Part shown: positions 1 through 64,000 of the stretch, in pieces
Numbering within the stretch: position 1 is the first letter of the stretch
Layout: the number at the start of each line of letters is the position of its first letter
Assembly (NCBI GenBank): GCA_934047225.1
Contig: OW203991.1
Coordinates: 7,812,001 to 7,876,000, forward strand
Reading direction: 5' to 3'
From: Ypsolopha sequella
Lineage: Eukaryota > Arthropoda > Insecta > Lepidoptera > Ypsolophidae
Length of the DNA: 64,000 nucleotides
The notes under the pieces: model-generated
Seen by the model: only the letters and a program-made list of their open reading frames with translations
Databases searched by the model: none
What the model was told of the DNA's origin: nothing
Program-made: the position numbers and the translations under genes

Positions 1-7
1 CGGTCCC

Positions 8-108
8 GGCAGTAAATAATGCACATCGTATCGTAGCGTCATCTCTGTCTGGTGACAGAGACGACGCTCTAAAAAGCCGATGATAGCCGATGTGCATTAT
101 TTACTGCC
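8..108. repeat. Short foldback element with 21-bp perfect inverted ends
   Basis: Positions 8-28 and 88-108 are perfect reverse complements (GGCAGTAAATAATGCACATC plus one base). A second small hairpin, CTCTGTC/GACAGAG, sits in the middle. A single transcript across it would fold into a long hairpin. No coding content is seen. It is most simply a MITE-like foldback; the superfamily is not identifiable. Confidence 0.75.
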
Positions 109-488
109 GCGACGTGCACCTAGAAAGCTGACAGCGTTTCCCCATTAAATTGCCAAAGAGGAAATTTACTCCCACAAACTCAAATTTAAAAAATGTATCA
201 CGAATTTTTTTAATCCGGTTTCCATTTCCCACAGAACGCCAAACGCGAATAAAAACAGAAAAAGAAACTGCGAAAAAAATGTGGGCCCACTACTGAAGCC
301 TGTAATGCGAAGCTTTCCCGACTTGTAGTTAAAGATTGACAGACGAAAGGGTTGAGATGGGGGGGGGAGTTGGGGGGGTGAATTGAAAGAGAGTGGAAAA
401 ATTATACGTGGCCACCGACGCATCTTAACATCCGAGACCTCGCTGAGGGCGCGTACAGATGAACCGATGAGATTATTTTATCACGACA
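109..488. other. Unassigned intergenic sequence with G-runs
   Basis: No coding or RNA gene is supported. The only oddity is two long G homopolymer runs near 360-378, separated by AGTT. They could form a local G-rich structure but are otherwise unremarkable. Confidence 0.5.
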
Positions 489-600
489 TGAATCCCCGAG
501 GGGGTGTCAGAGGTGTTCCCGAGTATGGAGTAAGTGCACGGCACAGTTGACTCTCTTACACCCACATTTCACTGAAAATTATTATCAGGACGGGAACTAC
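489..600 (-). repeat. Tail fragment of a tRNA-derived SINE, copy 1
   Basis: The stretch starting GAATCCCCGAGGGGGTGTCA matches, with substitutions, the stretch from 22643, which continues into a tRNA-like head in reverse orientation. Only the tail is left here. It is followed directly by retrotransposon-derived sequence. Confidence 0.55.
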
Positions 601-660
601 AAGAAATAGGGTTGGGTCAAGCAGTAATACCGCAAAGCATGGCCTCTTCGCAGTCCTGAG

Positions 661-825
661 CATAACAGATGCACGTACACCGATTCTTTCACTGTGAATG
701 CAATACACTTATGGAACAGCTTGTCGTTACACATCCGTGAAGCGTCGTCAATATCAGTCTTCAAGAACAAAATTAAAATCTTGAGTTGCAGAATATTGAT
801 TTCTTTTGATTCTTATATTATATAA
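661..825 (+). pseudogene. C-terminal tail of a Jockey-like non-LTR retrotransposon protein
   Basis: Reading from 661 gives about 54 codons ending in TAA at 823-825, with the core FTVNAIHLWNSLSLHIREAS followed by SISVFKNKIK. The pattern xLWNSLPxHIRxASSISVFKxxLK is typical of the extreme C-terminus of insect Jockey/CR1-type reverse-transcriptase ORFs (family knowledge). Everything 5' of it, including the RT domain, is missing, so this is a 5'-truncated copy. The AT-rich 3' UTR continues to roughly 1,030 and resembles the tail at 3,688-3,892. Confidence 0.7.
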
Positions 826-1030
826 TATGTAATGAGTAATTAATTTAATTTCATCGTGGTAACGCTGCCAGCGTCTTGGGTACCCTCCCCAACGGCGACG
901 ATTTAAAAAACATTTTTTATTTAATATAGGCATTATATTTGTTAATAATTTTAATTTAGATTAAGTTAAGTTTTTAATTATATTAAATTATTTCATAAAT
1001 ACCACAAAATGTATAAAATAATATTTAATT
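826..1030 (+). repeat. 3' UTR of the truncated non-LTR element
   Basis: It carries the segment around CGTGGTAACGCTGCCAGCGT then CTTGGGTACC, which is repeated in diverged form at 3,693-3,730 (GCGTGGGAATGTTGCCAGCA then TACTGGGCACC). Both are followed by TTTAATTT-rich DNA. The shared block marks the 3' tail of one retroelement family. Confidence 0.55.
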
Positions 1031-1696
1031 ATACTATATATGCGAGAAAGTCTATATTTCAAAATACATAACATTTCATCACTATACATTTATATATTTG
1101 TGTAAACTGTTTATGTAGTTTATGTACTTTAGGTACCGAAAATTAACAACTAAAACTGCTTAAAACCGATTGAGAGTTTTTATTTTCGGTTACCGGTACC
1201 GCTTTCAATCCCTGCTAGAAATAACAAAAACAAAACAAATATATCACCTCCTTACTCTTGTAAGTATGAATTATGCCGCTCGGTCTATTCGTTAAGAGGT
1301 GGATCCATTCATTCTTTTTGTCCTCTGCCAACAGTTAAGGAGGTCCGCCTCCCTCCCCCTCCTTCCCCGACTTGTGACTCGAGAATTATTTTTTTTCTAG
1401 ACTCCTCGACGGTTGAAAATCGACACACTTGCGCGGGTAGGTGCCTCCCCTCGATGATAGTTGGAGTGACTTTCTGTGTTCTTAATTATGGAAGTTGAAA
1501 TATGAAATACTTTTTGGGATAGAAATAGTGACTTAGTCGGTAGTGGTAGCTGGTAGTCGGAGGTTCCGTTCCTGCCTGGTTTGCACAACGATGTTTTGAA
1601 ATTTACATGTGTACGCATTGTGAAGGAGACCTATAGCTGTTGGTCAAGCACAAAAACATGCTTTTCCTTCGCCTAACAACGTCAAAATTTAAGAAA
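1031..1696. other. Unassigned AT-rich intergenic sequence
   Basis: No gene or repeat is recognised. Short open frames here (for example 1397-1618, minus strand) have no domain, signal peptide or composition that argues for coding. Confidence 0.5.
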
Positions 1697-1973
1697 ACCG
1701 GCGAAGTGCGAGTCGGACTCGCGCACGAAGGGTTCCGTACCATTATCTATAAAAACGGCAAAAAAATCACGTTTGTCGTATCGGAGCCCCCTTTAATATT
1801 TATTTTATTCTGTTTTTTAGTATTTGTATAGCGGCAACAGAAATACATCATCTGTGAAAATTTCAACTGTCTAACTATCACGGTTCTTGAGATACAGCCT
1901 GGTGACAGACGGACAGCGGAGTCTTAGTAATAGGGTCCCGTTGGTTACACTTTGGGTACGGAACCCTAAAAAA
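1697..1973 (+). repeat. Abundant arthropod interspersed repeat (GCGAGTCGGACTCGC family)
   Basis: The sequence begins GCGAAGTGCGAGTCGGACTC and ends with GGGTACGGAACCCTAAAAAA. It contains the characteristic middle ATAGCGGCAACAGAAATACA. I recognise this as a very common and unusually well conserved element of lepidopteran genomes, usually treated as SINE-like. The short A-run at the end fits retroposition. I cannot assign a database family name from sequence alone. Confidence 0.75.
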
Positions 1974-3363
1974 GCACGCATGTGGGCCCGGGGTACGGCA
2001 ACAGGCTTCCCATTGAACGGAATTTTTAAGCGTTTTCACTACCCCGATTCTTCGGGGAGCAACAAGATTAAGTCGTTTTATTCTATTATGTATTATAAAA
2101 ACAACTCGTACAAAAGGGAATAGTTATAAAAATATTAGTATCGAAAACACACAACCACAACCCTAGCTTCAGAAAGGCGCCCTAGTAAGACGTTAATGAA
2201 GTCTGCACCTCGCTTTGAATGCGTCAATGCCTCCACTTCCTTCAGCAGTTCTGCAGTCGTGTCTTAACATTTCTTAACCCTACCGGGTGGGCCCCAATTG
2301 GGACACACCGTGCATTTACTTCAAAGAGAAACTTTCTTAAAAAAAAGGAATGAGTGGTTTCAAACAGAACGTTCAACACAAACTTTTTTTTTAAGAAAGT
2401 CTCTCAATGTTATAATTTTTCTGCGATGTAACCGGTTAAGGCCAAAGGCCAATTGTAAGATAGCCACCAGTCTTCTTTTATTTTCAAAGATATCTGTGAG
2501 TGTAGAATTATTTTTTTACAACTCTAAGTCACAGAAATCGATAAATTAATAATTTATAATGACGTACAGAGAAAGAGAGGATTTTATGTGCTATTACTAC
2601 TATAAAAAAAAGCTTTGGTCTTTATTAAAGGCAATTTTAATTGATTTCCTTCTGTATTTCGAATCAAATCTACGATATTTTATAAATAGACCTGAATTAA
2701 AGTAGCCAAAACTCAGTCTGAATTTTCAGGCTGAAAACTGTAAAGCGTTATCAGAAATCGGGCTCAAACTTAAGTGCTTAGGTTCTAAACAATCTTGATA
2801 GTACGAAGAACTAAGTAGAACGTTTAAAGTAAGTGCGTTGTTTGTGAAATTGAGGTTTTGGAGGGTATTCCGTCAATTTGCAGTTCTGAAGATCGTATCT
2901 TGTAACTCGAGAATACATTTGAAGCTAATTAGCAAAGCTTGCGTGAAATGAACTTCTCGGTTTCTTCAAATAAATTTCTAACAAGTAATGAGGATTTTCT
3001 TACCAAACTACAAAGCCTTTTCTAAATAATTTATAACCTAAAATCTGTAAATTCCCAAGGAATGTGTCACCGAGTAATAAAGATTGTAAAATGAAAATGA
3101 GTAGTTAGTTGACAACCCTGGTGTTTAGTGAAATTTATAAAAGGGTGTCATTTGCCACTTAAAGAAACTGTCAGTGACACCTTTATACCACCTAATAGAC
3201 AGACACTATACTTACAATAACTGATTTATCGTAAATTATAGCACGTCAAAAATGTACTGACTTGCGAATATTTTCTGTGTATGAAAATGTCTTATTACAT
3301 TTTTATTTCTCAGATCTCTCGGTATGTATTATTTATTAATTAATCATATTTACCATAGAATTA
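1974..3363. other. Unassigned intergenic sequence
   Basis: AT-rich DNA with no recognised gene or repeat. Open frames of 60-83 codons occur (1887-2123, 2298-2549) but look like chance; the first overlaps the preceding repeat. Confidence 0.5.
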
Positions 3364-3975
3364 TTAAGGGGCTTATTTCGCTAAAATCGACACATTTTGA
3401 AGTGGTTTACCTGCTTATCAAAAAAACTACTAGTTTCATAAATAAGTATATAAATATTGGAACCTTTTTCTAGTTTTGTTAGTTACAGAAACGCGTTTGC
3501 TGAAAGTACGCTCGATAGAAATAGTTATTGAAATTAGGTCTTCATCGACACTTTTTCTCATAGTTTGACAAATAGGAATGACATATAAACCTCAATCATA
3601 CCTTATTAAATGGATTTTAACAATATCTAAATTATCCTAGATTGAAATTTTTATAGCTATTTTAGTGCCTTGTATATTAATTTATAACAATCCAGCGTGG
3701 GAATGTTGCCAGCATACTGGGCACCTTGCCGCAGAGCAGCGATTTGGACGAAGTTTTTCATTTATAATATAGTTTATCTTTTAAGATGTTTTAGTTCAGT
3801 TTAGAAGTATTTATTTTAGTCCATTTTATTTTAATTTTAATGTTATTTAAGTTAATTGTTTCACTCCATGAATAAATATATTTAAAACCGACATTTTGCT
3901 ATTTTTCCGGAATTCGTCCCTCTCGCACTGCGCAGTTTTCCGCATGGAGTGACGGTGACTTTTGCAAGCGTGACA
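3364..3975 (+). repeat. TTAA-flanked MITE, family R, split by a retroelement tail
   Basis: It begins at TTAAGGGGCTTATTTCGC. Internal blocks recur at 26876-27278, 33786-34105, 35337-35761, 45956-46372 and, reversed, 59030-59678. Shared blocks include GAAACGCG, GAAATxxGGTCTTCA, TGACAAATAGGAATGACATA and CCxTCTCGCACTG. Its continuity is broken at about 3,688-3,892 by a retroelement 3' tail. The right end is not clear. Confidence 0.6.
3688..3892 (+). mobile_element. Non-LTR retrotransposon 3' tail inserted in a MITE
   Basis: The insertion begins near CCAGCGTGGGAATGTTGCCA and ends in AATAAATATATTTAAAA. The surrounding sequence reads TATTAATTTATAA on the left and CCGACATTTTGCTATTTTTC on the right. 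These two flanks are contiguous in the family-R copy at 35337-35761. The insert resembles the retroelement tail at 826-1030. Confidence 0.6.
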
Positions 3976-4092
3976 TATTCTTATAATACTAACAATACTT
4001 GTTTGACCACATTCACTACTATCATCCTTTTTCGAAAAAGTATAAAACTTTTTCTCGGTAGTTAGTAACTAATTGTTATAAAACATATAACA

Positions 4093-4244
4093 CCGATTCG
4101 GGTAAACACTTTTTAACTTATTTGACAGGACTAAACTTAATTTAACCGTTCTGTCTTTTTCTTTCTGTATCGAACAGACAAAGACAGGACGCTCAAAATA
4201 AGATTAGTTCTGTCAAATAAGTTAAGTTGTGTTGCGCCGAATCG
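4093..4244. repeat. Palindromic MITE, GGCGCAACACAACT family, copy 1
   Basis: The right end reads AGTTGTGTTGCGCCGAATCG and the left end is a decayed version starting CGATTCGG. The interior is an imperfect palindrome around TCTTTCTGTATCGAACAGAC. A second copy lies at 12459-12600 with better preserved ends. No coding capacity. Confidence 0.7.
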
Positions 4245-6933
4245 ATACCAATGTCAAACAATGGAACCTTAACATTACTCAATAAATAATATTAACATCA
4301 GGCCACTTTATCGTTGTTTTTCTTATAATAAAAAAAAATACCAAATCATGACGCGACTTATCATTTCCCTCGCCTATTAAGCCCAGCATTTTCTATTACC
4401 CACTGACACTTTTCATATGACGGACTGGTTTTCGTCCAAGATGGCGGAGTATAAAAGTTAAATGATATAATCAGTAAAAAATAGACTAGCATGTTTAAAC
4501 TTAAATTCGTCCTTAGTCCAACAAACTAAAACATCATCAAATCTAAACAGAAGAAGAAGCAACTAAAGCCGTTAACTTAATCCCAATGCGTTAAGTTGGC
4601 TACCTTAGGCCTCACTTAGAACTTAGAAAGGGCAATATTACATTAACTTACTGTGTCAGGTAAGTAAGTTTTGTGTCTCGGCTTACGGAATCTTAAGAAA
4701 CTTACACTAATATTCGAATCAAAGATACCATTTAATTTTATTGCTCTTATCTATGTAGTTTTGGAAATCAATGAAAAATATGTTGTGATGGTTTCAAAGG
4801 TGTGCTGTTTTGAGAATTTCCATAACATGGACATACCCTGTTATTTAATGGTATGGTCCCATGTGTAATTTAATTACTAAGGAAATGATTTTGTACAGCT
4901 CCTTTGCAGCCCGTTTAAGTGGAAAGGCAGTTTTAACTAGTATTAAAGCAAACCTCTTTAGATAGATACTCGTATTCACATGGACGTGACTTTGAAGTTT
5001 TTAATCTTTAGTACATACTTCAAAGTCAGTGTCAATCAAGTCTCTTATACATTCTCAATTTCTTGTAATATTAGGTTTTTACATATGAAATTGCCTTTTT
5101 CTATAGAGAATTTGAAGGAAACTCAATTTTCAGTACTAATTTTTTTGCATGTTTTTTAGGAAAGACAAATCCAAATTTTTTTTTTGTGTACGCGTGAGAC
5201 AACATTAAGCTAACAGCAACATTAATTTAATTTTTGAAAAGTACCAGCTGTAAAAAGTTATTACGAATCTTATCATGGAAAAGGATGGCATTTAGGACGA
5301 ACCGTTTTTGAAGATTTAATTTTTATAAGTAAACTGAAAATAAAAATACAATTTAAAACGTAGATATAAAACCTTGAAATCAACTTTCAAACTAAAAACA
5401 ATTCATTGAAATAGCTATTGAATTACAGGAATTATGAACTCATGAATATGTAAAAAAAAATCAGCAATTTCATAAGTGTAGACCTATTATTAGCAGATAA
5501 ATAAATAATAATTTAAAAAATCTTGGAGTATGCCGAAAGTTGAATAAAAACAGTCCTAAAATGGATTTAAAATCAACCCGACATGATATTTGACATGATA
5601 TAATTTAATCATAATGAATAAGGTTTTGTTTTGTTTTAATATTTATTTTCAGGGTGTATCCATATTAATATCTACTAATGACGTTAATGACATAAGAATA
5701 GCACACCCTTTCAGAGCTCTGGTTATCACAAGGCTTTTATTTCCTTGATAATGCTAGGGCTACACCGGCGTTATAGCGTGCTAAAATCTACTATGCGTCT
5801 AAATTAACAATATGATCGCACACGTAGATAACTCCACTGACAGACCTATTCTTAATTGGGACGCTTAGTACATTTTAGCGCGACAAGACGCAGATGTAGC
5901 CTTAGCGTAACACAATAGTAAAACAATTGTGGTAAAACAGATACGATGAGTATACCTACTAGTGAAGTTTGTCAAATAAAATATCCGAAAACGTGTCAAG
6001 AAACTCATAAAAATGACTAACTCCTCAATTCTCTAACATGTTAATAAAGCCAAAACGGAACGAGTCGATTCAGAACAATTAACGCGTGGCCCAATTATAA
6101 CCGCGTCAAAATAGCGAAGACGACACGACAAACCACGCTAAATCGGCGTCAAACTAGACTCTAATTCATCAAGATAGAGTTTAAAATGTGTAGGCTGGAG
6201 GTCGAGTTATTCTGGTAGGGCGATAGGATGTGACAAAGGTTAAATCTATCTCCGCGCATCCTCACAGCTTCCTGCTTAGTGAACTCATTTACGCTTTAAA
6301 TAACCTTCTTTGCAGCACAGAGTAAGCAAATACTGTGTGGCCTGTTTTTAGATACCGATTACTTGAAGACATCATGATTTCGATGTTTTACATAAAGTTC
6401 CTCAAATATCCATGTGAAGCCTTAGATTAAATTTTATTTCGTATGCATTTTTAATAATTAATAATTGAAACTAATGCTAGAGAAGTTTTATAGTAACAGC
6501 TTGAAAAATATTACTATGACATCAGAGTTTATGCAATTTTAGTACATCTATTTATGCTGTTCTATTTCAGCGAAATTTTAAAAAACGTTTTAATTTTATT
6601 TTCTCTGAATGACTAAGAAACCCGCCAAATGCTTTGAAATCAAGTTGTATTTAACTCGATATGCGGAAGGTAAATGCGATGTACAACCCCAGGGAGGTAA
6701 GTAAATTTGAAAATCGAACAAGGTTCCTTTCTTTGTTTTTTGTGACAAGATTTTGAGGACAGATATTTGAGGCAAGACCCCGGCAAGACGCTTAAAAGTG
6801 ACACGATAAATTGGTTTTCTTTTTAAAATGACCGCACTGGCCAGCAAGAAAATCGCATGAAAAAAAAAGAAACTTGGCGCCACGCATATCTTTTTAAAAA
6901 CGTTGTTGGAAATATAATTTTAACGAAAAAATT
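4245..6933. other. Unassigned intergenic sequence
   Basis: No gene is recognised. A perfect 12-bp-arm hairpin (TGACTTTGAAGT at 4987-4998, complement at 5017-5028) lies inside. A block at about 5,415-5,470 (GAATTACAGGAATTATGAAC) resembles 34,931-34,990 and is probably a small dispersed repeat. Confidence 0.5.
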
Positions 6934-7182
6934 ATGAATTCAAGTGATAATGATGATTTTGATTTGACGCCTGAATCAATAAAACTACAGGCAAAGGCTG
7001 TCGTAGAAAACCTGTTACCTCCGATTTCAAAAGAGACATATTTGAGAACCTGTGACGATTTTATCAAACGGCGGACTGAAAAGAATGTAAAATCTTTGTC
7101 GAAAAGTGTACTTTTTGTAAGTTGTTTTTTGCTTCCTCACATTAGTGATGAAAAGAAAAGTATTGTACTCGGGTGTAAATAA
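6934..7182 (+). pseudogene. N-terminal fragment of a Crypton-like tyrosine recombinase
   Basis: An ATG-initiated frame of 82 codons. Residues 1-60 contain the pattern LTPESIKLQAKAVVENLLPP then SKETYLRTCDDFIKRRTEKNVKSLS. This resembles the N-terminal SAM-like core-binding domain shared by arthropod Crypton-type tyrosine recombinases and related host genes, whose usual pattern is NLLPxKSxxxYxxxYxxFxxWRxxKxxxSxSExVxLxYF (family knowledge, from memory). After about residue 60 the similarity stops, the frame ends, and no catalytic domain follows. It is most likely a broken element remnant; a short host exon is an alternative. Confidence 0.45.
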
Positions 7183-7385
7183 TCAATTACACCCTCGAAC
7201 CATAGAGTGTTATGAGATACCTCCTTGGTATAACAATATACTATTAGTCTGTGGTCGGTCACCATTTGTACGTCAATGTCGGCCACAGACGAAACGTGTA
7301 CGTAAACGAAACTAAACTCGCGAGAATTGAGCGCGCGAACTAATTTGTAAAAAGGAAATATCCTCAATGAGTGATTAAGACTATG

Positions 7386-7445
7386 TTGGCTAATTAGTTG
7401 ACCGATTAGTTGCCCGACTAGTTGCCCGACTAGTTGGCGGATTAT
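7386..7445. repeat. Tandem 12-bp repeat, five units
   Basis: Five consecutive 12-mers, each starting TTG. Units three and four are identical (TTGCCCGACTAG); units one, two and five are diverged. Just upstream, 7248-7289 holds an imperfect inverted repeat around GTCTGTGGTCGG. The tandem block may be the internal repeat of a decayed transposon. Confidence 0.7.
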
Positions 7446-7589
7446 CTGATGCTTTGTTCTTTAGGATCTCTGCAGATTCCTTTGCATCATCGTCTTTGAT
7501 TTCTTGATTGGCTTCGTTTTCTGTGCCTCGCAGAAAATTGGACCTTTGATTTTATTTGAGTCTTTTTTCTTATGTTGGTAGTAGGAGCT

Positions 7590-7650
7590 CTGTCGGTAAG
7601 ACAGACTGTTAATGCTTTTCCCAGGTTCGAATCTTTCATGCAAAACATAA
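7590..7650 (+). repeat. Degenerate tRNA-like SINE head
   Basis: AGCTCTGTCGGTAAGACAGA resembles a pol III box A region and CCAGGTTCGAATC resembles box B, about 35 bases apart. The acceptor ends do not pair, so this is not a functional tRNA. Confidence 0.4.
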
Positions 7651-8042
7651 TTGCACTCGTTACGTTATTGTCCTAAACCAGAAACAAAGTCTGTATCACT
7701 ATTGCTTACGTGTAGAGAAACTTCCAAAAACCAAGCCCTAAAATAAACAATAACGACAGAATTGTCTCAAATTCCGTATCTTCCAACTTGCAACGATCAA
7801 GACGATAACAGCTCTGCGAAGCCTCCAAACGCGTATTGCCAAAGTTGCCCAAACGGCATCTTGAGGCCAAAAAGACTCCTGGCTATCGGCCAAAGCAAAT
7901 TCGAGCGGTAGAGCTAGTCTTTATGAATGACCTAGCTGCGGTACGAATTTTGGTTTGTTCGTAAAAGTTTTGTTGGAGGATTTAGTTATTGTAAGTATCA
8001 TGAATAGAAAGCCGCGCTACTTTTTTGAACTCTATTTATAGT

Positions 8043-8406
8043 AATATTAAATAAAACTTCTTGGTACTCGGTTCCACAAATATAATAATGTTTAATTACC
8101 TTTTAAGTTGCTACCGGTTTCGTCGTTTTACGACATCATCAGGCACTGTATTTGAGGTGTTAATAATAATATATTATTATTAGTTAATAATTATTAGTTA
8201 AATATTAAATATTAATATTAGTTAAATTATTAGTTAAATATTATTAGTTAATATTAGTTAATAATTATTAGTTAATAATATATTATTAACACCTCAAATA
8301 CAGTGCCTGATGATGTCGTAAAACGACGAAACCGGTAGCATCTTAAAAGGTAATTAAACATTATTATATTTGTGGAACCGAGTACCAAGAAGTTTTATTT
8401 AATATT
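8043..8406. repeat. Long foldback element with about 125-bp inverted arms
   Basis: The left arm (about 8043-8170) and right arm (about 8280-8406) are near-perfect reverse complements. They include CTACCGGTTTCGTCGTTTTA then CGACATCATCAGGCACTG. The centre is a low-complexity TTAGTTAATA array. No protein is encoded. The near identity of the arms suggests recent insertion or arm homogenisation. Confidence 0.85.
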
Positions 8407-10078
8407 GCAAGATGTCGTTCCATCAAGAAGCAACAACATTCACCGTCATCTATTTATAGTCCTTCGTGTTGTAGATGACGTTTGATGCCATTAGCTTATC
8501 TAACTGTATCGACATTTCAGGTGCATACCTCCCCGACTGACATAAACTGAGATAAAACTACGATTACTCTAGACACGCTTAGCGCACCCTAGACTGATAG
8601 AACAAAACCCAATTAACTAAAATAAAACAATAAAATAAAATAAAGTTTATTGCAAATAGAGTTACAAAGAATCTACAAATATTTAAAAAGTTTTACGGTG
8701 GATCCCATACTAAGTGAATTTGAAACGCGTTCTGGTGTGACGTCATAAGAAGCTGTATGTGGTTCAAATTTTTCAATTCCCATAGCTTAATTCTTAATAG
8801 CTTATTTTTTTATTTTTTTATTTTTCAGTGAATATACGCCATTTTAGATCACAGTTTTCATTATTTTGGTATATAATTTGACCACTATGTTTTTATGATT
8901 TTTTAAAGAATTTTATAGATTTTTTCATTACACTGACTGTGGTTTTTCCTTGCTTATAAAAAAAGTGGTCATTCTCTGTCTGTCTTCTCCTCTGTTATCC
9001 ATCTGTCAAATCAATCAGAAGCAAATTATTATAAATTTATCTTGGTAGTAAAGAACACATTTCTAAACAGCCTTTTCTCACACGAAGTCAAATGGAAGTT
9101 TGCAGCTTTTTCGAAAAAATATTCATCATCATGAGGTATTTTAGACGACAAGTTCTAAAATACGGCTTATTAAACCAAAATCTCGAAATGGTTTTCGAAT
9201 TAACAACACACCTTTACATAATTTAATCTAAGCGAATTCATTCCTTTATATTAATTTTTTATTGAATTTTTATCCTATGATTGTACTGTGTTCGGCATTC
9301 CTCCAAACAAACCCTGAATACGGTTCGACTTAGTTCCTACGAATGCATATGTAACTGGCCAAGTTACCATGCAGTTTTAATGGCGCTTGTTCCTAAGTGT
9401 AATATCTGGTAATAACAGTGCTGAACCCACCAACTATCTCGTTTCACCATCCTGGACCTTACGGAAAGGTGTTACAGCTGGTTTTGCAATGGTAGAACAT
9501 ATTCCAAGGTTTGTTTTTCAGAGTTGCTTGGAGAGTTCCGGCCTTTTCCTAGCTTCGGAATGTTTATAGAAGCTTTCTGTTACGGACTTAGCTGTATTTT
9601 AAAGGAGAAATTATACACAAGTCTAGACCAAATTCTAAGTGCTAAAAATAAATATACAAAACCTAGCTGTATAGTAATAAAGCAATTTGGGTACATTAAC
9701 CCATGTACGTACGCATCAAACTAGGTCCATTTTAGTTTTAGTTAAAAAGCAGAAGATAGACGACAACAGTTTCAATTAGTTCAATTAGGACAGTTGCTCA
9801 ATTCTTGCTAAAATTTTTACATGTGTTTTAGTCGGAAAGAGCGAAAAATATGTTCGTCAAGGAATTAACAAATGAATTAGAAAGAAGTTTCGTCAATACT
9901 TCTTTTAGAATCCGATTTCCGCAAAACAAGATCTAGTGAAAGATATGGTGGAATACTACCTTATCGTCTCTTATCATTGGTAACTTGTTTCTGCCTAATG
10001 CTGGGGTAAAGCTTCTCTTTACATTAACATTACATATATCATGCTTGATAGAGACGCAGAAGAGAAGTAAATCAGGAT
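8407..10078. other. Unassigned intergenic sequence
   Basis: No gene is recognised. Around 8,620-8,690 a TAAAATAAAATAAAATAAAG stretch followed by TTTATTGCAAATAGAG looks like a reversed retroelement 3' terminus. Open frames at 9387-9724 carry no recognisable domain. Confidence 0.45.
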
Positions 10079-10150
10079 GTAAGGAGCTCTCAGCCGGGGT
10101 TTGAATGTCTGGATGTCCTTGCTGAGAGATCCCGGTTCAGAGCTCCTTAC
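10079..10150. repeat. Short inverted-repeat hairpin
   Basis: GTAAGGAGCTCT (10079-10090) is perfectly complementary to 10139-10150. Inner segments CTCAGC/GCTGAG and CCGGG/CCCGG also pair roughly, giving an extended imperfect stem. It is probably a tiny foldback; no gene context. Confidence 0.6.
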
Positions 10151-12176
10151 ACCTCGATTAATGTATTATCTCCTTGTGATGGATAAATCTCCTACTATCT
10201 AAAATATACAAATTTATTTCTATCATAGATTTTTTCCTTCTGTTTATACCACCAATCCTTTTTCCAGGCCGATCTTAGGCAGGTTTTTCCAGAAATTTCG
10301 TTAATATAATCAGCCGACCTAGCCAGTCTACTGACTCGCCTGCCGTTATCACTTGGATATCATTCCGTCAGGAATTAACTCTCTGATATTGTATTAAGCC
10401 TACAAATTTGCTATTAGAATCTATCCATAAAAGGCTTTTAAGTATTTCCTACAAAGAAAATAAATAAGTATTTTGTCCATGGCAAATTTTATCTTAATCC
10501 GCCGAGTAGTTTTGAGTTACGCCGTTGAAAGACAGAAATATCACGAATATAAATTGTGCGCACTCGTAAAAACGATCTGACTCTTGATTCGATTTCGTTT
10601 CCTCCACAGTTCGATACATTTGTCCTGTATACGTTACGATATAAAATCACATTTCCTGCACCCGATGTCTACTCTAGGATTTCTCACAACGTAATCGTTT
10701 GTGTCCGACCAGAGAACGTCGATGTGAGTTGTCGGCGTCTTTTTGTCAATAAAATGTGAACGGGCATCGTGCGGTATCTGATATCGATTCAATTAATCGA
10801 ATGTTCGTATCGGATACTATTAGAATAGGGGTTCAAATGGGTTAATTGTTGTTTTTACGTCCATTTTCCCTCAGAACGTCCATATTTTCAAGTTTTAGAC
10901 GAGCTCAACAAAATTTATTTAAATGCTACTAATATTTTCCTCTTGACATGAACATTTTTAATGTTTTTAAAAAATGTATACTTGCAATTGTCGGCACTTG
11001 GTGAAACTTGAAACACATCTTGATTTAAAAACACTTTATGGTAATGATCATAAATATCATTGTTTACGTTGCTCAGAGCTAGTGCCTGGAGTCAGTGAAA
11101 TATTTTAATTAACATCTTCCCTTGAAAATGGAGTAAAATCCGAAACCGGTTGGGAGTTAACATAAATAAAGTGAAACTATAGGTACAAGTGTTTTTAATT
11201 CAAGATTTTTAATGTTATTGTACAATAAATGACAAAATATTTATACAAGCTTTTCTGCCACCATAATGAGTTTTTAAAAGATTTAACGTCGTAAGCAATA
11301 AACAGGTTTTATCAATGTCCACACGTAGATGTATTTTTAAGTGAAAACATCTTTAGGCGCATTGAGCGATTTTTAGTAGAAGAAAATCTTATAATAGGTT
11401 CGCGTCACCGACATACTTACTAGAAATAGATTCTGGTTCTCACATGGTTGAATTATTTATTAGTATATATTTTTTTATTAGTATGTAAGATAATTTAATT
11501 TAATTTTAATTTAAATTTTGTTTGTAATTTAAATTTATGGGTTTTACATTGCCTGAAATAAAGACATTTTATTTTTTTTATTTATTTATTTATGACGTGT
11601 TGCCCTTTGGCAGCAGTGATAAGTTTTCCCTTTTGTCGGCAGTCCCCATGACTGCCTATGTTTTTTTTCTTTCCTATAGTCTTATTGACATCCGGTCTCT
11701 TAACCGTATGATGAGGTCAATATTTAACCCTAAACCATCAATTCTCTGGAACGAGCGAGGTGGGGACCCTTGCGCACTTGGCCAGCAATTTATCTATTAA
11801 CTAGGGTTCCACAGGCAAGGAGCGGAACCGTCTGCTCAATTGGTCCAGGCTAAAGAGGAAACAATCTTGCACGCGCAACGGTTAACCGACGGAACTCTAG
11901 TCAATCTCAGTGGGTTCTGTCTTATTGGACCCTCTAGGTTCAGTTTGGACCTTATAAGAAAAGTGTTGGTGTTTGACCAGGTTTAAACTTAGTTTGGGGT
12001 CCAGGATAAGCCAGTGACAAAACCTGACTTTAATTTATGATGAAAAACAATCCTTGGACAACCTTTGGACGTTTGTAGAGGCAAAAAACAATAGTCGCAG
12101 AATAAAAAAAAAATACATTTATTTTGTATCTGTATAGTGAGTTTCCAGTGTGAATTTGGTTTTATAAATAAGTCAC
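10151..12176. other. Unassigned intergenic sequence
   Basis: No gene is supported. The block near 10,984-11,030 (CTTGCAATTGTCGGCACTTG) resembles the region just before the perfect hairpin at 57833-57878. TTAATTTAATTTTAATTTAA near 11,490-11,520 resembles retroelement tails. Confidence 0.45.
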
Positions 12177-12420
12177 CTGGGGGCTTATTATGTATCTTTA
12201 GTTGCCAAATTGACTAAGTGCCTATCATCAAAAATATAGATGTACTATCGAATTCCGATTGTTTAGAGCAACTTCAGTTTACGCACTTGAAGTGAAGACA
12301 CAGTTCGTAAATAGTTCAATACACTCTAAATGCAATTTTAAAAGTTCAGTTTTTATGTATGTTTTTGATGATAGGCACCCAGTCCAGTTGGAAACCAAAG
12401 ATACATAATAGAGGGGCTGG
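12177..12420. repeat. MITE family G, copy A
   Basis: Long imperfect inverted ends contain TGCCTATCATCAAAAATATA on the left and ATGTTTTTGATGATAGGCAC on the right. About 240 bp of the same architecture recur at 59181-59419 and 62349-62587. This copy is the most diverged of the three, so probably the oldest. Confidence 0.75.
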
Positions 12421-12458
12421 TATATTGTGGAAGAACTACATTTAAGAGACATTGGTAT

Positions 12459-12600
12459 CGATTCGGCGCAACACAACTGACAAGACTAACCTTATTTTGA
12501 GCGTCCCGCCTTTGTCTTTTCGATACAGAAAGAAAAGGACAGAACACTTAAATTAAGTTTAGTCCTGTTAATTAAGTCAAGTTGTGTTGCGCCGAATTGG
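12459..12600. repeat. Palindromic MITE, GGCGCAACACAACT family, copy 2
   Basis: The left end CGATTCGGCGCAACACAACT is complementary to the right end AGTTGTGTTGCGCCGAATTG. The interior contains GTCTTTTCGATACAGAAAGA, as in the copy at 4093-4244. It lies 38 bases from the family-G element. Confidence 0.8.
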
Positions 12601-14216
12601 TGTTATTGTATGACTTAAATAGCTGGGGATATTTATTATTTGTTCTTATATGCTACGAAGCGTAGCAATCCCATTCGTAGCTTCTACGAAGTTTTATGGT
12701 TACGGCGCGTAGATGCATAATTGTTCGCAATGAAGGCAAATAGGATTCGTCCAAACGAATAGGATTATTAGTGTCGTTAGCTATCCAAGCTATCTAAAGC
12801 TTTGCATGCTGTAGCAATACTTTCAAATGTAAGTAGATATAGATGACAAGATAAATTTCAAATCATGCACTGTACAGAGTGGAATTGCCAGGCTTATGAA
12901 TGAATCCTGTAGTTTTGAATTAGACACCAAAGCTTTGTTGTATTTATTACATTATGTATAATACTATTTATTCCTATATTTTTACTCAGGCAAGTGTATT
13001 ATTTTAAATTTACATTAAATACATTGAATTATTTTTTTTAAGATTTTAGACTGACTCGTAAATTGTGTAGGTATTTTATATACTTATATTACAAAATAAA
13101 CTATTTGAATTTGAGATTTCTGACAGAACTCGAAAATATGGCAACTCTTATGAAGCTGTCATTAACATTAAAAACGTATAAAATTACAATAACTTGAAAT
13201 TTTCCCACAGAGCAATATGCTGTTGATTTTCCAACGAGTTTCAGGTCCAAAAAGTTTGTCTAACTGGTAACGGACTCCTTGGTCCGGTAAGGGCGAGGAC
13301 ACACGAGCGATCGTCCTTATAGACGCCATCAGCCGTGATGCAGAGCGGATGCTTCAGAGAGTTCAGGTCAATAACTATCTAGGTGTAGGATCTTGCTTAT
13401 GGTGATTTACGTATGATTTGCGGTTATATCTATGTGAAAATGCTGTTAATCTATGAGACTGACTTTTCTCAAAAAAATAAAAAAAACAAAAATGTTTTTT
13501 ACGGAATTTGGGGTGTTTGTGGAAATTTATATAATTTGCCTCCCCAAAACCGTCTCATTAATAAAATTAAGACCTAATTTCTTTATGTTTACATAAAGTT
13601 ATACACAAATGGACGTAATGAACGTTATACACAAAAGTTATACACAAATGGAAAATGCAAAATGTGAAAAATTATAAAACTTTTCATATGACTTTGACAT
13701 TTACAACGTACGATTTAAAACTACATTAGTTTTCATTGAAATATGAGTACCTTTCTAATTGTTTATGATGAAAATAAACTTATATACATTTTGACATATT
13801 GGCACATATACAGTTACGGAGTGCATAATTCTGTCTGCTTCCTACTAAAGCCATAGTGCCAGTGCATCGTATTATGTCGTTAGCAGCAGCAATAGTAATT
13901 ACATCGTATTTTTTGGTGATATCCGTATGCTCCCTACTTAACGTGAAATCATCATTATTTCTGCTGAATTCACTTTATTTTCTAATGACTAGTTTTCTCA
14001 GTGTAATTTTACACTGGCAAAATTCAAAATTCAAAATTCATAAATTTTATTTTGCAAAGTAGGTATATATAATACACGTTTCACAAGTCAAATTTTAATC
14101 TCATAAAAATATATGTAATAAAATAATAAATGTACATGAACTACTTAGATTAAATGTTTATTTAATTTATGTAGCAATATATATACGATTAGAATTATAG
14201 GTAAAATATTATTATA
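12601..14216. other. Unassigned intergenic sequence
   Basis: No gene is recognised. At 12,655-12,720 the motif GCTACGAAGCGTAGCAATCC repeats in inverted and diverged form. Around 14,019-14,060 triple AATTCAAA precedes TAAATTTTATTTTGCAAAGT, like a reversed retroelement end. The 68-codon frame at 13856-14062 is hydrophobic but has no supporting evidence as a gene. Confidence 0.4.
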
Positions 14217-14330
14217 CAAGGTGAAATCCAATCAAACGCCCGAACCCATACCGGAGACCCGGCCAGGGACCAGGAACAAGGTTCAATGATCACCAACCGA
14301 GCCCCCAGCACGAATCCAGGCGGCCGACCA
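14217..14330. repeat. Fragment of the ACAAGGTGAAAT terminal-repeat MITE family
   Basis: ACAAGGTGAAATCCAATCAA and the GGAGACCCGG then ACCGAGCCCCCAGCACGAAT segments match both ends of the element at 22214-22605, with the interior missing. It is a deletion derivative. Confidence 0.55.
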
Positions 14331-15043
14331 AATCCCATCCTATATACTACATAGTAATAGGTTACATATATAAATACATGCCTACCTCCGCCCATTCGAT
14401 TAGTCTTGCTAAGAAGAACGGGCAAGAAACTACAATATTTTTTACAATATTTGTAGTATTTAAGATTTTAAACGCACCAATTATCGTTTTTTTTTTAAAC
14501 GACTTTTGTTTTGTTGGCCTTTTGACATTTGTCCTTCCGAACTTTACCGGACAAAAGAATGAAACACCGAGGACGTTCACTTCACTTTAATCGACATTCA
14601 CCTGAGGGCTCCCACCAGAAAGACCTTGAACATGTGTCTTCTATCGGAGAGAAAATTCCTTCGTGAACCTAGCCATGTGCACCGAGCCTTACCTCTCAGC
14701 ACACACACGTATCAGCATCACAGAATCCGGCGCGCGGTGGAAGGAAGCTGATTATTGTTTAAGTACAAGTGGCAAGTTGTTTAGTCAACGTTTTGTTGTT
14801 TTGACTGGCGGCAGGATGTCTAGTCTAGGATGTACGTAATTGGCTGTGATTTGCTTTCTCTGGGTGTGGAGATTTTGAAAGAATTCCAGCAGCGGTCCAC
14901 GAGAAAGGGCCAAAATTTTTTATTTTCTTATCTTTGGTGAGATAAATGTGAAGAGTACAGGGAACGAACAAGGAATGTCACATCGTAAATGTGGGATTCT
15001 AAATTAAAACACGTTTCGTAGATTTGTGGATATGATGTGATTA
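14331..15043. other. Unassigned intergenic sequence
   Basis: No gene or repeat is recognised. Overlapping frames on both strands at 14362-14590 are mutually exclusive and have no domain. Confidence 0.45.
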
Positions 15044-15275
15044 CTTGATTTTGAACACAAACACTTGTAGTAGTTGTTTCATAACATAATTATATTTGGG
15101 AAGTGTGCAACAACAGTATATTACGATACGAGAGCGATGAAACGTCACTGTGCACAAAGCGCACAGCAGCGCATCACAGCACTTTACGCAGCGTGCGTAA
15201 AGCGGTCATTTTACGCACAGTGTGCTATAAAATGTTATGAAACAACTAGTACAAGTGTTTGTGTTCAAAATCAAG
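15044..15275. repeat. MITE with about 44-bp near-perfect inverted ends
   Basis: The left end CTTGATTTTGAACACAAACA and the right end TGTTTGTGTTCAAAATCAAG are complementary. The match extends inward through TTGTTTCATAACAT. The interior block GTGCGTAAAGCGGTCATTTT then ACGCACAGTGTGCTATAAA also occurs at about 60,999-61,037, so the interior is itself shared with another copy. Confidence 0.85.
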
Positions 15276-15455
15276 ATGCTTTCTATGTTTCATCAAGTGC
15301 CGACAATCGCAAGTATAAATCATGATATGATTACTCGTATTCATACATGTTAATATGGTTTCCTAAATATGATTCCTAAATTATGATTTCGTCGAAAATC
15401 CATCAAAGAGGAGCCGCGAACTTAGGACTTAGAACAACATAAATATACCTAGTAG

Positions 15456-15860
15456 TACAAGGTTTTCATAAAAAGTCTATTTGAAAGTGTTAAAAAGATG
15501 AAATTAATTGAAAAAAATTATATCGCTCAAGTGGCCACCTCCCGAGTTGGTGCGCTCGTTTTAAGACATTTTGAATTGTTGCTCGCAAAACATCTGGCTA
15601 TCTGGCTCCAAATTGGCGATTTCTTCTTCAATGTTATCTTTCAAGTCTTGCAAGGTTCGTGGTTTGTTGTGGTAAACGCGAGATTTTACAAAGCCCCAAA
15701 GGAATAAGTCTGGTACGATTAGATCTGGCGATCTGGACGGCCAGTTCAAATCTCCAAAACGGGAGATCAAATTCTGTCAAATAAGCACAGTGACATTTGG
15801 CGCCATCTACAAAAATGGCAGCCAATTCAAATTATGACATTACTTTTGCGCCACCTTGTA
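15456..15860 (-). pseudogene. Deleted IS630/Tc1/mariner-superfamily transposase
   Basis: Minus-strand frames at 15561-15825 encode WPSRSPDLIVPDLFLWGFVK then SRVYHNKPRTLQDLKDNIEE. This is the block around the third catalytic aspartate (in SPDL) and downstream helices of mariner-type transposases; the next codons, after a frame break, read as GGGHLSDIIF. The catalytic core N-terminal to this block and the DNA-binding domain are absent. The element end TACAAGGTGGCGCAAAAGTA (reverse strand) runs directly into this fragment, and the other end near 15456 reads TACAAGGTTTTCATAAAAAG. This is therefore a short non-autonomous remnant made by internal deletion. Confidence 0.75.
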
Positions 15861-18858
15861 TAATAGTTTATATGACAAATAAATTATGCAACGCAATAAT
15901 AAATAACAGTTACAACTTATAACACTCTACAATAAGACACAAGTAGCAAGTAATAAAATATTAATATATTGAAACAATTCTTGCGACAAAACCCGTTATC
16001 TACAGGAAACAAAAACCATTTAAGCTTGTTGTTCCTACAATTACAATTCCCTAACGACTACAAAACTTAAGAGGACGGAAATGAAATAAAAAATCGCTTG
16101 ATAATAGTTGTTTGTCCTTTGTAACCACAATGTCTGGCGATAAGGGACCAGATGCGCGCGAGTGTTTAAAATGAAACCCAATACTTGTTTTATCGGTTTT
16201 CTGCGCAGGCGCAGCGCAAGAGAGATAAATGTCACAGAACATGTTTCGCAACAACCAGGGTTCTTGATAAGTGTGACTTTTTATTAGACGTGGACGATGA
16301 TGTTCAAAATGAAGCCAATTTTAATCAAAAGCTTTGATTTAGTTTGCGGACAAAATAAGACGATGTTTAAGATTTCCGTCAAATACCTCTCCGTCTATCT
16401 GTTGGTCAGCGGTATTACTCAAAAACGGATGGGCAGATTAAGTTAGAATATAAGATATTACGTGGAATCATATATTGGCCCGATTTGCATAACCAATTGT
16501 GCCGACTGTAATTCTCTGACAAATGTACAGTGGAGACCACATCAAGCTATACACTTGCAGTACGACATGCGAATTCTCCTCTCTGCCGTACATAAACTCA
16601 GTCCTCAGTTATTCTTTAGGCTCTGATAACATGGAAAAAAGAACCAAAAACATGGAACCAAATTATGAAGGTTCGCTCTGAATATTGCAAACTTAATAAT
16701 ACTGTAAATTTCTGTATTTGTGTTTATTGCTTTGAATTATTGTATTGTTTATTAATTACAGTAATAAGGTTTACAATCAATTGCTTCAACACGATTGTGT
16801 GTTGTATTATCTAACTACATATATCCTCCGTTAATGTGATGCTTTACAGAGTTCATATCCACAATTGTCTCTTACATTTTACTGACCAAGATTAGAAAGA
16901 AAGAAAGAAGAAAGAAAGAAAATAATTTATTGGCGCGTTTACAAAAAAGAAACTTATAGCTAACAGAGTAGAAAAATGTTTACTTTAGTAGGGAGTAATC
17001 TTTATATAAAAATAACAACACGACAAAAGGATGTAGCTCAGCTATGTGCCATCCAAAACATGCTTTGGTTGGCGCTGGTTTTCAGCTACCTAGACAAATC
17101 TAGACAAATTATAGATAAAAAACAACGTTTCTAATCCCTAGAAACGTAGTGTATTAACAAGTGTCCTTCGAACGACCGACTATCTGCAATTATAAATGAT
17201 AATTACTTCAGCATAATTACCAAAGTAGCATGCACTGACATCACGCTAGGTTTGGGTCAGTCGCGCATGCCATGCTCTACTAGATATGACCATATGTCAC
17301 TTCGATACATGCCTAGATAGTGACGGCGACACTAATAAGTGCCTGTCTTCCAACAGTTCTAACAAAAGAGTAGGGTTGGGTCTTGCTAATAAGTATATTG
17401 ATAAAGGGATGACAACCTGACCTCAAATGAAACTTATTGTCTAATTCCCAAAAAAAGATACAATCTATGAAATTATGGGCACGTTTGTGTATTAGACATT
17501 ACGCCGTAATGAGCACTGAAATTAGGATAATACGCCTTGTCTACTCGTAATTCAATAACGTTTACGACGGTGCCATTTGACGTATAGAACCTAAATGTCG
17601 TATTGTCCAATAACACTTCTAGTGTTGGCCTTAATTGCCCGCAATCAGCAATGTCGATATCGATACCGAGCAGCCCTCAGCCCCACAGCGCGGGGTGCGA
17701 TCTTATCAACAGTTTTTATTCTGGCCCCGATATCCGGCGATAAGACAGAATGTCCTTTTTCATAGAACCACGGTAATGGCCCAGGAGACACGCCACGGCC
17801 CTCATCACTTATGCATGTTGATTGCTGGACTTCACCCTTTACTGCCTTTGCTGGACATAATAAAAAAAGATGGAGGAAAATTGCTGTTTGTTTGAAGCAA
17901 GTGTCTGGTAAAGGTGATTGATGTCTTTTCTGAATACTAGAAGCTATCTCTTAATCAGATCTTGGGAAAATCAACACCTTTACCGAATTAAATGTTTATT
18001 GATTTGATTGAATGCTAAAGTGGTTTTCATTTGTAGACCATGAAGACGCAAATTGAAGTGTTTTCTTTTTTGATCATTTCTTGGATTCTGTCACCCACCA
18101 CCCACGTGGGCCATCGGGCAGTCTGGCGGGCAGATACTATCTCACAATATATGGGGCAGGAAAATTGCCAGCAACACGCGACGCCTCAACCCATTACACC
18201 TCACTCACGTGCATATCTCATCATCTGCAGCCTTCAGCCGCCATGTTTGTCCGCCATTTTGATTTCGTGGCGTCGCTCGATTCTTGGCGCGGAAATATCT
18301 AATAAGTACTTTTATGTGCCATTTAGATACATGCCTGTATTTGTTTACTCGCATGACTACGTTCCATTATAGTTGGATAAAATTGTACTTTGACTCATTA
18401 TTTTAATATGTTCAGGCACAAAAGTCTTTGTCTTTATAATAACCTACATGAGTAAAATATTTTCAGTATCTGCTAGATATCCGAAATAACCTTATATGGT
18501 TCAAAAAACTTTCTTTCGCTTGCGTGTCTAACGCCATATGCGCATAACTGACCATAAGTCACCGTAAATTAAGGTGTGTATCTCCCACAAAAGTGTACGG
18601 ATAAATAAATATTCATAGTAATTGCGAAGGGTGGAGGGTTGAGGCATTCCCACGCATTCCCATACAGTTCACCAGCAAGCGAAATTATTCTGAAAATGAC
18701 CCTCTTTTGTAACAAGCAGTTGCCATATGCTACGGTCGGTATGTTTTATTCTAATAGCATGAACGCTTTTACTCATTAATTCTTTCCTGTTGCAAATAGC
18801 AATTGTTGCACTATAAAATACAAAAATTCTGGTTAAATATCAGTATAAGCATTTATGT
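15861..18858. other. Unassigned intergenic sequence
   Basis: No gene is recognised. It holds a GAAA-rich microsatellite at about 16,894-16,921 followed by TTTATTGGCGCG, resembling a reversed retroelement terminus. The frames at 17635-17895 and 18040-18372 (the latter overlapped by 18081-18302 in another frame) have no motif. Confidence 0.4.
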
Positions 18859-19107
18859 GGAAGAGATTTCTTTAAGGAATAAGTCCGCCCTTGCCTTTTG
18901 TTATTCTGTATTCTGTGTTTTATTACAATTTTCTGTGCAATCAAGTGTTTATTCATTCATTAATTCATTGAATGAATGAATGAATACACACTTTATTGTA
19001 CAAGGTCAAATAAAAAATTGAGTACAGAGTTTTGAACACACAATGTTGTACAAGGGCGGACTTATCACTTAAAGCGATTTCTTCCAGCCAACCTTTGGGT
19101 GGTGAAG
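18859..19107. repeat. Two retroelement 3' tails meeting tail to tail at a CATT/AATG microsatellite
   Basis: AATAAGTCCGCCCTTG on the left and CAAGGGCGGACTTATC on the right are the same tail in opposite orientations. They are joined by CATTCATTAATTCATTGAAT and GAATGAATGAAT. A further reversed copy of the tail with an AATAATAATAAA end lies at 40510-40615. Confidence 0.65.
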
Positions 19108-19370
19108 AAAGTATTATTTTACGTAATGTTTCATTCATTCATTCATTATTTTATATTTTTCCAAGTGTTAACCGAATGGGCAAAAACTCGAATACCTGCT
19201 TACTTTTCACAAAATGTGTTGATAACTACTTATTACGTATTTCGGGCACAAATACTTGCATGCTTTTTGGCACCTCGAAGTATTTTCCTAGATGGTACTT
19301 ACTTTGCACATAAATTCAGAAAAACTCTTTGGTGCATTCCAGATGCGAAAGTAGGTACAGATGTTCTATC

Positions 19371-19534
19371 CTACGAAGTCTACTTAGCTATACTACTATA
19401 TTCACTAGTAGTGACGTGTACAGATACGCGTGTTTTGTCTGTGTTGCGCGTTTTGTAGCGCTCCCGACGTTACGCACATTAGAAAAAGTGCATGTGCATG
19501 CACTACTATAACCATAGGTAAGTAAACTTCGTAG
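19371..19534. repeat. MITE with CTACGAAGTCTACTTA ends
   Basis: The left end CTACGAAGTCTACTTAGCTA is imperfectly complementary to the right end AACCATAGGTAAGTAAACTT then CGTAG. The interior (GCGTGTTTTGTCTGTGTTGC, GTGCATGCACTACTATAACC) parallels the element at 20581-20765 in reversed order. Confidence 0.6.
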
Positions 19535-20580
19535 AACAAAACAACTGTAACAGGGATTGAAAATACTACTATTGAAAGTCTAGCATCCTAACAACTGAGC
19601 TATTACGGATAAAACATACATGCTCTTTAATCGTCTTTATAAGTGGACATGTCACAATGAGGTGTCTACAAGTATGACTTCGTACCGGAAAATACGCGTT
19701 TCCGTATAAACTTGACGGGTCACGCTCTATTCAACTAACGTTGCAGTTGGTATTTCTTTCGGGGTAGTGATGTACTTTACCACCCTTATACACAGGAAGT
19801 TGAAAGTTATTATTTACTGAAAAATTCAGTTCTTTAAACATCTTAACATCAAACATAATTTATCTTCCTAAATCTTTCCAAATGGACCGAAATATATTTG
19901 ACGCTACTAAGTATTTTCAAATTTGCTGTTTTATGTCACTGAAAGTTATATTTCATATGAAAGACAGGCTAACGGTCGTTAATTTACTTCAAGATCTTCA
20001 AATCAGTTATCGTAATTTTGTTTCATCGACGGCTGCCTCATTCTTGGTTATCCCTAAAGTTTTATAGAACATCGACACCTGCATGTAACTGAAGGGGTGT
20101 TGCAAGGAGCATCCCTATGCCCGTGTGCGATATGGGTAAATCAACAGGTCGTGTCAGCGCACATGCTTGCGGTGCGAGTTCCTAATGCCGTGTATGAGAG
20201 CTTTACAAGACAAGGTAAAGATAAAAAATATTAAAAGGATAAAGCTTAATTTTGCTCCTAGTATAAATATGAATGCTCAGTGTAAGTAAAATGACAAATA
20301 TACCATCGGAGAAAACTGTGCAGTCCTACTTTTCGCCTTGTTGCATGGTTTTAAAAGCGAAAAGAGTCTGCGGAACTTTGCCCGATAGTACGTTGTATAC
20401 GAATATAAAGAGGTTCAGGCAATGCGAAATTATTATTTGATTGCACCCAACGAAATAATTGCAACGGCTAATTTGATACAGAACATGTTTTTTTTATTAG
20501 AATATGAATACGTCTAACGCTAAAAAGCTTTTCTAAAACATGCATTTCAGCGAATTCGCTTTAGTAGTTTTAAGTTATGC
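19535..20580. other. Intergenic sequence with a reversed tRNA-like remnant
   Basis: At 19,545-19,605 the minus strand reads ATAGCTCAGTTGTTAGGATG, a box A-like segment of a degenerate SINE head. The rest has no recognised gene or repeat. Confidence 0.4.
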
Positions 20581-20765
20581 TACAGATATTCTATCTCACC
20601 AAGTCCGTTTGGCTATGGTTGTAGTAGTGCATGCACACGCACTTTTTCTAGTGTGCGTAACCTCGAGAGTGGCACAAAACGCGCAACACATACAAAACGC
20701 GCTTATCTGTACACATCACTACTACAACCATAGCCAAAAGGACGTCGTAAAATATAATATCTGTA
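20581..20765. repeat. MITE with GTTTGGCTATGGTTGTAGTA inverted ends
   Basis: Left GTTTGGCTATGGTTGTAGTA pairs with right TACTACAACCATAGCCAAAA. Outer segments TACAGATATTCTAT and AATATAATATCTGTA pair with gaps. The core has alternating GTGCGT/ACGCGC blocks. Related to the element at 19371-19534. Confidence 0.75.
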
Positions 20766-20799
20766 CAGACAGATAGAAAAAGAAATTAAAATATTACTA

Positions 20800-21012
20800 G
20801 TAGTTCGCTCCGAACTGTGAACTCGCAATTCGATCTTGACCGATTTGGCTCATGTTCGAACTTAAAAATTCTTTTGGTCTCGTTTACTCTCCTACCAAAT
20901 TTCATGACATTCCGATCAACGATACTCGAGTTATCTTCGAACAAACATTCATTCATACATACATGTAGAGTCGGAGAACTTCGCTTCGCTTCGCTCGCTC
21001 GTTCAATTATTT
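20800..21012 (-). repeat. Arthropod repeat with GAACAAGCGAGTGAAGCGAG head, copy 1
   Basis: The reverse complement of this block matches 25515-25768. Shared landmarks are the GAAGCGAGCGAAG run, ATGTATGTATG, and CGTCATGAAATTTGGTAGAC. It is a widely dispersed arthropod repeat. Open frames across it on both strands are by-products. Confidence 0.65.
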
Positions 21013-21444
21013 TCATTTTTAAACCGATCGATCCTACAACGATTTCGACTTAGAAAGTCTGATGGTGTAAAGTTCTTTCCATAAGTTTCATAGGGTGAAT
21101 TCGTTAGTTTCGTAATTTGACAGCACATTGCTTATTCATGGATTGTAATTATGTAACAATTACATACAGACTGATGGACAGAATAGCGATACATTCTGTC
21201 GTTTTATGTAATTAAATATAGGGTCAACAACTTGTGATCTATGGGTCGTTTGTTTTGGGGAATAATACCTTCACAGGTAGGTAGATAAACCCGCAGAAAA
21301 ATTACCTCACCTCAATGTTACTAAAAATGAAGACCACATACCCGTTTTCCCGTAGACATATCCGACAACTTTATCGAAAGATGCAATGCTCCTCAATTGA
21401 AAAGAGATCAAGGTAGGCCAAGATTAAGATCCAAGATGTCCTAT

Positions 21445-21830
21445 AAGGTTAAAACGTCAGTCGCTAAGCGCAAAGTGCATAACTTTACTTTGTTTTTCTT
21501 GTTTAGAAGTTAAAAATTGAAAAAGATTTTGGTATGTGGCAGTTGACGCCAATAGTTCAGTATTAGTGAGGTTTATAACGCATGAGTTTGAAATTTAATG
21601 CACAATTAGTCATTATCTTGTGCAAGTTAAAACAGCATTTTAAGTTGGTTTTGAGAATATCATGACTAATTGTGTATACAATTTCAAACTCTTGCTCTAT
21701 AAACCTCACTAATATTGAACTATTGGCGTCAAATGCCACAGACCAAAATGCTTTTCGAATTTAAATTTCTAAACAAGAAAAACAAAGTTAAGTTATGCAC
21801 TTTGCACTAAGCTACTGATGTTTAACCTTA
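21445..21830. repeat. Large foldback element, copy 1 (arms about 180 bp)
   Basis: The left arm includes AACGTCAGTCGCTAAGCGCA, CAATAGTTCAGTATTAGTGA and GTTTATAACGCATGAGTTTG. The right arm mirrors these with moderate divergence. The ends read AAGGTTAAAA and TTTAACCTT. The second copy is at 24381-24766. No open frame of note. Confidence 0.8.
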
Positions 21831-22213
21831 AGCCATTTTATTCTAAACTTGGCGTCATTTGGCAATTTATACGATAAAAATACATAAATTATTATCACGT
21901 CACATTACGATCGAGCTGGTAAAACTACGAAATGTAGCAATTGATCATACACGTAGCAATTGATCGACGGCCTCGCTGATGAGGTCGAAATATATCGAAA
22001 AATATAAAGTTTATTTTTTTATTATTATCTAATGCTACATTTAAGTTAAAGTTACTTCGCCATTGAAAATTGTAGTACTTCAGTTTTTTTCAAAGATTTT
22101 ACTTATTTTTCCTTGGTCTAGATGACAATAAATTCAGCCCAGTAGTTTTAAGTTTTGTTATAGATTGGGACTTTGCTTTGAAGATATGACGGAACCCCAA
22201 AATAAGCAGATAT

Positions 22214-22605
22214 ATAAGGTGAAATCTAATCAACCGTCCGAATCCATACTGGAGACTCGATGAGTGACTAGGACCAATGTTTAATGACTCATCAGGTAAA
22301 ATAAAAAAAAATGTTTTTGCTTTCGTACTAGAATAGTATACTAGAAATTTTATTTTACGTGTCGGTCCTCTAAAAAGAAGTTTTGCATGAATCACATTAT
22401 TATTCCGTTGTAATGCCGTCTTTTTTGCACGTGTGAAAAAGCTCTGACTCCATCCTACTTTCAAATAATTTTATGATTCACCCATGTTGGCCTTTTTAGA
22501 TCCCCTGTACGTATGAGAACAATAATATTTTTTAAGATTTCGAAAAAAACATTTAACCCTGTTCACTAACCGAGCCTCCAGCATTCATTAAATTTCACCT
22601 TGTCT
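22214..22605. repeat. MITE with AAGGTGAAAT terminal repeats
   Basis: The left end AAGGTGAAATCTAATCAACC and the right end TTAAATTTCACCTT form the termini. Inner segments CCATACTGGAGACTCG and CGAGCCTCCAGCATT also pair. The 121-codon minus-strand frame at 22099-22464 runs through its border and interior and is not a gene. Confidence 0.65.
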
Positions 22606-22642
22606 TTCCGAAATCTATGTTATAAAAAACATGTTCACGCTT

Positions 22643-23105
22643 GAATCCCCGAGGGGTTGTCAGTGGTTTCCGGATATGAACTGTAAGTGCAAGTCACAGT
22701 CCAAACTTATACACCTACGTTTCACCGATAACTATTACGTCCCAGCATGTTGGGTATTGAGCCAAATACGTGTGAAGCACGCGGGCAGACCAAACACAAA
22801 TATGCCCGTACGGGATTGCAACCCGCGACCAGGGTTGCCAACTCGAATTGGGTGCTAAATGATATCTCAAATAGTGCTAGATTGCTATGAATTCCAAAAA
22901 TTCCAGGATGACCGCCGGGAGTGGCAAAGTCCTGGAAAGGCTTAGATATGTCCAGAAGTGGACGAACTAGGCTGATGGATGGAAATATATGAAAATAGTG
23001 CTAGATCTAACACCGAAAGTGCTAAGTTGGCAACACTGCCCTCGACACCTCCCATTTAGTGCGTCGAGACGTCCGAACAACTAAACCACAGAGACGGTTT
23101 ATATT
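22643..23105 (-). repeat. tRNA-derived SINE interrupted by a MITE
   Basis: In reverse orientation the head reads CTCTGTGGTTTAGTTGTTCG (box A-like) and GGTCGCGGGTTGCAATCCCG (box B-like). The body then ends near 22643 in the tail shared with 489-600. The head and box B are separated by an insertion at about 22,833-23,033. Removing that insertion brings CCCTCGACACCTCCC next to the GCGACC segment. Confidence 0.65.
22833..23033. mobile_element. MITE with GTTGCCAACT ends carrying a shared repeat block
   Basis: GTTGCCAACT at the left and AGTTGGCAAC at the right are perfect complements. Inner AAATAGTGCTAGAT blocks occur near both ends. The central 110 bp (about 22,888-22,985) carry the TTCCAGGATGACCGCCGGGA repeat also seen at 58160-58295 and 63500-63630. 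Confidence 0.6.
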
Positions 23106-24299
23106 ACTTCCTAATGATACCTACAATCGTATATTCATACCTAGCTTTGGCAGTCGTACCAACAAGTGTGTAATCATCATTATTCTATAGCAAAAAAAAA
23201 ACTCTGAATATCATCAAAACACAATGGTGTCTGGTCAATCGACTCTTTTGATGGCAACATCTCGCGATGATATACGAAATCGCATATTGCAAATCACAAG
23301 TATAGTGTGGCTATTATAACGTCCACTGAGGACAGACAATAGACGTACTTACTAGAGCATAGACTATTTTCGGCAACCGCATTAAAACTAAATAATTACT
23401 CTGGTTGGCACCAAAATCGGGTGCCATTGACTAAGGGGTCATCTCGACCACATAAAACTCGGACGCGTGTCCGAGTTGACACCTTTCGATTAAAATGTAA
23501 AATTCCGATTGCATCGCAGGATATCTATTTTTAACCGACTTCAAAAAGGAGGCGGTTCTCAATTCGACTGTATGTTTTTTTTTTTTGTCCCAAATATATA
23601 TTTTGAAAGAAAACTGATATGAAGACAACACAATAAGCAATTTAAGAAAGCTTATTTTTTTCATATTTCATTCTTAAATCAGTGTTCTTATTTAATTTTT
23701 ATTTTTTGTTTACTTAAAACATTGTATAAAACTTATTTTCGAAATATATTTCGACCCACTTTTCGGCCGGCATCAGTCGAATTAAAGACATTAAATGACA
23801 TAAAATATATACAACCTTATGACTAATGAGTTTTAATGAATGACATTTGAGTTCTTATTTAATGTATTTTTGGGAATCTAGATATTATGTAATATAAGAG
23901 GAATAAATACACACTACCTTAAGAATATCTATGGTTTTGGTATTTCGTTTGTATGAACTAGGATTGCTCCACCGGCCTCTTAAAGTGTAAATAACTTGCA
24001 AACTTCTACTTCAAAGTAAAATACACAACAATAAAATTAATACTCGTATAACCTTGTAAGGCTTAATGGCTTAGGTTAATAATTACCTAAATTGATTATA
24101 AATATTATAAATATCTAATTGGGCATAGGTATTCTAATTTACTACAAATTTTCCTTCAAAAACCACATACATACATACCAACCTATTACCACATATTACC
24201 CACCTATATATATATTTAAAACCTACAAAAGTGCCAAACAAGAAGTTTACGTTAAAAAAGCCTTTTACGTATTTTCTCTTATTAGTCATAGTTTTTATA
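23106..24299. other. Intergenic sequence with two repeat fragments
   Basis: At 23,531-23,592 TTTTAACCGACTTCAAAAAG then GAGGCGGTTCTCAATTCGAC and a T-run match a common arthropod repeat. At 23,731-23,790 ATTTTCGAAATATATTTCGA followed by CGGCCGGCATCAGTCGAATT is a single-copy half of the palindrome at 25828-25985. Nothing coding is supported. Confidence 0.55.
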
Positions 24300-24380
24300 A
24301 ATGCATACTAGCAGACGCCCCGCAGCGATGCTCGCGCGGATCGCTCTCGATCTCAATAGGAATCTCCTAAAATCCCTATG

Positions 24381-24766
24381 TTAAAGTTAAACGTCAGTCG
24401 CTTAGCAGGAAGTGCATAACTTAACTTTGTTTTTCTTGTTAAGAAATAATAAATTGAAAAGCATTTTGGGCTGTGGCAATTGACGCCAATAGTTCAGTTT
24501 TAGTGAGGTTTATAAAGCAAGAGTTTGAAATTGTGTACACGATTAGTCATGATCTTTTCAAAACCAACTTAGAATGCTGTTTTAACTTTGTTTGGACAAG
24601 ATCATGACTATTAAACTTCAAACTCAAGCTTTATAAACATCACTAATACTGAGCTATTGGCGTCAATTGCCACATACAAAAAGGTTTTTCAATTTTTAAC
24701 TTCTAAACAAGAAAAACAAAGTTAAGCTATGCACTTCACGCTTAGTGACTGACGTTTAACCTTAAG
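24381..24766. mobile_element. Large foldback element, copy 2
   Basis: It begins TTAAAGTTAAACGTCAGTCG and ends GACTGACGTTTAACCTTAA. It has the same arm landmarks as 21445-21830. It has inserted into the retroposon-like repeat and abuts the following MITE at a shared TTAA. Confidence 0.75.
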
Positions 24767-25058
24767 GGGATGCACAATGCTAAAATTCAGTCCTGCTCTA
24801 ACACTTTGGTTTTTTAACTGTCTATCCTGCTCTGATGAGATGCCGCGCACGCAAAACTTCAGTTATTTTGAAATCGCGGCTACATTAGGACATTAACTAT
24901 AATTTCTTAATGTAATAAAGATGTATCTTTCTAGTAAGTATCTGCGTGTGTTAGTTTCGTTTCAATAGGTTTTGAAATATGGAAACTGAATCGCTTTTCT
25001 ACATTGACGGAACTGAATCCCATGAAAAACTGATGTTTAGCATTGTGGAGCCCCTTAA
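24762..25058 (-). mobile_element. TTAA-target MITE, family Q, copy 1
   Basis: The ends are TTAAGGGGATGCACAATGCT and AGCATTGTGGAGCCCCTTAA. The terminal TTAA and GGGGC-rich ends fit piggyBac-type non-autonomous elements, which duplicate TTAA (family knowledge). Other copies: 26496-26879, 43508-43933 and 60094-60462. Confidence 0.7.
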
Positions 25059-25514
25059 TGTCATACAAAGAACCTACAGTCCAATTTTCATGTTCCTAGG
25101 TCCAGCCGTTTGGTCTGGGTGTTGATAGATCAGTCAGTCAGAATATTCTTATATAAATATAGATTTTTTATTCAAGTCGAACTCAAAGCACACATGTAGC
25201 TGGGAGAACACCACACATTTCTGTACCGTGACTACAAAGTCCCGGTAAAATCAAGTTCCTTCCGACCGGAAGGCTGCTTCACGCCCAGAGCAGTACAGCG
25301 GTGATCAGTGCCGTGACGGTGGCCGCAAGTGGCCCATGGCATAGGAAGTCCTCAGCCATTGATAGGATCTCATTGTGTGAGCAAATTGTACCGGATGTTG
25401 TAGCAAGAGGAGCAACAGATCAGGAGATTTGCGCGTGCGCACTGTCGCGCGATACGGGACGATGTTGGTCCAGCAAAATATTGTTTCTATGTATAAAGTT
25501 ATATTTTGCTCTTG

Positions 25515-25768
25515 TAAGCTTTATTGAACAAGCGAGTGAAGCGAGCGAAGTTCTCAAAGTCTACTTGAAAAATCCGGCGTTTGAATGTATGTATGTATGT
25601 TTGTCCAACGATAACTTAAATATCATTGATCGGAACGTCATGAAATTTGGTAGACGAGTTAATGAGATTAAATCATTTTTTAAGTTCGAATATGCGTCAA
25701 ATCGGTCAAGGAGTTCCAGAGATATGGGGTCCGCGAGTTCAGTTTGGGGCGAAATACTAGTTTATTTA
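25515..25768 (+). repeat. Arthropod repeat with GAACAAGCGAGTGAAGCGAG head, copy 2
   Basis: Direct-orientation copy of the repeat at 20800-21012. The 156-codon open frame at 25301-25771 runs straight through it; its C-terminal half is just a translation of this repeat, so it is not annotated as a gene. Confidence 0.65.
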
Positions 25769-25827
25769 TGATTGAATAAATAATGTTTTAAGGGCTTTTT
25801 TTGGCCTTTTACTGTTTAAGATATATT

Positions 25828-25985
25828 ATAATATATAAATAAAAAAGTATTTGTAAGTTTCGAAATATATTTCGGCCAACTTGTGGCGACAGTCGAATAA
25901 TTCATTCATTATTCGACTGACGACGGCCACAAGTTGGCCGAAATATATTTCGAAACTTACAAATACTTTTTTATTTATATATTAT
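25828..25985. repeat. Near-perfect palindrome with about 60-bp arms
   Basis: The arms contain AAAAAAGTATTTGTAAGTTT then CGAAATATATTTCGGCCAAC and mirror each other almost exactly. They surround a short centre itself palindromic around AATTCATTCATTATT. Fragments of the same arm appear at about 21,975, 23,740 and 39,830. Confidence 0.85.
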
Positions 25986-26495
25986 AGTTTATTTATGAGT
26001 ATTATAGCTAAAAACAGTCGAACATTTACGACATAGTTCGGCCCTCAGTATGAGGCCATCTTATCTATGTAGTATATTGAAAGGCAACCGATTTTAGTCA
26101 TTGTGTGCCGTAATAAAACCCTTGGCCATGCCAGCGCAAATTAAAATTTGTTTCACTATACTTTGGTTAATATTGCCAAATTCATACTAGAACTTCGGTC
26201 TGGCCAAGGTTGAATAACCATTTTTGAAAAATACGAATTTTGTATTTGTGCCCCATACTTGTTACAACCCCAAATCAATAGGAAGCCTACATTTTATTTT
26301 GAGTTTTTCACAGAAAGGGTCATTAAACCTTATTCCAGTCCACTTACCGAGGTTTCAGTATGAATTTGGCTATATCAACCAAAGTATTCTTATACCATGA
26401 CAGCTCGTCAACAAAAAAGGAGCTTTATACTAGTTCGTTCTTATTGGCTTAATTTAAGGGTTAAAATTAACAAAAATTAAGTAAGTTAAGAGTTT

Positions 26496-26879
26496 GAAGG
26501 GGCAACACAATGCTAAAATAAACATCAGTTTGGATTCAACATTGGATTCAGTTCTGTCAATGTATATAGTAAAAATTTTAAAATAATATGATGTTTTTGA
26601 CTCAAGACTATTATTAATTACACTTTATAAATAAACTTACATTCAATCTACTTTTAATTATGATACTTCTAAAAATCATGAATTTCATAACAAAAGCGAT
26701 TGAGTTTCCATATTTCAAAACCGATTGAAACGAAACAAACACACGCTGATTACTAACTAGAATAAAACCATCTTTATTACATTAAGAAATTATAGTTAAT
26801 ATCTTAATGTAGCTGCGAATTCAAAATAACTGAAGTTTTGCGTGCGCGGCGTCTGATTAAAGCAAGATAAACAGTTTAA
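26496..26879 (+). mobile_element. TTAA MITE, family Q, copy 2
   Basis: The left end GGGGCAACACAATGCTAAAA and the interior CAAAACCGATTGAAACGAAA and AACTGAAGTTTTGCGTGCGC match the other copies. Its right end is truncated at the TTAA (26876-26879) where the next element starts. Confidence 0.6.
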
Positions 26880-27278
26880 GGCGGTACCCGAAAAAAATAC
26901 GGGTGTTTCTTTTCTTTGTATTTCATGATATACACGGAAAATTTTAATAAATTTCTGGTATATGCATTTTGACTATTGGAAAACACGTTTGGATACATTT
27001 TCGTCTATAGAAATAATTGTTGAAATGAGGTCTTCAAACACACTTTTTCTCCTCGTTTGACGAATAGGAACGATATACAGAACTCAAACATATTTTATTA
27101 GGTGTGTTTCAACAATATCTAGAGATTTGATATTTGAAATTTTGCTAGCTATTTTAGTTTTTTATAAAAATTATAAAACTAACATTTTTCACTTTCGCCC
27201 TGAATCCGCCCCGCTCGCACTGAGCGTGTTTTCGCTTGGAGTGACAGTGACAAAAATAAAATTCGCATAGCCTCTTAA
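26876..27278 (+). mobile_element. TTAA MITE, family R, copy 2
   Basis: Bounded by TTAAGGCGGTACCCG and CGCATAGCCTCTTAA. Interior landmarks are shared with the copy at 45956-46372 over essentially the whole length. No coding capacity. Confidence 0.7.
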
Positions 27279-28452
27279 AAAAAATGTTTGTACGAACTAG
27301 GCATGCTCCGCTGGCCTCTTAATGTTCTATACACCAGTTTAGTGCTTTTAGTTGACATGATCGAGCTAGTTCTGTTTAAAATGAAATATGAAACTTTATA
27401 ATTATGTATCTAGTAAAAACCACAGTCTAAAATAGGCGATTACAAGAAGAGTAGGTAAATAGTAATAAATTACTAATTACTAATAAATTAGTAAATACAC
27501 ATATTTACATATTGTTTTTGATTATTAGCGGCTTTAAGTTATTTCAGCATAACACAAAGATTTAAAAACGATAAAATAATGGCGGGGTACTTCTTTGTAA
27601 CCCTCTTTTACGTAACTATATCTATTGATTCTGATAGGATTAGAATCTTAGTACATAGGAAAAATTCAATAAGATTTTCAATTTATGATAAAAACAGTGG
27701 ATTCGTGCAACAGAGCGCGTGTCTCACAGAATTATTTCTGTCATTTTTAGCTTCAATTGTCCTCGCTGAATACGGAGTCACGCTCCAAAAGGAATTAATG
27801 CCGCAGTTACAGGTAGGTACATATCTCACTCTTTTGTCATATAGAGGATGATTTCACATGCCCACCGTATGAACTGTTAGCTCATTGTCTCGATTACCTT
27901 TACGAATCTAACACACACATGCAAACTACACTCCTCATTGGTCGAAACTTGAGGACGAAGTATCTGTACCCGATCAGTAAATGTTTCCTTAAACTTTCAT
28001 GTCGAATTATTTATATAGCAGTCATTAATACACGAAATTAGTGAGATATCGAAGCCAACGTTTGTTGTTTCGGTAGCGATGTCAAGCAATTTGCTTGGGC
28101 GATCATTTTAATGATTGATAGTAATCTTAAATTGACGGAATCCATGTATAATAAACGGAAATTATTGTGAAGTTGCTGGTATAATATGTACACAAGTAGT
28201 AGGTATTTAATCAATACCTACGAGTACCTATTTAATAAGTGCATGCTTTCTTTAAAATTGCAAGACGATGCGCATACGTTCCTTGTATCGTGCATAATGC
28301 ACGCGCAGGCACGCAGCGCGTCGTCGTGCAGCCGGCACGGGCAGGTGTGCTGAGCGCGCCCCACTCCTTGTTACAGACCGGGCGATGCGGCTCGAGTAGC
28401 GCGGTGGGGCAGAACCCGCCGCCCAACCGGCCAATAGCGGCCCGTCTCGCGG
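27279..28452 (+). other. Region immediately upstream of the prospero start codon
   Basis: No recognised repeat or protein. Composition changes sharply near 28,240 from AT-rich to GC- and CpG-rich and stays so into exon 1. This fits a 5' UTR and exon start, or a CpG-rich promoter-proximal block. A possible splice acceptor (TTTCTTTAAAATTGCAAG, ending 28264) could join an upstream untranslated exon, but this is a guess. The 90-codon frame at 27579-27851 has no recognisable domain. Confidence 0.4.
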
Positions 28453-30927
28453 ATGATGTCATCGGAGGAGGAGGCCGACTCACACGCGCCCTACGGAGAT
28501 AAGCTTCTAAAGAAACAGAAACGCGCCAGACAGCGCGTGGACGCCGGTGAGCCGCGCAATTCTTACTCGACTCTAGTGACGAACGGACCAGCGCCCGCGC
28601 GCGCCGCACATCCGATGAGTGGAGGACTTTACGGTGCCATCTTCGAAGGCCGCCAACATTTCGGCCTGTTCGGCCCTGGCTACGCGCCGGCCGAAATGTT
28701 AAACGAGCTCCTCGGGCGTACGCCCAAGCAAGAGGACTCCGGCGAGGAGCCTTCCGGTGGAGACATCGCGCACCGAGTGCTGCGAGACATCCTACAGAGC
28801 CGAAAAAAAGATTTACTTCGCATCTCGCCCGACAACAACAACGTGTTAGCAAACAATAATAATGACGAACCCAAAAACGAGAAACGATCTCCGGAGCGAC
28901 CGACTTCGAGAGATTCTCGGCCCGACCTCGATGACGCCTTGCTCGCTCTCGATGGAGCCGGAGACTCGCACACTTCACCGCCGCCTTCATCAACACCTGC
29001 AGAAGCTCTGCTGGCACCCAAATCAGAACCGGAGGATAGTGACGCGCAAAGATCTTCGCCTAGACCTCTCGATGTGAAACGTGCGCGTGTTGAAAACATA
29101 GTGTCTACAATGCGTGCTAGCCCTGCTCCTCAGCAGCCACAAGTGAACGGTTGCAAGAAACGGAAACTTTACCAGCCGCAGCAACACGATGGCGCAGCCG
29201 AACGCTATGGTACTAGCCATAGCAGCAGTGCTCAGACAGTGTCCGATGATTCCGAGGATGACGGCGACCGACCACCAATACAACAAAAGTTAGTAGAAAA
29301 AAATGCATTAAAATCTCAACTAAGAACCATGCAAGAGCAACTAGCAGAAATGCAACAAAAATACGTACAACTTTGTAATAGAATGGAACAAGAATCAGAG
29401 ACAGTGGACAATGATGGTGCTTCGAGTGATATAGAACAAAATGATGAACCTATGCCAAAATCAGAACCCGCATCACCAGCGAAAGAAGTACCCCCTCCGA
29501 TTTCTAACAGTAACACACCAAACGTTCTTTCACAAGTGATGAGCAAGATGATGTCTGCGAAGATACATGCGCACGCTGTTGGACACCCGCACCTTCCGCA
29601 TGGATTCAATGGTATGCCAATGATTCCACACTTACCACCCGGTGATCATATGCACCATCCACATCCGCATCACAACCTTAATAATGCTGCTGCTATGTAC
29701 CTAAATGTAAGCCAAAAATTATTTATGGAGCAAGAAGCACGAATGAAAGAAGCTGCAGAGCATCAACAAAACCAACAAAACAGCCAACAACAGAGGCCTC
29801 AGTCCAATCAACCCTCACCTCAGCAACGATCTCAACTCGGACAAACGCCCAAACCACCGCTATCCTCAGAATTGGCAGAACGGTTAGATGCCCTGCGAAG
29901 CAGCGCAGGATCAGTGGGCCCCGTTTCAGGTGCTGACCTTGAGGGACTTGCGGAGGTGCTAAAAAGCGAAATCACGGCATCTCTTGCCACTTTGATTGAT
30001 TCAATAGTCACACGTTTTGTAAATCAGCGACGAATAATGGGAAAACAGTCAGAAGCAGCAGCTGCAGCAGCAGATCAACTGAACAAAGATTTGATGAGAG
30101 CTACAAGGCTAATAGAAAGAAAATCACCGACACCGAAGCCCTCTGAGAGACCACCGGTGCAGATGTCAGGTAACACACCTATTCATCATGCTGCGGGTCT
30201 CCCCAACGGGGTCCCGTCATTTATGACACATAATCAGATTTTGATGAGTCAGATGAACGGTCCCCGTGCACCGGGTGGCGCGGCGTTCCCGTCGCTGCAC
30301 CCCGAAGTGGGCGGGCCTGGACATGGACCTCACGTGCGGCCTCCAACAGGCATGTTCCAGGGACCTCCCAAGTCGCTCAGCCAGTCCCTCTACGCGTCGA
30401 TGAACGGACACTTCGAGCGAGAACCCAACCCCGAGCAGAACGAGGCGCTCAGTTTGGTCGTGACACCAAAGAAGAAGCGACATAAGGTGACGGACACTCG
30501 CATCACGCCACGTACCGTCAGCCGCATTCTCGGTGAAGGCATGGGTCATTCACCAGAAAGCAAATTCCCTGAATCGCCCTCGCCACGGCCGTACCCGGGT
30601 GGCATGGCGCTGCCCACGTCTGTAGCGATCCCGAACCCCTCGCTGCATGAAAGCCAGGTGTTCTCGCCATACTCGCCTTTCTTCCCCGGCGGTGGCATGG
30701 CCAGATCGCCTCCCGCGCCAGAGCGTGACTCTCCCCCGCTGCCACCACCGCCACTGCTGCACCCAGCCCTACTGGCGGCGGCACCTGACTACCTGCGGCA
30801 CCACCACGCGCAGCTAGCCCACCACGGACCACCAGGCCACCTTCCAAATCACCAGAGCTACGACGCGCTGGACCCGCACTCCGACTGCAACTCCACAGAC
30901 CTGCCTTACGACGGAGTTCAGCCTACT
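28453..30927 (+). CDS. pros: prospero coding exon 1 (residues 1-825)
   Basis: The start is the first ATG of MMSSEEE; an in-frame TAG at 28435-28437 supports it. Visible blocks: basic [12 protein letters not shown] (17-28); HFGLFGPGY then [10 protein letters not shown] (69-89); [15 protein letters not shown] (207-221), shared with PROX1; [11 protein letters not shown] (234-244), a basic nuclear-localisation-like block; a predicted coiled coil, [20 protein letters not shown] to about residue 316; His-rich (372-407) and Gln-rich (438-464) low-complexity stretches; a conserved helix [20 protein letters not shown] (507-526); the [20 protein letters not shown] block (671-690); and a Pro-rich tail. 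The exon ends at the threonine codon 30925-30927, immediately before ATATCCTTTT. GC content is far above that of the flanking DNA. Confidence 0.93.
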
Positions 30928-33900
30928 ATATCCTTTTCAAATAGATATACTAACCGAATTTCTTTCAGCTTAGTTGGCTCTAGTTACGTGTCAGTTCAAT
31001 ACGATAAAGTAAATCCAATCTAGGGGGTGGTGTAAACGCAAATCCTTGCGACCGAGACACCCACAGATATCTTATTTCTGTAGTATTTAACCTTACGACT
31101 GCATGTCGCCCGTTTCCTACTTAGTGGTACGATTGTGGAAGCCTTACAAACGTTGCGGTTTCTACGCTTTCCACGCACCTATGTCGTTAACTTTACGGGG
31201 TGGATAGAAACTTACCCATTTTCTAATTCAATTAATGATAACTTCACTTCACCCATCTTATCAGTTTGCTTAACTTTTCCCTTATACATACGTAATATTC
31301 CACATTCTAGGAATTCACAGGAAAGTAAAACAAAACCTTTTTTTTCCCATGCCATATTGCATTTTGTGTGACGGTTAAGGCACATTATAAGATTAGATGC
31401 ATGCGGATTAGCCATTGTGGAGCTTCAGTACAGCCTACGTCGTTGTAACGTAGGTAACTCAATCCTTTGATAAAAAATCACTATATTATCGCTATATAAA
31501 CTACCCAGAGAGAAGTACCAGAAAAGGTACATTACAGCTTTTCACAAGGGTTCAAAAATAATTAAACAACAAAAAAAGTTTCAGTATTTTATGAAATGTA
31601 TCGCCAAAAATTTTGATTGTATATGTCGTGTCAAAACCAGCACAATGATTCCTTAATTCCACTGCACTCCTCAACGTTGACGCCGATGCACCTTCGCAAG
31701 GCCAAGCTGATGTTCTTCTGGGTGCGGTACCCCAGTTCAGCGGTGCTGAAGATGTACTTCCCAGATATCAAGTTCAACAAGAACAACACCGCTCAGCTCG
31801 TCAAGTGGTTCTCCAATTTTAGGTAAGTCTTTTCAGCCAGTTATTTAACGGAAGCATTCGGATTTTAAAACATTTTTCTGTCTGAGTTTGGAAGGAAGCG
31901 TTCTAAAATTAACAAAATGAAGTATTTCATGACTGTAAAATAAAAGTACGAATGTTTTTTATCACGTTCAGTTGTTTTACGCCTTTAAATCAATCGATTA
32001 AGGACCCCTTAATTTAGATTACCAAATACCCTGATTTCTTAATTCTAGGGAAACGCAGTAAAACGATTATAGTCCAATTCCAACTTCTTAGCCCCCCTGT
32101 ATAATTGAATTATGTAGAAGCTGAAGGGTTATGAATTCACTATTTCCTCATTAATTTTAGTTTAGTAAAGAGGGGTCATCCCAAATTTCGATGACTTATA
32201 ATTTTATCGTTTCCTTTTTGATTCCTACTTCCTTTTAACAAACATGAAAATTTAATATCAATTTAAAAAAAGTAAATTAATTTTTTTAATTCTTAATGGA
32301 ATACAATACTTACAATTTAGTACATAACTACCTAATTTATAGAAAAAGAAGTGCGACTCCCTCCCCATAGACAAACCAAATTTCTACTTGGTTTTGTGGG
32401 ATGTATTTAGATTAAGTTATCTTTGAAATAAATCAACATATTCATTCATTCATTCATTCAAATAAAATCAATAATTTCCGATAAAGAAAAGCTAATCCCT
32501 CTATCATATTACTTACAATCTAATCCTTCATTGCTTTATACAATAGTATGCTAAACGACACAAAAAAAAAATTATCACCTCTCACGTACGGTAAAACTTT
32601 TTTGATAAGACTTCGGGCTTGAGATATGAAAGCTTTAATATAAAAGTTGCGTATCTGTATATTTTCAAGTGCTCAGCAAACATTGACGTGTGCGATAGAG
32701 GTAAAGCCTTAGAAAGGGTTGGTTATCTAGAGCGTAAGTGGCAGGTGAGCCTTATCTCAGGCAAAGATAAGAGCAAAATTAGTTCAGCGGAAATCAATAC
32801 GGTACAGGGAATATTCCGTTACTTTTGCTCTATGGCGTACTAATTTGTTGTTATCGGAGACAAATGTATACTGTATTCGACATTCGTGTTTTCCTGGATT
32901 AACGCAGTATCATTTTGTGTTTTATTTGTAAATTAAAAATTTGAAAAAATATATATTGTATATGTTTTTTTTTTATATTAGTTCATGTGCATTTATTGAC
33001 AAACTTAACTAAAAACTTAAATAACATTAAAAACTTAACTAAAGATGACCTAAAAGTAAAAAATCCAACAAAGCAAACCTAAAATAATTACAATAAATAG
33101 AAAATACTGTATATGTTATATTTCACTCTTTGTTCTTAATATTTTGGCCGTTCGATACACGATTACTTGCATTTTCCTGCATCTAATAAAATGTCGAAGA
33201 TATCTAAACTATTATATCAATGTCATTTCATTTGATTTAAAACATACAAAAGTAAACGTCGTACAAAATATGATATAAAACGGCCGTCATATTAAAATAA
33301 TAAATGCTAATTCCAAAATAATAAATAAAAACACCTCAAAATCGCGAGTTTTTTGAGCGGCCCACTTTCACTGAGCGGGAAAATAAAAGCGATGGATTAG
33401 GACTGATTTCTCAGAATAAGAGAAAACAAGAAATATGTAAAAGCTTTGAATTTATGATAGTTTGCTACGACGGTGGCGGGCGCGGCGTATTTCTTGCTAC
33501 ACGCTACGAGGCGTAGCAAGCGAAAGTGCAACCAAAATACATCGTTGAACTAAAAAAATATTTTACTTATATAAACACAAATATAATAAAGTGTGTTTTA
33601 AGTTTGAGTGCCCATTAATTTACAACGTAATGCATTAAATAATAAAATTTTGCCAGAAAAGCCTAACTGATATTAAACTATATTCGTGATATGTCATAAA
33701 TCACATTTATTTTATATCTTTAATTAAAAAATAAGAAGAACCATCTTAAGTTATGCGTTTCGTAGTAGACACGAATCGTTACCCCTTAAGGAGGTTTCTC
33801 GTGAAAATTTACGCTTTTTGAAGTTATTTATCTGCTCTTTTAAAGAAGTTCCAAGAAAAATAAATTAGTATAACAATTTTGGAACCTTTTTCTAGATTTT

Positions 33901-36900
33901 GGGCTATCAGAAACGCGATTGGAGGAATTTCACTGGATAGAAATAATTATTGAAATGAGGTCTAAATTTACACTTTTTTTATATTCTGACAAATTGAGAT
34001 ACCATAAAGACTTCAAAAATATTTATTTAGATGGATTTTAACAACAGCTAAATTATTGGTTATGGAAATAACGGAGACCTTTGCACGGACGATATATCAC
34101 CTTAAAAAAAATGTTTGGGTTCATGATTCTTATTTGTCAAACTATCAGAAAGAGTGTCTTTGAAGACCTAGCTCATTAATATCAACTTCCGCTACAAATA
34201 AACGTTTGATTATGAAAACTGCTGTTTTAAATATTTCATTGGTTTATAGGCACTCAATTGAGCAGACTTTCAATCATTGTTCTGTTAAGTAATAAATACT
34301 TTTATCTCTAAAGTGGCAGCACTTTAGAAGTTTTTAGGGCCTTAATATGTTTGTTTTATGTTTTACGCTAGTACCAACGATAACAATAATAAACCCTTTA
34401 TTAACGGGACACCTGACGCTAGAACATCAACAAGCTCTCTTTGTATTGAAGAAAATATATTTGATTTATCGATCTTTTATCTAGGGATTCTACCTATAAA
34501 CAATGTATTAAGATTTATACTTTTGTCAAAAAAAAAATGTTTTCCACCCTCTTTTTTTTTGTTTTCAAACGTTCGTTTCAAAAACGCGGTTAAGAGATCA
34601 ACTTGTTTTTTTTTTTATAAAATAGGTAATAGAAATATGAAAGGATTTTACCTAAATCCAATATTTTTTCCCTACAAAATATGTCAGTATTAGCTAAAAA
34701 CACACCAATTTGTTGTTTCGCTGCGTGATCACTAGTATTACGCGTCCAAGAAAAAGAGGCCAAAGAGCCAACATATAATCGCCTCTATGAAAAGCAAATA
34801 AGGTTTTTGCCATTAGACTTATTGTGCTGGACGGGTAATAAAAAAAGTTGCATGGGTATGCCATTCTCTTAAACCGTATTTATTGGGTGTTTACCTATGA
34901 AATTGGTGAAATTTTCTTACAGTTTCATGAATTACAGGAATTATGAACCCATGAATCTGTAAGAAAATTTCGGCAATTTCATATGCCTATTATTTTAGCT
35001 ATGATGACATGGACAGCGCCATCTGGAGGAAAGCTAAGAACTAAAAAAAAACAACGAGAAAAACGCTCATTAGGATACATAAATTAGAATAGGATAGATA
35101 TGGCACAACATTTTTCATAGACTACTGTCGTAGAATCACGACAGGGTTTAAATTAAAGAGTACTCTACCCAGGAATATAACAAGCGTCATATCTGTTATA
35201 ATTTATAATAATTTATCAATCATAAATTCTGTCTGGTCTACGAGTTTATTTTCTTTTTCTGTTGTGATTTCTAGTTAACTTCTTATTACGGAAATTACTG
35301 TACTTTGCACAAATAGTAGATTCTAGTTTTCCAACTTTAAGGCGCCACGGAAAAAATGTAACACTTTTAGAACTTCTATATCTACTTCGGTATATAATGT
35401 ATAATTTTGATAAAATAGTATATTATTTTTGAAATCTTTCTCTAGGGATTTGTTAAAACAGAAACGCGATTGGAGGGTTTCGGCTCGATAGAAGTATTTA
35501 TTGAAATGAGGTCTTTATCGACACCAATTCTCCTGGTTTGACAATTTAGAATGACATATGGACTGCAATTATATTTTATTAGATGGGTTTTAACAGTATC
35601 TAGGACCTTGTTAAACGAAATTTTGATAGCATTTTTAGTACATTTTATATTAATAAAAAACCGACTTTTTGCTACTTTTCCACGAATCCGTCCCTCTCGC
35701 ACTGAGGGTTTTTTTGCATATGGAGTACCAGGGACGCTAAAACTTTTACATATCGCCTTAATTCAACAGCAATTTGTATGCCGACAAACCAAATTATAAT
35801 GCCTAGTGAATTATAATGCCTTTATGAAGTTACAATACTTCCTCATAGAAAACGATGATTTCTTTAAAAAAGCTGACTTAGTCCACCTTAGTCCATTAGT
35901 ATTGTCCCCTAATGGCAGTATTGTGGTGAACACAGGGAAATGACCATTTCCTTTCGCGATAACATCTCTGAAAGGAGGACTGAAAGGGTGTGTTCACAAT
36001 CACTGAGGCAATTATGTGACCAAGATGTAGACGCGGCTTTAGGGGTTAGAATAATAAATGGCATTTTAAATTTACGGAAATACGACACCTGTGAAAAACT
36101 TCCGGTGTTTAGGGTAATACCCTATCGGGGCAGTTTAATCAACGCTGCTTTACATGCGAACACTTTAAATTGAACGTGATTGTTATAAATTCTTCAGATA
36201 TTATGCGAGCATTTTTGTCAACGAAAGTAATTGCAAGTTCTTCTCAAAGTAATTAATTATAACGTGAGAAATAGCAAAATATGTCATTGTAAATCAACAG
36301 CTACAAAAAAGGCTCAAGATTTTTTTTCACTTTACCCGGCCACACACGTCTTCGTGCGCGTTTAGGCGTCGCTAAGTAAGACACACACGGAGTGCTCTCG
36401 CCGCTAGCACTCTCGACACTCGACACACCGTGCGACAAGCAAGTGGTTTGTGTCAATGCTGATCTCAGATTAAACTGAAAAGCCTTTTAAAAAGAAAGCC
36501 TGTGGATTCAAGTAATATACATAAATTTTATAGTTGCGAATAAAATATGTCAAGTGCTAAAGCGGGAAAAGTTTTTTTTTTTTTTTCTTGTAAAGAGGAA
36601 ACTGTGGCAAGGAAAGAGCTGCTAATTTCCTCAACAAACAAACGGGAGTCTTCAAAGTAGCTGCGGCAACACAAACAAACCTTTACGCAAAGTCGATGCA
36701 AAGACAAATTCTTTTGGCGCGCAACTCAAAGGAGCACTGCAAGTAGCAAACAAAGAGTCACTCGCGGAATTAGCCACGCTACGATACCACTAATTAGCAA
36801 CGGTGACTCGTTTAAGTTATTTTACTTAATTAAGTCGCGCAAGTGGTCCACCGGCCCGCTCAACTCTTTAGAACCACGACGTAAATTGTTAGACGCAGAA

Positions 36901-39900
36901 CCCAGCGGGCAACACTCCAATTAATCTTTTTTTTTTTACACATCGTTTGAGTGTGCGCACTTAGACTGAAACCTTTTCACGCTTGAAATGGAAATGTAAC
37001 CTTGTAACGTCGTCGCAATTTTCACATGCTCTTTTAACATGCTCTAGCTTACGTAGGACGGAAATATGTACATTTTCGATGTTTAATTTTATTAAATTCT
37101 CCAAGTGCTGAAGGCTGACTTAATTTTAAAGCAGATTTCCCGTGTAATTTGTATTAAAGCTATATTCCTACAGAATTCCGTATTCGAAAAGTTTTTCTTT
37201 CTAGCAAAAAGCTAGCGTGCGTCTCATTGTTTTCGCGGCAACCTCTTAAATTTAATTGGTTGGCTAATACGCATCCCACCTGGGTCTAATTTACGTGTTA
37301 ACATTTTTAATAAGGCCAAGCGAGGGTGCCAAGTGGCTGGCCATTTAAATCCACACCACATTCGCAATGCAACTCTGTAATTAATACAACCCTTTCGAGA
37401 AAGCTTATGAGTAGTTTTACTCCTAAAAAAACTACCTACTAATTACCTGTAACATTCTTCTTGTTTACATTTTTAAAGTGTTGGGCTGAGGAAGTTTTCA
37501 GCCAATCCAATTAGTGGCCTTTTAGCATAAGAATGTGCTTCGAGCGCATTTCGGACCGTCACACCTTAGCAGTAAATGCGCGGAGTTTTAGATAACGTGT
37601 CTTTACTTCCGAATTAAGGTGCACACGCACGCAAACAAGTAATAGGTGGGCTTGGCTGTATATTTACATATCATTGCCATACGCTCAAGCCATTATAAAA
37701 TATTAGCCTTTCGTCGGACAACGTCGTTAATAATATAATTAAAACACGCGAAGGCGCGGTCCTACTTATCGCTGTAATCAAGAAAGGCATGACGTGTCGG
37801 GTTTTTTTGGACACGTAACGGCCACAGTTACTACGTAAGTAACAACTAATTAACCGCAAGACTTTCTGTTAATATCCAACTTTGACATCCTTCCTTGTAA
37901 TAGAGCTTTTCGGTCAAGAACACACGGTCTGTTATTTTAATCACTGAGCGGCGACCGCGATTGTGTAGTACTTTACCGATGTAATACACGGCCTGTTTTC
38001 CATCAGCTAATGAAATTGTAATTAGAAAAGTGGTGTTTCTTCCGACCGCGGCGTTATCTTGTCTTCGATGGGGCATTAACTTTTTTTTAATTACTCCACT
38101 TCGCGTACGAGCTTTTAGGGAATATACTTTTTCCAATGAGGTTACGTATTAGTATAATTGTCATTATACATTATATAGTCAAAGTCATTGACTCTTTCCT
38201 GAATTTTATTTTCAGCAAAGTATAACTCAAACTCGAGCTTTAGTAAAAATTATAATATTATTGTGAACTATTCCGAACTGCATCACGGCGAAATTATCAC
38301 AGAAAATAGAGATCAGTGCCGGAATTAAGAACATAAAATTAAGCGACGGAATTTGGGACTGTTTTTTTTTTTGTGGCGTATATTATCACGTGGCATGCCA
38401 CGTTTTGTCTGTCATGCATGCGAGGTCACGGCACTCCTTGCTTTGGTCTCGAAGGAGAGGGCGCGACGACACGATTCTTTTTCTATTTACCAGTGTGTGC
38501 CTTGAAAACCCCAATTCTGAAACAATGACATATGAGTTTTAGGCGGGAACGTCACGCGATTTTTTTTTTTCTGGGCAAAGGTTTAATTTTCGGCCTACGA
38601 TTAATTATTTAAGTTCTTGTCTAAATTTATTTGAATAAACTCGGTTTTGTTAAATTTTATGTTCTTATTATTGTTATAACATTAAGCTATTATCAGGAAC
38701 AACGGATGTATGCGCGGGCGCAGGCTGCTTATCTCATGTTTCAACCGCAACTTGACTAACACAAGATTTCTGACTCTGTGGGTTTTCTTTATATTTACAT
38801 ACATATTTATATTGCTTACTCTATTGAGATAATTATAAATATCTGTAACGGGAAGGAAAATATTTCATAATTCTATCCAATTTAAAAATGAGTTTTAAAA
38901 TAGGCCGTTAGAAAGAGGGTATTGCGAGTGTTGGCGGTTTTAGTGACAGTTCACACTTGGAAACATCTCTGATATCCCCTCGCTAATATCATATGTCGTG
39001 ACGATATGATTATTTTTTTGTGTTTTTAACTAGACTACGGAATAATAAGTATAAAAATGGGAAACCTAGCATGCGTATACCTATCCAAGGAATCCAACAC
39101 ACTAGCGACTATGAAGAGGCGCGGCGTAGGTGTAACCGCGAAATGCCTTAGGGAAATTACCGAAGTGCCCCCTCTAAATGTTAGAAAGTCATCAAGCGAC
39201 CTGTAAGACGCGTTTAATTAATGTAGTATAAACGAACCTTTACTTTTTTACGTTTATTTCGGAACACAGTAAGTTATTTGGTATGCTTGGCGTTTGTTTA
39301 CAAAATTATATATATAATGTATATTATGATGTGTTGAGTGGGTAGGTTTTTGAATTGGAGTGTGGAGATGGGTTGATGATTATTTATCTTTGTTATTGAT
39401 TGATTATTAATTATTAATTTTTATATTTATTTATTTATACAACGTGTAACAGAAAGGTGTAACCATATTTGAAGAGCTTATTCAGTCAATGGTATAGAAC
39501 AACTTTTACTATGAAACAAAACCTGTATCTCGAAAAAAAAATTTTTTCTTTCTCATAGAAAAATGCAATGCCGCTCGGCCGAAATGTATGGAAGGGCAGA
39601 TTATAATTTTGAGATTTCAGGGTTGGCTCCATAGTAAAAGTTGTTCTATACCATTGACTGAATAAGCTCTTCAAATATGGTTACACCTTTCTATTACACG
39701 TTGTATATATATACTTTTTATTTTTCATGATTATAATTTTTTTTTCTTTTGTCTCTCATTTGTCTGTCAATCATTCACTTCATTTTATGACAATTTAAAA
39801 TAATACATAAATTTTATCAAATTCCACTGAAGCCGATTTCGATATTTGTCGAAATATATCTGGAAACTATTATTTTAATAAGTGTTTTTATATAAATATA

Positions 39901-42900
39901 TAATATAAACTGAATAAAAAAAACAAATAAGTTATCTTCAATATTTAATTTACAAAAATAAGGAATTCCTAAAATTGCTTTTTTCTTTTTGTTAAAAATT
40001 CGATTAAAATAAAAGATATTTTGTAATTATAATATAAGCAATGTGTACAATTAATTTTATGAACCAAGGCACATAAGCAACAAGCAAAAATATACATAGG
40101 TACATATACTCACGCCTGTCTCCCAGAGGGGCAGGCAGATCCTACAAATTTCCATCTGCTACGATCCTGACGCACCTATTTTGCTTCTTCTACATCCATC
40201 AACCTAGTCATACAAGCTCTTCTATTCCGGGTACTTTTGAAGGTCAGAATAGTCCTAGCATACCTGCGTCTTCTAGGTCGGCCCGGCCGAGTTTTACCTT
40301 CCACTTGTGCACCATAAATTTCTTTCGTCACTCTACTTTTATTCATCCTCTCTATATGCTCAAACCACCGAATTTTCTATTCTAGTCGCTACATCTTTAC
40401 ATAAGGAACATTTTTTTTTTATATATTATTTTATAAATCTTAATTCGCTCCACCCAAGTGTAACTTAAATCTTATAGTTTACCATCAAACGCTCTAGGGA
40501 AATAAACCGAATATAATAATAATAAAATTCTTTATTGCACTAAAAATTTGTACAGAAGGCGAACTTAATGCTATCTAGCATTGTCTTCCAGTTAACTTTT
40601 GGTGCTGTGGATCGTTACTTCTGTAGTGCCGGGAAAGGTATCGTAGTAACAATACTAAATGCCTTAATGACGGAGGCATTAAAATATTCTTATAAACAAA
40701 CGGAGCATAATATATACATAATCTACATAAAATAAAAATAATGAAAATACATACATACTTATATACAAATACATATTATGTAAATATAATATGCAATTAA
40801 GAGAAAGATTCAAAACTCATACAAGGATTGATAAAGTAAATGTGCTATGACTGTGATATGATATGATAAGCACACGCGCAAAAGTTAGACAGAATACATC
40901 CCATTTAACATTGAAAACAAAATACCACCAAACTAAGACCAACAGCATTTGAAAAAACCTAAAAACACTGTCGCATCAAAGTACTAATTAGCTTCTAAAT
41001 TCAAACAACCGTGAACGGCCATCTTTGAGGTCACTATCATTACGACTAACCCTTTAAGGGTAGGCCAGGCGGACCCTTCCGGCTTTTCAGGCTTTAATAA
41101 GCGACCTACCCGACTGCAGTTCAGTAATAAAATCTCAGCAAGCACTCCAATGAACAGAACTTTTCAAGCGTGGGGGGGGTATACTGCAGCAAGACAGGGG
41201 AGGGTCAAGGGGGGAGTCATTATACAGACACGGATCGAGGAAATCAAGTTTGCGTGATTGTGACGGATGGACTTTTTGGGTGTCGCGTCGGTGTTCTTTT
41301 GTACATCAAGCGATCGTCTTTTTGGGATGAAAAAGCGGATCTTGTGTTGGGAAATTTAGTCTGTGTTTCCTGCATTTATTCCGATTAAATAATGAAATTA
41401 TTCTAGTGCTAATTGTAGGCCACTTAGCCAAAATTAACTAACTTATTAGGCTTGTCTTTGTCACATCAAACCGCATATTGATGGTTTTATATATGATACT
41501 AAAGTTTGTTAACCTGGGCTATGTCGCCCGGTATAAGTGTACCTTAGATTGTTGAAATTGTATCACTTGCTTGTTTCTCTTCTACACAATTGGGACAAAT
41601 TCGCTAGAAAGTTCGCAACAAATACAGATAAATATCTACGACCCGCATGCGATTGCGAACCCAGAAATCTACTTACGACACAAAACTCATTTTACTGTTA
41701 CTAACACCTTATCAGACACACACACCAAAGTAACATTTCATTCACCTTTTAAAAATAGACAGACTTGTCGCAAAGCTAAAAAGCATTGCGGGGTCACATA
41801 ATTACAGCCGTCCAAAAATGATCTGCAGTCCGGCCCTGCACCGGACGGGCGCAGCCTGAAAAAAAGTTTTTTCACTAACTGAAGCATTAATCCGCCCTGG
41901 TATTAGTTTATGCGCGTTTACTTGCGTCTTTGTGTGCAAATGTGCATGTGTGCGCCTCTCCGTGCAACTTTGTGCATAGACTCGCGAAAATATAGAGTAT
42001 GCAGTATGCTACATGCAAGTTTTCGAACGCAATTTTGGCAGTTTGGGTTCTCCTTGAAAATCGTAGGTACTCGGAAATTTTGTTGCACAGTTCAGTTACG
42101 CTTTGGCTGCAGACGCAGTTGTCTGTTGAGATAAAGGCCACTGTTGTAGGTGGCCTGCGGTTAATTAACTTCGATGTTATTTCAGCGCGGATATATATCA
42201 GGATGATGCAAGCCGCGAGCCGCATAACACGTGAATCCAAAGACTAGTTCTAAACCTTTTTGAGCTTCCGAACTCTCAATGCCACTTTATAACTACGCAT
42301 TAACTATATAAGCTTTTTCAAAGACCAAACTTCAAAATCCTCTCTAAATTTCCCTTTACTCTGTCCGATAGCAGACTGCCGGCACTCATTCTCCCGGTAT
42401 TCGTCTAAAGCTGGACACCGTCCACTCACACACGCATGCACAGCCTCCTGCATAATACCTCCCCATATCATTTAAGCAAGTTACTGCTAGGTTTTAATAA
42501 CCATTGTTTTTCGGAACGATCGAAATGAGCACGTTCGGAAAAGTCTGGAAACTATTTTGACTGGTGGAGGGCTTTCCGGATGGACAGACGGAACCGGAGT
42601 TCCGTCAGCTTTAATAACTGGGGTCGGAATGCCCTTTTGTATCTAGTTACGTCTGTACTCTGTACTTACTCTTACATACAGTTGTAAAGTGTATTGTACA
42701 ATATTATACAATAGTGTTAATGTACAAACAGAGAAGCAGCGGTAGCTCAGGCGGTAGAGAGCTGGCCTATCAATCTTGAGATCCAGGTTCAATCCCCGGT
42801 CGGGCATGCACCAATGAGTTTTTCGGAATTTATCTGCATATTATTACCTAGTATTACCTAACACTTACCACTTGCTAAACGGTGAAGGAAAACATCGTCA

Positions 42901-45900
42901 GGAAACCTGCATGCCCTAAAAAGCGTGTATTTGTGCCCGAAGAACGACAACTTGATTTCTTTTTCATAAAATAGCTAATAGAAATATGAAGGGATTCTAC
43001 TTAAATCCAATATTTTTTTCCCTACAAAATATTTCAATATTAGCTAAAAACACACCAATTTGTTGTTTTACTTCGTGATCACTAGTATTACGCGTCCAAT
43101 AAAAAGAGGCCAATGAGCCAAGATATAATCGCCTCTATCAAAAGCAAATAAGGTCTTTGCTATTGGACTTATTGTGCTGGACGGGTAATAAAAAAGTTGC
43201 TAGGGTAGGCCATCCTCTTAAGGAAAAAAATTGTTAGTTAAACCGATATTTGGAATATGTTGTAACGAACAATAGAGTCGGTTAAAAGTACGCAGTAGGT
43301 GATTGTTAAGTTGACACTTAGAACACCTCTTAAAATCTCGGGAATTCATTTAGTGACAGTATAGTTAGGATATAGGTATTCCAGTAAAATGCAGAGTTTA
43401 ACGATCCAAATAATATTATATTATTCATCGTTATTTTATCAGGAGAGGTTTGTCACGCATATGTGCTGAAGACGCAGTAGTAACCAAACTATCCAAGGGA
43501 CTTTTAATTAAGGGGCTCCACAATGCTAAATATCAGTTTTGTATTGGATTCAGTTCCGTCAATGTAGATGGTAAAAATTTGAAAAAAATATGGCGTATTT
43601 TTTAACTCAAGAATATTATTAATTACACTTTATAAATAAAAATACTTTCAATCTTCTATTACTTATATTACTTTTAAAAAGCATGAATTTCACGAAAAAA
43701 GTGATTCAGTTTCCGTGTTTCAAAACCGATTGAAACAAAACTAACACACGCAGATACTAACCAGTAAAAAGCAACTTTATTGCATAAAGATATTATGGTT
43801 AATGCCATAATGTAGCAACGATTTTAAAATAACTGAAGTTTTGCATACGCGGCATTTAATTAGAGCAGGATAGAGAGCTAAAAAACAAACGCGTTACAGC
43901 AGGACTGAATTTTAGCATAGTGCAGCCCCTTAAGTGGTTGTAGAGAGCTCGTCCATAAAAATAAATATTAACAAGTAAGAAAGAGATAGAATATAGTGTT
44001 GAAATGACATTGATTTGTTTTTGTATATTCCAATACGCCCCTTAATACCACAAATCTTTTAACTTTTTTAATTTTCACTGTCACTTCTTACATCTTACAA
44101 ATTAAGAAGATGGCATACCCTAGCAATTTTTTTTATTACCCGTCCAGCACAATAAGTCCTACGGCAAAGACTTTATTTGCTTGTCATAGAGGCGATTATA
44201 TGTTGGCTCTTTGGCCTCTTTTTCTTGAACGCGTAATACTAGTGATCACGCAGCGAAACAACAAATTGGTGTGTTTTTAGCTAATACTGAAAAATTTTGT
44301 AGGGAAAAAAATATTGAATTTAGGTGATATACCTTCATATTTCTATTACCTATTTTATGAAAAAAAATCAAGTTGATCTCTTAACCGCGTTCTTGAAGTG
44401 AACGTTTGATAACCAAAAAAAGAGAGGGTGCAAAACATTTTTTTTTGACAAAAGTATAAATCTTAGTACATTGTTTATACGTAACATCCCTAGAGAAAAG
44501 ATTAATAAACCAAATATATTTTTTTCAATACAAGGAGAGTCCGAATTTCTTCAAACGAATCCTAGATAGACTGGAGTTGGTCATGCTCTAGGTTCAGGTA
44601 CAGGCTTAAATGCTAAATGCAACACTATTTACAAGTATCCCATACCTACTCCGTGTTAAGATATATAATTAAAACTAATTAATTTAATTATAAGAGGATA
44701 CTTCCTGTTAGAAATAACATTTTCTAAAAGTTGGAACTGCCTTTTACAAAACATGTCAAACATGTAATAATGTCAAGTGAAAAGGATATTTTAAAGAAAC
44801 TTTAGCCTACTTCGATAAGAGGTTCTTAACGGGTAAAAAAACCGTTTTAAGCCCGCATGCGCGCTATTCGAATACCGTAAGATACGGAATTCACAAAAAA
44901 AAACTCGAAATGTCTAAATTTGTATAATTAATATATTTTTCAATGCATGTGCTCGTAAAGGCCCACTTTGTATGCATCAAAATCGAACAAAAAGTCGATT
45001 ATTTTGCCCTAGGGCTTTATTATTATATTTTTTTTTTATTTATTTACAATGGTTGGCTAACCTGCGGCTTTCCTGTGTACCATAGATGTCATACTTTTTT
45101 TTACACTGTTTAACGGCTCTGGATACAATCTTTTTGAGCCAATTATAATTTAAAGTTCACAAGATTATATTTATTTTCATTTCCTCACACTATGCATTGA
45201 AAAACGTAGTATGATACACGGGCATAAAAGCAATAAATTACTCGGTTACGTTTAAAACACTCGCTAGGCTCGTGTTTTAAATCGTCCTCGTAATTTATTC
45301 CTTTTCGCCCTTGTAGCATAAACTACTATTTACATTGTTTCGTTTATGTGCATCGCTTTGGATACTCTAAAATTTAGTTGATGCAGACCAATTCGGTTTT
45401 CGTAAGGGAAGATCATCCCGAGAAAGTATTGCTCATCTTCAATTAGACATTTCCAAATCTATGAACAATAATAATTATAAGAATAAAAATAATAATTCAT
45501 ATTACTCATTCACTTGGTCGGTTTTATTATTTTCAAATAATTTTATTCTTATTTTGTTACGAACAAAACACTACTGCACTTTTTTATACTGTATTCTACC
45601 AATCCTGTTCCGTTGATCGTCTCATTTTTATTAAAAGACAAGATAGAAAAGCTTGTCTTCGAATCAGTTAAAAAGAATTTCTGATTTCGCAAAGACCGAG
45701 TCAACAATAAGAAGCGAAGGGAAGAAGTTACAAAAAAAAGCAAACAAAAGATTGACCCCTTGTGAGGCGTCTTAAACTGTGAGACGTAGAGTTGAGAAGT
45801 TGTAGACTTGGCCAATCCAAGAAAAAATATTTTACTGCATGAATTTAAAAGAGAATAATTAATCCTGCAACCTCTTTTTACTTTATTAATAATAATACTC

Positions 45901-48900
45901 TTAAGTGCACGTCATACACAAAGTACGATTTCCAATAATGTAGATGTTATCTGCCTTAAGGCGAAAAAAATACGAGTGTTTCTTTTATGTGTATTTCATG
46001 AAATACACGGAAAATTTTAATTAATTTCTGGTATATGCATTTTGACTATATAATCTAGGGTTTTGATATTGGAAACATGTTTGGATAAATTTTTTCTCGA
46101 TAAAAATAATTGTTGTAATGAGGTCTTCAAGCACACTTTTTCTCCTCGTTTGACGAATAGGAACCATATGCAGAACTCAAACATATTTTATTAGGTGTGT
46201 TTAAACAATATCTAGAGATTTGATATTTGAAATTTTGCTAGCTATTTTAGTTTTTTTAATAATAATATAAAACCAACTTTTTCCCCTTTTGACCCTGAAT
46301 CCGCCACTCTCGCACTGCGCGATTTTTTGCTTGGAGTGACAGTGACAAAAATAAAATTCGCATAGCCCTTAACCCGTCCTTTGTCCCCAAAATTGTAATA
46401 TCCAAAGCTTTTCGCAATTTGAAATTCGTTATTTGCCAACTTAACGGATTGCATGAATGGGACACAACGTAGATAAAATGGTTATGCGGACACGTGACGG
46501 GTTAAAATATGTTTCATTTTCAAAATATGGCACGATCAAAACAACCTCTTGGATCTTTGTGGCATATTGCGTCCTACACCTACAAGAATATTGATAAGTA
46601 CTACGGAGGTTTTTTTATGGAATCCTAAATATATTAAAAAACAGTATTGTTACCTATATAAATTTAATTTTTCTGATTCTTTGTAGCTCTGGTACACTTT
46701 ACTCAATTACATTCATAAGTACTTTCACTTACATTCATTTCATTACACACCTCTCACACACGCACACTTTTATGCACTTCTTTTAGTATTCATGTAAAAA
46801 TAATAACAATGTTAAATATTAGTCTGTGTCAATTTGTCTGTCTTTTTAAATTATATATTTTAGTGTCTAGTTAAATATTTCTATGAACTTTCGTTAATGT
46901 ACTATTGTGGATATCTTTTATTGGCTTTATTAATAAATAAATAAAATTATATTTAAAACAATTAGAATACATGACATATAATAATATTTTATTTGCGTAA
47001 AATCCGAATTAAATTCCTTTGCAAACTCTCTTTACATTATCAAACAGAAACAAAGTTAAAAAAAACATTATAATTACATCTCTTTTTCCTATGTATCTGT
47101 GTCATTCCTAGCTCTATAGTTCCGTGGTTAACTTGTGTTCACACGGGAATCATACCCGGCACTTCTTGAGGGGAACGCCACCATTACCAACCCTATGGTC
47201 CTATGATATTTTTTTATATATACCCTTTGGCTTTACCCTAAGTTACTTCGGATTTACCTACTTAAAAAAATATAAGAACTATCGAAAAAAATCCGCACGT
47301 TAAATCTTCACTCGTATTTAAATTATTGAAAACTGGGTCAGGGGATTTTTTTTCGATAGTACGTAACTACTGTTAAATAAAGACCACATCAATACCTAAC
47401 TAAAATCTGGGAGAACCAGCGTCTTAACCACTGAGCTATCGACGATAGCCTATCGTCGCACCGAATAAAAAACGAAACAAAAACATCCAAGTATCCAACT
47501 GACACAGCCAAAATCACAGTGTAATCGTGTACGTACTGAACTGCGATGACTCAATTTGAGACAATCGAATATTTTTTGCCTTTTCCATATAGTTATGTAT
47601 GTTCCTCGGATTTGGAAGGAAATCTTAAAAAAATATTTAACACCCAAAATACAAACAAAGAAAAAAAAATTATACAAATACGAGTATTTTATTATTATAT
47701 ATGTCGTCGGCACATCGTTGGTCATATCATGATTTGCCTGGGCAGATTATATTTCTGTTAAAACTAGGATGGTCGCCTCGCTCCGCTTCGCTCGGCTCCC
47801 CAAATTTATTTACATGTAAACCTAACATGCTCCTCCTCGGTCCGCTTCGCTCCGCTCGTCGTCGCACCTATGTTTGACTTTTGGTGAAAGATTTTCGTTT
47901 TCATACTTTACGATCTGCCTAATTTTATGATCTGCACATATTAGTAGTTTTAAAATAATTGGATTTTACAATTATTTTTTTTTATATTTTTTTTATTTTC
48001 AAAAATCTTAACCTAGTTACATAAATGCACAATCAACAAAAACCCATAGGGTTTATCAGTGATTGCGGAGTTCGGTACTTATATTAAATTATAGTAGCAA
48101 TAGGTAAGCATCTCACAACCATAGCTGGGTGATGATCGCGGTCGGTCCGCACACACAACATAGGAGTGAGGTTTAAACTTGTTGAGGAATGCACAGTAAC
48201 TTCACTTACCTTAGATAGAAAATACAATTATTTTACCGCAAAAAAAATGTTTTTATGTTATGTTTTCGCATATACTCAACTAATTGTAAGTTTAAGGAAA
48301 TGTGTATTTTGGGTGTTATCATATTTATATTAGAAATCCGAAAATCTGAATTTAAGGGCAACAAAAAAGAGATTTTCTGTCAAAAGTTCAGATCACTTAC
48401 CGAGTCTCCACTATGAATTTAGCTGTACCAGTCAACGTCACCTGAACATGGAATTTCGTAGACCTATTTTTACATACAAAATTCTACGCCAAATGACAAG
48501 AAATGCGTTGATAGAAAAAAAAAACGGCAACGGTCGTTTCATACTCGTACAACAATGGAACCTAAGACGTTGCCACCAGGTAGACGCAAGATGCGAAATC
48601 TTAAGAAAAACTATTGTAGTCAGCAAACAAAAATACGTCCATTTATACAAAATTGACCTCAACCCAAAATATTTTAAAAGCCAAATTCGATTGAGAGTTT
48701 CGCTTACCTGTTCAAAAAACTTGATATTCAATTGACAAATTGCGACAATCGAAATTGAGCCCTATATTCGAAGGTCTTGAATTCAGATTTAGTTATTTTG
48801 ATATTGGCATTTGAAGCAGCTGTTTCGTACGTAACGGTTTTTACGTAATAATATGTGACTTTAAAAAATTCAGAAGCGATTTGCTAGTTTTCGCACCCAA

Positions 48901-51900
48901 AAGGTGAATCTTTGACTAAGTATAACTTATAATTATTATATACAAGGCGAATTTGTGAACATCGTCCAAATTCATACTTAAGCCTTGGTAAGTGATCAGC
49001 ATCATGAACTAATAACGATTTTTGTAAAATTCATAAAATTAAATTTCGACTCCCCATAGTGATTCAGTCAGGACTGGGAGTGAATTACTATGGGATGTCG
49101 AAATTTCTGTATACAGATTTCACAGAAATTGTTATCGATTCATGATGCTGATCACTTACCAAGGCTCCAGTATGAATTTGGACGATGATCAAAAAGTCAC
49201 CTTGTATAGAATTCTATACGTAGTATTATATTATCTGTTATAATAGTGATGTGTCTACTTACTATAAATTGTACTGACCAATCACGTTGAAGAACTTTAG
49301 TACAAATACATTAGATATTATGCTTGACACAAACCAACCAAGTTTATTTATTTATGTAAAGGTTCACCAACAGGTTAACACCAAAAGGAATTACACAAAA
49401 TTACATTAAAACTAAGTTTGGGGTGCAACCCAATTGTAGGTAAACAGAGCGTCCATTGTTAATAAGAACAGTTAATAAAAAATTTATGTTTACGCTCACA
49501 AAATTAAAACAAAAAAAAAAATTAAGAGACAGTCCTGTAAAACTACCAGAGCAAATAAATTAAACGTAAAACAAAAAAAAATTAAGATAAAAAAATTAAT
49601 TAAAAAGTTACATTATACATTATAATATATATAATCGGGTCTACCGCGATCAATTTTTACTTTTTTTACGAAAAGGGGACAGACTTTTTTAAGAAAAGGG
49701 GAAACGTCGGGTGTCTACTTTTTGTAAAAAAGGTAAAAACTGATCGCGGTAGACCCGATTATATGTATTATAATGTGTACGACACGCGAGAGATTAAAGT
49801 TATATAGTTACATTATAAGTTATAATACTTAATTATAATTATAAGTAAGTAAGTTATCAAGAAAATATATTTTTGCAAAAAAACAAGCCAATGTATAACA
49901 CTATTTTACAAAACCTGTGTAATTTAAGTTTCATACTTGTTGATTTTTATATAAATACATAAATATTCGTAAAAATAGTTGTTTATATACGTTATAATCC
50001 GCCGATTTCAATAAACCGCCATTCGACGGGATTTTGTGGTGGCAGATTAGCGGGACAGTACTGTATGTCACTGATCAAATCACACTTAGACGAAAGAGGT
50101 GTGTCCGTATCGTAGCAGATGAAGATCTGTGATCTCTGTTTACTGAAATTAATCTTATTCTTAAACCCAGTTCAATATTAACCACATGTTTCGATGTCAT
50201 CGACGTTATCAATATTACATTTAACTTGTTAAAACACCAGAGCACTTTGTACACCCACTTAGACAGTTATTAGTAAGTATGTAATTATTTTAACGACACA
50301 TCAAAAGTGTGTACTCAAAATAATCTTATTCCATTATCACTTCTAATATGTAACATCTGGGACGAATTACAGCTCCAAATAAATAATAAATACAAGTTTC
50401 AAAGCATACTGCTTAAAAAATAACACGGTGATCACAATCTCGATGCTAGCTAGCCAAAAATTTGAATTAATCTTCAATTAATACAAACGTAACATATCAT
50501 ATTATATATGTATCTGATTAAATCTCACATACGCTGCACACTGTTCAGCGACATATTGGCCAAAAAGACAATTAGTAAAGACTGCTGCGGTACTACGAAG
50601 TGCCAATTAAAAATAATCGGGCCTAGAGGTGCTACAGTGTGCGAGCGAGACAGTATACCATAAGGGCTTTAGAGATGATCTTCAGCGATCGGTATTGACA
50701 TCGGTAGGTACTTTAGGACTTTTGGAGGATGGAATATCGGAGGAATAGCAGTGTGGATGGATTGCTTTTTTTACGTACGTGACAGTAGATAATGTTTGTT
50801 TGTTGACAATTTCGTATCAATTGATGTAAAATCCATAAATTGACCGAAATATATTTATTTAAAAGCAAATATATGAATGAAAATAACAGTTTCAATACTA
50901 GAAAAAAATATAATGAAAACAGTTAACTAATCTAAAACTAAGTGTAAATGACCTTTCAATAGGTTACGATACGATACCTTTTACATTCCGCGCCTGTATT
51001 CTCGTTTTCACGTCGGCAACGCATCGCCTGCAGAAATCTAAAAAGCGAATTAGCTGTCCTGAATGCAAACGTAAGTAATTAGCCTCGCGAGACTCTCGAT
51101 GCGGGCTGAGCAACCAGCACTTGGCGCGGGGACTTCCGAAATGATGTGTTACCGAGACTCACGTCACAAATACACCTTGGGGGATCATAAAAAAACTATA
51201 TATACAAAATAATACTTGACGGACTGCTGATCTATCAACTCCTAGGCTGGATCTAGAAACATCAAATTTGGACTGTGTGTTTCTTGTATGACGTAGAGAT
51301 CTGCTAGGAAGGTATTTTAGGAAATTCCCACGGGAGACACAGGATCTACGCATGCAACGCTGCGGGGCGTGTACTACTTAACTAGTATAAAATAATCGCA
51401 AGAGATATGTAACCCAGTTTTAGAATATCTATAAAGATTTATGAAAGTTTAAGGGTTCAAAAATCCGATTATAAATATAAATATTCAAAAATAAATTGGT
51501 ACAGATCTTTGTATGTAGTAAAATCAGATAGGAATCACCCAGCTCTCGTCACCGATGTGAAGAAGATAGCGATGTGAACGAAACAGGCTAATCAAATCCT
51601 TTCCCACCTACTCAGCGGACTCTAGTGGCTGTCATAACGACATTTCAAAATGGCGTCATTTTCAATTAAGTGCTCGCGCTTATTGTGACGTTCTTGCGTC
51701 TACAGAAGTGCTCATCGAAAAATAAATAAAAATATTTTCGCTGCATAAGCATTAGCATGCAATTAGCAATATATGAAATTTTTATTAATAAAATCGCAAA
51801 AATTAATGTGCAGTCTACATACTGTAAAACGGCCTCAAAGATAAATATCTTGTTTTTTTTTAACGTTATCTTTCTCTTTTTACAGGGAATTCTACTACAT

Positions 51901-52441
51901 CCAGATGGAGAAGTATGCTAGACAGGCCATCAGTGAGGGTCTGAAGACTGCAGAGGACATTCACGTAGCTGGCGATTCAGAGCTATACAGGGTGCTCAAC
52001 TTACATTACAATAGAAACAACCACATTGAGGTGAGCATCTTCTAATTTTCCACTTTTCAACTTAGTTTAGTTCAAAACACAACAATGTGAAATCATTAAA
52101 ACCACTTTTGCCTATGGGAAACGAAATATTATTTTTGTATTAATAAAATCATTTCAAAAAATTTTAATTACATTAATAATTTCCGAGTTCATTTTTATTT
52201 TGTTTCAAATTAAAATAAGTAAAAGAAGCTAAACTTTAATATTCCTTATCCGGTTTTTCAGGTACCCACGAATTTCCGGTACGTGGTTGAGCAGACTCTG
52301 CGCGAGTTCTTCCGCGCCATCCAGGGCGGGAAAGACACTGAGCAGAGCTGGAAGAAGTCCATCTACAAGGTGATCTCGCGGCTGGATGACCCGGTGCCCG
52401 AGTACTTTAAGTCACCCAACTTCCTCGAGCAACTAGAGTGA
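28453..52441 (+). CDS. pros: Prospero homeo-prospero transcription factor, whole coding span (four exons)
   Basis: Join 28453-30927, 31668-31822, 51886-52030, 52262-52441 gives 984 codons plus TGA. Prospero is a nuclear DNA-binding protein that switches neural and endocrine progenitors from self-renewal to differentiation (family knowledge). Evidence for identity is the complete homeo-prospero domain at residues 826-984, with the recognition-helix string [20 protein letters not shown] and the C-terminal [20 protein letters not shown]. The N-terminal MMSSEEE start, the [20 protein letters not shown] block and the LYGAIF and FGLFGPGY motifs are also prospero-specific. All splice junctions keep frame: phase 0, phase 2, phase 0. 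Residues K871, N875 and E878 have the spacing of the base-contacting residues in Drosophila Prospero. Upstream exons that are wholly untranslated cannot be seen. Confidence 0.96.
30928..31008 (+). CDS. pros: Possible long-isoform extension, 5' part (27 codons)
   Basis: If a nested U2-type intron is used, the frame continues past 30927 to AAA|GTAAAT at 31008/31009, adding [20 protein letters not shown] then VSVQYDK. The GTAAAT donor is moderate and is the best of four phase-0 GT sites here; the others are followed by TGGC, GTCA or TCAA. Without any splicing the frame ends at TAG 31021-31023, giving 856 residues with no DNA-binding domain. Confidence 0.4.
31641..31667 (+). CDS. pros: Possible long-isoform extension, 3' part (9 codons)
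   Basis: CCAG at 31637-31640 is the only AG between the in-frame TGA (31614-31616) and 31668, so it is the only acceptor that could give an in-frame longer form. It adds HNDSLIPLH before the domain. With the 27-codon part it would make a 1,020-residue protein. The polypyrimidine tract is poor, so use would be weak or regulated. Confidence 0.4.
31668..31822 (+). CDS. pros: prospero coding exon 2, N-terminal homeodomain
   Basis: Encodes residues 826-876 and two bases of codon 877: [20 protein letters not shown], then [20 protein letters not shown] and [11 protein letters not shown]. This covers homeodomain helices 1 to 3 with the recognition helix Lys (871) and Asn (875). The exon ends AG|GTAAGT, a strong U2 donor. 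The preceding intron is the AT-AC one. Confidence 0.95.
31823..33785 (+). other. Intron start: AT-rich sequence without recognised repeats except a microsatellite
   Basis: An ATTC microsatellite lies at about 32,441-32,460 after AAATAAATCAACAT, a likely retroelement end in direct orientation. At 33,508-33,526 TTGCTACACGCTACGAGGCG then TAGCAA forms a short hairpin. Short open frames here lack any support. Confidence 0.45.
33786..34105 (+). mobile_element. TTAA MITE, family R, copy 3
   Basis: From TTAAGGAGGTTTCTCGTG to ATCACCTTAA. It includes GAACCTTTTTCTAGATTTTG and AACAGCTAAATTATTGGTTA as in other copies, but the interior is shortened. Confidence 0.55.
34342..34872 (+). repeat. TTAA-ended repeat, family S, copy 1
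   Basis: The right end is GTATGCCATTCTCTTAA. The body shares long blocks (GTGATCACTAGTATTACGCG, TTATTGTGCTGGACGGGTAA) with 42946-43221 and, reversed, 44102-44541. The left limit is uncertain. The 111-codon frame at 34358-34693 is internal to it and is not called a gene. Confidence 0.6.
34885..35336. repeat. Small dispersed repeats
   Basis: About 34,890-34,990 is an imperfect palindrome (TGAAATTGGTGAAATTTTCT; AGAAAATTTCGGCAATTTCA) with GAATTACAGGAATTATGAAC, as near 5,420. About 35,005-35,080 (GACAGCGCCATCTGGAGGAA, AGCTAAGAACTAA, GAGAAAAACGCTCATTA) is repeated at 58,625-58,700. Confidence 0.5.
35337..35761 (+). mobile_element. TTAA MITE, family R, copy 4
   Basis: TTAAGGCGCCACGG on the left and CATATCGCCTTAA on the right are inverted ends. 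The interior is essentially complete and serves as the reference for seeing what is inserted in the copies at 3364-3975 and 59030-59678. Confidence 0.75.
36200..38800. promoter_or_regulatory. Repeat-poor intron segment, candidate enhancer region
   Basis: I recognise no transposable element across about 2.6 kb, although neighbouring intron sequence is dominated by them. It has higher GC than its surroundings and many TAATTA homeodomain cores (36250, 36791, 36827, 37378, 37440, 37848, 38019, 38088, 38602). A 14-bp palindrome CGTGGCATGCCACG lies near 38,391. TAATTA is also frequent by chance in AT-rich DNA, so the function is inferred. Confidence 0.3.
38801..39437. other. Unassigned intron sequence
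   Basis: AT-rich, no recognised repeat or gene. Confidence 0.45.
39438..39705. repeat. MITE with about 80-bp near-perfect inverted arms
   Basis: The left end TACAACGTGTAACAGAAAGG and right end CCTTTCTATTACACGTTGTA are complementary. Pairing continues inward through TTCAGTCAATGGTATAGAAC and AACTTTTACTATG. The centre is short and not coding. Confidence 0.85.
40090..40395 (-). pseudogene. C-terminal fragment of a non-LTR endonuclease/reverse-transcriptase ORF
   Basis: The minus strand reads [20 protein letters not shown] then [20 protein letters not shown] and, after breaks, [20 protein letters not shown]. The RWFxHxERM...GRxRxGRPRxRW...DRxxW pattern is the C-terminal region of insect non-LTR retrotransposon polyproteins (family knowledge). 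Frameshift and stop mutations show decay. The RT domain is not present. Confidence 0.7.
40510..40690 (-). repeat. Reversed retroelement 3' tail
   Basis: AATAATAATAAAATTCTTTA then TTGCACTAAAAATTTGTACA and CTTCCAGTTAACTTTTGG match the tail family at 18987-19107, with the simple repeat at the element's 3' end. Confidence 0.5.
40691..42732. other. Unassigned intron sequence
   Basis: No gene or repeat is recognised. Overlapping frames on both strands at 41908-42247 have GTGCGC-rich composition and no domain. Confidence 0.4.
42733..42915 (+). repeat. tRNA-derived SINE
   Basis: The head GGTAGCTCAGGCGGTAGAGA (box A) and CCAGGTTCAATCCCCGGTCG (box B) have tRNA-like spacing. The acceptor stem does not pair, so it is not a tRNA gene. 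The tail contains GAAGGAAAACATCGTCAGGA then AACCTGCATG, a block I recognise from widespread lepidopteran SINEs. The copy ends within 15 bases of the next repeat. Confidence 0.8.
42946..43221 (+). repeat. TTAA-ended repeat, family S, copy 2 (left-truncated)
   Basis: Begins inside the element at AACTTGATTTCTTTTTCAT and ends GTAGGCCATCCTCTTAA. Close match to the second half of 34342-34872. Confidence 0.65.
43508..43933 (+). mobile_element. TTAA MITE, family Q, copy 3 (best preserved)
   Basis: TTAAGGGGCTCCACAATGCT at the left and AGCATAGTGCAGCCCCTTAA at the right are inverted ends of more than 20 bp with TTAA at both borders. 426 bp, no coding. This copy defines the family termini. Confidence 0.8.
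44102..44541 (-). repeat. TTAA-ended repeat, family S, copy 3
   Basis: The end TTAAGAAGATGGCATACCCT is the inverted form of the 34872 end. Blocks appear in reverse order relative to copy 1 and stop near TTTTTCAATACAAGGAGAGT. Confidence 0.65.
44542..45374. other. Intron sequence with one weak palindromic element
   Basis: About 45,199-45,325 has imperfect inverted ends (TATGATACACGGGCATAAAA; TTTTCGCCCTTGTAGCATAA), probably a decayed MITE. The rest is unassigned. Confidence 0.4.
45375..45490 (+). pseudogene. Reverse-transcriptase fragment of a non-LTR retrotransposon
   Basis: The frame reads [20 protein letters not shown] then [16 protein letters not shown]. QxGFRKGRSTxxAI is a core RT motif of insect LINE elements (Jockey/CR1-like). 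Only about 40 codons remain; the sequence then turns into AT-rich DNA, so it is an isolated relic. Confidence 0.7.
45491..45955. other. Unassigned intron sequence
   Basis: The minus-strand frame of 88 codons at 45549-45815 has no recognised domain and is probably chance. Confidence 0.4.
45956..46372 (+). mobile_element. TTAA MITE, family R, copy 5
   Basis: From TTAAGGCGAAAAAAATACGA to CGCATAGCCCTTAA. Very similar to 26876-27278. Its final TTAA is also the first TTAA of the following element. Confidence 0.7.
46369..46505. mobile_element. Short TTAA MITE with TTAACCCGTC ends
   Basis: The left end TTAACCCGTCCTTTGTCC and right end GGACACGTGACGGGTTAA are inverted with few mismatches. The 137-bp element shares TTAA 46369-46372 with the preceding MITE. 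Confidence 0.7.
46506..48940. other. Intron sequence with tRNA-like and other repeat fragments
   Basis: The minus strand at 47,405-47,455 reads GATAGCTCAGTGGTTAAGAC, a SINE box A-like head. 47,762-47,870 has two blocks of CCGCTTCGCTC, as in common arthropod repeats. From about 48,395 ACCGAGTCTCCACTATGAAT resembles an end of the ACAAGGTG MITE family. Overlapping frames at 48438-48735 on both strands fall in that element and are not genes. Confidence 0.4.
48941..49206. repeat. MITE with TACAAGG(C/T)G ends
   Basis: TACAAGGCGAATTTGTGAAC at the left; AAAGTCACCTTGTA at the right. Inner GGTAAGTGATCAGCATCATG and CATGATGCTGATCACTTACC pair perfectly over 20 bases. Confidence 0.75.
49207..49630. other. 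Unassigned A-rich intron sequence
   Basis: A-runs and AT-rich DNA. ACCAACCAAGTTTATTTATT around 49,340 may mark a reversed retroelement end. Confidence 0.35.
49631..49762. repeat. MITE with 22-bp perfect inverted ends
   Basis: Positions 49631-49652 and 49741-49762 are perfect complements (core AATCGGGTCTACCGCGATCA). Inner TTTTTACTTTTTTTACG and GTAAAAAAGGTAAAAA also pair roughly, as does GGGGACAGAC with GGTGTCTAC. ATAT-rich flanks extend the symmetry. Confidence 0.85.
49763..51164. other. Unassigned intron sequence
   Basis: No recognised gene or repeat; AT-rich. Confidence 0.4.
51165..51370 (-). repeat. Lepidopteran retroposon-like repeat, reversed copy
   Basis: Reversed copy of the repeat at 24300-25170 without insertions. 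CTGCTGATCTATCAACTCCT, CTAGGAAGGTATTTTAGGAA and CAACGCTGCGGGGCGT correspond to its landmarks. Confidence 0.6.
51371..51885. other. Last part of the large intron
   Basis: No repeat recognised. Ends with the T-rich acceptor tract TCTTTCTCTTTTTACAG. Confidence 0.5.
51886..52030 (+). CDS. pros: prospero coding exon 3
   Basis: 145 nt: one base completing codon 877, then 48 codons, [40 protein letters not shown] and YNRNNHIE (residues 878-925). It links the third homeodomain helix to the Prospero domain, which packs against it as one folded unit (family knowledge). Glu878 is the equivalent of the third DNA-contacting residue. Donor GAG|GTGAGC. Confidence 0.96.
52031..52261 (+). other. 231-bp phase-0 prospero intron
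   Basis: GTGAGC donor and TTATCCGGTTTTTCAG acceptor. Short, AT-rich, without repeats. Confidence 0.95.
52262..52441 (+). CDS. pros: prospero coding exon 4, C-terminal Prospero domain and stop
   Basis: 59 codons and TGA (52439-52441): [40 protein letters not shown] and [19 protein letters not shown] (residues 926-984). This is the conserved C-terminal helical half of the homeo-prospero domain, complete to the last residues expected in insects. In family members it masks an export signal in the homeodomain and orients it on DNA. Confidence 0.97.
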
Positions 52442-55400
52442 GCGACTCGACCCCACGCACTCTTTCGACATAAAAATCACATTGGACGATTGTTTCGCAC
52501 ACCAAAATTTTACGACACTCGCATTTAGGCCTTCAGATTCAAAATTATTGATAAAAAATTATTATAAAAAAAGTTTTCAAGTTGTACGTTGGACGTCGAG
52601 TGGAGGTAACTCCGCGCTCTACTAGGAAATTCATTAGGTTATAATGAGTAAGAGAAATTTTAAGTCACCTAGAATTTTATTTCTGCACATAATATATTTC
52701 GCTATATATAATTATTATTATATTATTAAGTATTATCTTAAATGTTTTTTATAGTTGTGTATATCTTAAAATCATTTATTGATTTATTCTCTAAGTAAAA
52801 AAACGATTAATATATTAATTGCTTAAGTTTGGAATGTTTTGTTGTTTTTATTTTTTGTTTTAACCTTATGTTTCCTTCTTCTTTTGGAGCGTACTTCGGT
52901 TCTTTTTCCCCTGTAGCGTTTCATTTAGGCCACTCCTTGAGGCCGAAAGTTGTCAACCTTTACCTCGTCATAATTATTTTAGGAATAATTAACGTTAACC
53001 ATAGTGATTAGTACAATAGACCAGGGTTGATTTTCGATCCACATAAACAAAGATTTATAGCATTATTTTTATACAGATAGCCGGTTTTCTGTTCATGCAG
53101 GAAGTTATACAATAAATAATACTATGACAGTCACAAAATTCGAATATCGTTATAACATCTTAAGTTGAAGTTAATGTAAACATCCTTGGTTCATTTTTAA
53201 ATACATTTCGGCATAGTTCGGATCGCATTTTCAGTTCGTCTGGATAACTACGAGCCTCTCGTACTGGACGTAGGGTTAAGTTTATTTATTAGATAAAATA
53301 CTGTTTTCCAGAGCTATGCGTGGTGCTTCATTCTGAACGGGGGCGAAGTGTTACAACAGCAAATTTACTCTAAAGAACAACGCTGACATACATAATCTGA
53401 TTACGATATATATCCATGAGTTCTCAAATTTTCGTTTACAGTCAATTTCTCTATGTACCGACCGATCATACAGTTTACATTCCCATTTGACACTCTCCCC
53501 GTTCAGTGGGCGTACCAGGGTCGTCTTACAAATCTCACAGTTTTCATAGTATCTCGCAATTAATCCAACAGATGTATAGTTGAAGGCAACCGAATCATAG
53601 ACCGACTACAATTCACACCAAAACAGATAATACACAATTTTAGGCAGATCATACAATAAAAATGCACTGGGCCAAATCGTCCGAAAAAAGTGCCTTCAAA
53701 AATATGTTGATTTTATACGAAAAAAATACATACAAAGGGCCCTCAATAGAACCGAAAGCCCAACCAAAACGTCCCTGAAGTGCGCCGGCGTCTTTCATAG
53801 CCCACGCATAGCAACAGTTCGCCATAATCTGAACAATCAATCAATATACATACACACACTATTATACGATAGAAGATTAATTAGTTTGATTCGTAGATAT
53901 ATGTAGCGCGGGCAAGTTCACCCTTGATTTCGAATGAGATATGAATTGACACAGAAACCATAACCTTTGAAGATAAGTCCGAAATTTCAAAATTTTTGTA
54001 CGGTTGTGTAGTGACATTCGAAAACAAGGTGGAATGGTTTCGCATATCTCGATGTATTTGTTATACCACGTAGTATGCCGACCGTCCACCCTAACGTGGG
54101 TCACATTTTCAGTTCACATCCTCAGTTACAGGAACAAATAATAAAATTTCAGTTGGCTTCTTTCAATAGATACACAATAAGATAGATAGATAGTTGTACA
54201 GAGATGTTGTATAGACACATGTACATAAAATACGATAGGCTTAAACAGAAGAGAATAAAGTCGAACTATCTTAGCAAAACATATTTTTAAGTAAGCTCAA
54301 TAGAACAATGGAATATTGCGAATTGCTTTGCGGAATTTTAAAAATATTATACCATCTTCAGTTTTGAGTACAGAAACCCTCACAGGGCGGACGGCCGGAT
54401 CTAGCTAAGCAGGAATAAGCATTTTCATTTTATATTACACGTTTGTTATCGTTTTATTTGTAACCATTTGAACTATTACGATAATATATAAGAGTACCTC
54501 AGTTTAGGATGGACCAGGCGTCGACTGGTGTGCTTAGAGTAGAAGAGCGTTTACAGGTTAGGTGAAAACGAGCGAGATGAGATACAGAATCATTCAGAAC
54601 ATGCCTTTCGAGACATCGACGCAATCCCTTCACATGAAGTCTCCCCCCTTTTTTGGCGAATCTGGTTTTGAGTTTCAAAATTATTTTCCGGCCTAGAAGG
54701 ACTGCAGGTCAAGATACATTGGTATTTCTCAGTATTCCTTGGCACTAGTGGTCTTGAATGGCCATGATAATCAGCACTATTATCCTCAGCAATAGCCCGG
54801 GTTAAGTTTCTACGATTCGCATCAGTTCGTAGGTACGCAGTCGCCGCAAGGCTTATTCGAGATAGAGCATCGTTCCATGTTACGTTACGATACGTGTTAT
54901 GTTAAATATTGTTGGTTTGGTTTGTACCATTGGTCACTACAGATTAGAGCTAAAACGTTACGGGACACGCTTAACTGTCTTCTTAGAATTTGGAATTGAA
55001 AATCCAAAAAAAGGAACGTCGATGGAATTGATTATATATACACCAAATTCATTAGAAACCGAGGAATTACATACTAATAAGTCTAGAAATACTATCCAAC
55101 TGTACCTAAAACATTAGCTTGACAATTTGAGAGACAAGTAACGTTTTAGCTCAAAACTGTCAATCATCATCACGTCGTATTTAATTCCTTATAGTAAGTA
55201 ATGAGTCCGTTAATCCGATTTCTCCATAGATTCCTCCGTATTCTTAGACGTTAATGCAGGCTACGTAACACATATTACAATAGACAAGTATTGATTTCCC
55301 ATCGAAGGTAAACGACCGACATGCCGTTATTTGCAGATACTTGGAGCCGTTATTAATAATTTGACTAAAATTAGTTTTGACAAGGTAATTCTAAGACAAA

Positions 55401-57770
55401 TAAGCAAGTGTGTAATGATTTTCTTTGGCAGATCTAAAATCAGAATTAAAGTTTTGTCCGGATTTTTTACTTGATTGATTCACTGTGCAAACACCGCCAT
55501 AAGACCACAATGGATAGGCAATTTTGCCGATTGTACATTTTGTTCCGCGTTTGAATTATTTGAATGTTAAATTATAAGTTATCGGTTGACAATTTTTCTA
55601 AATTAGTGTAAAGACTCAAGTCTGAAACATCGAAATGTTTAGTCCACAGTGATCGTGGGAACATTCCACAGAAAAAGTACAAAATTCGGTGTTGACTTTA
55701 AAGCTCATGTTTGTATCTATATGTAGAATAATTAAAATGGCCCTTTCGGCGACGTCATGTCTTATCTATTTGTTTAAAAATCTTGTATCTAGATATAGTG
55801 TATCATTGTTTTAACAGTTATCTATATTTAATTTTACATTTTCATATTTTCGAATCCGTCTATGAAATGTTTGGATTTATCAGGTAAAATCAAATAAATA
55901 TGTAGGTATTTATTTTCAAAATTGATTATATAAAAAGGAAACTTGATAGAATGTTTTGGTTCCACTTTTGGGTATTATGGTTCCTAAATTGTCAAAATTG
56001 TAATAGACTCTATTGTATGTAGCATTTCATTTTTGGAATTTAGATACATTTAGAGTACCAGATAGCTGTATCAATCAACTTTTCTATACATGATTAAGGA
56101 AATGCTGAAATATTAGTTAGTGTTCGGAAAAATTACGTAAGTTTATCAGTAAATAAACCTAATGAAAAAGATATCTGTCAAAATTGAGCACGGCTAACTA
56201 CTAAGAAGTCTTGAAACACAAACTGCCGATAATGTAAGTTCAATAATGTAAAGAAGATCGCAAACTTGTCACAAAATTATAAATTAATCAATGAAAAAAA
56301 AATCATAAATCAAAAAGAGCGTTCGTAATATAATAATGTGAAATAATTTTACGATTTTTCTTTTCAATATCCTTGTGGTCTTCATTGTGACAGCAATACG
56401 AATGGTATATTCAGTTTCACATTGTGCATGTATGTGTGTATCGGTTTAGTTCGTTAGTTTTCAAAAGGAGAGCCACGCCTTGTAGTGGCGACGTTTCGTA
56501 AAATGTATTTTGTAAACTACAGCGAGCGGACGCGGATGCCGGTGATAAAAATTAGTAAAACAAAATTAAAACGAAACTATTTTAGTAAAGTCAGACGGGA
56601 TGGTTTGTCCGCCGGTACTTTTGGCGAGCTAATTACGCGTCACAGCACACTGTGCGCGACTGACAGACCATGCTGCTGACAGTTGAAAATTTGACTAGTG
56701 TTAATAAGCATTTAGGCATTATTTCGGCATCCTCGCATTTGGACTAAGTGATAAGGGCGCCGCGTCCGCTGCGTCTGATATATTTAGTACAAATTTCATG
56801 ATGTTAAGGTTACGAGGCTCAAAGCTTTTCTTTCGAAGCCGCCGCTCCGCCGCCCACGCTCCACTCCGATGATTAATTCGTCGTGTATAAAATTTTATTC
56901 AAAAAGAGTATTTTTGTATCGAATATTTCTAAAGTTGGTGTAAAGATCAAAATTTCATAAATTATAGCGATGACAAAAAAGGAAGATGGCTAGGCGGAAA
57001 TTAGAATGTCATGCGTTTTTGTATTTAATTTTAAGAATAGCTTGGGATCTTAAAAACTAAGGAGCATTAACCATTTGTAAATAAAAAGTTGACCGGCTAA
57101 GAGTGGGGGCGGCAAAGCAGCGGGCAGTTATAGATAAAAAATATATAAATAAAGATGTTTATATGGTTCTGGATGTAAAAAATATAAAGTTAAAAGGATT
57201 TTAAGGTGAAAAAAAAATTAAAACGATTCCTCGGTATTTGTCTCGGAATGGCTAAGGGGTCACTATTGTAAAATGTGGGCCTCAGACAAATCATACATAC
57301 CTAATGTAACGAAAACTAACCTAACCTAACTACGCATTAATTATTATGATTCTTAATACTACAACAATACTTATACATTAATATAATATCACATTGTCAT
57401 AATGCTTATAATTTACAAGCGTGTGTCTTTGTCCATGAATGTATTAGAAACTAACACTGTTCGGTGTATTAGAGTTAAAAGTGAAATTTATTATGGAAAA
57501 GTTAAAACAATTGTATCTAAATTTAACATACGACCGGATTTAACATCGGGATCGTTGCAACTTGCGTTCGAATTTTGGTCTAAATTGGCGGTTCAAAAAT
57601 CTGTTAACAAAATTTCTAAATTATCGATTGAATTGAATTGAAACGGTGAAACATTAAGTTGTATCTCAGTAAGCAACGTCTGTATGGAGACTTGTTCATA
57701 CTTGTGAGGGATGTTTCTTCGTGAATATAACGAGTAATAAAGCTAAGCTTTTATTTGAATATGGCCTTTT
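52442..57770 (+). other. Probable long prospero 3' UTR and downstream flank
   Basis: About 5.3 kb directly after the stop contain no repeat I recognise. AATAAA hexamers lie at 53111, 54140, 54254 and 57736. Pumilio-type TGTANATA motifs occur at 54220-54227 and 57076-57083. Small open frames (54899-55117, 56485-56679, 57402-57641) have no domains. Where the transcript ends cannot be decided from sequence. Long neuronal 3' UTR isoforms of prospero are known in Drosophila. Confidence 0.4.
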
Positions 57771-57832
57771 ATTTATTTACCCACCCTACTTATTTAGAAT
57801 AAGTCTGAAGACTAGAAGTGAATGCTTGCGAT

Positions 57833-57878
57833 TGTCGGCTCTAAGTGAAACATCTTCATGTTTCACTTAGAGCCGACA
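57833..57878. repeat. Perfect hairpin, 21-bp arms and 4-nt loop
   Basis: TGTCGGCTCTAAGTGAAACA plus T (57833-57853), loop CTTC, and an exact complement (57858-57878), followed at once by CTAG. The arm's opening TTGTCGGC recurs near 10,990 in a related context. It could be a transposon end or an RNA structure element. Confidence 0.85.
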
Positions 57879-58159
57879 CTAGTGTTAGTTTCACAAATTT
57901 CACCAATGCCCAACCAGTTTCGCCTTATCGGTATTATCAGGATCAAGAGATAGATGGTTTATTTACATACGAGTATATCGCCATACACTGCGTAGACTTC
58001 CATCCATACGCAATGTTTGTGTGATATACATATAATCAAAATCATCAATCATCAAAAAATATTTGGGCTTTTAAATTTGTGTCTGATTGATTTCTAGTTT
58101 GTAATGCATTCTAATATTAATTAGAGTATTCAAAGCGATGGATTTCGCAATAAAAACAT

Positions 58160-58295
58160 ATCATCCATCCATCAGCCTAGTTCGTCCACTGCTGGACATA
58201 TAAGCCTTTCCAGGACTCTGCCACTCCCGGCGATCATCCTGGAAGAATTGCCTATAGTCACACACGCTGGGCAGTCGGGTTGGTGAGCGCGGTAA
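58160..58295 (-). repeat. TTCCAGGATGACCGCCGGGA repeat, reversed copy
   Basis: Reverse complement of the block at 63500-63630 and of the centre of 22833-23033. Landmarks include CATCAGCCTAGTTCGTCCAC and GCCTTTCCAGGACT. The open frame across it (58161-58361, minus) contains FFQDDRREWQSPGKAY, which resembles a retroelement C-terminus only loosely. Confidence 0.6.
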
Positions 58296-58824
58296 AAACA
58301 TAAAATCATATATTATAATCTTAGTTAATGAGAACTGTGAATTTCTAACTGTCTGATGCAATTTTGAATTTCTTATTTACAGTAACCAATGGAAACTTTG
58401 CGATGGCAGCATACACAATACATGTAGGTACTAAAATAAGGTTTTGTTGAATAACTATTGAGTGAATTTTGAATGAGCATTTTTCCTTGTGTCAAATTTA
58501 GTGTTAAATAAGATTCCTAGATGGCACTGTCGTATACTTTAGCAACAGAATCAAAGAAAAAATTTGCACTGATTCCAAACAAACTAAAAACCATTTTGAC
58601 ATCGATTACTACGAGACATATTTTATCTATGGTGACATGTACAGCGACATCTGGAGGAAAGCTAAGAACTAAGAAAAAAAAACGAGAAAAACGCTCATTA
58701 CAGTGTTCCGTTTTCATTAATTAGAAAATAGTGGTTTTTTCACAATGTGGCTGCGAAACCGCTCTTAACAGGGATCTCTAGATATTCCTCTAATTTTCAG
58801 AAGTCGAGGTAAAACAAACAATAC
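58296..58824. repeat. Unassigned sequence with one dispersed repeat
   Basis: 58,625-58,700 repeats 35,005-35,080 (ACATCTGGAGGAAAGCTAAG; GAGAAAAACGCTCATTA). Overlapping frames on both strands at 58517-58724 fall on it and are not genes. Confidence 0.45.
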
Positions 58825-58994
58825 AATAAAGCCGATTCTGAAGGCTTTAGTTTTAGTGCAGTCAAAACTAAATTTTGTTCATTGCAACATACGAGTAGCT
58901 CATAAGTGTTGAGAACAGAACTAAATTACTTAGGAAAAATTTAAGTTTTGACACCATTAATACTAAAATTATAGCCTTCAGAATCTGTTTTACT
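58825..58994. repeat. Palindromic MITE, AAAGCCGATTCTGAAGG family, copy 1
   Basis: AATAAAGCCGATTCTGAAGG at the left; CCTTCAGAATCTGTTTTACT at the right. Interior GTCAAAACTAAATTTTG mirrored by AAATTTAAGTTTTGAC. Second copy at 61323-61488. Confidence 0.75.
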
Positions 58995-59029
58995 ATGTCG
59001 TCGCCAACGAAGCCATAAGTAAAAGCTAG

Positions 59030-59678
59030 TTAAGGCGATATGTAAAAGTTTTAGCGTCCCTGTTACTCCATATGCTAAAAAATCCTTAGTGCGACAGGGA
59101 CGGATTCGTGGAAAAGTAGCAAAAAGTCGGTTTTATATTTATAAAAAATGTACTAAAGTTGCTATCAAAATTTCGTTTAACCAGCGGGCCTATTATGTAT
59201 CTCTAGTTGCCTTCTGTACTGGGTGCCTATCATCAAAAACATAGATATACTATCGAATTCCGATTTCCTAAGGATATGTTCGTACTTCAAGTGACGACAC
59301 AGATTGTTAATAGTTCAATATCCACTAAAGGCAATTTTGAAATTTCAGTTTTTATCTATGTTTTTGATGATAGGCACCTAGTAAAGTTGGCAACTAAAGA
59401 TACAGAATAGGGGGGCAGGTCCTAGATACCGTTAAAACCCATCTAATAAAATATAGTTGCAGTCTATGTGTCATTCTAAATTGTCAAACCAGGAGAATTA
59501 GTGTCGAAAAAGACCTAATTTCAATAAATATTTCTATCGAGCCGAATTTCTCCAATCGCGTTTCTGTTTTAACAGATACCTAGAAAAATAATATACTATT
59601 TTATCAAAATAATACATTATTTACTGAAGTAGATATGCAAGTCCTTAAACTGTCGATTTTTTTTCCGTAGCGCCTTAA
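59030..59678 (-). mobile_element. TTAA MITE, family R, copy 6, with an internal insertion
   Basis: TTAAGGCGATATGTAAAAGT to TTTCCGTAGCGCCTTAA, the reverse of 35337-35761. It is interrupted at 59181-59419 by a family-G MITE. The flanks (AAATTTCGTTTAA and TCCTAGATACC) are nearly adjacent in the uninterrupted copy. Confidence 0.75.
59181..59419. mobile_element. MITE family G, copy B, nested
   Basis: Starts CCAGCGGGCCTATTATGTAT and ends GGGGGCAGG. Almost identical to 62349-62587, so recently active relative to copy A. Its 67-codon frame (59207-59410) exists only because the repeat is conserved. Confidence 0.85.
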
Positions 59679-60093
59679 GTAACTATAAGTAGCCCTCAAA
59701 AATGCATTGGAAGGGTGATATTGAATCTTAAGTGGCAATACTAAGTTCAATTAGGTATAAGATTAGCATTCCATTTTAAAAAGCGCTGCGTTAGCCAGTT
59801 TAGCCAATTTTTCCTTCATTTCAATACACGATAAGCCCAAGACGCCCTAAGTTAGAGTGCCTAAGTACCCAAGAGGGTACATTTAATTAGTCTTTAGAGG
59901 GGCGGTGCTAATACTGAATATTATTAACAACTTGACACTTGAGTATAGGTACTTCAGTTCTTTAAAAGGTTCGGCACACAGAAAGCGGGGCAGAAGCGGA
60001 GCGCGATTATAGCTGACGCGGACGAATTACTATGGAATGGGAGTATATCTGGGAGACGCCGCACGAAAAAGCGCGACAGCAGCGTCAGCGTCA
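59679..60093. other. Unassigned sequence
   Basis: No gene or repeat is recognised. At 59,969-59,990 TCGGCACACAGAAAGCGGGG is mirrored by CCCCGCTTTCTGTGTGCCGA near 60,494-60,513, flanking the family-Q element. This suggests a larger inverted-end element surrounding it. Confidence 0.4.
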
Positions 60094-60513
60094 GCTGCAC
60101 AACATCAGTTTTTCATTGGAAAATTTATGGCGTGTTTATTGACTCAAGACAATTATTAATTACACTTTATAAATAAACATACTTTTAATCTTCTTTTAAT
60201 TATGTTACTTTGAAAAAAGCATGAATTTTACAAAATAAAACGATTCGGTTTCCATATTTCAAAACCGATTGAAACGAAACCAGCACACGCAGATACGAAC
60301 TACAAAAAATATCTTTATTACATTAAGAAATTATAATTAATTTAGCCGTGATTTCAAAATAACTGAAGTTTTGTATGCGCGGCATCTGATTAGAGCAAGA
60401 TAGATAATTAAAAACAAAAGCGTTAGAGCAGGATTTAATTTTAGCATTGTGCAGCCCCTTAATTCACCCGCCAACGCGCAAGCTGTCTTCACGCCCCGCT
60501 TTCTGTGTGCCGA
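59969..60513. mobile_element. Element with 20-bp perfect inverted ends enclosing a family-Q MITE
   Basis: TCGGCACACAGAAAGCGGGG (59971-59990) and CCCCGCTTTCTGTGTGCCGA (60494-60513) are exact complements. The second family-Q border at 60459-60462 lies just inside. The interior left of the MITE is GC-rich (GACGCGGACGAATTACTATG; GCGCGACAGCAGCGTCAGCG) and right of it GCCAACGCGCAAGCTG. Confidence 0.6.
60094..60462 (+). mobile_element. TTAA MITE, family Q, copy 4 (left end truncated)
   Basis: The right end AGCATTGTGCAGCCCCTTAA is intact and the interior CAAAACCGATTGAAACGAAA conserved. The left TTAAGGGG is missing. Confidence 0.65.
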
Positions 60514-60631
60514 AGCCTTAGTCTTACTATTTTGCCGCCAACACATTTGTGTAGAGACACTTAGCGTCTAAGAGCACAAAATAGATACTACCAGAAGGCC
60601 GACTCGACGACGACGACGGAGCGAAAACAGA
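60514..60631. other. Unassigned sequence
   Basis: Short spacer between elements with a GACGACGACGAC run; no gene. Confidence 0.4.
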
Positions 60632-60740
60632 CGCACACATGCATAGACGCGTACGTATAATGTTCTCGGCAGAATTTCGTATTAGTATTCGACTGATTTC
60701 ATCCGAGATCGTCGTACGTACGCGTCTATGTGTGCGTGCG
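60632..60740. repeat. Palindromic element with CGCGTACGTA arms
   Basis: CATAGACGCGTACGTA and TACGTACGCGTCTATG form a perfect 16-bp core; outer CGCACACATG and TGTGCGTGCG pair imperfectly. Non-coding. Confidence 0.7.
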
Positions 60741-61241
60741 CCTGAGAAACGTATATAAAGATGTGTGCAAAGTTTCTTGTGTATTTAAAGTTTTCAGTCA
60801 TTCAACTAATATATTCTAATATATTTCAGTTCTTTAACTGATATATAAAATCACGGAAAACGTAATTTGGCGTTGGTTAGTATGTCTACAAACATACTAA
60901 CCAACTCTACATGTTATGTATGTCCACAAATCTAACTACAAAATAAGTTTCTCGCACGAGTTTCGTATAATTTTTTATAGCACAAGTGCGGAAATGCGCG
61001 TGCGTAAAGCGGTCATTTTACGCACAGTGTGCTATAAAGTATTTTTTAGAGTAAAGAAATCAAAGTAGCCTTACAGATTTATTTTTTATTTTCTTTCGTT
61101 ATATTAGAAGAAATACTCAATGTTCGTGTATTTCTTTTTAAAATAACGAAAGGAAAAAAGTAAAAAATATTACATAAAGCCGGTTTGATTCTTTAAGCTA
61201 AAAAAAAAATGAATTTTGGGACAAATTAATTTTTACTGTAC
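60741..61241. other. Sequence with a shared MITE interior fragment
   Basis: 60,999-61,037 (GTGCGTAAAGCGGTCATTTT then ACGCACAGTGTGCTATAAA) repeats the interior of 15044-15275. 61,066-61,160 has an imperfect inverted repeat with TTTTCTTTCGTTAT and ATAACGAAAGGAAAA. Otherwise unassigned. Confidence 0.5.
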
Positions 61242-61322
61242 TATAGTGCGCGCCAATCTTTTAGTCGCCTCTGAGTAGGTTACGAGTGCAAGCTTGCGCA
61301 GGTACAGTCAAGGAAACGATAA

Positions 61323-61488
61323 TAAAGCCGATTCTGAAGGTTTTAATATTAGTTTTAGTGCTGTCAAAACTTAAATTTTTTCAAAGTAATTTAACTTCTA
61401 ATCTTAACACTTAAGGACTATTTTGCAATGAAGAAAATTTAGTTTTGACAGCACTAAAACTAAAATTAAAGCCTTCAGAATCGGCTAT
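61323..61488. mobile_element. Palindromic MITE, AAAGCCGATTCTGAAGG family, copy 2, nested
   Basis: AAAGCCGATTCTGAAGG at the left and CCTTCAGAATCGGCT at the right. GTGCTGTCAAAACTTAAATT is mirrored by AAATTTAGTTTTGACAGCAC. It lies just inside the left end of the larger element. Confidence 0.8.
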
Positions 61489-61726
61489 AATATCAACGGT
61501 TGATTATTAAATGTTTACTATAAGTGGGAAGGTGTACTTGTTGTACCTACCTATTTAATTATTTATTTATTATTTTAGTGCAATCTTAAGTATATAAATA
61601 AAACGCATTAATATTAAAAATAAGTAAATTTATAATGTACAAATATAGGCAAATACGTTGTTACTTTATTTAGAGAGGTGAGACACCATCTATAAAAACT
61701 GGTTCCCTACTTGAAGAAGGAAGATT

Positions 61727-61844
61727 TTAGTCCGAATCACTATCGTCTGTAGAATTTTGGTCCTCCTCAGTGTCGTCTTCGGGTCCATTGTCACTGACCT
61801 CAATAATTATTTCTTTATTATAAAGGCATTCATTGCTTCTGTTG
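61727..61844 (-). pseudogene. Acidic C-terminal coding remnant inside the element
   Basis: The minus strand from about 61844 to TAA at 61727-61729 reads GNRSNECLYNKEIIIEVSDN then GPEDDTEEDQNSTDDSDSD. An acidic Asp/Glu/Ser tail of this kind ends several transposase families and also many nuclear host proteins. A possible acceptor (AATAGGCAACAG) precedes it on that strand. Without the rest of the protein, the source cannot be named. Confidence 0.4.
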
Positions 61845-62157
61845 CCTATTATAAAGGACACAGAAACAATAAACTATAACAAACAGATTCAACGATTAAC
61901 TTAACGAATCATAGAATTCTTTCCTCGTAGGTACTTTTTATGCAACGCGCGCGTGTGTAGTGTACGGACGTAGCACTAACACTAACGCATAGTGTTGACA
62001 CCTGCTGCTGAACGGCGAGCGGGGGTGTGGTGCGGCACGCAGGCGGGTGTGCTCCGCGCCCTCGCTCCTGTAACGTCCCCCTGACACAGTAAAACGGCTA
62101 ATGCGTCGATTCTTGGGGCTAGCTTCAGAGGCGACTAAAAGATTGGCGCGCACTGTA

Positions 62158-62348
62158 CTTGTGGTACTTGTGTCAAATCTGAAAAATACATAATATAGTT
62201 TCACTTCTTAAATAATTACACAAATTTTATTTGTTAAAAATATTCTAATTTAATATTTTAAATTGTCCAAACACAAGAGCATGTTTTTGGCGGAACCAAC
62301 CATAAATTAATAAACGTATGAAATGAAATAAAATACAAATAACATAGA
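62158..62348. other. Unassigned AT-rich spacer
   Basis: No gene or repeat recognised between the large element and MITE copy C. Confidence 0.5.
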
Positions 62349-62587
62349 CCAGCGGGCCTATTATGTATCTCTAGTTGCCTTCCTTACTGGGTGCCTATCA
62401 TCAAAAACATAGATATACTATCGAATTCCGATTTCCTAAGGATATGTTCGCACTTCAAGTGACGACACAGATTGTTAATAGTTCAATACCCACTAAAGGC
62501 AATTTTGAAATTTCAGTTTTTATCTATGTTTTTGGTGATAGGCACCTAGTACAGTTGGCAACTAAAGATACAGAATAGAGGGGCAGG
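62349..62587. repeat. MITE family G, copy C
   Basis: Nearly identical to copy B over its whole length (CCAGCGGGCCTATTATGTAT through ACAGAATAGAGGGGCAGG). Inverted ends of about 60 bp with TGCCTATCATCAAAAACATA. Confidence 0.85.
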
Positions 62588-62696
62588 AGAAACATAGAAA
62601 CCCATCCTGGACTAAGTAGGTACAGATCGCCCACAGATATAATGTGCATAAAAATCTTTAGCCAATCAACCGGACTTGCACTATCTGTCATGGATT

Positions 62697-62980
62697 GTAT
62701 TATACAGTGTCGGTTTTAGCATTAACGGCGTCCTGGGCGAGAATTCTACGGCGCCCCCTATCTGTTTCCTAAATTATTCATGTGCAAAAAAGGAAAAAAA
62801 AACATGGGAAAGATTATTTCAATCTTCAATCATGACCAATTATTTTAACATAATTTAACAAAATTTTACCGCGCCATCCCGTGATCCATACTGACGAGGG
62901 GGCGCTGACGCCCCTTGATGTCTGGCGCCCTGGGCGGTCGCCCAACCACGCCCTACCCTAACGCCGCCACTGGTATTATA
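62697..62980. mobile_element. hAT-type MITE with perfect 8-bp target duplication
   Basis: The element 62705-62972 starts CAGTGTCGG and ends CCGCCACTG, flanked on both sides by GTATTATA (62697-62704 and 62973-62980). An 8-bp duplication with CAGTG ends is the hAT signature (family knowledge). GC-rich ends (GGCGCCCTGGGCGGTCGCCC) surround an AT-rich centre; no transposase. Confidence 0.85.
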
Positions 62981-63215
62981 AAAAGCATAAGAAAATACGA
63001 CAATTATTACGATATTTATTTTCATATTTTAATGAAAAATGACAGTTAGCCTTTTATGCTATGATTAGAGCCTGGTTAAAAGAAGTAGATTTTAGAGTAA
63101 AAGAAGTAGACTGACCGGTGGGAAGTGCACAATATTCACGATTGCAGAGAATCAGTGCAGGACTCATAACCCCCGCTACGAATTTAGAATTACAGTGACA
63201 GAGGCAATTTTTTTT
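62981..63215. other. Unassigned sequence
   Basis: A short direct repeat AAAAGAAGTAGA occurs twice near 63,077-63,108. No gene. Confidence 0.4.
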
Positions 63216-63640
63216 TCAACTAGTCCTGAATTTCTGCTTAATTATAATTACAGGCGGGCACATATCTTGCATAGGTGATAGACCTGATGCGGGGCTCGAC
63301 TGTGGAGGTACCACCATCTTACTTGGAGACCCCCTCGGAGTAATTCGGGGGAGAGTAAGAGGACAGTTCACAGGCAAAAAACCAGGAGGCCCACCATGCC
63401 TGGGACCAATGGATGGCGGTATATCCATCCCTAATAGCCGGGCCTTATATGGAACAGACTGGTGACGGGCAGCGGCGTCACTGGTGCGAGGGTTCCGGCA
63501 TCGCGCTCACCAACCCGCCTGCCCAGCGTGTGTGAGTATGGGCAATTCTTCCAGGATGACCGCCGGGAGTGGCAAAGTCCTGGAAAGGCTTATGTCCAGT
63601 AGTGGACGAACTAGGCTGATGGATGGTTGGACGACATATC
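63216..63640 (+). repeat. Interspersed repeat with a TTCCAGGATGACCGCCGGGA end
   Basis: The 3' part (63,500-63,630) matches 58160-58295 and the centre of 22833-23033. The preceding GGCGGGCACATATCTTGCAT to GGAGGCCCACCATGCCTGGG is GC-rich, unlike its surroundings, and may be the body of the same retroelement. The 70-codon minus-strand frame here (63216-63428) is Pro-rich from base composition only. Confidence 0.5.
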
Positions 63641-64000
63641 TTGAGTGCTTGTTTTAACTCTCTCCACAGTGTTTTTTTTAGCCCAAAAAAATGACATCTT
63701 CAATTTATTGCAAACATTTATTGAAAACGTTCCTATGCCAGTCAGAGCTTCTACTTCGACTTCGAAAGTAAAAAAATAAAAACTTAAAATAAGAAAAAAA
63801 TATATTACCTTGTTACAAAACCAATTTTAAAAGAAAAAAAAGCTAATTAATATTCTTTTAGCTGGTCTCTACGCCCACGTGGTTGAACTAAAATTCTACC
63901 TCATGTAGATTTTTAAAGAAAATTTTTTTTTGCTTTTTATCAGTCAAGGTCACAAAAACTTTGAGAATTTTTTAAAAATAAAATATTTGCCCAGGACTGC
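63641..64000. other. Unassigned terminal sequence
   Basis: AT-rich DNA with A- and T-runs; no gene or repeat recognised up to the window end. Confidence 0.45.

Follow-up and report, generated by a model that had tools for sequence, protein, structure and literature searches.

Prospero regulates the fate of neural stem cells, and in the 64-kb stretch of Ypsolopha sequella DNA analysed here (the window) the exon that opens its homeo-prospero DNA-binding domain is preceded by an apparent intron with AT-AC termini. This locus raises the question of whether the intron is taken out by the minor spliceosome, and whether the major spliceosome provides a second way to a DNA-binding Prospero in this moth.

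The corresponding intron of the fly is well described. In Table 2 of PMC2831892, fly pros is entered as AT-AC and as a twintron, and human PROX1 as U12. In the accessible text of PMC3564746, the fly prospero intron is the first twintron, with AT-AC U12 sites around a GT-AG U2 intron, and the U2 product is 29 residues longer; the U12 intron is regarded as ancestral and the U2 sites as having arisen early in insects, and both insect twintrons seem fixed, with no type switching seen. The accessible part of PMC8329584 also presents fly prospero as a twintron whose inner intron is U2-type, with a purine-rich enhancer, bound by Hrp36/Hrp38, setting the balance. Because the Drosophila intron is a twintron, the homeodomain form of the fly is made by either spliceosome (PMC3564746, PMC8329584, as far as their accessible text goes). 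The nested intron and the longer protein were absent from a first-pass annotation of the moth locus. The intron itself is thus a published case, of which the moth gene is a clean lepidopteran instance, and the open interest now lies in the fate of the twintron.

Sites, frame and gene model

The intron spans 30928-31667 on the + strand of the window (740 nt, phase 0), as judged from its letters, the joined gene model, a boundary test and lepidopteran protein junctions. AT-AC U12-type introns have the consensus 5' splice site ATATCCTT, a branch site resembling TTCCTTAAC that lies some 10-13 nt upstream of the 3' end, and an AC 3' end without a long polypyrimidine tract ahead of it. Here, ATATCCTTTT at 30928-30937 agrees with the 5' consensus, and TTCCTTAAT at 31649-31657 follows the branch-site consensus in 8 of 9 letters; its final letter is T, C being commoner at that position. 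The adenines of the branch site at 31655 and 31656 lie 12 and 11 nt before 31667, and the 3' splice site CAC (31665-31667) closes TTAATTCCACTGCAC, which by inspection holds no long polypyrimidine tract. The first-pass annotation had named the same letters at the intron start and the same spacing of 11-12 nt between branch site and CAC end, and both hold. An earlier CAC at 31660-31662 was rejected by inspection as a 3' end, being out of frame and too close to the branch site.

In the large prospero exon, the coding sequence runs from the ATG at 28453 to Thr825 at 30927, as defined by the open frame, the joined model and relatives. Joining 30927 to 31668 is in phase 0 and brings T825 next to S826, counted from ATG 28453. 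The first homeo-prospero domain exon (31668-31822) extends up to WFSNF and a split Arg codon and ends in AG|GTAAGT; together with the next homeo-prospero exon (51886-52030) and the last coding exon (52262-52441, ending in EQLE and then TGA), all on the + strand, the joined sequence encodes an uninterrupted Prospero of 984 aa ending in SPNFLEQLE, in which the previously proposed Thr825/Ser826 junction is reproduced. The intron at 31823-51885 interrupts the homeo-prospero domain; it measures about 20 kb and has ordinary strong GT-AG sites.

Compared with the 30 best-scoring relatives fetched, the protein of the large exon shows 75.7-84.1% identity and is closest to Prospero of Achroia (84.1%), Aphomia (83.3%) and other moths. 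From 31668 on, the exon aligns with Prospero chain 1mij, which we take to be from Drosophila, over 52 residues (split Arg included), all of them identical (E 1.1e-30), and with PROX1 chain 2lmd, presumably human, with an E-value of 4.4e-19. It has a single match in the 866.8-Mb genome.

Position and phase of the intron ahead of the homeo-prospero domain are those expected of an ortholog of the known prospero intron. The moth intron and the twintron of Drosophila melanogaster are in the same gene and share AT-AC termini, U12 type and, at the level of the protein junction, the place before SSTLTP; isoform X5 of D. pseudoobscura reads QPT|SST, exactly as the moth junction does. The claim that Drosophila prospero has a homologous AT-AC intron is borne out by this junction and by Table 2 of PMC2831892. 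The intron had also been dated to the common ancestor of flies and moths, which is right but too shallow: because a U12-type intron also occupies this place in human PROX1 (Table 2 of PMC2831892), the intron is far older than that ancestor.

In the boundary test, which combined 50 donor with 60 acceptor positions, QPTSSTLTP arose from just two pairs, 30927/31668 (AT-AC) and 30926/31667 (TA-CA); no GT-AG pair among these positions produced this junction. By themselves, the motifs are unremarkable in 64 kb. ATATCCTTT occurs once per strand in the window versus 0.57 expected per strand, and a looser pair (ATATCCTT followed within 3 kb by TCCTTAA[CT], a T in front being optional) gave two overlapping matches at one site of the + strand and none on the - strand; 200 simulations under a first-order Markov model gave an expectation of 0.25 for each strand. 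These counts are not significant. We reject a chance motif match because the motifs sit exactly at a junction fixed by homology, so it is position and frame, and not the motif counts, that speak against it.

Folding of the intron RNA is ordinary (z -0.60; 7 of 20 shuffles fold at least as well), and no Rfam family matched the 64-kb window at the gathering score. At 30946-30968, at most 41 nt from the U12 5' splice site, TATACTAACCGAATTTCTTTCAG looks like a U2-type branch site with a 3' splice site. The AG ending at 30968 in this TACTAAC...TTTCTTTCAG arrangement is the best acceptor of the intron (7.3 bits), and the peptide that this stretch encodes is not retained in the read-through and insert models of moths that were examined.

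Minor-spliceosome RNAs in the genome

The same genome contains an snRNA gene for U11 (88.7 bits) and two for U12 (90.6 and 89.7 bits), all above the Rfam cut-off; the U11 and U12 profiles had no match in 14 control genomes. The two U12 genes are on separate contigs (C5:9634289-9634437 and C22:3227956-3228104) and are identical at 141 of 149 positions, differing at 8.

All 10 positions of ATATCCTTTT can pair with the U11 match of this genome (its bases 2-11), 8 as Watson-Crick and 2 as G-U pairs. This pairing is non-specific, as 25 positions on the + strand of the window, the intron site included, pair as fully; it counts as support only and is weak alone. TTCCTTAAT pairs at 8 of 8 positions (one G-U) with GTAAGGAA of the U12 RNA of this genome, with one A bulged; the bulge of the branch-site A was imposed by us.

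Taken together, 30928-31667 is very probably the lepidopteran copy of the ancient prospero/PROX1 U12-type AT-AC intron, with the minor spliceosome joining on the homeo-prospero domain. From the sites, the frame, the homology and the U11 and U12 genes, we infer that the intron is spliced in this animal as follows. U11 would recognise ATATCCTTTT and U12 would pair with TTCCTTAAT, whereupon the minor spliceosome would take out the 740 nt and join Thr825 to Ser826, so that the protein acquires its homeo-prospero DNA-binding domain. A message that keeps the intron would read on in the frame opened at ATG 28453 for 31 further residues ending in VNPI (30928-31023) and stop at TAG (31021-31023), giving a protein with no homeo-prospero domain.

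A nested pair of weak candidate U2-type sites

Inside the intron, candidate sites for a nested U2-type intron are found on the + strand in phase 0, with AAA|GTAAAT at 31009-31014 as the 5' splice site and CAG at 31638-31640 as the 3' splice site. Both are weak. Using splice-site weights that approximate insect frequencies, and two donors and two acceptors of prospero as controls, the donor at 31009 scored 4.4 bits versus 10.3 and 10.7 bits for the ordinary donors, and the acceptor at 31640 scored 3.9 bits versus 9.5 and 13.3 bits for the ordinary acceptors. As high a score is reached by 7.4% of the 3463 GTs and by 16.8% of the AGs in the window. The donor at 31009 is the best phase-0 donor ahead of the stop, and the AG at 31640 is the only one past the last in-frame stop before 31668, with the frame staying open to the homeodomain. 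Removal of 31009-31640 would add 36 residues (29 in the Drosophila long form according to PMC3564746, as far as accessible) and leave an open protein of 1020 aa.

Just downstream of the candidate donor, the + strand reads TAGGGGG (31021-31027), which we liken to an hnRNP A1-type binding motif. By analogy with the purine-rich enhancer of the fly described in the accessible text of PMC8329584, this G-rich element may perhaps promote nested U2 splicing.

Forms of Prospero across orders

Protein models of other arthropods were compared at the same junction. Three protein searches (best 120 of 1011, 100 of 100 and 120 of 270 matches) gave 156 distinct Prospero representatives, and two of the three queries carried the candidate insert, which biases the sample toward long forms. 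Representatives were clustered at 90% identity, so that a single cluster may contain both the short and the long isoform of a species, and they are not equivalent to species: among the Lepidoptera, two entries each come from Vanessa tameamea, Achroia grisella and Chilo suppressalis, among the beetles four come from Photinus pyralis, and others repeat. Orders were assigned by us from species names, and the representatives are largely gene models. Among the 156, 15 were classed as 'other insert' and 3 were without the KAKLM landmark; the rule for 'short' also admitted a few near forms such as P0067 (PT|IS).

Among the matches listed, the 37 named lepidopteran representatives comprise 22 short forms (Manduca, Spodoptera, Papilio, Pieris and Danaus among them), 7 with inserts, 5 read-through forms and 3 without the KAKLM landmark. 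The seven inserts range from 6 to 47 residues and are mutually unlike. Among the matches listed, the short junction recurs in beetles (7 of 33 representatives), flies (7 of 26) and Hymenoptera (5 of 8). Long forms account for 25 of the 33 beetles and 18 of the 26 flies listed and are related within each of these two orders; the beetle Photinus pyralis has both a long (P0063) and a short (P0095) form.

The inserts were scored for an ISF start, which is what ATATCCTTT would encode in phase 0, and for the end pattern [SPA][LI][TNSI]xx[HNYF], corresponding to the SLTPLH-like end that TTCCTTAAC would encode. Among the matches listed, start and end were found in 24/25 and 24/25 beetle, 17/18 and 18/18 fly, 2/2 and 2/2 hymenopteran, 0/2 and 2/2 mayfly, 3/3 and 1/3 hemipteran and 7/7 and 3/7 lepidopteran inserts. 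The single louse and the single stick insect insert listed each have the start (1/1) and lack the end (0/1), and the crustacean inserts listed show the start in 6/7 and the end in 0/7. Chain 1xpx (Protein prospero) begins with the tail of such a long-form insert. Judging from protein sequences alone, the U12 signals appear to double as codons of the long protein made by U2 splicing.

Other explanations of the locus

It is unlikely that the moth intron is a working twintron as in Drosophila, from which the major spliceosome also removes 31009-31640 and so adds 36 residues. Such a twintron would fit the shared phase 0 of the two candidate sites and the open 1020-aa product, the commonness of long forms among the beetles and flies listed (25/33 and 18/26), the branch-site pattern at the end of 3 of the 7 lepidopteran inserts listed, and the early origin of the U2 sites in insects given in the accessible text of PMC3564746. 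The insert would, moreover, end in PLH, matching TPLH before SSTLTP in chain 1xpx, but this match adjoins the branch site, whose sequence may in part dictate it. Both candidate sites are weak, unlike the situation in Drosophila, and the seven lepidopteran inserts listed differ from one another and from the candidate, whereas 22 of the 37 lepidopteran representatives listed are short. Going by these sites and proteins, the nested U2-type route of flies and beetles would be at best weak in this moth.

Quite improbable is an intron that serves mainly as a retention switch, the unspliced message ending at 31023 and encoding Prospero without its DNA-binding domain. The ends of 5 of the 37 named lepidopteran and 10 of the 22 unnamed representatives, among the matches listed, do fall inside the intron, two of them in named isoforms (Anticarsia X1 and Galleria X2), and one ATTAAA is present at 31561. 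Gene callers restricted to GT-AG sites would, however, give the same ends as artefacts, and the tails past ISFS vary between species, so no peptide is conserved. That an ordinary U2-type GT-AG intron has been mistaken for AT-AC is scarcely credible: although GT-AG introns form the majority and a weak nested GT-AG pair is present inside the intron, no tested GT-AG pair yields the short protein of the 22 of 37 lepidopteran representatives listed.

Dependence on the minor spliceosome and fate of the twintron

Returning to removal of 30928-31667 by the minor spliceosome, it is plausible that the DNA-binding form of Prospero relies on U12 splicing in this moth, as the first-pass annotation had proposed, because the nested U2 sites are weak and the seven lepidopteran inserts form no shared long form. 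Most simply, moths would have retained the U12 half of the twintron while the U2 half decayed, a reading in which isoforms hidden in the 90% clusters and errors in gene models could mislead. That Lepidoptera resolved the twintron toward the minor spliceosome, with the U2 half decayed, all DNA-binding Prospero made via U12 and retention as the sole alternative, is a tentative proposal to which we give somewhat less than even credence. If it is true, the loss would run against the usual drift from U12 to U2 described in the accessible text of PMC3584512, and the genes of fly, beetle and moth would form a natural series for studying the role of the long isoform and the gain and loss of a twintron. 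Should moths have given up the U2 route, a protein that regulates neural stem cell fate would hinge on the minor spliceosome across an insect order.

In human PROX1, the orthologous U12-type intron (position from Table 2 of PMC2831892 only) is listed as U12 and not as a twintron; the moth gene would resemble this state if its U2 half was lost. The nested introns of SRSF10 in the accessible text of PMC8329584 are alike in that an AT-AC U12 intron encloses U2-type sites and the spliceosomes are chosen between, but the gene is unrelated and the choice there decides whether an exon carrying a poly-A site is included.

Loss of the U2 half in Lepidoptera is possibly new. A search by titles and abstract openings found no literature on the prospero intron in Lepidoptera, with PMC3291851, on insect U12 introns, as a possible place of earlier notice; the words Lepidoptera, prospero and twintron do not occur in the accessible text of the 2023 survey PMC10639083.

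The long form in crustaceans

Among the matches listed, 6 of 8 crustacean Prospero models (P0112, P0113, P0119, P0121, P0135, P0143) have an ISF insert at the same place. These six are gene models, and none of their inserts ends in the branch-site pattern. They would date the long form before the insects, earlier than stated in the accessible text of PMC3564746. The barnacle Pollicipes (P0142) reads SNLSF...SLTSEH before SSTLTP and keeps the branch-site pattern; its start, LSF, is not encodable by ATATCCTTT in phase 0, and the U12 5' splice site may have been changed or lost in this species.
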